Shown: positions 1 to 64,000 of the stretch, piece by piece
Layout: every line of letters starts with the position of its first letter
How positions within the stretch are numbered: position 1 is the stretch's first letter
Source: Hydrangea macrophylla
Lineage: Eukaryota > Streptophyta > Magnoliopsida > Cornales > Hydrangeaceae
Direction: 5' to 3'
Length of the DNA stretch: 64,000 bases
NCBI GenBank assembly: GCA_033977485.1
Contig: CM066987.1
Coordinates: forward strand, 53,842,533-53,906,532
The notes under the pieces: model-generated
What the model was told of the DNA's origin: nothing
The model's database searches: none
Seen by the model: only the letters and a program-made list of their open reading frames with translations
Translations under genes and position numbers: made by a program

Positions 1-800
1 AACATTACTCCTTCTTGCATCACATTACCTAAACATATAGGAAATTTTCACTTTAGACATAGCATGGTACTATCCTTGCCAACTTACCACGAAATTAAGA
101 AAGAAGATACTTATGTTCATATTCGTGAATTTGAAGACGTTTGTGATACGTTTGTTGATCAAACTTGTCCTCTTGAGATTGTCTATCACAAGCTTTTCCC
201 TTTTTCTTTAAAAGATATAGCTAAATCTTGGCTTTTATCTCTCTATCCTGGATTTACAACTTCATGGCAAGAGATGAATGAAGCCTTTCTAAATGAATTC
301 TATCAAAAAAAATTAACTGATAGCATGATGCGACAAATTAAACTTTTCATTCAAAAAGAGAAGGAACCATGCCCTGAAGACTGGGATGTTTTAAAGATCT
401 CCTACTAGCTTGTCCACATTATGGATTTAAAAAATCTTTTATGAAGGATTAGATCCAGAGTAAAAGGAATTAATTCAAACCATGTGTAAAGGGGAATGTT
501 TTAAGAATGCTGACGAAGCTGAATCACTTTGATTTGCTTGGCGAAAATGCTCCACAATGGGAAAAAGAAGAATTACTAGGATAGAAAAGGTTAAAAGTTC
601 ACAGTATTCACAATCAAAAGATGAATTAGTAATAAAATTGAAGTATTAACTCATAAGCCAAAAGCTTTTAAATTGAAAAAAGCTAATCCTCCTCTATCTA
701 AGAAGAAACTAGAACTTTGTAGTACATGTCATATGATGGGGTACTCTACTGAAAAATGCCTTAATACTCCTATTTATCAAAGATTTACCCCCGCTCAAAT
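1..800 (+). pseudogene. Ty3/gypsy gag remnant (gypsy-1)
   Basis: Capsid/nucleocapsid protein of a Ty3/gypsy LTR retrotransposon, which would package element RNA in the cytoplasm. The frame is open from base 1 to 408, so the gene begins left of the window. It reads like a plant retrotransposon gag domain, with motifs such as LPTYHEIKKEDTYVHIREF and SLKDIAKSWLLSLYPGFTT. After the stop at 406-408 similarity continues in other frames (LLACPHYGF, FYEGLDPE) to about 530, so frameshifts and stops have broken it. A zinc-knuckle relic, CSTCHMMGYSTEKC, lies near 718-760; the usual His is Tyr. It is followed within 100 bp by the integrase tail, so protease, reverse transcriptase and most of integrase have been deleted. 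A gag call is secure; the lineage (Athila/Tat-like) is a guess. Confidence 0.8.
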
Positions 801-860
801 GTTCTATTAATATTAAATAACTCAAGACTACATCTTCTTAAAAGAAAAATGAAATCTTGA

Positions 861-1022
861 TGGATTGGTCCATATATAGTTTAAAATGTTCATCCTTATG
901 GAACTGGCGAGATTGAGGATCCTAAAGATGGAAATACATTTAAAGTTAATAGGCATAGATTAAAGTCATTCTTAGAAGAGGAGTCTATTCCTTTGGAGAA
1001 CCCCAACAATAACGCCCTCTAA
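861..1022 (+). pseudogene. Gypsy integrase C-terminal tail (gypsy-1)
   Basis: The last part of a gypsy Pol polyprotein. The frame reads WIGPYIV, a stop, then NVHPYGTGEIEDPKDGNTF and VNRHRLKSFLEEESIPLEN, ending in TAA at 1020-1022. Plant Ty3/gypsy integrases end in a conserved segment of the type GPF-V-V-PYG--EI-D---G--FKVNGQRLK, and this matches it. It sits directly behind the gag remnant on the same strand, so I infer one element with an internal deletion of roughly the whole pol core. Confidence 0.75.
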
Positions 1023-1146
1023 TTCCTTAAATCATTATTAGAATTGTACATAGTAGGAACTTTATCTTTAATTTTCTTTTTTCTCACTATTTAGTATTTT
1101 TCAGGAATTATAACATATTATCTGATGTCACAGGTAACAACGAGAC

Positions 1147-1309
1147 ATGAACTCATTTCAACGTAATACATGTGCAGAATCAGGTTCAGACCGTGCTAGT
1201 TCATCTAATATAAATAACAACTATCCATTAGAGGGTAGAACTCTGTTAGTTGATGGTACACATCCAAATTTCAAATATCTCATGGGCTCTGAGGTTGATG
1301 AGATGTTTT
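1147..1309 (+). pseudogene. 5' part of extra 3' ORF of gypsy-1, cut by copia insertion
   Basis: Short reading frame starting MNSFQRNTCAESGSDRASSS and running into the copia LTR at 1310. It lies just downstream of the integrase tail, where some plant Ty3/gypsy elements carry an additional ORF. The copia element separates it from the coding-like sequence that starts at 8764. I do not recognise a domain. The link to the right-hand piece rests on the target-site duplication of the copia element, not on a family match. Confidence 0.45.
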
Positions 1310-1822
1310 TGTTAGGAAAACTGCGTTCCTATAATCCATTGACAGCGCGTATAAGTTGGTACTGCAAAAATTTATGTGAAAGCTACAATAACCCTACAAG
1401 GGCGGAACTAGGAGTTACCTTGAACTGCAAAACGGATTACTATAGTAGACGAATCGAGAACACGAGCTCGATAATAGCTCACAATCTTCTACCGTATTCC
1501 TCTGCTGCCAGAATATCGAACTGAGTGTGGGCTCTATCAAAATCCTTTCTGTTTTATGCTCTCCCTCTTTTACGCTCTCTTTTCTATTTCGAGTTATAAT
1601 ACTCTTGATGGAAAAATGCAAACTGAGAGGAGAGCCCAAGCAGCATATATATAGGCTACGATAGGGACCATAAGAAGTCAATAAGGGATAGGCTTCCTTA
1701 TGGAATTAGGAAATCCCAATTCAAACTGAATTAGATTCCTATTTTCATATATTATAATTCATACCACTAAATAATTATAAATCAACTACATAAAGCATGG
1801 CTTTTAGTATATATCCCTAACA
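1310..1822 (-). repeat. 3' LTR of copia element, internally deleted
   Basis: Matches both ends of the right-hand LTR (7445-8763) but is 513 bp instead of 1319 bp. The two run together to about ctaaataattata (near 1780), then this copy jumps to aatcaactac, which in the other copy lies about 806 bp further on. A few bases of AT microhomology sit at the junction. Ends are TGTTAGG and CCTAACA. Confidence 0.93.
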
Positions 1823-1834
1823 ATCTCCCACTTA
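1823..1834 (-). other. Polypurine tract of copia element
   Basis: Read on the minus strand this is TAAGTGGGAGAT, immediately before the 3' LTR. It matches the purine tract that primes plus-strand DNA synthesis in plant copia elements. Confidence 0.8.
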
Positions 1835-1849
1835 GTCTTAAAGCCATGA

Positions 1850-2676
1850 TGCGACACACCTCACTCCTATCCCTTCTATGTGACTATCAAAAGTCTTGGC
1901 CGGAAAGCTCTTGATGAAACGATCTGCTAGGTTATTTGTTGATGCTATCTTGATCACTTCAATATCACCTCTTTGCATGATCTCTTATATTAGGTGATAC
2001 TTACGCTTAATGTGTTTCCTTTCTTATGGGCCCTAGGTTCCTTTGAGTTAGCAACTACTCTGCTATTATTGCAATAAAGTGTAATAGCCGATTGTACCGC
2101 AGGTACTACTCTTAGATTCATAAGGAAGTTTCTGAGCCTAACGGCCTCTTTAGCGGCTTCCTAAGTAGCCACATACTCAGCTTCCATGGTAGAATTAGCA
2201 ATACATGACTGCTTGATACTTCTCCAACTAATGGTTCCACCTTTTAGGGTAAACACATATCCTAAGGTAGACTTTCTGGAATCCCTATCTGACATGAAAT
2301 CAGAATCTGTGTTCCCAATGGGTACAAGACTGTCTGCTTGGTAAACTAGCATATAATCTCGAGTCTTTTTCAGGTACTTGAGAATATTTTTCACTACAAT
2401 CCAATGTTCTTGCCATGGATTAGACTGATATCTACTAACCATGCCAACAGCAAAGTAGATGTCAGGTCTAGTACATATCATAGCATACATTAGGCTTCCT
2501 ACTGTAGAGGCATAAGGAACTGCCTTCGTCTTCTCTATCTCATCAGGTGTCTTAGGACACTGATCCTTAAATAGAGTAATTCCATGTTTGAAGGGAAGGA
2601 ATCCCTTCTTGGAATCTTGCATGCTAAACCTAGCAAGAATATTGTCGATATAAGTGCCTTGTGACAAGCCCAACAT
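1850..2676 (-). pseudogene. Copia RNase H and C-terminal RT segment
   Basis: Ribonuclease H domain of the copia polyprotein, which would degrade the RNA strand after reverse transcription. Visible motifs: VGSLMYAMICTRPDIYFAVG, an RT/RNase H linker typical of copia; SDRDSRKSTLGYVFTLKGG; and SCIANSTMEAEYVA, the RNase H core with its conserved Glu. The frame stops at 2161, but similarity continues to about 1850 (HKKGKHIKRKYHLI, ASTNNLADRFIKSFPAKTF) with further stops. The final protein end lies close to the polypurine tract, as expected. Confidence 0.85.
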
Positions 2677-2691
2677 CTTATTCTTGCAATA

Positions 2692-3462
2692 TCACATAAG
2701 CTTGATCCCTAGGATGTGACCGTCTTCTCCCAAGTCATTCATATCAAATTGACTGGACAACCATACCCTTATAGAAGATAATACCCCCACATCATTTCCA
2801 ATTAGCAAGATATTATCCATATATAGTACTAAGAACACTACCACACTTCCATCACGTTTCTTGTACACACAGGATTCATCCGCACATTGATCAAAACCAA
2901 AAGACTTTATTGCTTGATCAAAGCGGATATTCCAAGACTTAGATGCCTGCTTAAGTCCATAAATTGACTTCTTAAGCTTACACAACATATGTTCTTGGCC
3001 CTTCACAATGAACCCGTCTGGTTGCACCATATAGATGCACTCGTCAATGTTGTCTTGAAGAAATGTTGTCTTGACATCCATTTTCCAAATTCCATAATTG
3101 AAATGTGTAGCAATGGTTAAGAGAATCCGGATAGACTTTAGCATAGCCACTAGCAAAAAAGTTTCCTCATAATCGATTCCTTCTTTTTGAGTAAACCATT
3201 TCGCAACAAGCCTTGCTTTAAAGTTTTCCACCTTACCGTCTGCTCCTCTATTCTTCTTATAGATCCACTCGCATCCAATGGGTTTTATTTTATTGGGTGG
3301 TTCTACAAGTTCCCAGACTTGATTGGAGTACATAGACTCCATTTCAGACTTCATAGCCTTTTGCCAAAGATATGCATCTTTATCTTGGAGTGATTCATTA
3401 TAGTTATAGGGATCGGTACCTTGTTCATCAGGGACCCAGTCATAAGACTCTCCCAAGAACAT
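2692..3462 (-). pseudogene. Copia reverse transcriptase
   Basis: RVT_2-type reverse transcriptase of the copia polyprotein. Visible motifs in order: WQKAMKSEMESMYSNQVWEL, GCEWIYKKNRGADGKVENFK, ARLVAKWFTQKEGIDYEETF, WKMDVKTTFLQDNIDECIYM, SIYGLKQASKSWNIRFD and LYMDNILLIGNDV. The catalytic motif, normally YVDD or YMDD, is YMDN, so one metal-binding Asp is lost. The frame is otherwise open for 256 codons; a break separates it from the RNase H frame at 2676. Confidence 0.9.
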
Positions 3463-3639
3463 ATACCGGTTAGGTTGAATAAAACCCTCCCACTACGACA
3501 AGGCACAATCCGTGTCTGTGTATCACTGATATTTCATTGTGAAGATTCTGAACCTAATACACCATTATCTGCACGCTGTACTAGTTCAGGAACCTGCATG
3601 TTAATGGTTGGTTCGGGATCTACATGAGTTTCGGTAATC

Positions 3640-4748
3640 CTCCCACTACGACGTGGTAATGGAATATCGATAACTCTTTCTTATGGTGTTTCTTCTAGTA
3701 CCGACGGTATTGAAGAAATATGTGTCGGTGTCTCTCCTCTCATTTCCTCTAGAATAATACAGCTTTTGGGCTTGTGGTCCATAACATAGTCCTCTTCTAA
3801 GAATGTTGGTGCTAACAATAACCTTCTGATCCTTAGGACTATAAAACAGACCACCTTTAGTTTCTCTTGGATACCCAACAAAAAAACATACTTCTTTTCT
3901 CGATTCCAACTTTCTGCGTTCCCTTTTAGTACATGTGCTGGACTACCCCAGATCTGAACATGCCGTAGACTAGGCTTTCGCTCAGTCCACAATTATGTGG
4001 GAGTAGTAGGTTTTGACTTAGATGGTACCAAGTTTAGAATGTATGCAGCTGTCTCTAATGCGTGTCCCCAAAAGGAAATTGGTAAATTCGAATAACTCAT
4101 CATAGATTTTGCCATGTCCATAAGAGTCATGTTCCTTCTTTCTGCTGCACCGTTCTATTGAGGCTTACGTGGTACAGACAACTGAGATGTAATCCCTTGT
4201 TCTAATAAGTATTCACTAAACTCTCCCAAGAGGTACTATCTACCATAATAAGATCGTAGTGTCTTGATACAATTACATAGACACTTCTTCGTTTCAGTGT
4301 TGAAGTCTTTGAATTTCTCAAAGCATTCAGACTTACGCCACATCAAATAAATGTACCCATACCTTGAGTAATCATCGATGAAATTGACAAAGTACTCAAA
4401 TCCCCCTCTTGCTTAAACAATCATAGGACCACACAAATCAGAGTGAACCAATTTCAACGACTCTTTTGCTCTATAGCCCTTGGCCGAGAATGGCCTCTTG
4501 GTCATTTTACCTTCCAAGCAGGATTCACAGACTGGAAGTGCCTCCACTTCTAATGAACCTAATGGCCCATTTTGAACCAGTCTTTGAATCCTTTTCAAAT
4601 TAATATGACCAAGGCGTAAGTGCCAAAGATGCGTTTGGTTCATCGTTGAAGGTTCTTTTCTCTTAAATGGCAAACTATTTGTGTTATTTAATTCATTAAG
4701 TTGCAGCAATGGAGAGACATGATTTATAATATATAGTTCATCCACCAA
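3640..4748 (-). pseudogene. Copia integrase
   Basis: DDE integrase of the copia polyprotein. The pre-integrase zinc region is intact: HLWHLRLGHINLKRIQRLVQ followed by CESCLEGKMTKRPF. The core starts with VHSDLCGPM (first Asp present). Similarity continues in several frames: FVNFIDDYSRYGYIYLM, then LRSYYGR where a second catalytic Asp is expected (Asp to Tyr), and NGAAERRNMTLMDMAKSMM with the Glu kept. The C-terminal part (RKPSLRHVQIWGSPAHVL) is spread over two overlapping frames at 3646-3992. Stops and frameshifts make it non-functional. Confidence 0.85.
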
Positions 4749-4869
4749 TTGACCAGAATAAGTAAAACTCTTATTTTTTTATTAACTACTATTTTATTAA
4801 AATGAACTGAATATCCATTCTTTACTAAACTAGAAGCTGAAACTAAATTCCTTCTAATAAAAGGTACAA

Positions 4870-5190
4870 AAGGCAATTTCTTAATATTAAAATCCTATCT
4901 CTACCAAAACTAAGATGTAGATCTCCTACTACAACTGCTGTTACTCTCGTAGCATTTCCCATATATAGATAAATCTCTCCATCACTTAGCTGTCTGGTCC
5001 CCTGGAACCCCAACAAAGAATTGCATACATAATCAGTGGCTCCCGTATCTACACACCAGGTACTGGTAGATCGGACCGCTAAACACGATTCAACAACTAG
5101 TAAATGAGATTTACCTTGATTTTTCTATCCGGCAAGATAATCCGGACATTACTTCTTCCAGTGTCCTAGCTGCTTGCAAACAAAACATTT
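4870..5190 (-). pseudogene. Copia zinc knuckle and aspartic protease
   Basis: Minus-strand translation gives GKCFVCKQLGHWKK, a stop, then CPDYL: a complete CX2CX4HX4C zinc knuckle interrupted by one in-frame stop (about 5135-5190). About 30 residues later comes WCVDTGATDYVCNS, the retropepsin active site with DTGA intact (near 5040-5060), then LYMGNATRV and VVGDLHLSFG. Zinc knuckle then protease is the standard copia order. Confidence 0.8.
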
Positions 5191-5927
5191 GCCTTTAGAC
5201 TTTTTCGGTTGTCGTCTTGGCCTTTGGATTGGCAGAGGACCCGCGACCTTCTTTTGAGCCTTTTTATTTTCTTTTTGCTTTTCGGCTTTGAAGCAGAACC
5301 TTTCTCAAACATAAGAGCATTCCCTGACTTTCTATTGAGACCCTCAGCTGCTTGGAGTTCTATAAACAGCTCCGCCAAAGTATATTTAAATTTATTAATG
5401 TTGTAATTGAGACGAAATTGCTTAAAAGACTTTGGCAGTGACTAGAGTACGATATCGACTTGGGTTTCTTCGTCGATTTTAGCTCCAAGGATCTCTAGTT
5501 CATTAAGAAGAGATATTATCTTAAGAACAAGATCCCTTATAGGCGTCCCCTCAGCTATGGTTGTGTTCATCAAGTCTTTCATGTCAACCTGCCTAGTAGC
5601 ACGACTTTGATCCCCGAACATCTCTCGGAGGCTCTCCATCATGTTATAAGCACTGGCCATTGACTGATGCTGATGTTGCAGAACATTCGACATGGATGCC
5701 AAAATGTAACACCGCACTATCTCATCAGCCTTGACCCATTTCTTGTGAGCCTGGGTTTCCTCAGCGGTTGCCCCCTCACTAGGTTGCTCAGGACATTCTT
5801 GAGTAAGCACAAACTTGTACTCTTCAACAGTTAACACAATATCCAAATTCCTTTTCGAGTCTATATAGTTTGGTCTAGTAAGTTTGTTTTCTTTAAGTAT
5901 AACAACAAGTGGGTTGAAAGAACCCAT
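5190..5927 (-). pseudogene. Copia gag
   Basis: Gag of the copia element. The N-terminal frame (5442-5927, 161 codons) begins MGSFNPLVVILKENKLTRPN and has the UBN2/gag-polypeptide pattern of plant copia elements: WVKADEIVRCYILASMSNVL, MMESLREMFGDQSRATR and IRDLVLKIISLLNELEILG. A stop at 5442 separates it from the basic linker (5166-5378, MAELFIELQAAEGLNRKSG and a Lys/Arg-rich stretch), which leads into the zinc knuckle. ATG at 5927 is the natural start because it heads the conserved region after a long leader. Confidence 0.85.
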
Positions 5928-7431
5928 TTAAAAGCCTAAGAATCACATAATATAAATAATTACGTTTGGGCAAAAAATTACTATAGATTCGAGTTGAAAA
6001 TATTGGTTCCCTCTACCATATTTGAAAAGAATCTGCCAGCAACCTGATACACCGCGAATAGTATGACTCGATGGGAAGCCATATACTATCCATTATTTGT
6101 TCAGATAGGCAATTGTCTTTCAATTTTACTATCCAGGCGATGTACCTTGCCTAGTAAAATTAAACTACTGACTTGCTTTGGTCCTATAAATAACAACAGT
6201 GACTCAGATGGAGAGGATATTATTATTTATAGCTAAATGTATACCATCACTTAATTCTAGGTCAAGAGTTCAATGAGGAACACCTCTGATGGAGAGGTGA
6301 CCCACACTAACAATCACCCAAAACATTCTTGTAAAGAAGTTTGTACCGATGATTCCATGATCAACTGTATCCGATGGGGAGGATGGCTAGAGCCATCACA
6401 CAAAATTAATCATGTCATCTACAAACAAGTGATGGAGACCATGGGATTTATACTTGATAAATTCCCTCTCCCACTTAGAATTTTAAAAAAATTTAGGGTT
6501 ATAATTTTTAGAAAAACTTTTAATTTAATTAATAAAAAATAATGGAATACTTGACATGGATTAGTCTATCCTTACTTGTCAAACATACATGTCTAGATAA
6601 TAAAATTATTTTATTCTCATGATTTTATAAAAATAAGTACTTATGTTTTCAAAATATGAAATTAGTTTTATTTCTAAATACACATGTAGTTGTCCATCAT
6701 TTTAAATTAATATAAATTAACATGCAGCTAGACATCTGAAATAGGTCTAGGAACAATTATCCATGTTGTCGTATTCATTAAATATGAAACAATAATAATC
6801 ATTCAATCACACATAAATAAGGAAACCACAATAAAATAGGAATCCCACTATTATGGTCAAGCTGCAACTCTTATGAAGAAATCTTCATTGAACCCGATTA
6901 GCTCTAGGTCACCACTATGCACATGGGTCGAGCTGCCCGGTAAGCTCGCGGGGATCGAAAACTGCCTTCCGATCTACCATCAGCAATTGCCTTCCAAACT
7001 GTTTTCTGAAATAGCCTTCTGAAACTGCTTCCAGATTGCTTTCGGAAACTGCTTGTAAAACTGCTCTCACGAACCATCTTCACAAATTTACTTCAGATAT
7101 ATTACATAAACCTTATGCCTCCATGAAGGAATTCACATGCTATTTATTTGCAGTAAATTAACTACTCATCAATCAAACGTGGGATCCAATACATACAAAT
7201 CCTATGTCTCCATAAAGGAGTTCACATGCTATATCAAAATAGTAATATTAACCATGAATAAACCCATCGTGGGATCCAATCACACAAAACCAGTGACCAT
7301 AATAGTGGAATAAGAATGCTGAAAAATAAGGGTTAGCACAGATCTACGTTCTATCCATCCATCAATGCGTGCATAAGATCTGGATTACTGGACAACATGG
7401 TTGTGTCCAACCCATACGCAGAATCAACGTT
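5928..7431 (-). other. Untranslated leader of copia element
   Basis: About 1.5 kb between the primer site and gag with no convincing coding sequence. It contains a degenerate run of ctgcttcygaaa-like units (about 6955-7075) and an imperfect tandem duplication of about 95 bp (7110-7285): each half carries a form of 'cctccatgaaggaattcacatg' and then cgtgggatccaat. Confidence 0.6.
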
Positions 7432-7443
7432 GCTCTGATACCA
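7432..7443 (-). other. Primer-binding site, initiator Met-tRNA (copia)
   Basis: Minus strand reads TGGTATCAGAGC, one base after the 5' LTR. It is complementary to the 3' end of plant initiator methionine tRNA, which primes minus-strand synthesis. Confidence 0.93.
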
Positions 7444-7444
7444 C

Positions 7445-8763
7445 TGTTAGGAAAACTGCGTTCCGAGAATCTATTAACAGCGCGTATAAGTTGGTACTAC
7501 AAAAATTTACGTGAAAGCTATAATAACCCTACAAGGACGGAACTAGGGTTACCTTGAAGTGCAAAATGGATTGTTGTAGTAGATGAATCGAGAACACGGG
7601 CTCGATAACAGCTCACAATCTTCTACTATATTCCTCGGCTGCCAAAATATCGAACTGAGTGTGGGCGCTATCAAAATCCTTTCTATTTTCTGCTCTCCCT
7701 CTTTGATGCTCTCTTTTCTATTCCGAGTTGTAATACTCTTGATGGAAAAACGCAAACTGAGAGGAGAGCCCAAGCAGCATATATAAAGGCTACGATAGGG
7801 ACCATAAGAAGTCAATAAGGAATAGACTTTCTTATGGAATTAGGAAACCTCAATTCGAACTGAATCAAATTCCTATTTTCATAAATTATAATTCATACCA
7901 CTAAATAATTATAATTGCACTCCTACCCTTATCTCAAAAATATATTTCGAGCTCCATGTCATTAAATGCTTATTATCTCACCACGTTAAGATTACAAATA
8001 TCCATTAATTAAATATAATTACTGATAATCATATTTAATTAATCTCTGAAAATTTCTTCAGATCCTCTGCTTAACTTATCTGATATGTCGAATACAAAAT
8101 CCACTTGCAGGGTTTGACATAATCAAAACTTATAAGCTTTATCAAGGGGATATCATAAATCCCAAAATGGAGACATGGATTCCATCATTAATTTATATCC
8201 ACCACACAATCAATATTGTCACCCAATTCAATGAGATATTGACCCGTTTAAGGATCTCACCCTTTTAGGGATCAAAGTGTAAATATCAAATGCACGTGTC
8301 TACAAATTAACTTAGGATTTAGAGCATAAGAACTCATAATAGCCATGAGGGATTAATTATCTTATAAGTCAATATAAAGATAATTACCCCAAGTCGGTCC
8401 CATTTAATACACAAAGTGTACCAGCATAGTGAGTTGAAACTATACCATTTCCCGTAGTCAAGACAAACCTACTACAACACCATGCTGCAGGGCTACAGAT
8501 GGTGTGTCCAATCCCATCTAAGACTATAAACCAAAATCTTACATTCTACAATATCTGATGGTCTGATCTCATATGTGTAAGCCGAACTCTACACACCAAA
8601 CTACCTACTATGTAGAATGAGAGAGACACGTGCATACTATTAAATAAATAATATAATACAAACATTGCCCACACAGATTCTCATAAAAATGGAATAACTG
8701 ATTCTATTGAATGAATAATAAATCAACTACATAAAGCATGGGTTTTAGTATATATCCCTAACA
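7445..8763 (-). repeat. 5' LTR of copia element, full length
   Basis: 1319-bp LTR with TGTTAGG at one end and CCTAACA at the other, closely similar to 1310-1822 except for the 806-bp stretch missing there. It would carry the element promoter. I did not find a TATA box that I would defend. Confidence 0.92.
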
Positions 8764-9325
8764 ATTTTATGCTAGGTGTGTCAATAAAATGAATGATGAC
8801 ACTGAAGAAGATACCGATTATTTAGTGGATCATGACCAACCTATGGACTAGGATGGTCCACCAATATATGATGGATTAGACAACTGGCAAAACATTAGTA
8901 CGAATTACGATGAATGAGAACAATCTCAATATGAGGTGTTCCAAGAATTATATAATGAATCGGAAGAAAACGAATGGGAGCGATACCTAACATCCTTAGA
9001 GAAATTCCCCATTTATGACGAAAATGACACTTTTTTTGGATGGAGGTGTTTATTAACTAGAGCTATTGACGGAGACCTATTAAGATACGTCTTCTAGAGG
9101 AATTGGTTTTTTCACCTACTTCAATAAGGAGACTCTCGAGTCCCTATCTTTATTAAACAATTCATTTCTCAAAGAATCATTGTCAGATATACTGTATTCA
9201 TGGAAGTAACACTACATGATGATCCCGACGTATATGGCTATAACACGTATTTGATGTTTCGAGTCTACTATCCTAGACCTCAAAATAATCACTTTTTATG
9301 GGCATTAACCTCAGGCAACATCTAG
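8764..9325 (+). pseudogene. 3' part of extra ORF of gypsy-1
   Basis: Coding-like sequence just right of the copia insertion, broken by in-frame stops. It reads VNKMNDDTEEDTDYLVDHDQ, then DGPPIYDGLDNWQNI, YEVFQELYNESEENEWERYL, PIYDENDTFFGWRCLLTRAI and, in another frame, FMEVTLHDDPDVYGYNTYLM and RVYYPRPQNNHFLWALTSGN before TAG at 9323. It is acidic and Tyr-rich. The sustained coding pattern and its place between integrase and polypurine tract suggest an accessory 3' ORF of the gypsy-1 element. No domain recognised. Confidence 0.5.
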
Positions 9326-9850
9326 ATATGTGAAGAAATTCCTGTCTTTATTATTATTTTTATTATACTTTTCTTTTTGTTATATATATTAAAAAAAATA
9401 AAAAAAAAATTTCATCATTGTGTTTTATGTGTCAAAACCACTTGCACCTATTATTTCTACAAAAGATTATGAGTTTTGATTTTTTTTTTTTATCAAGTCA
9501 TACAAATCTAAAATAATGCTATCTAATAAATGTACTAAATTGTATGTTTGAACTATCCCATTATAGTCCAAAATTAAAAGGCACACCAAAAATATTGCTA
9601 GTTTAAAAACTATGTGACTAAAATTGCCAGATAGCAAAATTTGAACACAAGATTGATTCTTTTAAACTCCAGTTCAAAAGATTGGTTGTACAGTGATTCT
9701 TGGTAACTTTATCTCAGCACAGTGATTGTACACTTATTTTATATTATATACATGAGTTAATTTTGTCATTATTATTCTATCTTTTCTTTGTGTGTTTCTT
9801 TTTCTTACAGGTGTTATCTTTAACTTCTCCTTACTTTTTCTCATCTCACT
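9326..9850 (+). other. Non-coding 3' region of gypsy-1
   Basis: AT-rich with homopolymer runs and no coding signal. A pyrimidine tract ending ttcttacag (about 9800) looks like a splice acceptor and is a common feature just before the polypurine tract in such elements. Confidence 0.4.
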
Positions 9851-9884
9851 CATTGAGGACAATGTCAGACTCAGTTGGGAGGGA
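9851..9884 (+). other. Polypurine tract region of gypsy-1
   Basis: cattgaggacaatgtcagac followed by tcagttgggaggga. This resembles the 'gaggacaatgt ... gttggggg' block seen before the 3' LTR in Athila/Tat-type plant gypsy elements. The 3' LTR should begin within a few bases; no second copy is in the window to fix its edge. Confidence 0.6.
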
Positions 9885-10557
9885 CGGTTTCACGGTTAAC
9901 ACCTATTTGTTTGTTTTATCTTTATTTCTTAAATTATTTAGCTAAAAAAATTAAAAATTAAAAAATATGATAAATCTTTTTTATGGAGAGCTACACTGAA
10001 AAACAGAAAATGGCAATATATCGGGCTTTAACCCTAAAAACTTTCCCCATATCTCTCTTCTTCCTTTCTTTTTCTTCTTCCTCCTGCGACGATCTCTCCC
10101 TCTCTCGGAGACCCTCTCTCTCGATCTCCCCCAATCTCTCATTTCTCCCATTTTCTTTAATTTCTTCGATCCAAAATCAAGATCCACTCTATCAATCACT
10201 AAAGGTAAGATCTATAATCTAGAGGAAAGCTTGATTTTGATTTGTTTTCTATTATTTCGATCATATGTAGTTTTTATTTTTATTTATTTTAATTTTTTTT
10301 TAGATTTTCATTTCTCTCTTTTCAATTATATAACAAAAAATAAAATCCATAAGTTGTAGGTACTCGTCAAAGAAGCTTGGAAATACCACTCAATCCACGG
10401 CCCTACCAAGTTCTCAAATCTCTGTGTGGCAGGAGATATTTTCCATTTCAGTATTAAACTGCAAAAATGGACGATGCGATACTTACTAGTCTTATGTATT
10501 TTGAACTTTATCTTGTTATTTTCCTAATTTTTGTTATTGCAATGCTGCGTTGCCCTT

Positions 10558-10560
<3 letters not shown>
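9885..10560 (+). promoter_or_regulatory. Probable 3' LTR sequence with TC-rich leader and donor-like site
   Basis: After the gypsy-1 polypurine tract comes a C/T-rich stretch (10040-10160) of the kind seen in plant 5' untranslated leaders, ending in aaaggtaagatc at 10201-10212, a good splice-donor-like sequence. The rest is AT-rich. As this follows the polypurine tract, I read it as LTR leader (R/U5) rather than a host promoter. A host gene leader is possible, but no first exon is evident. Confidence 0.35.
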
Positions 10561-10603
<43 letters not shown>

Positions 10604-10735
10604 GCAATTTTTCTTTTCTAGTTTTTTTGTTTGAAAAAAAAAAGTAATTCTTAGAATTTGAAAAAAAGAATTATTAAAATTTTTTTTAGTTTTTTTAGTT
10701 TCTGAAAAAAAATATATATATATATATATATTTCT
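10561..10735. repeat. GA microsatellite and TA/poly-T low-complexity block
   Basis: (GA)n at 10561-10600 followed by T-rich sequence and (TA)n at about 10712-10730. Confidence 0.9.
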
Positions 10736-10866
10736 TAATATAAATATGGTTTTTAAATAATTTTCCCACCCACCCCTTCTAAGCTCTCTTTAATTAGATC
10801 TTGGTTGATAGTTGGAAGGAGTAGAGGGTAGAGTCTAGCCTCTCTTGTTGGCTGAGAGTGTAAAAA

Positions 10867-11127
10867 ATGGATCCGACAATCGATAACCAGACGTTAATGG
10901 GTCGCTCACTTGTTTTTGAGCAGAAGAAACCTTTTGTTGGCACTAGCCTTTATGCCATCAAAAGGAAAGCTAAAAGGCTAGGATGGTGTTTGAATTGTTA
11001 TAGAGAAAAATATCCTGGTTTAATTTCTCACAATGACACTTCTTTTAAAGTTTACTACTGTTACAAAAGACAATTCAAATCAAAACAAAAGAAAATTTTG
11101 GTTGAGAAAGAGGACTGGATCCTTTGA
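10867..11127 (+). CDS. Hypothetical 86-residue ORF, basic, Cys/Tyr-rich
   Basis: Open frame MDPTIDNQTLMGRSLVFEQK to EKEDWIL. The middle (RKAKRLGWCLNCYREKYPG) recalls the 'GLCF-C--KY-PGH-C' zinc finger of some plant gypsy polyproteins, but the His and later Cys are not in the expected places, and the C-terminus is Lys-rich. No neighbour supports a role. It could be a retroelement fragment or a chance frame. I do not assign a function. Confidence 0.25.
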   Translation: MDPTIDNQTLMGRSLVFEQKKPFVGTSLYAIKRKAKRLGWCLNCYREKYPGLISHNDTSFKVYYCYKRQFKSKQKKILVEKEDWIL

Positions 11128-13022
11128 TACCCAAATGAACTTTGATTTCCCATCCCTCATTTTATTTTTATTTTTAACTTTTTAAAAATTTATTTTCATC
11201 ACATTCAATAATTTTCAGTCAGGTCAGCCTTTAAAATAATCCTACGTATACATCTGGCTTTTATTAGCTGGCTCGATAGGAATAATTTGCACGATCCCAA
11301 CGTCACCAGATATGTCTAGTGCAATAATTGACCCTATAGATAGTGAAAAATTAGGTAAAGCCAGAGTTATCTCCTAGCCTCTTACTAGCGTTTTAGCTTG
11401 CTAGTGTTTCTAGACCCATCTCTTTTACTAGAGGTGGATGGGCGATCGTGACAACTTGGACGCTCCGGATTGCGTAGCCTCTTTTGTATAGTTGCAGAGG
11501 ATACTAGTCGCACCATATATGTATCCAACCTATTGGATATGCTTAGGATTTTTCAGAAGTTTTTCTTTTACTTCTATATAGGATAAAATTTGACACGATA
11601 ATGTTATTTTGGGTATGTTAATAGCATACAACACATTGTCATATGTTTAACTACTTTCAAATGCTAGAAACTCTTTAAATTTTAAACATTTTGAACAGTG
11701 TGAAAATATTTACTGAATCTAAATAAATGAGTAACCATACACTATGCAATTTAAAGATAAGTAGTGGAAACTAATTAACCTATGTGAGCTTTTGTGCTAA
11801 TCTTCCTTTCTTAGGGTACTATTTTTTTAGTCTTATTTTTTGTCATATCACTCGTTGAAAATCTCATTATTCTTTTTGACTGATTATTATAAGAGAACGT
11901 TCAGGATTTACGTACCAAATTTAAAACTTCAAAATTGCTTGAATGAACAAAGTCAATCTATTTTGAAAATGATTTAGGCCATCTTTTCTTTAAAATGCAC
12001 CTCCCTTCACCTTATATTGCATTATTCTCAGTTCTCTCCAAAGCATGCCTTGCTCCACCTAGGAGTACAAGCCTCACTTCTATATCCAGGTATGTGATTG
12101 GACTGTAATGATATTACAAGAAAAGAAAGAAGTGGTAAAGAATAAAGGAGCGGTAAAAAGAATAGTAAAAATGATAAAAAGGGGAAGAAAAAGAAGAGAT
12201 TGGAATGAATTGCGCAAACACTCCAATCACATGATTAGAACAAATGCACACCCAAATCTCCTAATCATCTAAATTTTTGCCCAATATCAGCCAAAGTCCT
12301 AATGATTTGAAAGAAGTTGATTTTTAAATTTAAGTGATAAGAATGTTCTCCACAGTAGATCGCTCTTCTAGTGCTAAGTATTCTTTTATGAGACTTATTG
12401 TACTTCAAATGCCTCTATATATTGAGTCACCAAAAAATGGAAGTAATTTCCCTATCTTTGCTTTCCTACCAAGTAAGATGTTCTCTACACCGGTTTCTAA
12501 GAGTTTCTCATTGAAAGAGTGAAATCCCAGTGAGATTTGAGTTAAAACTACAAGTTTTATGACTGCTATTAGTTATGTAAACTTTGAAGTTAAGTTCAGC
12601 TGCTTGACTTTTCAAGCACACATTGTAAGTTTAAAGAGTATAAAAAAAATGTTGCTATTGACAAACTGTGAGTGTATGTGTGTGTGTTGCATTACTATTA
12701 TAAACTTGGAAATTTCATTTTATTGCCAAATTTAATCATGTCTATTATAAAAAGATAAAATCTACCTTTATTTTTACATTTTGAAATTTATAATTGAATT
12801 TTGTGGGTACATTCACTACAAACCCTCACGAGACAACACTCGTCCACTATGGGTAACCTAGGGGTTTAACAGTTTGTTTCATATGCTAAATGCAATCGCG
12901 ATTCCTGCGAAAGTGAGTTAAGTTTTATTTTCCTTAGTCTACTCCTACTTTAAATAAAACTTTTAGAACAATTTCTCTTTCACTTCATTGCTAGGGACTA
13001 ACAATACGCTAATTGAGGGGTG
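11128..13022 (+). other. Non-coding region, probably gypsy-derived
   Basis: No gene seen. The right end (about 12820-13022) has acgagacaacactcgtccac, tatgggtaacctaggggttt, cgcgattcctgcgaaagtga and finally gctaattgaggggtg, which together resemble the 3' untranslated region and polypurine tract of a plant gypsy element. I take this as the 3' flank of the LTR that follows. Confidence 0.4.
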
Positions 13023-14111
13023 TGACAAACAATGAATATTGCATATTCATGTGCTAATATAATAGATATAATGCTCATTTAATCCTCAAATCCCTAGTTT
13101 ACATGCATTTTGGAATTATTATGATTTAATGATAATATCACTAAAATGTGTGTAAGTATATGTTTTTACATGTTTTATAGCTTAAGTAAAATGAAGTTGA
13201 AATAAGGTAATAAAGGGAATGACAGAAGTAGCAAACACATGGGATTATCTCCCATGTGCTTATTGAAATTCACAGCCTCCCAACTACCAGTCTCCTACAA
13301 AAGAAAACAAAACAAGACAATGAAAGGAAAAAAATCAAGGCATTCAATGCCTTGATATAGACGTTTATAATACATCTATGTATTTCTTCTCTCCCTCTCT
13401 TTTTCTCTCTCTACAAATTAATTCAAATGGTGTCAAAAGAAAAATGGGCGAGGATTGAAAAAAATAGCAAACCCTCACTTTCATCCCTGATCAATGACGA
13501 ACTAGATAACGAATCTGCTCAACAAAGCAGATGATTTTTGTCTATAAATAGACAGCCAAAGGAGAAGAGAGAGGGACTCACACATGACAAGAGACACACA
13601 ACACACAGCCACATATAGAGAGAAAACCATAGGAAGAATTTCATAGCCAAAGTTACCATGTAGAAATTTAAGCCTTTCTTTGTATAATTTTGTTCTAAAA
13701 GTTGTAAGGATTTTATTTTCTGTAATTGATGATTTCATGTTTAAAAATATGTAACACAACTTTGTGTACTGAATTTCTCAGTTCTTAAATATTTGTTTTC
13801 TTGTAGGTCCTTTTCTAATTTGTAATAGTAAAATAATTTTATTAAAATTTTGATTTCAAGTCCAAAGAATCTCTAATTATTCTCATCTACTATATTAAAA
13901 TTCATCTTCAGACTTTAGTTTTATTAATGTTTTTAGTATAGTTGGTAGTTGTAGATGTTCCCTAAAATAGTTTATTTTCTTTTTAGGGACAAAATAGTTA
14001 TTTCCTATCTTTAAAATCTTTTTACTGTTCCCTGTGGGTTCGACCTGGTCTTACCAGAACTTTGTTATTTGTATGATCATCTACATTTGGGTGTTAATAA
14101 GAAAACGCGTT
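13023..14111 (+). repeat. Gypsy-type LTR (Athila-like)
   Basis: Starts tgacaaacaatgaat directly after a polypurine-like aattgaggggtg, contains a clear TATA box tctataaatag at 13541-13551 followed by a GA-rich leader, and ends near tgggtgttaataagaaaacg and cgtta, an ending familiar from Athila-like LTRs. No second copy lies in the window, so the edges are inferred from motifs only. At 14112 it abuts an unrelated chromodomain-gypsy fragment. Confidence 0.45.
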
Positions 14112-14360
14112 AGTAGGACGTCGTCACCCAGAGCACGAGATAAACTTCAAAGATATTGAAGTCAACGACAACGTCACATTTAATGAAGGACCGGTGAGGA
14201 TCCTAGATCGAGGAATCAAGAAGCTCAGGAACAAGGAGATTCCGTTAGTGAAGATTCAGTGGAAGCTTCATGATGAAGGAGAAGCTTCGTGGAAGCTGGA
14301 ATCAGAGATTCGAGAGAAGTTTCTATTTTTGTTTTATCCCAACTTCCTTCAGATTTTGAG
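14112..14360 (+). pseudogene. Chromodomain-gypsy integrase tail and chromodomain (fragment)
   Basis: C-terminal end of a Ty3/gypsy chromovirus integrase. It reads HPEHEINFKDIEVNDNVTFN, EGPVRILDRGIKKLRNKEIP and LVKIQWKLHDEGEASWKLES, the chromodomain that follows integrase in Tekay/Del-like elements and is thought to guide integration to heterochromatin. The pattern VKIQW--HDEGEASWKLE--I matches a chromodomain. It is the same family as 36840-37010 but has fewer stops there. Everything upstream in the element is missing; the left edge abuts the LTR-like sequence ending at 14111. Confidence 0.8.
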
Positions 14361-14470
14361 GACAAAATCTATTAATAAATACACTGTATTTTGGAGTGTA
14401 TGTTATAAGACTTGGCATTCTTCCTGTATACTTGTATGACCCTTACCCTTCTATTGGATAATTCTACGAT

Positions 14471-14645
14471 CTAATCGATTGCCTTTGTGTTCCAATTGAT
14501 TTCCACTTTTCATATCCCAATCGATTGCCTTGTATTCCAATCGATTGCCATCATGCCGACTTGAATCCATTACATGGCACTATCCCAATCGATTACCTTA
14601 AAATGTCTGATACCAACCGATTGCCACTGGTTCCAATTGATTACC
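14471..14645 (+). repeat. CAATCGATTG palindrome array 1 (LTR A)
   Basis: Exact or near copies of caatcgattg(cc) at about 14472, 14492, 14518, 14538, 14586, 14613 and 14634, separated by unrelated bases. The array ends about 60 bp before the TATA box at 14708. Confidence 0.85.
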
Positions 14646-14707
14646 ACCTGCAGAGACTTTATTTTGAACTTTGCATGAGCTTTAGACGTGTGGCACTTCC
14701 CTCTCAA

Positions 14708-14713
14708 TATATA
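14708..14713 (+). promoter_or_regulatory. TATA box of LTR A
   Basis: TATATA in caatatatagcagccc, followed by a leader that becomes purine-rich (14860-14960). Confidence 0.6.
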
Positions 14714-14998
14714 GCAGCCCATTTCGTGCCTCGGAGTTTGTTGACAGTTTTTCTTGATAGAGAGTGATCTATCATATATATCTCACTCACACATATATAT
14801 ACACCAACATATCTATACATATATATATATATATATCCATACAAATACACTCACCTTTTTTGGATGAAAAAGAAAAGAAGAAGAATATAAAGAAAGAAGA
14901 AGAGGCAGAGAAAAGAGATTGAGACAAAGGGAGAAAGAAAGAGAGGAGGAGACAGAAAGCTTGGAAACCATAGCCACCAAACACCCCCACATCTTTAG

Positions 14999-15014
14999 GT
15001 AAGTTCTAACTCAC
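14999..15014 (+). promoter_or_regulatory. Donor-like hairpin of LTR A
   Basis: gtaagttctaactcac: a 5' splice-site-like GTAAGT facing ACTCAC. It is the counterpart of better-paired hairpins at 28005, 30379, 37475, 38366 and 62632. Confidence 0.5.
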
Positions 15015-15127
15015 TTGATCTCGTTTATATGAAGTTTTTACATGTTTTAAATAAGGAAATACGTAGCAAATATGTCCCTTCATGTTTATATATGCTGGAC
15101 TATAAGTCTGCTGGCAAAGACTAAGTC

Positions 15128-15300
15128 CCAATCGATTGGGCTCGTTCCCAATCGATTGCCATAGAACCCAATCGTTTGGCATGGTTCCAATCAATTGTTA
15201 TAATGACCTGACTCACAATCGATTGGCATTAGTTTGGATCCAATCGATTGCCTTATTTTCCCAAATCGATTGTTACAATTTTTACCCCAATCGATTAGAA
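15128..15300 (+). repeat. CAATCGATTG palindrome array 2 (LTR A)
   Basis: Copies at 15129, 15149, 15169 (caatcgtttg), 15188 (caatcaattg), 15216, 15241, about 15263 and 15289. It follows the leader and hairpin. Confidence 0.85.
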
Positions 15301-15589
15301 GTCACAGAACGTGGATAGTTCCTCTTTTTTATTATATAAAATGTTTGATTGTTCAGATATCATTTTATGCTTCCGCTATGCAATTATGGGATAATAAGGG
15401 ATAATGTGACATCAAAGGATAGTATAACGTTAGTAATTATGGATTAATATTATAATGTTAGTTATTATGTCATTCATAATTGAGTTCGATAGTCATTTTA
15501 TTTTACTCAGAGTAGTCATGTTACAATGGGAATTGTCATGTATCGACATTAGTACGGAACTTAGGTAGGTTTGATAAGTTTTGGAAATT

Positions 15590-15925
15590 GTACGTGGGCG
15601 GATGCTTGGTCATGATGTGCTCTTAAAAGCTGGTGAGCTGTTAATATGTTCTTAAAAGGCAGTGAGCTGAACCAAGTAGTTCTAAGATAGCCAAGTGATC
15701 CGTGATATGTTCTTTAAAGCCGATGAGTTGTGCATATGCTCTTAAAAGGTGGTGAGCTGGGAATACTGGTAGACATCGCTAAGTTGTGGCAATAGAATGA
15801 TATGCTTTGATTTGAAACATTGTGTCCATGCGGTGAGCTGTGCATATGTTCTTAAAAGCAGGGGTTGGTGACATGCGGTGAGCTGTAAATATGCTCTTAA
15901 AAGCGATGGGCGGAATAATGGTGTA
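15590..15925 (+). repeat. Degenerate tandem repeats in LTR A
   Basis: Repeated forms of tatgctcttaaaagc followed by ggtgagctg, spaced irregularly (about 40-80 bp). It occupies the same place in the LTR as unrelated repeats in the other family copies. Confidence 0.7.
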
Positions 15926-16133
15926 TCCATATAGTTAACTGATTAAGTCTGTTCATTCAGTCAGAGTGTGTTGGTTATTAGTCTTAGGATAACAAGACGG
16001 TAATGTTTGGGTAACGACGTTTGGATAAAAAAAGATACTACTTATTAGCATTTAACTCATATCATTTCATAACTTATTTATACTTCATATAACTGGTACT
16101 TTGTTAGTTTCTATTCACTCAGCTCTCAGTAAG

Positions 16134-16324
16134 CTGACGAATGTTATTACCTGGACATTCCCCATCCAGCCTACCTTGTTCCTTATACTGCAAGTGATGG
16201 GTTCTACGACGATGGCTACGATCCAGAGGGAGAGTACACAGAGGGTGGTCCCATGGACGACGGCTATGCTGGGAAAGACTATTACGCTAACGACTTTATC
16301 TACGCCAGCTGGAGACGAAGATAG
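16134..16324 (+). CDS. Small acidic Tyr/Asp/Gly-rich ORF inside LTR A
   Basis: Open frame without its own obvious start, following a stop at 16130-16132. It reads YYLDIPHPAYLVPYTASDGF, then YDDGYDPEGEYTEGG and MDDGYAGKDYYANDF before TAG at 16322. Related frames occur at the same place in the other LTRs of the family (31827, 39702, 61205), all sharing LDI--PA and DYAGDDYY-like blocks. No known domain. It may be an exon joined to the leader by splicing from the donor near 14999, but that is a guess. Confidence 0.4.
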
Positions 16325-16597
16325 ATGTTTTAGTTTCTATGTTTCCGTTAGACTTTTATTATGTTTTGTATTTGGGCATACATTGCCTTAACCTTTTATT
16401 ATTGCTGCTTTAGAACTCTGATTGTGTAATAGCTAGGACAGTTGTAATATATTCAATGGTGTTATACTACTGTTCTTGTTTTATTAGTTAACTAGTATTG
16501 TATGGTGTGGACAATTGAGTGACTTCACCAGTCATTCCCTATGGACCAAAAAAGGAAATTTTATTTTTCTCTATTTTTGCTGTTCCAGGGTGTGACA

Positions 16598-16833
16598 AAA
16601 CCTATGTCATTTAAGGACAATTGTTAACAACATTTTGAAAAAAAAAATATATAATAAATAGTTCCTCCCCAGCCATTTAATTATAAGTTAATCCATCGGA
16701 TGGGCTAGATTAGAAATAGACCCTTAATTAGGCATGTTAATTAGAAATATGTCATTTCCCCCAATTTAATAAAATTTAAATGTCTAAACTACCCTTACTC
16801 ACATGGCCAGTTATATACATATATATATATATA
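16598..16833. other. No feature seen
   Basis: AT-rich sequence between LTR A and the tandem repeats; a short (TA)n at 16820-16834. I see no gene here. Confidence 0.5.
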
Positions 16834-17475
16834 TATTCGTGCATCTATATAGACATATATAGATTTGAAGTTAATGTCATTAACTGATAATAGGATTATG
16901 ATCCCTTAATTCAAGGGATATTCTCATCTGCTCACCATGATCTTTTGGTTGAAATTTCAAATAATTTAATGTGTTTTTCAAAGAGTGAGAATTTCTCAGT
17001 CTTTTGTGAGAATTTCTCAGTCTTTACACAGTCCGTCTTTTAGATCCATTTTTTATGGTCCGCTTAAGATCCATACTGTATATTCGTGTATCTATATATG
17101 GACATATAGATATAGATTTAAAGTTAATGTCATTAACTGATAATGAGATTATGTTCCCCCTTATCTGCTCATCATGATCTTTTGGTTGAAAATTCAAATT
17201 ATTTAATACGTTTTCCAAATAGTGAAAATTTCGCAGTCTTTTGTGGGTATTTCTAAGTCTTTACACAGTTCGTTTTTAAAGGCACTCTTAAGATCCAGAC
17301 TGTATATTCGTGTATCTATATATGGACATATAGATATGGATTTGAAGTTAATGTCATTAACTGATAATGAGATTATGTTCCCTTTATTCAAGGGATCTCC
17401 TTATTTGTTCACCATGATCTTTTGGTTGAAATTCAAATTATTTATACGTTTTTTTTTTTTTTTTTTGAGAAATCC
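16834..17475 (+). repeat. Three-copy tandem repeat, about 225-247 bp
   Basis: Units begin with tattcgtgyatctatatat at 16834, 17081 and 17305. Each contains gaagttaatgtcattaactg, a purine/pyrimidine stretch and tcaccatgatcttttggttg. Small open frames here on both strands are by-products of the repeat. Confidence 0.88.
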
Positions 17476-17479
17476 CTGA

Positions 17480-18038
17480 TTAAAATACTGATAAATTCCT
17501 TGCTCCTAGGAGTTTCTCATTAAAAACTGAGAAATTCCTACTCTTTTGTGAAATCGTTGATTAAAACACTGAGAAATTAATTCCCATATCTTTGTGAAAT
17601 TCCTAATTTAAAATACTGAGAAATTCTCACTCCTTTGTGAAATTTCTGATCCAATAAACTGGGAAATTATGCATAAATAATATCATTAGTTCTAGCAAGG
17701 AATCACACAAATGGATAACAGGTATATCCATCAAGATGTGAGAAATAGATACTTTACCATATAAAATTGCAATGCAATTGTGAAATATCACTGTTATCAT
17801 GTTTTCTCGCTAATTTTTTTCGAGTAATTTTCAATTATGGATTTTCTATTGACATAAACTTTCTCAATTAACTGAACAATGATGAACAATTCCTCAATCA
17901 AAAATAAGATATAAAACACTGAGAAATTATAAACAATTTCAAATATGATCGATATATATTTTGCGAAATTTCTCATTAAACTACTAAGAAATTGACACTC
18001 TTTTTTGAAATATTTGAGAAGTATATGCCATTAAACTA
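17480..18038. repeat. Degenerate 42-47 bp repeats (actgagaaatt)
   Basis: Repeated forms of ctgagaaatt followed by cttttgtgaaat and ttgattaaaacac, at about 17525, 17567, 17614 and 17659, with scattered later copies to 18038. The last copy runs straight into the EF-hand gene fragment. Confidence 0.65.
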
Positions 18039-18242
18039 CTAAAGTGTGTCGATCTCCGACATTATGCGCTTGAGTTCGTCCGGCGACGTCTCGGTGCCGA
18101 GCGCTTTGAGTATGGCCTTGAGCTCTGAGACGGAGATCTTTCCGTCGCCATTGGCATCAAACTTCTTGAACACCTTTTCCACCTCGTCCATGCCGCCTAA
18201 AACACAGTCAGTCTGTTTTGAGTCTACTGATTTCTTTGCCAT
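18039..18242 (-). pseudogene. Truncated EF-hand calcium-binding protein (polcalcin/CML-like)
   Basis: Encodes the N-terminal 67 residues of a plant EF-hand protein. The first EF-hand is canonical: helix DEVEKVFKKF, loop DANGDGKISVSE at residues 29-40 with all calcium ligands, exiting helix LKAILKALG. It then reads TSPDELKRIMSEID and stops after two more residues, exactly where the second loop (D-D-DG-I) should begin. Plant polcalcins have two hands in about 80 residues and calmodulin-like proteins four; both are usually intronless. The downstream sequence is the actgagaaatt repeat, so the gene was cut at that point. ATG at 18242 is the natural start. Codon use is GC-richer than its surroundings, consistent with host origin. 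Confidence 0.8.
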
Positions 18243-18249
18243 TATAGAC

Positions 18250-18335
18250 TATAGAGAGATATATATATATTATTATCCTGATATATATATAGAGAGAGAT
18301 TATTATCCTGATATATATATAGAGAGAGAGAGGAT
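18250..18335. repeat. Duplicated attatcctgatatatata block with GA run
   Basis: Two near-identical units of about 30 bp, each ttattatcctgatatatat followed by atagagagag, upstream of the EF-hand fragment. Confidence 0.85.
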
Positions 18336-18344
18336 AATATAAAG

Positions 18345-19433
18345 GTATTTATGTATTTAACATCACAAAGAGACTAATTTTTAGATTCAGATATAACTTA
18401 TATAAGAATGACTTATTTCTAGAAAAAAGCTAGAATTAAGGGCTAAATCCTACTTTACCCTTGAAAAAAAATTAAACATTAGTATTAATACAAGGCCCAA
18501 AATGATCTTTGGTCTAACTATGAGTATTAACATGTACTTAGCCTTATTTTTTTTTTCTTTTTCTTTTTTTTCAAGAAAAGTCTCCTTCACGTGGTCCATG
18601 TTATTTTTTTTATGTCGTTAAGATTGCCCTTAAAACTCCACGAGTTTATGAATTGAAAACCACATCAATCACGGGGGGAGGGGGGAAGTGAGAGAAATCC
18701 TAATATTTTTATTTGGGCCGGGTTAAGTGTTCACTTTTAAAGTATAGGGGGTAAATTGAAAAAAGACCTAACTATTGGGGGTAAAATGTAGTTAACCCAA
18801 ATAATTATAAACAGCGCAAAGGCAGGGACAGAGTCAGGATTTCATCTTAATGAGGGCACACACTTAGAATTCGGGGGCAACGCTCTCGACCCAATTTTTT
18901 TGTTGTTGATATCACTAGTATACTTTCGGGCTTTAAAAATTGTATGGCTTCCCGTGTGCTTGAACATACCTATTCAAACATAAACAAATCTCTCTATAAT
19001 TTTGTTTGAAAAGGTTTTACTTGTATGTTATATTTCTTCTATTTTATTATGAGTTTCACCTTCTGCAACAAAGAATTCTGTGCATGCTCAACGGAATATT
19101 CACTAGGATAGTTTAAAGGGAAAATTAGTGGAAAATTTTTCAAAGTGACTCTTAAGAGTTTAGGGTTCAAAATATTTCTTAGTTTGTTAAAAAGTCTCAC
19201 TAGTTGCAACTTATATTTGGTAAACATCCCTAGACTAAATATTTTCTTTTTTCTCTCTCTATCTGTGTGTGTGTATGAAATTTGAGTCTATCTCCACTAC
19301 GATCGATCTGCCGCCACCACCATATAGCCACCGCCCTCTGCCACCACCACCACGACCGCGAGCCATCGCCAACCTCCACCACTATCCCCAGCCGCCCCCA
19401 CCATCACTACTGCCATTGTTGCAGCTACCACAT
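18345..19433. other. Intergenic, low-complexity
   Basis: No gene. Contains poly-T/TC tracts (18545-18570), a G-run (18673-18686), tggcttcccgtgtgc-type sequence of unknown origin, and a CCA/CCG-rich stretch from 19310. Open frames from 19269 on both strands follow from this composition. Confidence 0.5.
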
Positions 19434-19538
19434 CCGGCCATCTCCGACAATCTCGAACCAGATTCGACAATATCCAACGAGCTCGAACCAGATCCGGCCA
19501 TCTCCGACGAGCTCGAACCAGATCCGACCATCTCAACG
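19434..19538 (+). repeat. 30-bp tandem repeat, 3.5 copies
   Basis: Units start at 19434, 19464, 19494 and 19524, each a form of ccggccatctccgacgagct followed by cgaaccagat. Because 30 is a multiple of three, the frames stay open on both strands. Just downstream (19562-19680) are several copies of the palindrome aagtgaaatttcactt. Confidence 0.85.
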
Positions 19539-19983
19539 TTAGTTGCAGATTTTACAAATATTAAGTGAAATTTCACTTGTTATACGAAAAGTTAAATGAA
19601 ATTTAACTTATTTTTTTCTAAATCAAGTGAAATTTCAGTTAACTTTGGCTATAGCAAGTGAAATTATACTTGTTTTTTTTTAGTGAACAGTGACTTGATG
19701 GGGTGGTCGTCGGTGGTGCTGGGGTGGTCGCCAGAGGTGGCAGAGGTAGTAGGGGTGGTGGTAATGATTTAGAAGATAAAGATGATGACATTTTAGTTTA
19801 TGAAATATGGGGATGACTCATCATTAATGATAGATTTAAGTTGTCCCTGATGTTAAAAAATCTTATGCATTAGTCATTTCCACTAACTGCCTCTAGTTTA
19901 AATTCTATTGATATATGAACCGTAAAAGATCACTTATGCAGCACCCAATAAATGAATGTCATCTCATCAATTTGTCTTGAATA

Positions 19984-20247
19984 GGATCCGTTTGATAAAA
20001 CTGAAAATTAAGTACTGAATTTTAAGTGCTGAAAATTTTAAGCAATTGAATTTGCTATACTGAAAATAGTTTTTCAAGTACTGAAATAGACTGTATTCAG
20101 TGATTATTTTCAATAGAAATTTTTTACTTAAAATTTTCAGTAATTTTTTATCTGCTTTTTCAATTAAATGGTATGTTATCGAACACACGAGAAAAAAATA
20201 AGTACTAAAAATTTTCATTTTCACCACTTAATTGGAAACATACCAAG
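19984..20247. mobile_element. hAT-like MITE relic
   Basis: Starts gatccgtttgataaaactga and contains aattaagtactgaatttt-type motifs repeated in both orientations. It shares the 'gttTGATAAaACT...AAGTGCTGAA' theme with 60287-60735 and 22931-23180. Ends are approximate. Confidence 0.45.
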
Positions 20248-20458
20248 TTATATTTCAGCTTTAACTCATTAAATTTTGTAGGATCCATACTAACTTAGAT
20301 TTCTTTTGTGATCAGGGTTAATTAAAGTTAACTTTATTAAATTCATTAAATATCGTGGGACCAAAAATCTGTACGTTGAAACTGAGACATTTTTTTTTTT
20401 TTTGCTCAGAAAATTGAAACTGAGATGACAATGTTGAAACAGCTATTGCGTTGTTTTT

Positions 20459-20692
20459 AGGGTAAAATAGAGTAAGAATCCCTGAACTATGACCGTTTTT
20501 TAATAACACCTTTTAAATTTTAAAATTGAACAAATTCACCCTTAATTTATGATTTTTTGACACTAAAACCCATTTTTTAGGGGTTTTTTTTTATAATTCA
20601 AGAGTGAGTCTGCTCAATTTTAAAATTTAAGAGGTAATAGTGAAAAACAATCATAGTTCAAGGGATGGTGCTGTAATTTACCCTTGTTTGTA
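20459..20692. mobile_element. Foldback MITE
   Basis: Long inverted repeat: gggtaaaatagagtaagaat ... cctgaactatgaccg ... ttttaaattttaaaattgaa on the left pairs with the reverse complement of ttcaattttaaaatttaaga-like, catagttcaaggg and aatttaccc on the right, with a T-rich centre. No coding capacity. Confidence 0.65.
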
Positions 20693-21257
20693 CTCATTGT
20701 ATATTGATAAATGCTATGAAACCACTTTATAAACATGAATTCCATAGACAAAGTGGGCCGATTGTAATCAATTGTATGATGAATGCTTTTTTTAATTTAG
20801 GCCTAGGGTCAAGGTTATGTATAAAATTTGATCATTATCATTAATTTAAATATTTGCCACTACTAACGAGTAATTTGACACTTCTCAAAATTTATATCAC
20901 AAATGTCGTTCTCAGCACATGTAATAGTAGGACCACTTTAATTATCTTTTAACGAAAATCAGGTGATCCTACTATCACAATTATTAAGAAGTACATTTGG
21001 AACAACGTGAATGTGGAAAGCATATCATTACTCTATATTAAATAATCTTGAGTGGGACTTTATAATAACATTTTAACTAAATCGTTGTTCAGTTACTTTG
21101 GCTTACTGTATTCATATATATTGCAAGGAGGCTCCAAATTCTTTATTTTCATACTTAAGTGAAAGTCATAACTTACCGACGAAGTGTTTGTGATAACTTT
21201 GGTTTTTTATTCTTGTTTTCTCCAATAGCAATTTTTTTTTCTGGAAGGTTTCTATAA

Positions 21258-21457
21258 TTAATAAAGAGGTTTTGTTAATATGTGTTCATAAGACATATGT
21301 TAAGGTTCTAAAAGTGGAAATAAATAAGGGAGATAAACACTGAGTCCCACACCGAACACTGAAACTCACACTATACTCTTTATTTATTTTTATTTTTAAA
21401 ACCTTAACATATATATACCCTAAGGACACATGTTAATAAAACTCTTAATAAAGTTAA
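21258..21457. mobile_element. Foldback MITE (about 200 bp)
   Basis: Left arm ttaataaagaggttttgtta, atatgtg, atatgttaaggttctaaaa, aataaataa pairs with the reverse complement of the right arm (acatgttaataaaactctta at 21428-21447 and the run before it). The arms are about 75 bp each. Confidence 0.75.
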
Positions 21458-22349
21458 CAATGATGATATGGTTCCCAAACTTATATCCTAAGTTTGATTT
21501 CCAATAAGTGTGACTGCTAGCGGACCATACTCAATGATAATAGGATCACTTAATTTTCATTAAAAATTAATTTAAATGGTCTCAATGCTAAATACGTGGG
21601 AAGAAAAGTTGGCAACCATCCCATTGGACTGTAATATTAATGTATATAAGCCAACCAAGAGAGAACAACTCACTACAAAGAAAAAACTATGATATCAAAA
21701 GTACATCCACTGAAAATGGTAATTTCTACTCCAAATGCTCATCTTGAAACAACTAGAAAAAAATGCAATTTTCCAGTTAATTACTCTTATGAACCCTTTG
21801 GGTAGCCTCCAATATTAGATCCGGTAAAAGTACAAAAAATAAAGTCCACATCAATTACTCTTAATTCAGCACAACTTGTTGAGATGGCATGCATTTATTG
21901 GGTGCTGAGAAGGTGGTCTTTTACAGTTCTTTTTTTCTTTTTCTTTTTTTGGTCAAAAGTCTTTTACAGTTCATCCTTATAGAATTTAGACTCATTTACA
22001 AGAGGCAAGAGCTTATATAATTTGAGCTGATTGAGTATATAATATTTCTTTGGGCGAAGTGAGATTTTAGAGTATAGAAGGGACAAATTAAGGAGGGACA
22101 CAAAAGGATATTATACAAAGTTTAAACGGAAAATTAAGGTCAAAGTAAGATTTTTGAGTTTAAGAAGTGTAAATTAAAAAAATGAAGAGGGGGTACAATG
22201 GGTATAAATTTATTGTCCAAAGTGAGGGGGCACTTGTCCTGTAACCGCAAAGGCACTTAAGACAATGTTAGTGGTTGACGACTTGACTTATGGGTCTAAA
22301 ACCACTTTGTTACGTAAAGAAGTAAACTACTTGTTTTGATATTATCCCA

Positions 22350-22545
22350 TGAGTGGTGCTAGAGACACACCACAAAGCACACCCCAAAGCACACCTCATG
22401 CTTTGTGTGCATGTACTTTGGGCTTCCCTAGCGGTTCCCAAAAAAATGTGAGTCCTGTGTAAAAAAGTTCCAAAGCCCAAGGTACATGCATTTAAAGCAT
22501 GATGTGCTTTGGGGTGTGCTTTGTGGAGTGTCCCTAGCATTATTG
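22350..22545. mobile_element. hAT-type foldback MITE with 8-bp target duplication
   Basis: Inverted arms: gtgctagagacacaccacaa and agcacaccccaaagcaca on the left, mirrored by tgtgctttggggtgtgcttt and gtgtccctagcat on the right. Flanked by a perfect 8-bp direct repeat ttatccca (22342-22349 and 22546-22553), the hAT target-site length. Confidence 0.85.
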
Positions 22546-22664
22546 TTATCCCATTGCTTCAAATTCCTAATGACATATAATTCAGGTTCCCGATAAAGCA
22601 AAAAAAAAAAGAAGAAGAGAGAGAGAAAGTAACCTCTTGTTTTGATCGATAAGCAATACCAAGG

Positions 22665-23430
22665 GCCTGTTTGGATGAATACAACAAGATCAGGTTCACA
22701 GGTTCACACTCAACCTCACTTTGTCTGGGTTTTTTACAAAAGCCATGAGATTGTTTGAGTACACAAGAACCAATTTTATGGTTCAAAAAATAATCAGTCT
22801 AAATGGTCATGTGTTTGTGTAGCTTTTTTTTTTTTTAGGTATATGGGAGTTTGGGACTGAAAAATAACCCAAGAGTTGATTTGTTATCAAAACATCATAC
22901 TGGTTTTTATTAAAACCAATAAAAGCGAGACTAGATGTGTTTTATAACCCAAAAAAGTGCTGAAAGTGAAAAGTTTTAAGTTTTCAACACTTAATGTGTT
23001 TGATGATATACCACTTAATTTACTGCAAAATTATAGTAAAAAACCTACTAAAAATTTAAATTATAAAAGTTCCACTAGAAAAAGGAAAAAAATTATTCAA
23101 GACAGTCTATTTCAACATATAAATCATTTTTGTGTCTAACACATAGTTCTAAGTAATCGAAAAGCGCAATCACTAAAGTATTTTTTGACCAAAAAAGGTA
23201 GAAATTTGGTTTAAAAATTCTTCACATTGAATTATTTAAAAGATTTTAAAGGACAAACCATTTTTAGCTTTGGTCAAAAGTTCGTGACTAAAAAAACTTA
23301 ATCAAATCAAATCTTATGTTACAAAATGATTTGTACCTATTTAATTTATAGGACTTTTGACTAAAATTTTTCCAAAAAATTCACTAAACAATTCAGAATC
23401 GATTCCTTCGAAGCAAAAAAATTGGTTATT
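22665..23430. mobile_element. Decayed hAT-like non-autonomous sequence
   Basis: Begins near gggcctgtttggatgaat, a common plant hAT/PIF-type terminal sequence. At 22931-23180 it has gttttaagttttcaacactt, gtgtttgatgatataccact and gtctatttcaacat, which recur in the MITE at 60287-60735. Boundaries cannot be set. Confidence 0.35.
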
Positions 23431-24304
23431 GAATTATACAAACAGTCTCCAAACCATACAGTAATCAAAATACTATGAGTATGTTTGTCTCAATGATTGT
23501 GGGGGCAAAATCACATATATTGGTGCTAAACACAGTTCGCATGCGTTTTTGGAAGGGGTCAATCTGCATTCCCGTTGAGCAGGTGGGGGGTGTTTTCGTC
23601 ACGATTATCTCTATGTTTAATTAATTGTACAATATATTAATTAAATATTCAAATTATAATAAACAGTTCTACTTCTAAGCAATTGTACTAATCATGATCA
23701 AAATTGCATAAACCTAAACAAATATAAACGGGCTTTACGCAAATCCAATTGGAGTTCGGCGTTCTTCACATTGTTTGGGTCAACATCGTTTTTTTTTTTT
23801 TTTAAATATAAATTTTTTATTTTTCATTTGTGCGAATATTAGCAGGTAGAATGTCCACAAGAGGTTAAATTAATGAGCATAAATATATGTATTTTATAAA
23901 TGTTGGTGAGCTAAGTTCAGATTAAAAAAAACAAAAACAAAGCTGAGAACCATTTTTATGTTGACAACTTGAGAATCAATTTTATGAGTTCTAAGCAATA
24001 GATTGGACAACATAGAAATTTGTGAAAAAGATACAAGTCACCAAAGCACATGGAAAGAAACTTGTGACAAAGACAACATAAATAGTTTGGAGAAGGAAAA
24101 CCCACACTTGTAAAGAAAAAAATAAATTTGGGATCAGTTTGAGAAACTATAGAACCAATTATATAGTTTATAAGTGAATTGGTTCTATTTTATCCTAGTT
24201 TTTGAAAGAGACATTTTGGCCTGATCAAAACTCCCTCTGAAAATATATTCTTTGTCAAACCAAATGTGGACTTTTTGAAACATCTCACTAGTTCTATAAA
24301 TTTA
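23431..24304. other. No feature seen
   Basis: AT-rich sequence with a poly-T run near 23791. I found no coding, RNA or clear repeat structure. Confidence 0.5.
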
Positions 24305-25381
24305 AGTGATTTGGTGTATGTGCAAACTAATTTTCTATGTGCGTGAGTGAGTGATACTCAAGGTTTTGAGATCTGACTTCTAACAGGGTGATTGTGTGTG
24401 GAGAGTAGGAAAGTACCCTCACCGAAAGTTATATGGCAGTACTGAAGTGCACAAGCCAATTAGTGTAGAGTTTACCAGAAAAGCAACCACAAAAGAGTAA
24501 CAAAGTACGAAGGTATCTGATTGAATGTTTAGAAAAAACTAACAAAAACAAGAGCAGACCCAAAACAGGCTCTGATTGTTCAAAAAAAATGAAAATAGTG
24601 AAAGGAAGATAACAAAGTGACAGACCTATTACTATGGACACAGAAAGCTTTGAAACACAAAGTTGAATGCTTTTGAATGTTGTAAAAGATGCTTTTGAGT
24701 GCTGTTTTTGAGATGACACGAAGTCCTTTACACGCTTGGCTTGCCTTTGTATTTATAGCGGCCTTAGACCAATCCTGATATGGCAAGGACTTCTTAAATT
24801 GCGCCCCAAGCAAGATATAGCTGGCAGAATTCTTGTTACCCTTAGACTCTTTCCTCATCTTGGTCCCGATTGATTCAATCCCATAATCATTGGGATTACT
24901 CCTTCATATCCAACTGGATGTGCCCAGATTCCATTCCTAAAAGAACTCTGCTTCCTTAATTCTAGGATCACATCATCATGACAACTAAGGAACGGACCGC
25001 CTAATCCATTTATCTATCGAGCTCCCATGACTACAACTACGCCTCTCCCCCAATGGACTGCCTTACTTCCCAACTGTCATGTCTTCTGAAACATATAGCC
25101 CGATGACGGGTAAATACATATTTCCAACTAATCGGGCTCAAACACTTGCCATTATTGTTTTATCCTAAATATGGTGCCCGATCACTCGGTGTCTAACCTT
25201 TATCACCTATCAAGCTCCAACAAGCTTGACTCCACGTTTTATCCTTCTAAACTATGTGATGTTTCACTCTCCTAGCCCGATCACTGTTTACGACTTTAGG
25301 CCGACCCGATCCAAGCCCATTCCAACTCAACATTGGTGGTTGTCTTCCCACTTGAACTCTTTATCGGTCTTGATCTTAAGC
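24305..25381 (-). repeat. LTR of gypsy A family (probable 3' LTR, cut by CACTA)
   Basis: Shares about 190 bp with 59620-59812, the 5' LTR remnant next to gypsy A gag; for example agtgagtgatactcaaggtt, ctgacttctaacagggtgat and caccgaaagttatatgg occur in both. Orientation is minus: ggccgctataaatac at 24749-24763 (read on the minus strand) is a TATA box. The left end has lost the last bases of the LTR, and the right end stops at the CACTA terminus at 25382. Confidence 0.7.
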
Positions 25382-25639
25382 CATTACAAGAAAAATGTGC
25401 TTTGGCGACAAACAAATTTCGTCGCCAAAAGTCCAATTTTCGTCGCTAAAGTTTTAGCGGCGAAAAATTTTCATCGCCAATTTCATCGCCTTGCCTTGTC
25501 GCCAAAGGCCCCTGGCGACGAAATTTGTCTTTTGTCGCCATAGACAAAAAATGTCGACGGACTAATTCGTCGTTATTGATCACAATTTTCGTTGCCATTG
25601 ATGCACATTTCGTCACCAAAAGAGTCATTTTTTTGTAGT
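25382..25639. mobile_element. CACTA terminus / small CACTA-like unit
   Basis: 258 bp bounded by cattacaagaaaaa and ttttttgtagta, an inverted pair of CACTA-like ends, filled with gcgacgaaa/tttcgtcgc motifs. It may be a tiny non-autonomous CACTA next to the large one, or the true left end of the large element with an internal inverted terminus. The 3-bp flanks (agc and att) do not match. Confidence 0.45.
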
Positions 25640-25644
25640 AATTT

Positions 25645-25992
25645 TGCATTAGCGACGAAAAACTTTTGTCGCCAATTCATCTTATACAATGGCAACGAAA
25701 TATTTCCGTCACCAATTCATTTTCAACATATGCAATAGCGACGAAATAATTTCGTCGCCATTGCATATGCTGAAAATGAATTAGCGACAAAACATTTCGT
25801 CGCCAATTCATCATATGCAATGGCGACGAATTATTTTCGTCGCTAATTCATTTTCAGCATATGGAATGGCGACGAAATAATTTTGTCGCCAAATATATAA
25901 AATGGTTTGCTTGTATTAGTGACGAAAAAAATTCGTCGCCAATTCATTTTCATCATATGCAATGACGACGAAATAATTTTGTCACTAAAAAT
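25645..25992. repeat. CACTA subterminal palindrome array (GCGACGAAAT-ATTTCGTCGC)
   Basis: About eight units, 40-50 bp apart, each a 20-23 bp palindrome such as gcgacgaaataatttcgtcg followed by attcattttcagcatatgca-type spacers; the spacers also occur in both orientations. Subterminal repeats of this type bind the TNP1/Ptta-type protein in En/Spm elements. Further copies extend left to 25400. Confidence 0.88.
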
Positions 25993-26179
25993 TATATATT
26001 CTAGTAAATAAAATTATTTGAATATACTATAATCCTATTCGTTCCTGTTCATCACAATAATATCAAAACCAAAAGAGACTATCATATTAAACATAAAAAG
26101 TCTCAATTTCTGAATAACTTCATTAAGCAACAAGAATTAATATAGTTAATTGTTCACGTACCCAACAAAAACTATAGAT

Positions 26180-26365
26180 TAACAAAAGTATTAGCACATT
26201 GTTCACTACATAACAAACTGTTTAACTACATAACAAAAGTAACAAGATGTGTCAGACTATCTAACAATCCACCATATCCATACCATTGTTCACTAGATAA
26301 TAAATTTACAAAAGTAATAAGATGTGGCCGCCTATCTACTGATCCACCATATCCACACCCAATCT
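26180..26365. repeat. Imperfect direct duplication in CACTA
   Basis: Two copies of a segment containing acaaaagtaayaagatgtg, ctatctaa/ctgatccaccatatcc and cattgttcacta. The second holds the probable last exon of the Ptta gene (acceptor-like tgcag at 26366 on the minus strand). Confidence 0.6.
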
Positions 26366-26486
26366 GCATGAAACCAATGGAAAGCATTAGTATCTTTTAA
26401 GTTAGTGAATGAACATAAAATATGTGAAATATAAAGTAATTATAAGTTGAGTTTTTCTTAAACATAAGCTATAAATTATCCAAAGT

Positions 26487-26760
26487 TATGGAATCTACCC
26501 CGAGAGTCAGTTATTCATTCTATTTCTTCCTATAAGTGTATTTAGTCGTACCCGAGGTGAGAGTGTAGGTTTGATGACAGGCAGACAAGTTGCCATATAA
26601 AACCTCAATTATGAGTGTTTTGGAGTATTTTTTTTAACATTTTAAGCTATGGTATCTACCTCGGAGTCCTTTATTCATTACGTTGCTTTTTATAAGTCTA
26701 TTTAGTCATACCCATGGTGGTAGTGTAAGTTTGGTGTCAGCCGGACAGTCTGTAGTAGCC
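26487..26760. repeat. 162-bp tandem duplication in CACTA
   Basis: tatggaatctaccccgagag at 26487 and tatggtatctacctcggag at 26649 head two copies that both continue with tataagtstatttagtc and gtgtargtttgrtg. Confidence 0.8.
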
Positions 26761-26960
26761 AACCTCCTTCACTAGATAAAATAAAGAGGCATCACACACT
26801 TAGACTATGATTTAGAAATTGATAAAAATTCGATAGAGTGACGGCGCTAAATTACTCCCAAGTTCTCAATAGTGCATATGACCAACACAAAAAGTTTACA
26901 CAATAACACTCTTTCAACCAATCAAGAAAACTAAAAAGTACCCTACAACCAAACACACAA

Positions 26961-27070
26961 AATATAGCAAACGCCACCACGCAGGCATACTCGTTACGGT
27001 TTACAACCATAAATGGAAAGGAAAATATAACAAACGCAACCACGTAGGCGTACTCGTTAGGGTTTACATG
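26961..27070. repeat. 63-bp tandem duplication in CACTA
   Basis: aatatagcaaacgccaccac at 26961 and aatataacaaacgcaaccac at 27024, both continuing with gtaggcrtactcgtta and ggtttac. Confidence 0.85.
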
Positions 27071-27660
27071 TATAACACATACTTGTAGTCACCAACATAA
27101 CACATACCTCCAATCTTTGAAAGTAGTCGCCAAAATCTGGGGAAAAAAAATAAATCAAAATAATCAAATGGTTAAATGATGCTTTGGCATTAGTAAGGGA
27201 ATAATAGCAATCCAAGCAAGGAGTAAGGGAACGAGTTAACAGCTATATGTAACAATCAAAGTTTGATGTACATCTCAATAACCAGATGTCAGAATGCACC
27301 CTCCAAATAGTTAATTTCCAAAAAGTAATAAATGTGGGGATAATTATAAGTAGTTTGAAATAGTCACTGACCAAGAATTCCCACCAAGACTAGATGAGTT
27401 CCCTGGACCATCATAACCTTTGTTGTGCATCCAGTCCAACATGCTTCTCATCTGCTCTTCCAACTTCTTAGTCTTCTCCTCCTCCAATCGGGCCTTCTCA
27501 GCTAACTGCTCCGTAATACCTGTATTTTTTATTTTTTTTGGACAATAATTTTAAGATTTCTACTATAATTAATATTATTTTAGAATCCGTAATTATACAT
27601 GTGTTACCCAACCATGCTTATACCCTAAGCCAACCCCCAAACGACCCCTATCAAGTGGTG

Positions 27661-27845
27661 GTGAGGTGTTATGTGCTTGAGTATTTTGTGAGGTGTTATG
27701 TGAGGTGTCCATATGAGGTGTTATGTGCTTGAGTGTTTTGTGAGGTGTTATGTGACGTGTCCATATGAGGTGTTATGTGCTTGAGTATTTTGTGAGGTGT
27801 TATGTGAGGTGTCCATATAAGGTGTTATGTGCTTGAGTGTTTTGT
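27661..27845 (+). repeat. 52-bp tandem repeats in 5' LTR
   Basis: Units headed gaggtgttatgtgcttgag at 27661, 27713, 27765 and 27818, about 3.5 copies. The 3' LTR has only about two (37230-37310), so the array changed after insertion or during replication. Confidence 0.88.
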
Positions 27846-27852
27846 GTATGTG

Positions 27853-27869
27853 CGTATAATATATATATA
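27853..27869 (+). promoter_or_regulatory. TATA-like tract of LTR module 1
   Basis: gtataatatatatatag before a purine-rich leader (27920-27975) that ends in the hairpin at 28005. Confidence 0.45.
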
Positions 27870-28004
27870 GATATTGGTGGTCCTTCCCCCCTTTCCCTAT
27901 AACCTCCCATTAGTTGTTGAGGAAGAAGAAAAAAATAGAGAGATTGAAGGAGAATGGAAAGGAAAGGAAGAAATCTCAGACCACACCGCAACCTCGAACC
28001 TACG

Positions 28005-28021
28005 GTGAGTTCCTAACTCAC
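28005..28021 (+). promoter_or_regulatory. Donor-like hairpin, module 1 of 5' LTR
   Basis: gtgagttcctaactcac: a 7-bp perfect stem (GTGAGTT/AACTCAC) around a 3-base loop, preceded by tacg so that the 5' arm reads as a splice donor (G|GTGAGT). Confidence 0.6.
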
Positions 28022-28139
28022 TTGGTATACTTAGATTAATGTCCGTATTAACCTTTGTTTATTATTATTATTATCGATTAAACTTCAGGCTTTAATATGT
28101 TATACCCCGATCACATTATTTTGCTACTATTATTAATGA

Positions 28140-28170
<31 letters not shown>

Positions 28171-28350
28171 ATTTTTGTTATTACTATTGTTATCACTTTC
28201 CGGTTAACCTCGTGTTAATATGTTGCACCATGAACATATTATCTCTGTTACTATTTGTAATACCCTGCATTTTCATTGTACTTTTATATTACTTTTTATA
28301 TAGTAATGAGATTCAGTATGCTTGTATTTTCATTCCCTGTAATTTCAGTT

Positions 28351-28534
28351 TCGATCGATCGACCAATCTTCAATCGATTGATAGTTTCATTCTTCAATCG
28401 ATCGAACCTACTTCGATCGCTCGAAACTCTGCCGACCTGAATCTATGACATGTCCCCTTTCTCAAGTAATTGAACCATTCTCAATCGATTGAACCCTGTT
28501 CTCAATCGATCGAACGCACTTCGATCAATCGAAC
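28351..28534 (+). repeat. TTCGATCGATCGAA / CAATCGATTG array 1 in 5' LTR
   Basis: tcgatcgatcga 28351, caatcgattg 28371, tcaatcgatcgaa 28394, ttcgatcgctcgaa 28412, a weaker one near 28463, tcaatcgattgaa 28481, tcaatcgatcgaa 28502, ttcgatcaatcgaa 28520. It ends 50 bp before the TATA box. Confidence 0.88.
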
Positions 28535-28583
28535 ATGGTATTATCAGTATACGTGTTCTACCACCTATACCTTTTCCCCTCCC

Positions 28584-28592
28584 TATATATAT
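28584..28592 (+). promoter_or_regulatory. TATA box of LTR module 2 (5' LTR)
   Basis: TATATATAT in ccctatatatatgttgg. The matching site in the 3' LTR is at about 38063. The leader that follows is GA-rich and was split by the copia insertion. Confidence 0.6.
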
Positions 28593-29663
28593 GTTGGTTC
28601 TATGTGTGTGTTTGGGGTTGCTGAAGTTGAGAGAGAGTTAGAGAGAGGGAGATATTGTTGGGTTTATGCCCTCAAACCATTACTTTATGTATGACATTAG
28701 CATTTTAATATATGGATATCAGTTTTATATTTTGTTATGTATGTTTCTTTCATGAGATGATTTTCAATCCTTAAGTATCATAGTAGGTAATTCGTGTGTG
28801 TATGAGATACATACAAGTGAGATATGAATTACCATCCTTTGATACTTAAAGCATGTCACAGTGGATGACGAGGCTGGATATCTCATCAGGTATACACTGT
28901 AGCATAATTAACTACTATTGGATGGAGTGACTAATCTCAATCACTAGAGTGACACTCTTAGTTAATATGCTAGTGCTTATAGTGCATTGATGGACCTGAG
29001 CTTTCCTATTGACACTTAATGCTGTCAAACAGTCAATAGGAACTCATAACTTGTATAAGGTACGTGTTTTCAATCTTGCGACGATTATGAACACAGACTA
29101 TGGATATGGCTATTTTGACTTACCAATCAGTGAGGTCTATAGAAGATCAACACCTGGGTATCTTGGGTATGTCATGTTCATAGGGTTGTAAACATATATT
29201 GTCAAGACAAAATCTACCCTCTGTTTCAAAGTAAGCATTCTCTTGAGAATGTCACCAAGTCGATTACTGAGAACTGCAGTCTTGCTGATAAGAGTTATCA
29301 ACATGTTTGGTAATCATGAGAGGTGAATGGGACTCAAGGAATACAAGAAGTAATCAAGATTCAAGTTGACAGTAACAGTTATCCGACTACCTGAATATGA
29401 TTACGAATGCTGAAGGTAGAGGGACATTAGTACAACATACAAGTCTAGTTATCGCTTCGGATATGATCTTTTGCGTTGGAGTTCAGTTATCATTTTATAG
29501 TGGAGTAAACGTTAACTGACCAGTTAGTTAGTTTGCTGATCAAAGAGTTTGGTCACGGTGATTAACAAACTGGTCTGAGCCAATAATAAAGAGCCTAGGA
29601 GGTCCCACTCTTAGCTCCGCTAGGAAGCTTGGAAGGGCACATGAGGATCATGTCAAGGCAGGT

Positions 29664-29778
29664 TCGATCGATCGAAGGAGTTTTGATCAATTGAAGTCTA
29701 GGCAGGTTCGATCACTCGACGGTTGTTCGATCGATCGAAGGTTCGATCGATCGAATACACTTCGATCGCTTGAAGGTT
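29664..29778 (+). repeat. TTCGATCGATCGAA array in the copia solo LTR
   Basis: ggttcgatcgatcgaagg at 29662, ttgatcaattgaa about 29683, ttcgatcactcgac about 29706, ttcgatcgatcgaa about 29725 and 29741, ttcgatcgcttgaa 29761. It ends about 22 bp before the TATA box. Confidence 0.88.
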
Positions 29779-29796
29779 AGGTCAGTTCTGGGAATC

Positions 29797-29804
29797 TATA
29801 AATA
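29797..29804 (+). promoter_or_regulatory. TATA box of copia solo LTR
   Basis: TATAAATA in gaatctataaatagggcag, a textbook plant TATA context. Confidence 0.75.
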
Positions 29805-30378
29805 GGGCAGCTACGTACTAAATGTTTTTAATCGTCATTTTATACGTAGAAACTGCAAAAACTGCTTAGGTTTCCCTCAACCTTCCCAATCCTCTCTATT
29901 AGGGTTCCCACCAACCCTAGTCCTTCCTACGAGCATCCATAGGAGTCATAAGAGTGAAAGCCATCTAGTGGAGGCTGTTGGAAGTTGAAGATTTCATAAT
30001 TGGGTTCAAGACACAAAGGTATAATACTTGTCCCTACATTAGTTAGTACGCATCTATAGAATTGACGAGTAGTAAATCCGGGCATGCCAATAAAGTTTCA
30101 TAACTTGACTTTTCTGCTGCGTATTTAAACTTTTAATTTAAACCATTTTTTTCCATCAAATATACCATTATATATACACACTCATATATATATACACACA
30201 CACACCCCGGATATATATACATAAACACTCCCTTACATACACTCCCATCCAATAAGAGAAGAGAATGAGAGGAGCAGAAGAGAGGAGACAGAGAAGGAGA
30301 AGAAAAAAAGGAGAGAGAGAACTCACCCCGAGACCACTCGCAGCTACTTCGAGCTCGCCGATGTCATTGACGTTAACA

Positions 30379-30396
30379 GTGAGTGTCCATACTCAC
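30379..30396 (+). promoter_or_regulatory. Donor-like hairpin, module 2 of 5' LTR
   Basis: gtgagtgtccatactcac: a 6-bp perfect stem and 6-base loop, at the end of a GA-rich leader. Confidence 0.6.
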
Positions 30397-30493
30397 TTAG
30401 TAGCATAGATATGTATGTATATTTGTACTTCGGTAAGATTGGATGGGCCCTGAACGTGTGTGATTGGTCCAGTTCATTCTGAGAAGACAACCA

Positions 30494-30617
30494 GCATTCA
30501 ATCGATCGAACTGCTTTCGAGCGATGGAACACAGACTGATCTCGATCGATCGAACGTGGTTCGATCAATCGAACATGGTAGAATCGATCGAACTCCAGAT
30601 TCTTCAATCGATCGAAC
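30494..30617 (+). repeat. TTCGATCGATCGAA array 2 in 5' LTR
   Basis: Copies near 30496 (ttcaatcgatcgaac), 30517 (degenerate), 30541 (tcgatcgatcgaac), 30558 (ttcgatcaatcgaac), 30580 (aatcgatcgaac) and 30603 (tcaatcgatcgaac). Confidence 0.88.
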
Positions 30618-30869
30618 TTGATAGAATGTTAAATGTTTAGTTTCTTTATACTTGTTGAACTATTAACATGTTTATTATCATACGTTGATGTTGGAAAGCT
30701 GTATTGGAATAATACACACGTGGGATAATGGATATAATGCATTAAATAGTGGAACCCATTGTATAAACAATATTATAATATTGTTAAGTAAATTGAGAAG
30801 GCAACGTGCATAGTAGTGGGTCCATCGATCGCAGAAGTCGATACTATTTATTATTGGTGCGTGTGAATT

Positions 30870-31640
30870 CTGTCGCTAAGATCGTAGGATGTCGGGTGTG
30901 GAAATCACAGGTACTAGGATAGGATCGGAACTTCGTGTCAGGTTTTACGTATGATAGATTTGGACTGCGTGTTGGATTTGGGAGGTTATGTGATTTGGGG
31001 CTTCGTGTCGAGTTTAATATAGCAGGACTACATGTCGAGGGTAGTATGTCAGGGCTGGAGTGTAGTGGTATCTTAGGGCTGCATGCCGTAGTAGCATATC
31101 GGGCTCTATAATAGTATTCAGGAGCTGGGTGCTATAGTGGAGCTAAGTGCTTGTGGAGCTATGTACGGATGTACTACTGTGTGCGGATGGATGTAGTATT
31201 GCTAAGCACTTTGGTATATAGCTGTGTGTGATAGTAAAGTTGTGTGCGGTAGTAAAGCTGTGTGCGATGGTATAGTTGTGTGCAGTAGTATTGCTGAGTG
31301 CTGTGGTATAGTGGTACTGCGTGCTGTGGAATGTCAGGGCTGCATGTTGTATCATATAAGGGCTATGTGTCGTAGTGATAATGTCAGGGCGAGTTGACCA
31401 TAACATATCGAGCGTATTGTCAGGGCGAGTTGGTCATAACGTATCGAGCATATTGGTTGGGCGTGTTGGCCAGGACGTATTGGTTGGATGTGTTGGCCAG
31501 GACGTATTAGGGCGGATTGGCCAGAATACATCAAGGCGAGTTGGCAAGAGAGTGAGGATTACGTGTCTGGTTAACGTATAATGGAAATGGGACTATGTGT
31601 CGGGAATTGACAGACCGTAGGTATAGGACTACGTGCCTAA
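30870..31640 (+). repeat. GT-rich degenerate tandem repeats in 5' LTR
   Basis: Many 18-35 bp variants of gggctgcgtgtcgtagtag and, at 31385-31545, ggcgagttggtcataacgta or cgtgttggccaggacgtatt. Long frames on either strand (for example His/Thr-rich minus frames) are by-products. Confidence 0.85.
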
Positions 31641-31826
31641 TTTATATGAACCCAAGAGTCTATGTTATGTATTGGAATTGGTTGGGACGACGTCCGTTGT
31701 TCTATATTGAGTTAGTGCATACATGCATACAAATGATGAGATGATCCTTTTATTGATACTGTTGTTTTTATATACTGTAAATCTATAGATACTCTGTTAG
31801 TGTTTGCATTCACTCGGCTTTCGTAG

Positions 31827-31970
31827 CTGATGGCATCTATGCTGCTAGATATTCAATGTCCAGCTAGCCAGGATTATGATTATGCAGGAGATGCATACAT
31901 GGATAGAGGCTACGAGGATGGAACCTACGATGATGGAGACTATGCTGGAGATGACTACTACACAAGCTGA
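31827..31970 (+). CDS. Small Tyr/Asp/Gly-rich ORF in 5' LTR
   Basis: 144 bp open after an in-frame TAG at 31824. It reads LMASMLLDIQCPASQDYDYA, GDAYMDRGYEDGTYDDGDYA and GDDYYTS, then TGA. Its counterpart in the 3' LTR (39702-39845) is also 144 bp but has one stop. It has two Met codons near the start. It lies about 300 bp before the LTR end. Related to 16134-16324 and 61205-61348. Function unknown. Confidence 0.4.
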   Translation: MMASMLLDIQCPASQDYDYAGDAYMDRGYEDGTYDDGDYAGDDYYTS

Positions 31971-32288
31971 AGACTGGGAGCTTGCTGTTGATAGTTTATG
32001 CTTATATTTTTAGAGACCATTGTAATAGTTAAGTTTGTAATCAGCATATGTTGCTGTAATGTTTTATTTATATATTCTGCAAACACTTTGGTTTTGTAAT
32101 GGTTAGTATTGAACTCTAATTATATATGTCAACCTTGGAACTTTCCATTTCGTAATTTGAATCATTACTCTGATGGTTTGACTTTGGTTATGGACAATGT
32201 GGTGACTTTCAACTGTCATGGCCTACGGGTCCAAAAAGGAATTTATTTTTCTCGATTTTTGCTACAGCTGGGCGTGACAGGATATTTT

Positions 32289-32300
32289 TGGTATCAGAGC
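32289..32300 (+). other. Primer-binding site, initiator Met-tRNA (gypsy)
   Basis: TGGTATCAGAGC, nine bases after the 5' LTR end. Confidence 0.92.
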
Positions 32301-32541
32301 TAAGGTTTAGTAGTCGCGTTCACCAATTGTCCAATATTTCTTGAGTTTTGAACCTTAAGATTTCTTGAGATAAGGGTTGACTCTAAGAGAACGTTTTTGA
32401 GTTCTTTATATAGACTTGCTTTATTCTTAATGTTATAAAGTTGTAACTACTATATTTAGTTGCAAACTATTTTCTATGACTATTTTTGGATTGGCTACTA
32501 GCCAATAGTTGTTCCTATAGATACCTGATCATACTACATCG

Positions 32542-33590
32542 ATGGTAGGAATGCCTACCCGGAATCGTCCCGTACAGATTGAGGATGCACCCCCAGTACC
32601 CCAGCCTGCTGATCCGACTGGATTGTTTAAAGCCTTTGTGCAGAGGATGGAACAGATCAACAATCCTAACGTGCACAATGGAAATAATCATGGATCACCT
32701 CCAAGACTAGTCGAGGATCAAATTGTAGAGCATTTTCGTCATTTTCGTCTGGAGAAGTTTGACGGGAATACTGAGTCGGGGCAAGCAAAATAGTGGCTCC
32801 GAGAGATGGAAACGATCTTTGACACCCTAGGATGTAATGAGATCGAGAAGCATTAACTGGCGACATTCCAGTTAACTTATGCGGCGGCAGATTGGTGTGA
32901 ATCAGAGAAAGCAACCGTAGGAGGAGATGCGATAGGACGATGCCCTTGATCACATTCAAGGGACTGTTTTGGAAAACTACTTTCCTCAAATAGAGAGGAA
33001 TAAGAAAGAGAGAGAATTCATTGAGCTAAGGCAAGAAAACCTTACCGTAAGGGAGTATACGGTGCAGTTTGAACGATTATCCCATTTTGCTCTTCATATG
33101 ATCGATACCTCAGAGAAGAAGAACACGCAGTATCACCATGGTCTTTCACTGCCACTACAACGGATGACTCGAATCATCAGGGTCAAGCATTCAAAGCTAT
33201 GGTAGGGATGGCAGTCGGTCATGAGGATATTAATGGTCAGGAGCAAGGACGTTTTGGGAATCTACCACCACCCAGGGGTAACCAAGGACCAAGGCCTCCG
33301 ATGCGGTTCCAAGGGAACAAGCACAACTGGACTGGAGAGAGGTAGCAATAACCTGCATTTCCTCAGAATCGCTATGTTGTAACCCAAGCACCTCCCCCAC
33401 AAGGACTCCCTGCTGCTACTGGAAGTAATATCGGTAGATGCTTCAATTGTGGAAAGCTAGGCCACGCGGCTAAGGATTACCGAGCTCCAAAGAACTATAA
33501 CCGGTCAGGCATTCACTATTATAACTATGGCAATCATGGCCATATTAGCAAGGACTGTAAAGCACTCCGTAAGGCATACAACTGACCAAC
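32542..33590 (+). pseudogene. Chromodomain-gypsy gag
   Basis: Gag of the full-length gypsy element. ATG at 32542 heads MVGMPTRNRPVQIEDAPPVP, with VEDQIVEHFRHFRLEKFDGN leading to the capsid domain; similarity crosses stops and frameshifts (WLREMETIFDTLGCNEIEKH, LTYAAADWCESEKA) into 32969-33205 (REFIELRQENLTVREYTVQF). Two zinc knuckles follow near 33435-33560: CFNCGKLGHAAKDY (last Cys is Tyr) and YYNYGNHGHISKDC (first two Cys are Tyr). It is not functional. Confidence 0.85.
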
Positions 33591-33642
33591 TGCTCAGGGC
33601 CAATTTGGACAGGCTCGTATAAATGCTATCCTCCTAGAGAAT

Positions 33643-34002
33643 GTGGGATTTAATGTGGCTGAACAGCAGAACATGGAAGGTACTCTTACATTATTCAGCA
33701 CTCGAGTTAAAGTTCACTTTGTTACAGGTGCTTCGAATTCGTTTATTGCTATCGGGATTGTTAAAGTTTTGGGTTTAGTACCCCAGGCGCTTAATGCAGC
33801 CTTGAATGCGGTATCACCTTTGGGATTAATCGTAAGATTAGGTAAAGTGTGTAAGGACTGTGCCTTAACCCTAGAGGATAGGATTCTTCTTGCAGATCTA
33901 ATCATTTTGTCAATGAAGGAATTTGACATCATCTTAGGATTCGGTTGGCTCGCGAAGTATCGTGCTAGGTTGGATTGTGCCAATATGATGATTACCTTTT
34001 AG
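33643..34002 (+). pseudogene. Chromodomain-gypsy aspartic protease
   Basis: Retropepsin domain, open for 119 codons. The active site reads VHFVTGASNSFI where family members have FDTGASHSFI, so the catalytic Asp is Val (codon gtt for an expected gat). The C-terminal part FDIILGFGWLAKYRARLDC fits the family (usually DVILGMDWL). The frame stops at 34000-34002. Confidence 0.82.
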
Positions 34003-34209
34003 GAAGTCAGCCTTTTGATTTTTAGTGTAACCCCTCTAGCAATGCTTTTCTCACTAGTCGTCTAACAGCTATCGAGAGCTCGAGTTTGAAACTCACGATT
34101 GCACAGATTCCTGTAGTCTGAGACTTTGAGGACGTGTTTCGGAATATTTTAGGATTACCACCTAAGTGGGAGATTGACTTCTGTATCAAGTTAGTGCCTG
34201 GTACTTTAC

Positions 34210-35505
34210 CACAATTGAAGGCTCCTTATTAGATGGCACCAACGGAGATGCAAGAACTAAAGAAGCAAGTACAGGAGCTAGAAGATCTCAAGTTTGTTTG
34301 ACCCAGCACGTCACCTTGGGGAGCTCTAGTGTTGTTCGTCAAAAAGAATGACAGAACTCAACGACTTTGTATCGACTATAGGGAGCTCAACAAGGTCACG
34401 ATTAAGAATAAGTATCCACTCCCAAGGATCGATGATCTGTTTGATCAGTTGCAAGGAGCGATGACTTTCTCGAAGATTAATTTACGATCCGGATATCATC
34501 AACTGTTGGTTCGACCAGAAGATATTTCAAAGACTACTTTCAGGTTGAGTATGAGCCTTATGAATTCTTGGTTATGTATTTTGGATTAACCAACGCTCCA
34601 GCGGTATTCATGGACCTAATGAACAGAGTCTTTAGACCCTACTTAAACCAGTTCATTATCGTGTTCATAGATGATATTTTAATCTACTCAGAGATCGAGA
34701 AAGAACACGATGAACATGTAAGGATCGCACTACAGACCCTCCGAGATAACCAACTGTATGCGAAGTTCAATAAGTGTGAGTTTTGGCTGAAGGAAGTTAA
34801 GTTTCTAGGACATATTGTCTCGCAATATGGAATATCCATAGACTCGATAAAGACAAACGCAATTTTGGATTGGAATATACAACCCACTGTAATGAAAGTC
34901 AGAAGTTTTCTTGGGTTGGTTGGATACTATCGAAGATTTGTGGAAGGATTCTCCAAGATCCCAGGTCCTCTTACTAGACTAACGAAGAAGGATTTGAAGT
35001 TTGAATGGGGTAACAAGCACGAACGCGTATATCAAGAATTGAAGGAGAGATTGACTAGTGTGCCAGTGCTGGTGATACCCAAGAGCGGTGAAAAGTTCAC
35101 CATATATAGCGACGTATAACACCAAGGACTTGGATGTGTTTTGGTGCAAAACGGGAAGGTAATCTCATATGGATCACGATAATTGAAGCCTTACGAGTTG
35201 AATTATCCGACGCATAACCTCGAACAAGCCGCGATTGTCTTTGCTCTCAAAATTTGGAGACATTACCTGTACGGCGAAAAGTTTGATCTGTTCTCGGATC
35301 ATAAGAGTCTGAGATACTTGTTCTCTCAAAGAGAGTTGGACATGAGGCAACAACGTTGGATGGAATTGTTAAAAGATTACGATTTCACATTTCAGTATCA
35401 CCCTGGGAAAACGAATGTAGTGGTTGATGCGTTAAGTCGGAAACCCAAGACGATAGTATTAGCTTTTTTATGGTCAAAGAATGGCAGGCATTGGAAACTT
35501 TAGCT
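34210..35505 (+). pseudogene. Chromodomain-gypsy reverse transcriptase and RNase H
   Basis: RT motifs in order: [40 protein letters not shown] (usually SKIDLRSGYHQ; the first catalytic Asp is Asn), a frameshift near 34560, [31 protein letters not shown] (FIDD intact) and [14 protein letters not shown]. The RNase H part begins FTIYSDV, then a stop, [37 protein letters not shown] and [20 protein letters not shown]. The order and motifs are secure; the gene is broken. Confidence 0.9.
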
Positions 35506-35639
35506 GAATTTGGCATTCAGGCCTTAGGTGTAAGTGAAGGACGATACTTTGGATGTCTCATGGTGCAACCTACCCTCATCAGTCATATTTTGGAGGCACA
35601 ACAGAATAATGAAGGACTTCAGGAGTGGTTCGCGAGCAA

Positions 35640-37010
35640 TGTGGTAAAAGAACCAGAGAAGTAGAGTATTGGTTCGGACGGAGCACTCAAATGCAGAGGC
35701 ATACTTTGTGTGCCTTATGAAGATGATTTTAGAAAGGATGTATTGGACGAAGCTCATAAGTCTCGAATGACTATTCACCTAGGAGGTACAAAGATGTACA
35801 AGGATTTGAAGAAGAACTTCTAGTGGGAAGGTATGAAACGAGGCGTTACGAAACACGTGTCTCAATGTCTCACGTGTAAGCAAGTGAAGGCAGAACATCA
35901 GAAGCCTCCAGGACTTCTACAATAATAACTAGTTCCCGGATAGAAATGTGAGCATATCACTATGGATTTCGTGGTAGGATTGCCAAGATCTCAGCAAAAC
36001 CACGATGTTATTTGCGTAATTGTGATCGACTTACCAAATCGGTGCATTTCATAGCTTATAGTATGTCGTACTCGATCGAACGTCTTAGCCGTATATATAT
36101 ATATATATAACAAGTCGTGCGACTGTACGGTGTACCTGTATCAATCGTATCAGACCGTGATTCAAAATTCACTACAGAGTTCTGGAAGAGTCTACAGACA
36201 GCTATGGGGATGCATTAAACCTGAGCACTGTCTTCCACCCGCAGACGGATGAACAGACTGAACGAGTTAACCAGGTGATGGAGGACATGCTACGAGCGTG
36301 TGTCATTGATTTTGAAAGCTCATGGGAGACTCATCTACCGCTGATAATCTGCATACAACAACATCCACCATTCGAGTATAGAGATGGCACCCTTTGAGGC
36401 ATTGTATGGAAGACCATGCCGATCACCACTGTGTTGGGCAAAGGTTGGAGGCAACCAACTACTTGGACCAGAGTTAGTTCAGGAAACTAATGAGAAGATC
36501 AATATTGTGAAGGAAAGGATGCGTATGGCGCAGAGTAGACACAAGAGTTATGCCGATAAATGCTGCAGAAATTTGGAGTTCAGTGTTGGAGATCACATAC
36601 TTCTCAAAGTATCTCTGGTGCGAGGCATTGTCAGATTCGGACAGAAACAAGGAAAGTTGTCACCATGCTACATTCGACCGTTTGAAATTTTAGAGCGCAT
36701 GGGAAAAGTAGCCTACTGACTTGCACTACCACCCAAGATGTCAGGAGTACATAATGTATTTCATATCAGTACAGAAAGGTTGTACATGATCCGTCACATG
36801 AAATTAACTTCATTGACATTGAGGTAAATAACAATGTGACTTATACTGAAGGACCAGTCTGAATTTTGGATCGAGGAGTCAAGAAGTTGTGGACTAAGGA
36901 AATTCCTCTGGTGAAGGTTCAGTGGAGACACCATGATTAACACGAAGCTTCTTGGGAGTTGGAATCAGAAATGTGTGAGAAGTTTCTAGCTTTGTTTAGT
37001 GACTAGCTAG
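35640..37010 (+). pseudogene. Chromodomain-gypsy integrase with chromodomain
   Basis: Zinc-binding HHCC region: DEAHKSRMTIHLGGTKMYKD and CLTCKQVKAEHQKP. Core: EHITMDFVVGLPRS (first Asp), [12 protein letters not shown] (second Asp), then QTERVNQVMEDMLRAC (Glu). A (TA)n microsatellite (about 36094-36110) lies inside the core. C-terminal region 36384-36719: MAPFEALYGRPCRSPLCWAK and LSPCYIRPFEILERMGKVAY, a stop, then LALPPKMSGVHNVFHIS. The chromodomain at about 36840-37005 reads ILDRGVKKLWTKEIPLVKVQ and EASWELESEMCEKFLALF. Multiple stops. Confidence 0.9.
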
Positions 37011-37038
37011 CTCAGATTTTAGGGACGAAATCTTTGAT

Positions 37039-37047
37039 AGGAGGTGG
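37039..37047 (+). other. Polypurine tract of chromodomain gypsy
   Basis: aggaggtgg, after the conserved gggacgaaatctttgat and five bases before the 3' LTR. Confidence 0.7.
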
Positions 37048-37051
37048 ATTT

Positions 37052-40000
37052 TGCAATATCTATAATTTTTTATTTTATTTTATTAATATAATTTTCAGTT
37101 CCGGGTAGTAATTATAAGATTTCCACTATAATTAATATTATTTCAGAACCCATAATTATACATGTGTTACCCAACCATGCTTATACCCTAAGCCAACCCC
37201 CAAACAACCCCTATCAAGTGGTGGTGAGGTGTCCGTATGAGGTGTTCTATGCTTGAGTGTTTTGTGAGGTGTTATGTGAGGTGTCCATATGAGGTGTTAT
37301 GTGCTTGAGTGTTTTGTGTATGTGTATATAATAAATATACATATTGGTGGTCCTTCCCCCCTTTCCCTATAACCTCCCACTAGTTTTTGAGGAAGAAGAA
37401 AAAAATAGAGAGATTGAAGGAGAAAGGAAAGGAAAGGAAGAAATCTCAAACCACACCGCAACCCCGAACCTATGGTGAGCTCTTAACTCACTTGGTATAT
37501 TTAGATTAATATCTGCATTATCCTTTGTTTATTATTATTATTATTATCAATTAAACTTCAGGCTTTAATATGTTATACCCCGATCATATTATTTCGCTAC
37601 CATTATTAATGATAATAATAATATTATTATTATTAATATTTTTGTTATTATTATTGTTATCACTTTCCGGTTAACCTCGTGTTAATATGTTGCACCCTGA
37701 ACATATTATCTCCGTTATTATTTGTAATACCCTACATTTTCATTGTACTTTTATATTACTTTTTATATAGTAATGAGATTTAGTATGCTTGTATTTTCAT
37801 GTCCTGTAATTTCAGTTTCGATCGATTGAAGAATCGACTAATCTTCAATCGATCGAGAGTTTCATTCTTCTATCGATCGAACGTACTTCGATCGCTCGAA
37901 ACTCTGCCGACCTAAAGCTATGATGTGTCCCCTTTCTCAAGCAATTGAACACTTCTCAATCAATCGAACCCTCTTCTCGATCGATCGATTGAACGCACTA
38001 CAATCGATTGAACATGGTATTATCAGTATACGTGTTCTGCCACCTGCACCTTTCCCCCTCCCTATATATATTTCGGTTCTATGTGTGTGTTTGGGGTTGC
38101 TGAAGTTGAGAGAGAGTTAGAGAGAGGGAGATATACCATTATATATATGCACACTCATATATATACACATACACACACCCCCAAATATATATATATACAC
38201 AAACACTCCTTCACATACACTCCCAGCCAGCAAGAGAAGAGAAGAGAAGAAGAGGAGCATAAGAGATGAGACAGAGAATAGAAGAGAAGAGAAAGAGGAG
38301 AGAGAGAACTCACCCCGAGACCATCCGCGGTTACCCCGAGCTTGCCGACGTCGTCGACGTTAACGGTGAGTGTCCATACTCACTTAGTAGCGCAGATATG
38401 TATGTATATTTGTACTTCGACAAGATTGGATGGGTGTTGAACGTGTGTTAATGGTCTAGTTCATTCTGAGAAGAAAACCAGCATTCAATCGATCGAATTG
38501 CTTTCGAGCGATTGAATACAGACCAATCTCGATCTATCGATCGAACGTGATTCAATCGATCGAACTCCAGATTCTTCAATCGATTGAACTCCAGATTCTT
38601 CAATCGATCCTTGACAGAATGTTAAATTTTTAGTTTGTTTATACCTGTTGAACTATTAACATGTTTATTATCATACGTTGGAAAGCTGTATTGGAATAAT
38701 ACACATGTGGGACAATGGATCTAATGCATTAAATAGTGGAACCAATGTGCATAGTAGTGAGTCTATCGACCGCAGAGGTCAATACTATTTATTATTGGTG
38801 CGTGTGAATTTAGTCGCTAAGATCGTAGGATGTCGAGTGTGGGAATCCCAGGTGCTGGGATAGGATCGAGACTTCGTGTCAGGTTTTACGCATGATAGAT
38901 TTGGACTGCGTGTCAGATTTGGGAGGTTATGTGATGTGGGGCTTCGTGTCGAGTTTAATATAGCGGGACTACGTGTCGAGGGTAGTATGTCAGGGCTAGA
39001 GTGCAGTGGTATCTTAGGGCTACATGCCGTAGTAACATATCAGGGGCTGCATGCTGTAATAGTATTAAGGAGCTGGGTGATATAGTGGAGCTAAGTGCTT
39101 GTGGAGCTATGTGCGGATGTACTGTTGTGTGCGGATGTGCTGTATTATTGCTAAGCACTGTGGTATATAGCTGTGTGCAATAGTAAAGCTGTGTACGGTA
39201 GTAAAGCTGTGTGCGATGGTATAGTTGTGTGATGTAGTATTGATGAGTGCTGTGGTATAGTGGAGCTGCGTCATGTGGAATGTCAGGGCTGCGTGTTGTA
39301 TCATATAAGGGCTATGTGTCGTAGTGACAATGTCAGGGCGAGTTGGTCATAACGTATCGATCATATTGGTTGGACGTGTTGGCCAGGACATACTAGGGTG
39401 GATTGGCCAGAATACATCAAGGCGGGTTGGTCAGAGAGTGAGGACTATATGTTTGGTTAACGTATAAAGGAAATGGGACTGTGTGTCAGGAAATGACAGG
39501 CCGTAGGTATGGGACTATGTGTCTGATTTATGTGGACCCAAGAGTCTATGTTATATATTTGAACTGGTTGGGACGACATTCGTTGTTCTATATTGAGTTG
39601 GTGTACAAACGATGAGATGATACTTTTATTGATAGTGTTGTTTTATATACTACAAATCTATAGATACTCTGTTAGCGTATGCATTCACTCGACTTTCGTA
39701 GCTGATGGTGTTTATGCCGCTGGATATTCGACGTCCAGCTGGCTAGGGTTATGAGTATGCAGGAGATGCATACATGGATAGAGGCTACGAGGATTGAGCC
39801 TACGATAACGGAGGCTATGCTGGAGATGACTACTACGTAAGCTGAAGACTGGGAGCTTGCTATTGATAGTTTATGCTTATGTTTTTAGAGACCGTTGTAA
39901 TAGTTAAGTTTGTAATCGGCATATGTTGCCGTAATGTTTTATTTATATATTCTACAAACACTTTGGTTTTGCAATAGTTAATATTGAACTCTAATTATAT

Positions 40001-40152
40001 TTATCAACCTTAGAACTTTCCAATGCGTGGTTTAAATCATTACTCTGATGGTTTGGCTTTGGTTATGGATAATGTGGTGACTTTCAACTGTCATGGCATA
40101 CGGGTCCAAAAAGGACTTTATTTTCTCTATTTTGTTACTGCGGTGCATGATA
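37052..40152 (+). repeat. 3' LTR of chromodomain gypsy element
   Basis: 3101 bp, starts tgcaatatctataatttttt and ends gcatgata (for an expected TGACA). It parallels the 5' LTR in order: about two 52-bp repeats, hairpin 37475-37491 (gtgagctcttaactcac), module-2 start tgtaataccctac at 37723, palindrome array 1 at 37818-38012, TATA about 38063, GA leader, hairpin 38366-38383 (gtgagtgtccatactcac), array 2 at 38485-38607, tandem repeats 38850-39440, small ORF 39702-39845 (LDIRRPAG, stop, GYEYAGDAYMDRGYED, stop, YDNGGYAGDDYYVS), end. It lacks the copia solo LTR. Small indels separate the two LTRs, so the insertion is not recent. Confidence 0.9.
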
Positions 40153-40584
40153 TGCTTATCCTTACTCTGGTTCACAACCTCTAATTGAAGAATCCTCTCC
40201 TCGAGATGGCTTACATGTTCACTTTCCCGAGTAGATGCAGCAATGATCTTAATGGAGGAAGCTCTAATGCCAACACCAAAAGCCTTAACAAATAGCTCAA
40301 CCTAGCTCGAGAGAGATGGTCTTCCCTTGCCTTTTTTATCTTCTCCTGTCAATATATTTTTATATATTAAAAGATATTTAACACTCCAACTTACTATCAT
40401 TGTTAATGAAATTATACTTACAAATTTGCTCTCGCACTCCGGATTTGCCCACCTATTCTCTTTGGCATTAAAGTGGCATTCACGCAAAACTCTTCAAAAA
40501 CAACATCTTTACCCTCGTTATCTTCAATCTGAGATGTAAAGTTTTTTATTAAGAATTTAGTAACAAACTATGTACAATGGTAAC

Positions 40585-43500
40585 TATGGACATGCGGAAT
40601 TGATTTTTCTTTTGTTTTGAAATTGATTTGAAAAAAGGAAAAGAAAGATTTGTTGAAAATAGATACAGAGTCGTCACTTGGTCTTTAAGGAACCAAGAAA
40701 CCTAATTTTGACTCACCCAAATGGATAAAGGGAATCGACCCTTCATAACCAAAGAACTTGGCTTGGGGTTTTGGTACGAGAGAGAATGAAGCCTCTGTCA
40801 TGACTAAAACACCCTCAACTCGTCCCGTCTCTCGACAGGCCTCAATTAGCATACAATTAATCATCTTCTACTATGTTTGGTTCGACAATTAATACTATGA
40901 TAGTATATTACATCTCATAAGAATCTTAAAATGGAGATCAAAAGATAAGATATCATTCATAAATTCTAAGCCAAGTATCACACAATGTAAAAGTGAAAAA
41001 TCACACAAGCAAACCTAGGAAAAATCGTCTAATCATATATCAAGTAATCAAGTTTTCCTATTCTAGAAGGGGGACATGAATTGTTCTTGAAACAAATGAT
41101 CAAAGAAAATAAAGAATGCTTAGCAAACTAGTATGATGCATGTTGATTCTTGAGAAAAGAAGACCTCTCAATCCCCGGGACGGATGAGAAAGGAAGATCT
41201 ATCGATGTGGAGCATGAAAGTGTGATCAAGTTCATTCCTTGTAATCTTCTTAGATTAGGAGTCACAAAAATCCCAAATCTTGCATGGATGCAATGTATGA
41301 TCCTAGATTGTGCAAAGGTTGTAGTGTGTTTGTGTACATGGATGTTCCAAAGTGAAATAGAAGTCTAAATTATGGATGAATGAATGAAGAATTCCATAGT
41401 AGGATATGTACAAATGTAGTATGAACTACTTTCTAAGAGATGAACTACTTTGGAATGAATGTAAATTGTTGTGAATAGTGGACAGAACTGTGAGCTGATC
41501 TTGTAAAAATGGAAAAGTGGGGTTAAGAATATTTTTAATTCATGATTTTTTTAATGGAGATCATCCTTATTGTGTCTAGAATCCATATCAAAAAGCCAAA
41601 CTACAATAGCTATTACAGATTGAGAGAAATCATATGAACAAGAGAGGTTTCTAAGAAACGGAGTCCGTACTGTCGACTTAAATGTAGAAAATCTTAGAAA
41701 ATGAAAACAAAACATTTAGAGGCCCATATTATATAGAAAGTTCCCTAAGACACTGAAGTTAAAGGGAAAAATAAGTTGGGACCACTCTCTTTGTAAAAGA
41801 GTTCTGGAAAACAAGTTGCCAGTCAACTAAGCTGCTGTGACAGTAAAAACAGAATGTTTAGAAGCAATGTTTGAGTCAAAATGGACCCCTTCCAAGTGCT
41901 TTCAAGTCAAACCAAAAATCATGAGTGTTCTCTAATGAGTTAGGAAGACTTTCCAAGATGTCTTGCAACCATCCATTGAGTATTAAACTCATAATGGCAT
42001 TTTGAAGTTGAATGACTCACTGTTTTGGAGATTTTGAAAAGACAAATATTTTGTTTCTTGAAATCAAAATGAGAGGTTTAAGAGAGGTTTTGAAATAGAG
42101 ATTTTGAAAGTATTTTTCCAACACCAAATAGAGATTATAACTCATTAGAATACCAACATCAAACTTATATCAAGAACTCCCAATGTTTCTTGCACAAACA
42201 TAGTTTTGTTTGAGAATATGACTTCAAGAATACATATGAATGTATTGAAGTTGAAATCATCATCCATCAAACATGTCTTTGAGGTTAAGAGCTACTATCC
42301 ATAAGGATTCACTCTCCTCAAACAAAATGTCATCTAGATGATGATAAGCATGTAAGTAATCAAAGAACACTCAAAAAAGAAATGAGGTAGAAGAGATGAA
42401 CATAGTATGTAAACAATCAAATAAGCAATCAATAGATGATGATCATTGAGATATTGGACTTATAGGTTGGTGTTTCACTCATAGATATTGACATTTAGAC
42501 ATGGAAGTAGCTTCCTAACTCATAAATGCTGAGAGAAATGGTGGTTGGGTTTATTGATGATCAAGTATATAGAAGGATAATGGAAGAACTTGAGTTTAGA
42601 AAATCAATAGAGGAAGCTCCACTTCTCACTTTTAACTCTAACTATTTCTCTCATTCTCTCTACAACGTTTTCAAACTTTTCACTTAGCCCCCCCCCCCCC
42701 CCAAATGAAGAGCAATGGGGGTTTATATACGCAAATTTGGGGTGGTTTTATTATTTAAAAAGTGTTTCCATTGGTCTCAAACATCTGTGAACAAGAAATT
42801 ACGTCGTTTTGGCTTTCAATTATTCAATTTGGACCCCCAAAATAAATTACAAAAATGGATTCGTCAGGGGTTGTGTGCCACCGCGGAAGTGGCCCAATGC
42901 CACCACAGCACTGCTCCTCAGATGCCCAGAAAATTACGTTTAGGCCCCCAGAGGTTCTGATATTTGCAAAAAGGCCATATTTCGTCCGAAAGTCACAAAA
43001 AATGCGTACGAACTCCAAATTGAGCTTGTGATATACCGTTGGAAAGGAAATGGAGTCTACTTTCCATAAAAAAATAGTTCTGAGTCAGGTCACTTTGAAA
43101 AGTTTTGCGGTGTGCGCTATAAAAGCCGATTTGATCGCCTTTTTCACATTCAAAAATTCATAATAAATTCGTTTTAAATCCAGAAATTATGTGCGATATA
43201 CCATTGGAAAGATATTGATCTCTAGTATCCATGAAAAAATTTTGAAAAATGATACGGCGCTCCGTTTTCAAAGTCAACTTTTAGGTCAAATCGCTCAAAT
43301 TTGGAATCTCTAGGAAGTTCTGGGAACCTCTGGGAGCTCCCAGGAAGTGACGTTTTCGTCCGATTCTTCTAAAACTCATTTTATCACTTTTCTTATGACA
43401 TAGCATGTTTCAAGAACTTTTGGTCCAAATTTGGGAGTTTTTGGGCTTTCAGGGGTATTTTGGTCATTTGCACAACTTTCTGAGTATTTTGAGAGATAGA

Positions 43501-43600
43501 ACTAGCTTCCAGGAGTCCTTTTATGAGTCTTTTCAATCATTGTGAACCACCAAGCTATGAGTCTCCTAAATCTAATACTCGACAAAATGGGGTGTATACA
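40585..43600 (-). mobile_element. 3-kb solo LTR (Tat/Ogre-like) in a CACTA intron
   Basis: Flanked by a perfect 5-bp duplication gtaac (40580-40584 and 43601-43605). On the minus strand it starts TGTATACACCCCATTTTGTC and ends with a gacgactctgt ... catgtccata stretch like the end of Tat/Ogre LTRs. It has no coding sequence, primer site or polypurine tract, so I call it a solo LTR rather than a small element. It contains a 15-base C run (42688-42702). It sits between Ptta exons. Confidence 0.75.
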
Positions 43601-45299
43601 GTAACATAACTTTTGAAATTATAGAATGCACACCAGTTTATGAAGCCTAGTCGGAATTGATTTCGAGCCACATGAGTGATTCATCTTTACACGTGCTCGG
43701 TTACCGGTGTTTATTACTGATTGGCACTACAAAAATTAAAGAGTAATAACCTAACAAATAATAAAGTGTAACATAATAAGGTTGTACATTAGTGCTCGAG
43801 GCTCAACTTATAGAAATACATGTTACCTAAAATTTTGGAGTATTCCAATTCCCATCATTAATAAATTGTATCCATTGTTGAAATGTGACATCCTTTGGTT
43901 GATGACTCCTAGCAAAAGTCTCACCCTTCTCATTGACCAACTTTTGGTATTTCTTGTAATTTTGGGAGCTCCAATGGCTTACCTATCTTCGCATTCGTAG
44001 CTTTCTTCACATCAATCGGGTCTCCCCATAACTCGAACTTATCCTGAAATAACCATATTATAGTATTTCACAAAGTAAATAAACAAGTGAATTATTATAT
44101 CAACTATTTTTAATAAATTGCATTTCACAAAGTAAATAAACTAATAAATTGATATAGCAACTACATTAAGGCGTTGAATTATCGGCTCCACAGAAGTGTT
44201 AGGAACTTTAGACCATCGACGGACGTCCACATCTGCTAAATGTTGTTTGATCTCTACACCAGCGGTGGAGGCGAAAGTAGTTGCATACTTTCCCACCGGC
44301 TGCCTGAACTTGGGAGGAATTGGCACAAGGAGCTTGCCTTCCTTTTCAAAGCTGCGTTGCACCCCTATCCCTCGTGTAGCACCTTGCGTAGTAGTGGATC
44401 CTGTTACCGCATAACATTGTTTTGGTTCATAACTAAATAAATGAATTTAGTTAAATTGTCAAATGATCACATTAGATTATGCTAGTATCTTACCAACACT
44501 AGTGCCCTGTGGTTCACTAGATGGAGTCTCCATTGAATCGTCTCGAAGGATACCCCTCTCATCAACATGTTGTAAATTCCCCTGATCAACACACAAGAAA
44601 CCCCACTCAGGTATTGGATCCCTCTATTGATTCGGTAATGAGATTGAAGGTTCTGAGTATGCAAGCCTCTTTCAGGGCAGCATTTCACTAACCTGAAACA
44701 AAATTCAATGGGTAAAAATTTATAACAATGTCTTTCATCCAAAAAAAGATAATTTACAGGTGTAAAATTTTAATTGCAGCAATTAAACATTGGTTACAAG
44801 CCCAATCGAAAACAAACATATTATACCTCATGTACTAAAGAATCAGATGAATCATCGTCACCTTCACAGTCACCCTCACCATCGAACGGTATATAGTCCT
44901 TGTCATATTCAGTATCCATACTTTTCTTGCCCTTCTTATTTGTGCAGTTTGGCCGAGTCGAGCCAAACTGAGATCTTGCCAAATGCTTGCACCTCAAGGT
45001 TTTTAAAATTTTATTGTTCTCATTGATATTTTTATCTCTTAGCCTATCATATGTAGTGTTTGCAGCTAAGTAACCCGATTTTGACATATTTCTTGCCGTC
45101 TTAGGGCATTTTGCAACTATGAATCATAACTTCACAGATTTAAAATTTAAAAGTATAGAGGCATGCAAATGGAGAGTAAAGAAAATCTACAAATGTAAAC
45201 CAACAAATGGAATGCAAACCAATAATTATATTAAGCCCATTTGTCCACATCCATAATATAAAGAAAAAACTACATTTCATAATCCATGTTGTTATCGAT

Positions 45300-46110
45300 T
45301 TCATTATCTATATCAATATTCATCTCATTGTCTGAATCAATATGACAGTCATCTTCGGCTTGGCTTCAGCTTCTTTATCTCTCTCGTAATGTATATCATT
45401 ACTTATATCAATATTCACGTCTGGAATGACCTCCGGTTCAACAGCTTCCCTACAATATTGAACATCATTATCATCAAAGATGACTGGTATAAACTCGGTG
45501 GTTTCATCTAGTTGGAATGCATCATATCTAGGTTCCCCATCAACCATCTCTGGTACATCATACACACCTCTGTGTTGCACCCGTTGCACGACTTTCCAAG
45601 GCTTACCAAATTTGGTATCGTTGAGTTAGAACACTTATTTCGCATAACTAGGTAGTATAAAAGGGTCATTTTTGTACCACCGACTAGTGTCATCAATGCT
45701 TGTGCAAGGTGTATCAGTTCGGATTATTTTTATAGGAGTGATACTGGTGTCGTACCATTCACATTGGAACAAAACAACTTTATTCTGAAGCATGTACTCG
45801 AATTCCCAAACGTTACACAAATGACCAAAATAATCGTACATTTGCATCTCGTGATCCCCTTCAACATGCACACCATTATTTTGGCTCTTACGGCGGTTAT
45901 CAAGTTCTCTAGTCTAATCTTATACCATTGATTATGCATCTCGAGTACTATTTTACTAACACATTTGGCCGATTCGCCAATGACCAGAGTTGGTCAGTAA
46001 CTTTGTTAGACCCCTCAAATTTCATTGTATTGATCTACAAACACATGCAAAGCATAAAAGTTAATTATATATGTTGTATCATTTTGTACAAATTTAATAG
46101 TATTTGGAGT
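45300..46110 (-). pseudogene. CACTA TNP2 transposase C-terminus with DUF4216
   Basis: C-terminal remnant of the En/Spm TNP2 transposase. In order on the minus strand: SLANRPNVLVK, a stop, YSRCIINGIRL (the 'GP---V-RYSGYIINGYRF' block before DUF4216); GVHVEGDHEMQMYDYFGHLC; NVWEFEYMLQNKVVLFQCEW; DDTSRWYKNDPFILPSYAKQ (DUF4216 core: K-VLF-C-W and WYK-DPFILA); VFQLNDTKFGKPWKVVQRVQ; and DVPEMVDGEPRYDAFQLDE with an acidic tail. The pieces lie in overlapping frames with stops. The catalytic part upstream is absent. Confidence 0.85.
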
Positions 46111-46125
46111 GTCGCCAAATTATGG

Positions 46126-46733
46126 ATGTCTTAATAAAGAAGGCTATCATGATGATCTTGCTCCCCACAGTTAGCTACAAAGGTAGGATACCTTTTGTCT
46201 TTGAAGGTGTTCTCATGTAGCTCTAGACGTTCATCTCAGTCAGAATCAGCTCTGACTCAGACTTTTGGAGAACCCTTAGCATGATCTGGGACATGATGGT
46301 GATAGTGGATCCTCCATTAATGAGAATTCTGTTTATTGGGACTCCTTCAATATGTCCCTTGACATACAGTGATTCAAGTGCTGGGACATCTGATAGGTAG
46401 GTTTTTCGAAGACCACCTTGAGAGGCCCTCTTGATTTTGAACCTTCTTCAGCTTACTACCCTTTCGGCCTTAAGATGGTGATCTTAGGCCGATCAGACTG
46501 TTGATCAGTAGCGTCCACATTCTTGCTCGTGGTTTCCACCACATCGGGCTTGACTAATTCTTCTCCACTCCAGAATACGTCTTCTATCATGGTCGATTCT
46601 TTGGTTTGGCCTTCTATCACATCTCTGTTCATGGTCGTGGGTTGGTCTAGCTTAGCCATGATGAACATGGGTAAAGTGAACACTATGTTTGAGGATAGAC
46701 TTATTGGGATAGTCCCAAATTAGATTGGATACC
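46126..46733 (-). pseudogene. Gypsy A protease region (left half of split element)
   Basis: Minus-strand similarity to the protease region of a Tat-like gypsy polyprotein: VDATDQQSDRPKITILRPKG, then YVKGHIEGVPINRILINGGS (active site NGG for the usual DGG), MLRVLQKSESELILTEMNV, and KTKGILPL, stop, LTVGSKIIMIAFF. It abuts gypsy B at its right with the 5-bp duplication, beyond which gypsy A gag continues at 56885. The left end stops at CACTA sequence. Confidence 0.72.
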
Positions 46734-46738
46734 GTCTG

Positions 46739-47493
46739 TGTACGCAACAAATTTCAAGTATGAAAATAACGAGAAAATTAATTAACAAATGTGATTTTAT
46801 TGATTTCATAAAATATGAGTACAATCTCTGTAGATATTCTTTTACAACGAAAAAAAAATTCCTCTGATTCGATCTCCTTGATTGTTCACAATTCAAGGGC
46901 TTCTGGAGCTTGGTCTTGAACTGTAGATTTGTCCTTCATCTCTTCACAATGGATGGAACTGAAGGAAAGCTTGAACGAGGGCCGGGGCTTGATCTCGAAC
47001 AAACAAATGATTAATCTTAATTCAACTTCTTGAAGAACGGATTAAACAGGTTTGATTTGAATCTAAAGAACAACAAATTGCATGCTTATTCTTCAGCAAG
47101 ACTTGAGTAATTTGGATGTAAAAGAGAACTCTCAATTTTGTGGAGAAGTTCAGCTTGTTCAAAGGTTCAAAAGTCCTTACTACATGGGTAGCGACCCCTA
47201 TTTATAGGCTTAGGGTATAGAGTTTTAATTTGAGACTCAAATATCCTAACCGTTGATTTGAATTTCTCCCTTGAGACTCTGCCATGTGTCACCACTTTAG
47301 AGACCACTATTTATATAGTTTCATATGATGTATATGACACATGTCACAAATAAATTTGTCCACTTGTATTTTGTGGGACCCACATTTGAGATAATTTAAT
47401 CTCTTGATTTTGACTACTAGTAATAATTAAAACTATTTAATTATTAATTAATCAAACAGTAGTTAAATAATCGCTAAAATTTTAATGTCTACA
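46739..47493 (-). repeat. 3' LTR of gypsy B
   Basis: 755 bp; minus strand starts TGTAGACATTAAAATTTTAG and ends TTGCGTACA. Closely similar to 56124-56879 over its length. gtagcgacccctatttatag at 47187-47206 contains, on the minus strand, a TATA-like CTATAAATAG. Confidence 0.92.
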
Positions 47494-49082
47494 AATGCCA
47501 CTTCATGGAACATCGTCATTATGTTTACCGTACATGCGCGACGGGACTTGAAGTTTTTTTTTTTTTTTTTGACTTGCAAATTACCACTTGGGTGTTTGGG
47601 AATGCAAAGAATTGACATTATGATTAATAAATGAACCAATGTCACTTATTTATTTCAAATGTTTGGCAAGTGTCAATTTCTTGCACGGGGAGCCCTTGCT
47701 TGGTCTAATAATTCTTTTAATTGGTTTTCTATCAAACTAATACGGCTTTAGTCTTTACAAGAACCAAATAAAAATGTAAGATCTAGACTGAATTTTGACC
47801 AATTTAAAATTTTCCAAATAGACCATGATGGCTACATGGTGAATTCATGCCGAATTGTACTAAACCTCATTGGATCAAATCCATGCACCTTGAATTACTT
47901 TTGGAATCATGTAGGCTTGATGTTAGTAGACCCAACAAAGAAGTCCTATGTATCTTAGGAGACTATATGCATATTGATACATATCACCTCACCAAAACCC
48001 ATGTGTTTTGTTATCTAGTATTTGAGATGATATAGGCCACGTTCTAGTGGGGCACTATTGTAGCTCTAGTCCATAGAACCATACTCAGATTTGCCAAACA
48101 TGCCCTACGACTTAACCTTTCCAAATTATCAGTTTGTTGTTTCCTAAACAAATAGGCTTTTTTCTTTCTTTCTTTTCACACAAGACAAACTTCTTTCCTT
48201 TTTGGAAATTTGTGGGTTCACCCCTGCTCAAACTCCAACCTAAAAATATACATATGTAAGGTCTATATACCGTCACAATTTGGACGTCTCCAAACTTCTG
48301 CCTCAGACCCGTAAGTTGATTTCTCTTCTTCATCATCTTTTTTTTTTGGTTGCTCTCTTTGTTCTTGTGGCAGACCACATATACATTATATATATATATG
48401 TGTGTGTATGTATATGTAACTGTTTTGGGCATCACAGTATTTTTTTTTGTTGAACTAAAATCAACTACATATATAACATCTGTCTTTTTCCTCCATGTGA
48501 TTGCTAGGCAATTATTAAGGTAATTCAGGATTGCCCTAATTCATAAAGCACTTGCCCTTAGTGCACAATTTGAATTAATCTTATCTAAATGCCCTGGCAA
48601 CGCCATCTGTTGATATGTACTTCATGGATACCCTTTCCAAACCAAATAATGGTTTATGAGGTAAAAGAGCATATATTGTTCGTAAGAACTGATACATATA
48701 GTTCACAATTTTTTTTAACTTGTCCTTTTCTGTAAGCATGCATACAATACAAGTACACATCTTGCATGTGAAGGATCTTAACCTCATTCCATGCACAAAT
48801 CAATACTTAAGTATAGAATAGATTAGTCGTATATGTATGGGCCGTCTGACATCCATAATATGTCCTCAATATAACAATCCATTATTTCTTGCAGATGCAC
48901 AGCAACTTTGACCAGCTGAAAGATTAAACTTCAATCCGACCAAGTTTGTGCCCCCATTGTCCCACTTTTGCCGCAACTTTGAAGTAACCATTAATATATA
49001 TAACTTTTTTTGTGTGTAGCAGCGTATTCATTTTTTTTCTTGTAGAGAATTCAAAGCAGCACATTATACGGCATTTTCGGAG
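47494..49082 (-). other. Non-coding 3' region of gypsy B
   Basis: No protein signal. Next to the 3' LTR the minus strand reads gaagtggcatt, a derived form of the polypurine tract expected there. AT-rich with poly-T and (TA)/(TG) runs near 48380. Confidence 0.5.
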
Positions 49083-49505
49083 AATAGCTTTGGACTCGCT
49101 ACCCTAGAGTCATGAATAGCTCATGGGCAAACACTCCATTGTGACTTCGGAGATCTTTAGGGAACAGCTTTGGACTTGCCACCCCAGAGCCATTAATACC
49201 TCATGGGCAAATACTCCATTGTGACTTTGGAGATTTTTAGACAATAGCTTCGGACTTGCTACCCCAAAGCCATTAAGACCTCATGGGTAAACACTCCATT
49301 GTGACTCTAGAGATCTTCGAGGAACAGCTTTGGACTTCCTACCCCAGAGCCATTAATACCCCATGGGCAAACATCCCAAAGTGACTATAGAAATCATCAA
49401 GGAACAGCTTTGGATTTGCTACCCCATAGCCATTAATATATATATATATATATCTCATGTGCAAAGCGTTCCATTGTGACTCCGAAGAATCTTTCGGCAC
49501 TTCAG
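49083..49505. repeat. 80-bp tandem repeat in gypsy B, about 5 copies
   Basis: Units are exactly 80 bp apart, marked by aacagctttggacttgc or close forms at 49083, 49163, 49243, 49323 and 49403, each with gccattaatacctcatgggc, aaacactccattgtgac and ggagatcttt. The last unit is expanded by a (TA)n run at 49436-49453. Confidence 0.92.
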
Positions 49506-49843
49506 CCTCTGTATGAAGCAACGATATCTAATGTTTTAAGCACTTTATGATTGTCATTGTAACTCATCCAATTAACCCTCTATTATATCAACCATAACTT
49601 GCAAATGCTTTTCATTAATGTTGACTAAACTTGAAATTTCAAGTTGCCTACGTACCCAAAGAAAGGGATCAAGACATCACGTAGTTCAAATATTTATTTC
49701 CCGAAAGACAATTTAATTTAATTTAATTTATTTTATTTTATTTTATTTTGTGTGTGTGTGTGTGTGCCGTACACAGTTATATAATCATGCGGGCCAGGAG
49801 TAACATGCAATTTAGACTCGTGCATCAAGGAGCGTCATGCACT

Positions 49844-50850
49844 TTATAGATGGTATTCTTTCAGGAACTTGCCATTGATTGGACCTACACGTAATCCACC
49901 TTCATCAATGATTTTGTAGGCACCGCTGGTGTAGACTTCAAGTATGACATAAGAACCGTCCCACTTCGACATAAACTTATTGGCAGTCCGATGACTAAGT
50001 ATAATGGGTCTTCTAGCCGCCAATACTAAGTCTCCAACTTGAAAGGACTGATGTCGAACTCTCTTGTTAAACGTTTTAGAGAGTCGGGCTTGATAGCATT
50101 CCATTCTTTGCTGCGCTTCGAGTCTCTTTTCATCCAACGTTTCAAATTCTTCAAGAAGCAAACGTGCATTTTCCTCATTTGTTAGACCTTCTTGTAGTGC
50201 AATCCTCAGTGAAAGGATCTGTTGCTCTAGCGGCAAAACAGCTTCAACACCATAAACAAGTACATATAGAGTGGCTTGCGTAGATGTTCTATAAGTTGTG
50301 TGATATGCCCATAATGCCTCACCCATTCTCTCGTGCTAATACTTCTTTGAATTAGCTACCACTATCGATAATGATGTATCTAGGGACACCATACCGAAAG
50401 ATGATGTTAGTCTTGATGAAATCAACGACAGTTTCCTTCTTCACTTCTCTGAGTGGAACAGCTTCAACCCACTTTGAGAAATAGTCAGTTACTGCCAAAA
50501 TGTACAAGTGACCTCTAGAAGATTTTGTTAGAGGTCCAACTACATCAAGTCCCCATGCTTCAAATGGCCAAGAAGCTACAGTAGGGTTTAACGGTTTAGG
50601 AGGTTAATGGATAAAGTTTGCATAAAGTTGACAAGCTTGACATCTTTTTGCATATTCCATGCAATCTTTCGCCATAGTAGGCCAATAATAATCCATTTTT
50701 TCCACACGAAAGTGAAGTTTTGGTCCAAACTGATGGGCCCCACATATTCCAGAATGCGCTTCCTCTATAGCTTGAGTTGCTTCAATTTCTCCAAGGCAAC
50801 GCAGAAATAGTCATTCAAAGGAACGTCGAAATAAGGTATCTTTATAGTAA
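49844..50850 (-). pseudogene. Gypsy B integrase
   Basis: Zinc region and core lie at about 50340-50800: EYAKRCQACQLYANFIH, then WPFEAWGLDVVGPLTKSSRG (first Asp), YILAVTDYFSKWVEAVPLRE, and RYGVPRYIIIDSGS with a stop (Asp kept; Asn of the usual DNG is Ser). The C-terminal frame 49844-50326 is open for 160 codons: MGEALWAYHTTYRTSTQATL, LEEFETLDEKRLEAQQRMEC, YQARLSKTFNKRVRHQSFQV and GAYKIIDEGGLRVGPINGKF. Integrase identity is clear; the core is broken. Confidence 0.87.
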
Positions 50851-51088
50851 ATAAACCATGGAGCTCGCCGTTTTATCTCAGCCCTGTGATGTATGTCTTC
50901 TGGAAGTTTTTCATGCTCCAAGTAGTCGATGAGAGGTCTCTACCAACCATCTGCTTCATTAGCTAAAATTGAGATCAAGTTGACCTCCTCTAACGTGCAA
51001 TTGAGCAAGTGGGGTAACACCCACCGTTGGCACACAAGGATGTCGATCTTTTCATCTTCCAACAATGCTAGAGTTGTAGGCAAGTTTT

Positions 51089-51480
51089 CTAAATCATTTG
51101 CCAGTTGATTATCCTTTCTAGGACATGTTCCAACACACCACTATCAAACTTTTCCAAAAGATGGGAAGCATATCGGAAGTATGGCACCAAGTCATCTTTT
51201 CTAACTTCGTAGTCTTTGAGAAGCTGGTTGATAACTAACTTTGAATCACCAAAAATCTCTAAGTCAAGGATTTTCATTTCTGTCGCCATTTCAAGGCCAA
51301 CGATTAAAGCTTGATAATCGACAACATTGTTAGAGCACCTTTCACCAAGTGTGAAAGCGTATGTAAAAATTTATCTTTATGGTGCGACCAAGACTACACA
51401 TGTCCCCGCTCTGTTAGATCGTGATGCCCCCTCAAAAAACATCATCTATAGGGGAAGTATATCAATGAATAGTACATCTT
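51089..51480 (-). pseudogene. Gypsy B second RNase H (archaeal-type, Tat lineage)
   Basis: Reads MFFEGASRSNRAGTCVVLVA, a gap with stops, then NNVVDYQALIVGLEMATEMK and ILDLEIFGDSKLVINQLLKD. The first catalytic position, normally FDGA, is FEGA; the usual E of AEYEAL/AEYQAL is Asp; DSKLV is kept. A second RNase H between RNase H and integrase is known only in Tat-type gypsy elements among plant LTR retrotransposons. Confidence 0.82.
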
Positions 51481-52114
51481 CATCAGGAAAATCTTCTGAG
51501 ATTTCCCAATCAGCTAGGATTGGGTGATCAGCCAAGAAGTCTGCTATAACTTGTCCTTTGATAGCCTTTTGAGGGACATCAATGATTTTAAATTCATTTA
51601 ATAAGATCGACCATCGTACAAGTTGTCCTGAAAGAACAGGTTTGGACATGGTGTACTTTATAGGATCGGCTCTCGCCACTAACTGAATTGTGTGAGCTAA
51701 AAAGTAATGTCTTAGCTTCTATGATGGAAAGACCAATGCTAGACATGTCTTTTCAATGGGAGAATACTTTATCTCTATCACAATCAAGCGACGACTCAAG
51801 TAGTATAATGTTTTTTCCTTACGCTCATCATTCTCTTGCACAAGGAGAGCCCCAAGGGATTCTTCCTGCGCGGTAATGTAAAGTACAAGTGGCTTTCCTA
51901 CTATGGGAGCTCCTAACACTGGGGGATTAAGCAGATACCTCTTTATGTTATCCAAAGCATTCTGACAAGCTTGATCCCATATGAAAGGTACATCCTTCTT
52001 CATAAGCCGACTGAAAGGTTGGCATCGTCCGGCTAAATTTGAAATGAATCTACGAATAAAAGCGAGTTGACCTTGTAAACTTCTTAATTCATGCAAATTC
52101 TTAGGCGGTGTCAT
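51446..52114 (-). pseudogene. Gypsy B RT thumb/connection and first RNase H
   Basis: The frame at 51719-52114 begins TPPKNLHELRSLQGQLAFIR, the connection region just after the RT fingers/palm, then FSRLMKKDVPFIWDQACQNA, LYITAQEESLGALLVQEND and TLYYLSRRLIVIEIKYSPIE. It continues into 51446-51679: VLSGQLVRWSILLNEFKIID, IKGQVIADFLADHP. No YVDD/FVDD motif exists upstream: the sequence goes straight from the protease-RT linker to this point, so the RT catalytic core is deleted. Confidence 0.85.
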
Positions 52115-52700
52115 TTTTTCAACACATCATTCACACTTACATCTAGCTTGGTAGTGCGCTTCATACGAGAGGGAATCAAACTCCGAGTTTCAGTATCTCC
52201 CTTTCTTTCAATTTCAATCCTTTTACGAACGTCATTATTACGCCTCCTTGTAAGCAAGCAATTTGTTTTGGTGATTCGAGAGAAGACTGAATTCCATAAT
52301 TGAGTGGTTTAATTTTCCTCCATTTGATTGGAAGTGCCCAGCCTATTAAAAAAAGAAGTACGAGGCATGGGTCTCGCACAAGGGAATGAACGATTTTCAT
52401 TTGGTACACGATCACCCAACCTATTAAAGATAGAAGCACGTGAAGATGATGTTCCAATGCGGTCAAACACCACAACACGAGAAGTACATTGCAAATTTTT
52501 CTCGTCATCAATTTCTTCTACCATAATGTACTGGACATTTGCTTTCTTGCTTTTCCCTCTGACTAGAATATGAATAGGTTCCTCAGGAGTAAATCCTAGA
52601 CCAATTTTGCGCAGGGTAATCATGTGTCCTTGTTGCCTCAGCTTATTTTGAGTTTTGGTGAGACCATGCACCTTCGATCTCCTATAGATTGAGGGCTAAG
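52115..52700 (-). pseudogene. Gypsy B protease-RT linker region
   Basis: Minus-strand frame 52309-52671: MHGLTKTQNKLRQQGHMITL, FTPEEPIHILVRGKSKKANV, QYIMVEEIDDEKNLQCTS and repeated (S/A)(R/S)(T/A)SIFNRLG-like motifs (VFDRIGTSS, SIFNRLGDR, SFFNRLGTS). Then, in another frame, SLIPSRMKRTTKLDVSVNDV up to 52115. Such SVF-RLG repeats are a familiar spacer in plant Tat polyproteins. Confidence 0.75.
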
Positions 52701-53109
52701 GACTCCAAGGGGTATAGGATTCGAGAAATCATATCTTGACTTTGCCATTAACTTTTATGCTTTTGGATCAAACCCTTCAATTGTCCTTTTGTCAGGGAGT
52801 GCTCCATGTTTTGTCGCTATTCCAGATGGTTTAACAAACCCTTTTAAAGGAGTTTTCAATGAATCATCTCGTTCAACCTTAGTAAGCAGAATGCTTAAAT
52901 TTTCTTTTAGAAACTGAATATCTTTTATCTTTGCTCCTACGAGAGATTTTCTTTCTACCTTTTCATCCTTAGAGAATTCAATAAAAGGTGACTCTCATTT
53001 TTTTGCGGCAAGACAACGGTAGATACTTGAAAATCAGTGATGTCTTGACACTCGCCAATGATTCTAGCTCTTGAGGCAGAACAAACTTTGAAAGATCATC
53101 ACTATCATT

Positions 53110-53616
53110 TTATGTAGCATCAGTGAGAGGAACTTCTACATGTTTATCTTTTTTGTGCTCACCATTTTCTTTTGAAGAAGTTTTTATGGAAAGAGCCTCT
53201 GACAATGCATCAGTGTAAGTGCCGATGTAAAACATTATATCAGCAAAGTAAGCTTCAGCCTCAGTGAATGGCTTCATATCTCCTATCACTATCTTTACAA
53301 CACCTTTATTCAAGCACTGATGAAGAGTCAACATGATGATTTTGTTCCAATGGGTCCAAGGTCGGCCCAATAATATGTTATATGATGTCTTCGCATCGAT
53401 CACATGAAATAAAGTTTCTGCCTTTAATTCTCCAACTGTGAGAGCGACACGAATCATTCTAATTGCTCGTTGACCTCCTTGGTTAAATCCTTGTATGACA
53501 AGATGACTAGAAGATAGTTCGTCGAACGTTATACCAAGGCATTTCATAATGAATTTTGGCATAATATTTACCATCGATCCTCCATCAATGAGAATGTGAT
53601 TAACATTTGTTCTCAT
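53110..53616 (-). pseudogene. Gypsy B aspartic protease
   Basis: Retropepsin domain, open for 168 codons. Active site HILIDGGSMVNIMPKFIMKC is intact. Downstream: FNQGGQRAIRMIRVALTVGE, FHVIDAKTSYNILLGRPWTH, all typical of Tat-like gypsy proteases. The C-terminal tail is acidic/basic mixed. This is the best-preserved domain of the element. Confidence 0.88.
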
Positions 53617-53828
53617 ATAAAACCCGAAATAAAAAGTGCTCGATTATAAAGTTTTGACCCTAACTACAGGTTCTCATCAGTGAAAGAAATCGCTGCACAA
53701 CAAGACGCATAAGAGCTCAGACTAGCGTTGTTGTCGCCAAGTTTACTAATAATTACAGTATGTTTGTTTGGCTCTTGTAGTGCTTGAACTAGCACCGACC
53801 GCACATTTTGTGGTAATTTTAAGGCTTT

Positions 53829-54620
53829 TTAAATGCTAAACTTTGCTGGTAAACTTTGAAGCATCTTTAACACTTCAGCTGGTTCATTTGCATGCATAAC
53901 GTCGATACTAGAAGTTTGTATCTGCTCATTTTCATAATCAACTTCAGTTTTTGCTTCTTGAGTAAAAATCACATAAGTTATTACAACTAGGTTATCATTG
54001 AAATACCCCTTAGGAAAATACTCCCACAAGGTAGCCAAACTTGGCGGCTGTTGTAATGCCTCATCAACACGTATCTTACGTTTTACCCATTGTTTCTTCT
54101 TATTCTTCTTGGGGTGCCAAAAGGTGTTGCTCTTTTGAAGCACTCTATTAGCATTAATAGTGGGTTGTAAGAGTACTTGTTGCTTTCGTGACTTTCTGCT
54201 TGTAACAAGGGTCCATCCTTTATCTTCTTCTTTTGATGGTTCTGTATGCAAAACGGGATAGTCCAACTGGCATTCTCATGACCGTTGAATTTGCACTGAC
54301 TCAAAAGAGCCGAACTGGATTGACTTGACACCTATCCCCGATGTGGGAATGACAATCGCCTTTAAGAGTATTATGCATACGCATCCTTTGAAGGCTAGGA
54401 AACAACGGCAGCATGATTTGACGCTGCTACTTCTTCTGTGTCCAATAGGACTTGCCTTCTTTAGCCAAATTCATGATAACCTCTTTGAGAATAAAACACT
54501 TTTAACGAGATGACCGATAATGCGGTGATATTTGCAATATTTTGGGTCATTCACGCGTCCCATCTCATTAGGATGTTTGCATTCTAGGAGTTGAATCACC
54601 TTTTTCTCAAGCAAGTATTC
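53829..54620 (-). pseudogene. Gypsy B gag-protease spacer with zinc-binding motif
   Basis: The frame 53829-54266 reads GWTLVTSRKSRKQQVLLQPT, KNKKKQWVKRKIRVDEALQQ and LATLWEYFPKGYFNDN. Upstream at about 54480-54600, ECKHPNEMGRVNDPKYCKYH and IIGHLVKS match the 'DPKYCKYHR-IGH--E-CF' zinc motif in these polyproteins. Confidence 0.72.
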
Positions 54621-54948
54621 CAATATGCCTGACATGTCACAGTCTAGAAAAGGATACTCCTTTTCCTGTAACTCTTTGAGTGTTGATCATTGCTTTTGAC
54701 TTTCACGGGGTTTGTCTTGTTTCTTTACTATTTCCATTTTATCCTTTGAGGGGATCTTTATGGGAACAAATAGTCACCACCATAGACCCTTTTGATGCGG
54801 TCTTGCCCGATTTATCACTCTTCTTCACTTCTCTCACATCCTTACGTTGTTCCACAATAGGAGGATTTTCACCACCATGATTAGCAATGCTAATTTCCAT
54901 GTTATGTGCACGTGTCGCTAGTTCTTCAAAGGTACGTAGTTTTATACC

Positions 54949-55993
54949 TTAAAGGATATAAAGGAGGCCCCAATGCATACCTGGCATACATATCTCGATA
55001 ACAGACACTTCAGTGAATCGGCCTTTGCAGTCTAGACTAAGTGACCGCCATTGGTTGATAAAGTCCACCACTAGTTCATCTTTCCACTGCTTGGTACTGG
55101 TGAGTTCGATCATGCTGACTGTGCGACAAGTGCTGTAAAAACAATTTAGAAATTCTTGCTCCATCTCTTCCCAACTATCAATTGATTGTGACTTCAAGTC
55201 ATTGCACTAATCAAAAGCATTACCTTTAAGGGTGCGGACAAACTGCTTGACGAGAAGGTCCCCTTCAGTTCCAACATTCTTGCATGTTTCAACAAAGTGG
55301 GCGACATGTTGCTTAGGGTTGCCCTTTCCATTGAGCTATTGGAACTTAGGAGATTGGTATCCCACAAGCAACCTCATGTTGTTAATCCTTTTTTGTGTAA
55401 GGCTTTGAATACATGAGATTACTTTGAGGAGCATATCTATATTGAGCTCTTATTATATTTGTTATCATGTCATGGAGCTATTGGACAGATATCGCACCAA
55501 CGGATGTTGAGGTAGTAATATGTTCTTCCACTTGCTTAGCAAGTGACGCATGTTGGTCATTATTTGTGGGTGCAATTGGTGTAAACCCAGGAGGATATTT
55601 CGGGCTTTGTCTTGACTCCCCTATGTTTTGACCCTCTAACTTGTTCATTAAAGAAGCTATTTGTAAGTCTTTTTCTTCAATAGTCATTGTAAGTTGGTCA
55701 ATTGCACAAGCCATTGTTGCTAGTTGTTCTTCGATTGAAGCTGCATTGGTCAGCATGACTGGCATCTCCATTATGTAGGAAGACATGTTAGAGCTTGTGT
55801 GTTTTGAGAGAATGTATTTTTTCAGGTTCCCTGGAGATGACCCTAAGGACGAATCTGAGTCTGATTCAGCATCTAATATCGAGCGAGATGAACACGCTGA
55901 CAAGTTCTTCACGGTATCATCCTCTGTAACAACTGGAAGTTTCTTGGGCTGCAACATGTCATCCGTTTTTTGCGGTAACAATATTTTTGCCAC
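54949..55993 (-). pseudogene. Gypsy B gag
   Basis: N-terminal frame 55478-55993 (171 codons): MAKILLPQKTDDMLQPKKLP, an acidic Ser-rich stretch, a coiled-coil-like segment EEQLATMACAIDQLTMTIEE and SPKYPPGFTPIAPTNND. The gag core is at 54949-55197: IDSWEEMEQEFLNCFYSTCR, ELVVDFINQWRSLSLDCKGR. Between them the frame is broken (55198-55477). ATG at 55993 is the probable start, about 110 bp after the primer site. Confidence 0.8.
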
Positions 55994-56100
55994 TATTCTT
56001 GGTATCTTTGGGAAGTTGAAGCTTCTTAGATGCCATTCAATGTTGCTAGAGTAGGATTTTGAAACTTTGTTGTAGGAGAAAAAGATGAAAGGCAGAGAGA

Positions 56101-56117
56101 TCCCACGGGGCGTACCA
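56101..56117 (-). other. Primer-binding site of gypsy B
   Basis: Minus strand TGGTACGCCCCGTGGGA, six bases after the 5' LTR. The same type (TGGTATGCCCGGTGGGA) occurs in gypsy A. I cannot name the tRNA with certainty. Confidence 0.65.
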
Positions 56118-56123
56118 GAAATT

Positions 56124-56879
56124 TGTACGCAACAAATTTCAAATATGGAAATAACGAGAAAATGAGGAACAAATGTGATTTTATTGATTTCAAAAAATAT
56201 GAGTACAATCTCTATAGATATTCTTTTGCAATGAAAAGAAAATTCCTTTGATTCGATCTCCTTGATTGTTCACAATTCAAGGGCTTCTAGAACTTGGTCT
56301 TGAACTAAAGATTTCTCCTTCAAATCTTCATAATGGATGGAACTGAAGGGAAGCTTGAATTAGGGCCGGGGCTTGATCTTGAACAAACGAATGATTAATC
56401 TTTCTTCAACTTCTTGAAGAACAGATTAAACAAGTTTGATTTGAATCAAAGGAACAACAAACTGTATACTTATTCTTTAGAAAGACTTGAGTAATTTGGA
56501 TGGAAAATAGAACTCTCAATTTTGTGGAGAAGTCTCAGCTTGTTCAAAGGTCCAAAAGTCCATTCTACATGGGTAGAGACCCCTATTTATAGGCTTAGGG
56601 TGTAGAGTTATAATTTGAGACTCAATACATCCTAACTGTCGATTTGAAGTCCTCCCTTAAGACTCTGACATGCGTCACCACTTTAGAGACCATTATTTAT
56701 ATAGTTTCATATGATGTATATGACACATGTCACAAATAAATTGGTCCACTCGTATTTTGTGGGACCTACATTTAAGAAAATTTAATCTCTTGATTTTGAC
56801 TAATTATAATAATTAAAATTAATTAATTATTAATTAATCAAACGGTAATTAAATAATCGCTAAAATTTTAATGTCTATA
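56124..56879 (-). repeat. 5' LTR of gypsy B
   Basis: 756 bp, paired with 46739-47493; outer end is tctata for an expected tctaca. A TATA-like site lies on the minus strand at about 56583-56592 (cctatttatagg). Confidence 0.92.
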
Positions 56880-56884
56880 GTCTG

Positions 56885-57878
56885 AATCTAAGAAGTCATC
56901 GGTCTTGGCATCCATTAAGTCTGTCTTGAGCTTACACTCCTCTATTGTCTTATCTTGCATAAACATTTCCTTTAGGCGTTCACCGGTATGCATTGTTCCT
57001 TTGCCCGCCTTCTTGTCAAACAGGAGCTCTTCCTCTGTTAGATGTTCCTGAGAATCGGACATAAAGAGTGCATGAGGCCTGGGGGAATTGTGAGCACGAT
57101 CTTCCTAGTACTGTCGTTCACTTTCAGCCTGCCTTCCCCTCCAAAACCTCCTCTTTTGAGATTTACTATATCTGGGCACCGCAGGGAACTTGGAATGTTC
57201 AGCCCTATACCACTTCCCTTCATTCACCCTCGGTGGTAGTACCATCCTTGGGTGAATGTTCGAAGCTGCAACTTTTCCTGGCGCATCCGACCTTGTTAGT
57301 AGCTGATGATGCCTTTCTCCTGATCGGCTTGAACCTGCCATGCCGATTGCTACTGAGGGCACTGATTTATGTTTCCATTCAAGCTTAGATTGACTTTGTC
57401 TGGGTAGCGTTAGCCTGTCATGCATAGACTATCTAAGAGTTTGTTCGCAATGCTCATATACCGTAGGCCTCTTGCTTGGGCTAGAGGCCTCCTTCTTGAT
57501 ATCAGCCTTGCATCTTGGGCAGAGGCCTTTCTCTATTAGGTCCAATTGTCGCCGTAAATTGGTGATTAAATTGTCTGTATTTGATCGAGCCGTTTTAATC
57601 TCGGTCCTACGTTCTGCTTGCTTTCTTTCTTGATAAGTCCTCTGAAGCTCGTGAATTGTTACCTTTGGCCCCTCTATGGCTGAAATGGAAACTTGCTTTC
57701 CCTCCCTTTGTCTCGACCTTTCTTCCTTTGTTTTTGATAGGTCAACCTTCAGTCTGGGCCTAGTCAGCTTAGTCAGATCGGGCATCACCATGTTCATGCT
57801 GGAGATCTGAGGGAACGGGTTTGCATCAAATACCCATGGCTTTATCCGAAAACTTGAACATGACTCCCTTCTCTGCAT
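56885..57878 (-). pseudogene. Gypsy A gag-protease spacer
   Basis: The frame 57429-57878 (MQRRESCSSFRIKPWVFDAN, LTKLTRPRLKVDLSKTKEER, EGPKVTIHELQRTYQERKQA, LCPRCKADIKKEASSPSKRP) runs into 57105-57425 (PRVNEGKWYRAEHSKFPAVP, RYSKSQKRRFWRGRQAESER) and weak similarity to 56885. A W----K-KFP--LSR-QKRR-QR block is typical of plant gypsy polyproteins between gag and protease. Gypsy B interrupts it at the gtctg duplication. Confidence 0.72.
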
Positions 57879-58204
57879 TTTCCTGTATCACATTATGAAA
57901 AACCACACAGTTGTTAGTAGAGTATTTCCAAGAGTTGTACCATTTATAGTACTCTTTATTTTTAATGTCATCGGCCTTTTGGATCCGATGACCCTTCACT
58001 TAGCTTGATCACTTTTTTGGCCAGAAGGGCGTCGAAAATCTGATCAGCCATAGTGACATCAAAAGTTTAATTTTTTCCTGCCTTAAATGCCATCTTTTTT
58101 TGTAGCAGCATTATTATTCACGGGCTTGTTCAAGGCATTGCATATTGTTGGCCATTTGCAAACTAACTCGGCCATGTCAATTTCTGTTTCGAGGTCACAA
58201 TCTA

Positions 58205-59612
58205 CTAGATGGACCTCGTAAATGGTATCCTTATAGTATGTACCCTTGGACGAGTACTCTTCTCTTGTTCATCCAAAAGGATACGCTCATAGCGAGCGGC
58301 CTTGGTGGCTATCTCGAACAGATCATAGAAGTCAGTTCCTTCGAACATCTTGTGAAGCTCGAATGACATCCCTCCCATGGCCATCTTAACATGTTCCTCC
58401 TCAGGCAAGACAGTCTTACACCTATACTTGGCTTTTCTAAAATGGGCTATGTAGGTCTCCAGTGTCTCCTCTACTAGTTGGAGCATTCTAGATAGGTCTG
58501 GCAATGACGTTTCGAGCTTAGTCCTACAGAACTGGCCATAAAACAATTCCTCCATCCCTTGCCAACCTCGCACGGAAGTAGCAGGAAGATTGACATACCA
58601 CAAGAAAGTTATCCCTGTGAGGTAATTTGGGAACACCCTCAATTTCAACGAGTCACTGCTACCCACGTGGCTGCATTGTACTATAAAATAGCCTATGTGA
58701 TCTACAGAGGACTGTTCACTTTTCCCAGATAACGAAGTAAAATTTGGTACCTTGTACCCCTGAGAAAAATTGACCTGGTCAATTTCAAGAAGATATGGTC
58801 ATCTGTAGGTCGGCCTTTCCATTCTCCAAACTCCTCATGTATGGCTACTACCAGTTGCTCCCTGTTGATAGGTGGTGGGACAACAGGATGAGCTACCACA
58901 GGGGGTGCTATTGGAGGTGGTATTTGGTATTGGTTGTTATTGGCCTGTTGAGGCCAAAAAACATCATTAGCTCTTTGCCCCCCAGCAGCATGGGCAAGGG
59001 GCTCCATATTACCGATTGCATCTATATTTCGGCCTAAAGGTTGAATAAATACAGGTGTCACCGATCCAGCAAGATCGGTAACTACCGTACTACCGGATTC
59101 GTTCTGCTCTCGAAGATTAGGGCAGACATAACGCAGATCGTTTGGCTTAACAATCACGCATGGTGCGCCAGAGGTCGATCCTCCGACCTGTTCCTTATTG
59201 TTTTTAGCCTCTTAAGTAGTTATGAGTTGGCCTATCATTCTAGCCAGATCGTTCAATGTTGCATCAGTCTTTCTGTTGATGCGATCAACCTATTTAGGCT
59301 TTTTTGCATCTCAGACGTTTGTTCAATTAGAGTTTGAAAATTTCCCATAGACCCTAGGAGTGCATTATAGTCTTGCATCATAGGTTCCACGGTCTGCCTC
59401 ATGACTTCTGACAATGCTTCTAGAGTCAAGGCACTTTTCTGCGGCATACGGGCAGTGCTCTCGTCCTCTGGTGGGTAAGCAACATTCAGGTCATCCTGTC
59501 TATTTCTTTTCGGTTCAGTTATCTCTCTTTGGAGGCATATTCTAGCACTAGCGGTCCCACCGGGCATACCAAAATGTTTTCTTGTAGTTTTGCACGAGCT
59601 TGCCAGAACCAA
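58205..59612 (-). pseudogene. Gypsy A gag
   Basis: Three frames read as one broken gag. 59253-59612: a coiled-coil N-terminus, SALTLEALSEVMRQTVEPMM, LIEQTSEMQKSLNRLIAS. 58702-59157: PLAHAAGGQRANDVFWPQQA and a Pro-rich segment. 58205-58666: the capsid core, FPNYLTGITFLWYVNLPATS, GWQGMEELFYGQFCRTKLET, LETYIAHFRKAKYRCKTVLP, FEIATKAARYERILLDEQEK. The 59612 start overlaps the primer site, so the true start is probably inside. It is minus, in line with the protease part at 46126-46733. Confidence 0.8.
59553..59574 (-). other. Primer-binding site of gypsy A
   Basis: Minus strand TTTTGGTATGCCCGGTGGGA, next to the LTR end. Same class as gypsy B. Confidence 0.65.
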
Positions 59613-59812
59613 AAGTGGTTCGGTGTGTGCAAACTAATTTCCTATGTGCTTGAGTGAGTGATACTCAAGGCTTTGAGATCTGACTTCTAACAGGGTGATT
59701 GTGTGTGGTGAGTAGGAAAGTACCCTCACCGAAAGTTATATGGAAATACTAAAGCGCACAAGCCAATTAGTGTAGAGTTTACCAGATAAACAATCACAAA
59801 AGATTAACAACT
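59575..59812 (-). repeat. 5' LTR remnant of gypsy A
   Basis: Ends (minus) in AACTACAAGAAAACA at 59575. About 190 bp match 24315-24510; beyond 59812 the similarity stops, so most of the LTR is lost. Confidence 0.75.
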
Positions 59813-60286
59813 GCAGCATATAAATAATGGTCAAAATCAAGAGATTAAATAATGGTCGTTTTGTACATAGTTAATTGTAAAAGTATTTTGTACATAGCTA
59901 ATTTACAAAACGACACTTAAAACTGATTTTTTTGTCAAATCAACTGCAGCATGTTACTAATTTTCATTAAAAAAAAAGTATTGAAAATGAGAATAATATT
60001 AAATATGATATTATTTTATTCATTCCCAAGCAAGAAAGCAAACTATTTAATTTGTGGGTTTGGGTAAAAAAGAAACAAAGAAAAAAAGAAAAAGAAAAAT
60101 GAAGTCACTACTTAACAAACTATTTAATTGTTGAATATGAGGACAGTCACTTCGAGTTTGAGAGCCATCCAAAAATCTAAATGAGTGACCTTCTCGACAA
60201 TAAATTATAACAAGGAATTGTACAGATATCAAATGGTTGGCACAGAGACCAGAGTTGAGGACAATTCAACAATTAATGTAAGAGTG
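59813..60286. other. No feature seen
   Basis: AT-rich sequence with A-rich tracts (60068-60100); no coding or clear repeat signal. Confidence 0.5.
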
Positions 60287-60735
60287 TGTTTGATAACTAA
60301 TTAAATGTTGAAAATGAAATTTTTAGCACTTAAGTTTTTCCAGTGCCTTTGATAACGTACCACTTAATTGAAAAAGCAGTCAAAAATCCATTGAAAACTC
60401 TAAGTGAAAATTTTCTACTAAAATTAATCAATGAATGCAGTCTATACATTTCAAGAGTAATGATACACCGACACCCTCATCCATACCCCGAACCACATTC
60501 AGCACATCCTGACCCTTGATTGTCCTTAATTCTGGTGGGTTCCACATGAGTTCGCCATAGGACCCACTAGAATCAAGGAGCAGGATGTGCTGAATGTGGT
60601 TGGGGGTGTGATTGAGGGTATGGGTATGTCATTATTGATATTTCAATACTTGAAATACTTAAAATTTTCAGTGCTTAAAATTCATCACTTAATTTTTAGT
60701 CCTTAGTTTTAGTTTTATCAAACGGGCCCTAAATT
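60287..60735. mobile_element. hAT-like MITE, interrupted by another MITE
   Basis: Left end gtgtgtttgataactaatta and right end (reverse complement) gggcccgtttgataaaacta are similar inverted termini; inside, aaaatttttagcactta-type motifs recur in both orientations. It resembles 19984-20247 and 22931-23180. The 184-bp element at 60455-60638 sits in it. Confidence 0.6.
60455..60638. mobile_element. Foldback MITE nested in a MITE
   Basis: Long inverted arms: aatgatacaccgacaccctc ... aaccacattcagcacatcct on the left, mirrored by aggatgtgctgaatgtggtt ... gggtatgggtatgtcattat on the right. Flanks catttcaa (60447-60454) and tatttcaa (60639-60646) give an 8-bp target duplication with one mismatch, the hAT size. 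Confidence 0.82.
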
Positions 60736-61034
60736 TCAAATAACGTAGTTACAATGCTTGGTTTTTTTTTCCTTGCTCCTTAGAGTATTTAATGAAAAAT
60801 TATTTTGGGGTAAAATTCATTTTGCGCCCTACAACTATACACTAATTTACACTCTGGTCTCACATTGTTCAATCGCAAGCAATTATTTGGTGTTCAACTT
60901 TCAAACCAGGAAGGTAAACAAGTAATGATGGGGCCTTTGGGTTGGGAACAGCGCCCCGAGGCAAAACCATTTTAGGTCTATTTGTACATATTTAGGGGTA
61001 GAATTTTTTGCATCGTAAGATTGTAGTTCTGTTC
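60736..61034. other. No feature seen
   Basis: AT-rich intergenic sequence with no recognisable element. Confidence 0.45.
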
Positions 61035-61204
61035 TGTCATGCCCCACAGTATCAAAATTAGAGAAAATAAATTCCTTTTTAGACCCATAGGTATCTACAA
61101 AAGCATAAATAAAGTATTATGGCAACATATGCCGATTAAAAACTTAACTATTACAATAGTCTCAAATATATAAACATAAACTAGCTACAGTAAGCTTCAA
61201 GTCT

Positions 61205-61348
61205 TCAGCTCGCGTAGTAGTCGTCTCCAACATAGTCTCCATCGTAGTAGGCCTCCTACTTATAGCCCTAGCTATATACTCATCCCTTCCATACTCATAA
61301 TCCTGGCTAGCTGGACATAGAATATCCAGAAGGATAAAACGATGTCAG
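61205..61348 (-). pseudogene. Small Tyr/Asp/Gly-rich ORF in LTR C (frameshifted)
   Basis: 144 bp, the same length as 31827-31970 and 39702-39845. Readable parts are LDILCPASQDYEYGRDEYIA and, after a frame change, EAYYDGDYVGDDYYAS with TGA at 61205-61207. One extra base early and one missing base later disrupt the single frame. Confidence 0.4.
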
Positions 61349-61499
61349 CTACGGAAGCTGAATGAATGCAAATACTAACAAGGTATCTATAAATATGCAG
61401 TATATAAGACGACATCATTAAAGAAAATCCTTTCGTCGTTCACTTCCATGAATGCACCAACTCAATATATAACCACGGACGTCGTCCCAACCAATCCCA

Positions 61500-62090
61500 A
61501 GCATAACATGAACTCTTGGGTCCACATTCTGCATGTAACTTTACCATTCCACATTCCTTACCTCGTTTATCGAACGATCCCTTTCTACCCTGGCACGTAG
61601 CCCAATACTTCTCAACTTATCCAACCTGACACGAAGTTCCAATTCTCTTACACATAAATCAGATACGTAGTCACATACCACACAATCTATTAACTCGACA
61701 CAAAGTCCCAATTCTCTGGCCAAATTGCCTCGATGTACTCTGGCCAATACGCCCCTGATACGTCCTGGCCAACACGCCTGATACATTACAGCCAACATGC
61801 CCGGCCAATACGTTCGATACATTACGACCAACACGCCTGACCAATACCCCGATTCATTCCGGCTAACACGACCTGACTCGTTCTGGCCAACACGCCCTAT
61901 GATACATTCTGGAAAACACGCATCGATGTCCTCTAGCCACCATGCCCTGATACCTTATACTCTGGCCAACATACCCTAATGTCTTCTGGCCACCACGCCC
62001 TGGCCGACACGCCATGACACATACTGGCCAACATGCCTTGATACATACTAGCTATCCCGCCCCGTTGTATTAAACTTGATATATAAGCTT
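61500..62090 (-). repeat. Degenerate tandem repeats in LTR C
   Basis: About 30-33 bp variants of ctggccaacacgccctgata (+ strand) repeated more than a dozen times. Same position in the LTR as the repeats at 30870-31640. Confidence 0.85.
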
Positions 62091-62423
62091 GACATGTAAT
62101 CCTAGCTTTCCCATACATATAGCTGTCTCACTCATTTAAATGCCACACCCAATATCGTACGATCTTCGCGATTGCATTCATACGTACCATCATAAATAGT
62201 ATCGACCTATGCGGTCGATAGACTCACTACTATACATGTTGGCTTGTGAATTTGATCCATAGTATTATATCATCATTATTCCATAGTTCCACTATTTAAT
62301 GCATTAAGCCCATTATTCCACGTGTGTATTATTCCAATATAGCTATCACAAATCAATATATGATATAAAACAGATTAACAGGTTATCAGGCATAAACAAA
62401 CTAAAATTTAACATTCTGTCATG

Positions 62424-62536
62424 TTCAATTGATTGGAGTAAAGCTAAGTTCGATCGATCGAGATTAGTTTAATCGATTGAAAGTTGTCTGTGCTCAATCG
62501 ATCAAAACCAGTTCGATCTTTGGTCAATTGAGAAGG
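62424..62536 (-). repeat. Palindrome array 2 in LTR C
   Basis: ttcaattgattg 62424, ttcgatcgatcgag 62450, ttaatcgattgaa 62468, tcaatcgatcaaa 62493 and weaker copies to 62536. Confidence 0.75.
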
Positions 62537-62631
62537 GGTTTTCTTCTCAAATGAACTGGACCTCCCTCGCTCGTTTGGGGTCCATTTTTTCTTGCCTAAA
62601 CACATATATACTAATATATTTGCGCCACTAA

Positions 62632-62649
62632 GTGAGTATAGGCACTCAC
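62632..62649 (-). promoter_or_regulatory. Donor-like hairpin in LTR C
   Basis: Minus strand GTGAGTGCCTATACTCAC: 6-bp stem, 6-base loop, at the end of the GA-rich leader. The loop differs from the copies at 30379 and 38366 while both arms are unchanged. Confidence 0.6.
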
Positions 62650-62705
62650 CAGTAAGTTCGATGACACCGGCGACCTATAAGGTGGTCGTGGGTGTGCTCA
62701 GGGTG

Positions 62706-62709
62706 GTTC

Positions 62710-62797
<88 letters not shown>

Positions 62798-62891
62798 ATC
62801 TGCTCTTTCTCTTCCTCTTCCTCTCTGTCTCCTCCTTCTTCTCCTCTAGCCTAGAGTGGGTGTGTGTGTGTGTGTGTGGGGGGGGGGGGGG
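62706..62891. repeat. (CT)n microsatellite, (GT)n and a 14-base G run
   Basis: Almost pure CT repeat at 62706-62795, then C/T-rich sequence, (TG)n at 62859-62877 and G14 at 62878-62891. On the minus strand this is the GA-rich leader of LTR C. Leu/Ser-rich frames here are artefacts. Confidence 0.92.
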
Positions 62892-63022
62892 TATGTGTGT
62901 TTGTGTATATATATACCAGTGTGTATGTGATTTTATATATATGAGTGTGTGTATATATATTATCTTATAGTTCTCTCTCTAATTCTCCCAAGGTTCAACA
63001 ACCTGTGTGTGTGTAAATATGT

Positions 63023-63030
63023 TATATATA
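63023..63030 (-). promoter_or_regulatory. TATA box of LTR C
   Basis: TATATATA on the minus strand (ccctctatatataac), about 55 bp after palindrome array 1. Confidence 0.55.
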
Positions 63031-63084
63031 GAGGGAGGGAATGAATGAGAGCCATGAAATTAACTTGACGTTCAAGTTCAGTCG

Positions 63085-63240
63085 CGTTCGATCGATCGAA
63101 GTGGGTTCGATCGATTGAAAGTGAGTCCACTTCATGAATCAGGTCGCTTGTTTTTCAAAGCCAGTTTTTCAAGCGTTCAGAAAAGTTCGATCGATTGAAA
63201 AGAAAATTTTTCAATCGCTTGAGTGGACTTCAATCGATTT
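63085..63240 (-). repeat. Palindrome array 1 in LTR C
   Basis: gttcgatcgatcgaag 63087, gttcgatcgattgaaa 63106, gttcgatcgattgaaa 63184, ttcaatcgcttgag 63209 and ttcaatcgattt 63229, upstream of the TATA box on the minus strand. Confidence 0.85.
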
Positions 63241-63343
63241 AAAATGGTATTAAAGGAAAGGTAAAGACAAGCATACTGAATCTTATTTATATCAAACGAA
63301 ATATAAAAGTACGAAAATACAAAAAAAAATAGCGAGTATTACA

Positions 63344-64000
63344 TGTTCTGTGAGTTTTCTTGACTAATTTGAGTATTAAGATGTTTAGTACTTATAATTT
63401 TCATTGCATAATGAATTGTGATATTCTTCTCCCAGCCCATTTGTAACTCTGTTACGTTCATATTGTCGATCAATGTATATATATATTTTTTAAAATAATA
63501 ATAGGGTTGATTGCTTATTAATAATCGTAAAGCTTGGATCAAGGTAAAACTTGAATCCCAAATTTAGTTTTTAATGTTTTGTCAGTTGCGCACATGCAGT
63601 GGCATGTGGTGTCACCGATCACTGTCACAGTATATTGTACAACTGTTAAGTTTTTGGAGAACCAAAATTGAAATTCAAATTTAGGAAGCATAACACTAGT
63701 AGTTAAACAATTTTGGGTTAGGCTAAACTCGAAAGTGAGAATAAAAGTGTTGGGAAGATTATAATGGGGCCAATACGCCAAAATATACATATATATATAT
63801 ATATATGTATGTATTTCTATAATTGAGTGGACTCGATTAAAATTGGACCAAAATATGAAAATTTTATTTTCGGCACGGCAGCATATTTTTAGGCCCTTCT
63901 TAAGAGTAAAAATTGTACAAAATTTTGGGGGCCCTGGATAGTCTATCTATGTCGTGTAGTCCCAGGAGTCACGGGGCCTGTTTCAAACCTATGGCAATGC
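63344..64000. other. No gene seen
   Basis: AT-rich sequence with a (TA)n run at 63787-63808. The last 150 bp (gggggccctggatagtc, caaacc) could be the edge of another element but cannot be placed. Confidence 0.45.

Follow-up and report, generated by a model that had tools for sequence, protein, structure and literature searches.

Long terminal repeats (LTRs) of both the Ty3/gypsy and the copia superfamily in Hydrangea macrophylla carry arrays of a 14-bp palindrome, and within these arrays the palindromes come in pairs: two units lie 19 bp apart centre to centre (14 bp, 5 bp, 14 bp) around a linker of nearly free sequence, and the pairs are set at other distances from one another, with a mode of 25 bp. 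The arrays are real and strongly non-random. They are also partly known, as the pattern extends one described before in a single group of elements, the Sireviruses. In the window (the whole stretch of 64,000 nucleotides analysed here) ATCGAT occurs 60 times, whereas 100 shuffles average 14.9 and never exceed 25. Each of nine arrays has more core units than its own stretch yields in any of 200 dinucleotide shuffles. The arrays, their LTRs and the nearby TATA-like boxes are as follows.

14472..14643, plus strand: LTR A array 1, 7 units of the CAATCGATTG type, spacing 21, 25, 20, 48, 28, 20
14708..14713, plus strand: LTR A TATA-like box, a sequence match and putative promoter element
15127..15297, plus strand: LTR A array 2, 8 units, spacing 20, 20, 19, 28, 25, 22, 25
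27513..32289 (approximate ends, by eye), plus strand: gypsy 5' LTR, split by the copia solo LTR
28350..28533, plus strand: gypsy 5' LTR array 1, spacing 19, 24, 19, 68, 21, 19, allowing at most 2 mismatches
28584..28589, plus strand: gypsy 5' LTR TATA-like box, sequence match
28658..30154 (approximate ends), plus strand: copia solo LTR, target-site match 4/5 by eye
29663..29774, plus strand: copia solo LTR array, 6 units, spacing 19, 25, 19, 16, 19
29797..29802, plus strand: copia solo LTR TATA-like box, CTATAAATA, sequence match
30497..30616, plus strand: gypsy 5' LTR array 2, 6 units, spacing 19, 25, 19, 19, 24
37052..40152 (approximate ends), plus strand: gypsy 3' LTR
37817..38012, plus strand: gypsy 3' LTR array 1
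38063..38068, plus strand: gypsy 3' LTR TATA-like box, sequence match
38484..38612, plus strand: gypsy 3' LTR array 2
63087..63242, minus strand: LTR C array 1, spacing 19, 24, 80, 19
63025..63030, minus strand: LTR C TATA-like box, sequence match
62424..62506, minus strand: LTR C array 2, spacing 25, 19, 25

The first-pass annotation had placed five arrays about 20-60 bp upstream of TATA boxes. All five arrays are real, the TATA starts that it named (14708, 28584, 29797, 38063 and 63030) are exact, and the gaps measure 22-64 bp past the last unit in 5/5 LTRs. A location just upstream of TATA is nevertheless half the picture, because the four gypsy-type LTRs (LTR A, both gypsy LTRs and LTR C) have a second array, absent from that annotation, about 415-605 bp downstream of TATA, the inserted solo LTR not being counted in the gypsy 5' LTR. 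Two other LTR pairs in the window contain 0 units in 4/4 LTRs, so the arrays are common and not universal. An element of the form GGTGAGT...AACTCACTT, resembling a splice donor or a small hairpin, recurs after TATA (window 28003, 30379 and 14999) and at matching places in the 3' LTR and LTR C; in the LTRs that have array 2, the array starts about 100 bp past it. Tandem repeats at window 25645-25992 hold a different inverted motif (GGCGACGAAAT..ATTTCGTCGCC), unrelated to the ATCGAT-type arrays.

The gypsy element spans approximately 27513-40152, and its target-site match is 4/5 by eye. Its LTRs show 288 differences over 3031 aligned positions, and it encodes RVP_2 and RVT_1 in broken frames. 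LTR C is akin to the gypsy LTR (72.7% over 662 bp). Past locus L044, a relative of LTR A by the likeness of its flanks, the same strand shows gag, a protease match that narrowly misses the cut-off, and RVT_1. The solo LTR sits inside the gypsy 5' LTR, and its label as copia is right, since a full copy of its family on contig C18 encodes Retrotran_gag_2, a zinc knuckle, gag_pre-integrs, SH3_retrovirus and RVT_2. By protein domains, RVP_2 and RVT_1 in the gypsy element against RVT_2 in the copia family, the motif is thus present in both superfamilies. The earlier description of the LTRs as unrelated stands for gypsy and copia and falls for the two gypsy LTRs, which are parts of a single element and do not count as independent cases.

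The head of the gypsy 5' LTR (window 27513-28258) resembles part of another LTR with its own start: a TATA-like stretch at 27859 lies about 13 bp past the end of a 52/27-bp tandem repeat, and then come a purine-rich leader and a second LTR-like start near 28258. On the minus strand of locus L045 (1100-2782), past the arrays of family J, there are two long reading frames without a Pfam match; a protein search with the longer one returned only two homologues, both unnamed.

Local conversion of the copia array from the gypsy LTR around it was rejected. With a probe taken from outside the array of the copia LTR there were 6778 first-look candidates; the 40 that were scored comprise the window copy and 39 others at 96% identity. 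Twenty of these 39 were fetched, and 20/20 of these copies, located elsewhere, carry the array with at least 4 units, in 11/20 with the exact spacing 19, 25, 19, 16, 19. CTATAAATA is kept in 18/20, lying 24 bp past the last unit in 17 and 23 bp past it in one. The copies vary by small losses and one has an extra unit, so the array turns over and is still a trait of the copia family, being kept by all of them. When the window copia array was compared with the eight other arrays in both orientations, its alignment scores exceeded a linker-shuffled null in 2/16 comparisons (p 0.025 and 0.04), and no likeness to the gypsy arrays survives correction for the 16 comparisons.

The main consensus of the unit is TTCRATCGATYGAA, in which the half-site letter R is G in 67-68% and A in 30-31% of 95 modules. 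The CAATCGATTG form runs throughout LTR A and its relative L044. Among 115 unique units, counted without LTR A, L044 and the CAGTCGACTG arrays, position 5 of the half-site is A in 230/230 cases; at position 6, 49/51 changes are T to G, which the scan scores as a match, inflating the count. This position-6 variant (ATCG to AGCG, or the mirror change ATCGAT to ATCGCT) is seen about once or twice per array across families, and in TTCRATCGATYGAA arrays for example at window 28412 and 29761. A motif-free search of the arrays for palindromic decamers returned CGATCGATCG, CAATCGATTG and one strong new case, CAGTCGACTG, of which L042 has ten units, nine of them exact, at distances of 20, 49, 21, 24, 18, 50, 21, 54 and 20, again as pairs. 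The same search gave eight other palindromes in five to seven loose copies without a pair layout, and its block-shuffled control gave none. CCAGTCGACTGG occurs 14,039 times genome-wide (control: 30).

CpG observed/expected reaches 1.9-2.5 in 7/9 window arrays, the remaining two, both of LTR A, having 1.0 and 1.21; LTR parts tested outside the arrays have 0.40-0.97. In a test for protection of CpG within arrays, the two gypsy LTRs share 23/34 CpG sites there and 46/93 elsewhere (p 0.07). Divergence between these LTRs is 16/179 in units and 17/122 in linkers, which is suggestive only. There was no signal that symmetry is kept within units beyond chance (p 0.72). An HD-Zip site, CAATNATTG, consists of CAAT and ATTG half-sites one base apart. 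The first-pass annotation had thought of such sites, and CAAT and ATTG half-sites do occur in part of the units; however, most half-sites here are CGAT and two bases lie at the centre instead of one. On the frequency of G at the half-site letter and the two-base centre the HD-Zip reading was rejected.

The pair rule was measured on 50 arrays: 9 from the window, 18 from a random genome sample and 23 around exact 14-mers, the last picked for the motif and not for spacing. Among their 220 neighbour distances 19 bp is found 97 times, followed by 25 (31), 16 (13), 24 (12), 20 (11) and 44 (9). Two short distances (18-21) in succession were observed in 11/170 cases, whereas permuted orders give 41.7 +/- 3.6 and none of 20,000 permutations was as low. 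Since some arrays duplicate one another (for example L025 and L079), reduced sets matter here. When each of 13 flank families is represented by a single array, the count is 6/60 against 15.6 +/- 2.2 (0 of 20,000 permutations as low), and stricter merging by array likeness leaves 4/46 against 8.0 +/- 1.6 (p 0.013). The clearest array, L025, reads 19, 24, 19, 25, 19, 25, 19. L044, whose cores are all of the CAATCGATTG type, reads 20, 24, 19, 48, 20, 28, 20. Exceptions occur, and LTR A array 2 opens with 20, 20, 19.

In the profile of 95 unique 19-bp modules, from which the CAGTCGACTG array was left out, information content is 0.76-2.2 bits at unit positions and 0.02-0.48 at the five positions of the linker. 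Linkers of different families share 27.2% identity and those of one array 32.6%, a little more than in permuted data (p 0.025), so some duplication is visible. Between the two gypsy LTRs the arrays show 5 gaps for 33 substitutions. If substitutions had randomised the linkers, their lengths would be expected to have drifted as well; 19 bp is nevertheless kept, from which we infer that linker length is probably under selection.

The genome of the window comprises 2,221,998,752 bases in 19 contigs. It contains 101,717 exact copies of the 14-mer TTCGATCGATCGAA, and the reversed control gives 8. Two perfect 14-mers are found at a gap of 1-30 in 24,266 places and at a gap of exactly 5 in 9,533 (control 0 for both). 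Among the first 50 plus-strand matches listed, which lie on contig C1 and partly within duplicated blocks, the gap is 5 in 25, 2 in 7, 30 in 6, 28 in 6, 11 in 2, 4 in 2, 21 in one and 29 in one. In a random sample of 19 stretches (190 kb, drawn only from the first 60 Mb of contigs) arrays are present in 8/19. The sample contains 89 core decamers, compared with 7 for the reversed control, and 13 perfect 14-mers, the expectation from the genome density being 8.7. Between about 10 and 1270 kb of contig C1 the 14-mer positions recur in blocks about 503 kb apart, some of them mirrored, which points to a large duplication or an assembly fault. Viral contigs searched with spaced units, the copia LTR start and two reverse transcriptases gave ten loci, none like the window. 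A search of genome contigs gave 14 short prokaryote matches, 7 of them in the bacterium Hoeflea, of which seven records (L014-L017, L019, L021, L024) have two nearby TTCRATCGATYGA-like sites; these are probably unrelated.

The position of array 1 relative to TATAWA, measured from the last scored decamer, is constant within the copia family (24-25 bp in 5/6 arrays), family H (71 bp in 6/6) and the gypsy element LTRs (52 bp in both). Elsewhere it is 51 bp in L049, 61 in LTR C, 44 in family J, 63 in L044 and 84 in LTR A. The direction of the LTR is not known for several arrays outside the window, and three arrays of family F0 have TATAWA on both sides. No TATAWA was present within 110 bp in families F1 (7/7 arrays), I (6/6) and K (1/1). 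TATAWA is not unique to array 1, because LTR A array 2 has one 35 bp downstream. The background is 0.098 TATAWA per 80-bp window and strand.

Judging from these sequence features, we think it reasonably probable, if far from assured, that the arrays are cis-regulatory modules of LTR promoters made of paired sites for a dimeric DNA-binding protein. Each 14-bp palindrome (TTCRATCGATYGAA) would be the site bound by one dimer, as the palindromic unit suggests dimer symmetry. Two sites 19 bp apart with the 5-bp linker of free sequence would form the working module, a dimer of dimers; the fixed linker length suggests a protein-protein distance. The modules would be strung beside TATA, with a further set some 415-605 bp downstream in gypsy-type LTRs; that the TATA distance is constant within families suggests a role in the promoter. 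Since one site and one layout serve both superfamilies, the protein would most likely be a host factor, either exploited by the elements or policing them, with activation or repression as the outcome. The CpGs in the site could make binding methylation-sensitive, and a methylation-sensitive switch is plausible given the CpG enrichment of 7/9 arrays. A literature search for a plant factor with an ATCGAT-type site found none.

The main rival is hairpin RNA. It holds that palindromes 19 bp apart fold to a 14-bp stem with a 5-nt loop and feed small RNAs that direct silencing, as has been proposed for the palindromes of maize Sireviruses, and both arrays can indeed lie in the element RNA, array 2 in the leader and array 1 near the 3' end. 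In maize, small RNAs map to palindrome-rich LTR regions, according to the available text of PMC5311732 and PMC10760457. All of the array stretches folded (6/6) fold better than shuffles (z -2.2 to -3.4), which is no proof of use because any palindrome array folds well. The pairing tests for selection on the hairpin are mixed. Over all arrays except those holding CAGTCGACTG, 19-bp neighbours are complementary at 10.92/14 positions, compared with 10.43 for other neighbours (p 0.02) and 10.65 for non-neighbours (p 0.04). The difference is gone with one array per cluster (10.18, 10.11, 10.14; p 0.42 and 0.44), the full-set contrast with other neighbours has p 0.16 once G-U pairs are allowed, and in the window arrays neighbour complementarity equals that of permuted order (p 0.69). 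We regard the hairpin reading as unlikely. Somewhat less likely again is descent without selection on spacing, by which an old array was spread by recombination, 19/25 is the relic of a 44-bp duplication and the palindromes were kept for some reason. The spacing string 19, 25, 19, 16, 19 is common to the copia family, L073 (family H) and L026 (family F3), and the slight likeness of linkers within arrays shows that some tandem copying took place. However, 19 bp is kept with near-random linkers in spite of the gaps seen between the arrays of the two gypsy LTRs, copia linkers are no closer to gypsy linkers than the shuffled null in 14/16 comparisons, and the CAGTCGACTG array, built on a different palindrome, is laid out in similar pairs.

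Two further explanations have lower standing. The arrays could be anti-silencing targets bound by an element-encoded, VANC-like protein, other families having borrowed the motif and being freed in trans. VANC targets are likewise dense arrays of short motifs, non-coding and made by tandem repetition, and an unrelated element has the VANC6 motif (available text of PMC5735166). Presence in both superfamilies is less simply explained by one family's own protein, and that text reports VANC motifs in one orientation, not as paired palindromes; we consider this account improbable. A functionless by-product, a CpG-rich simple repeat growing by slippage, is the most improbable of all. The CpG excess and a few true tandem copies would suit it, but two arrays, those of LTR A, are not CpG-enriched, and it is contradicted by the pair rule, with its fixed spacing, near-random linkers and thousands of exact gap-5 pairs that the control lacks entirely.

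To return to paired sites for a dimeric regulator, the layout has the look of a docking code that the families share for a DNA-binding protein. A wider proposal, tentative and one that we would sooner bet against, is that one host dimer-of-dimers protein reads a paired-palindrome code common to both superfamilies, that the code amounts to a genome-wide transposon regulon of more than 100,000 perfect sites, and that the CRRTCGAYYG palindromes of tobacco Tnd-1 and Vitis are versions of it. LTR promoters are usually studied family by family. A site and layout common to gypsy and copia elements would offer a single handle on the switching of many transposons in a large plant genome, with the 33-bp module as a ready bait for finding the protein. 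The fixed spacing and free linkers also suggest, from the letters of the DNA, how the regulator sits on it.

Among known systems, the VANC target arrays of Arabidopsis VANDAL elements resemble the present ones in being dense, non-coding and built of tandem repeats of short motifs. VANC proteins remove the silencing of these elements, and the system differs in that VANDALs are DNA transposons and in its non-palindromic motif, single orientation and element-encoded protein (available text of PMC5735166). The maize Sirevirus arrays are alike in lying as palindromes in the regulatory part of the LTR and in being hairpin-capable (PMC5311732, PMC10760457, available text). They contain another palindrome, CACCGGACNNNGTCCGGTG. 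The palindrome-rich cis region of maize Sireviruses is reportedly a small-RNA hotspot, a finding attributed to Bousios and colleagues in 2016.

The closest system is the set of palindromic repeated motifs (RMs) upstream of TATA in 13 Sireviruses (Bousios et al. 2010, PMC2829016). In the available text of that paper RMs are called Sirevirus-specific and absent from classic copia elements, a CGG-CCG core is present in all listed RMs except Tnd-1, tobacco Tnd-1 has 8 copies of ACAATCGATTGT, and Sireviruses are marked by AGGGGGAG tracts and a C-rich LTR end. The arrays described here resemble RMs in having several copies per LTR shortly upstream of TATA, in the five window LTRs first annotated. 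RMs are CpG-rich; here seven of the nine window arrays show a raised CpG ratio and the two of LTR A do not. All three palindromes (CGATCGATCG, CAATCGATTG and CAGTCGACTG) fit CRRTCGAYYG, as do the motifs of Tnd-1 and Vitis (CGGTCGACCG) as given in the available text, and the palindrome of Tnd-1 is that of LTR A. None of the three has a CGG-CCG core, in which Tnd-1 is alike. The host elements differ: the gypsy element has RVP_2 and RVT_1, not the Ty1/copia coding order and reverse-transcriptase type of a Sirevirus. In the C18 full copy of the copia family, no AGGGGGA[GA] was present in L072 and L083 where the AGGGGGAG tracts would precede the 3' LTR, and the C-rich integrase signal was absent from the LTR end, which is T-rich by eye. 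That copy does have the Sirevirus junction CA/ATTGG and PBS TATCAGAGC, as CCATCA ATTGG TATCAGAGC in L084. The available text of PMC2829016 does not describe Ty3/gypsy LTRs, twin arrays or fixed 19-bp pairs, and in the open-licence literature, as far as its text was available, no paper was found that reports the pair rule, twin arrays or arrays of this kind in Ty3/gypsy LTRs. As Tnd-1 has the same palindrome upstream of TATA, the kind of array is known and the palindrome already in print. What is new is the extension to Ty3/gypsy elements and to a copia family lacking the Sirevirus polypurine tracts, the twin arrays and the scale, and the chief novelty is the fixed pair spacing with free linkers.
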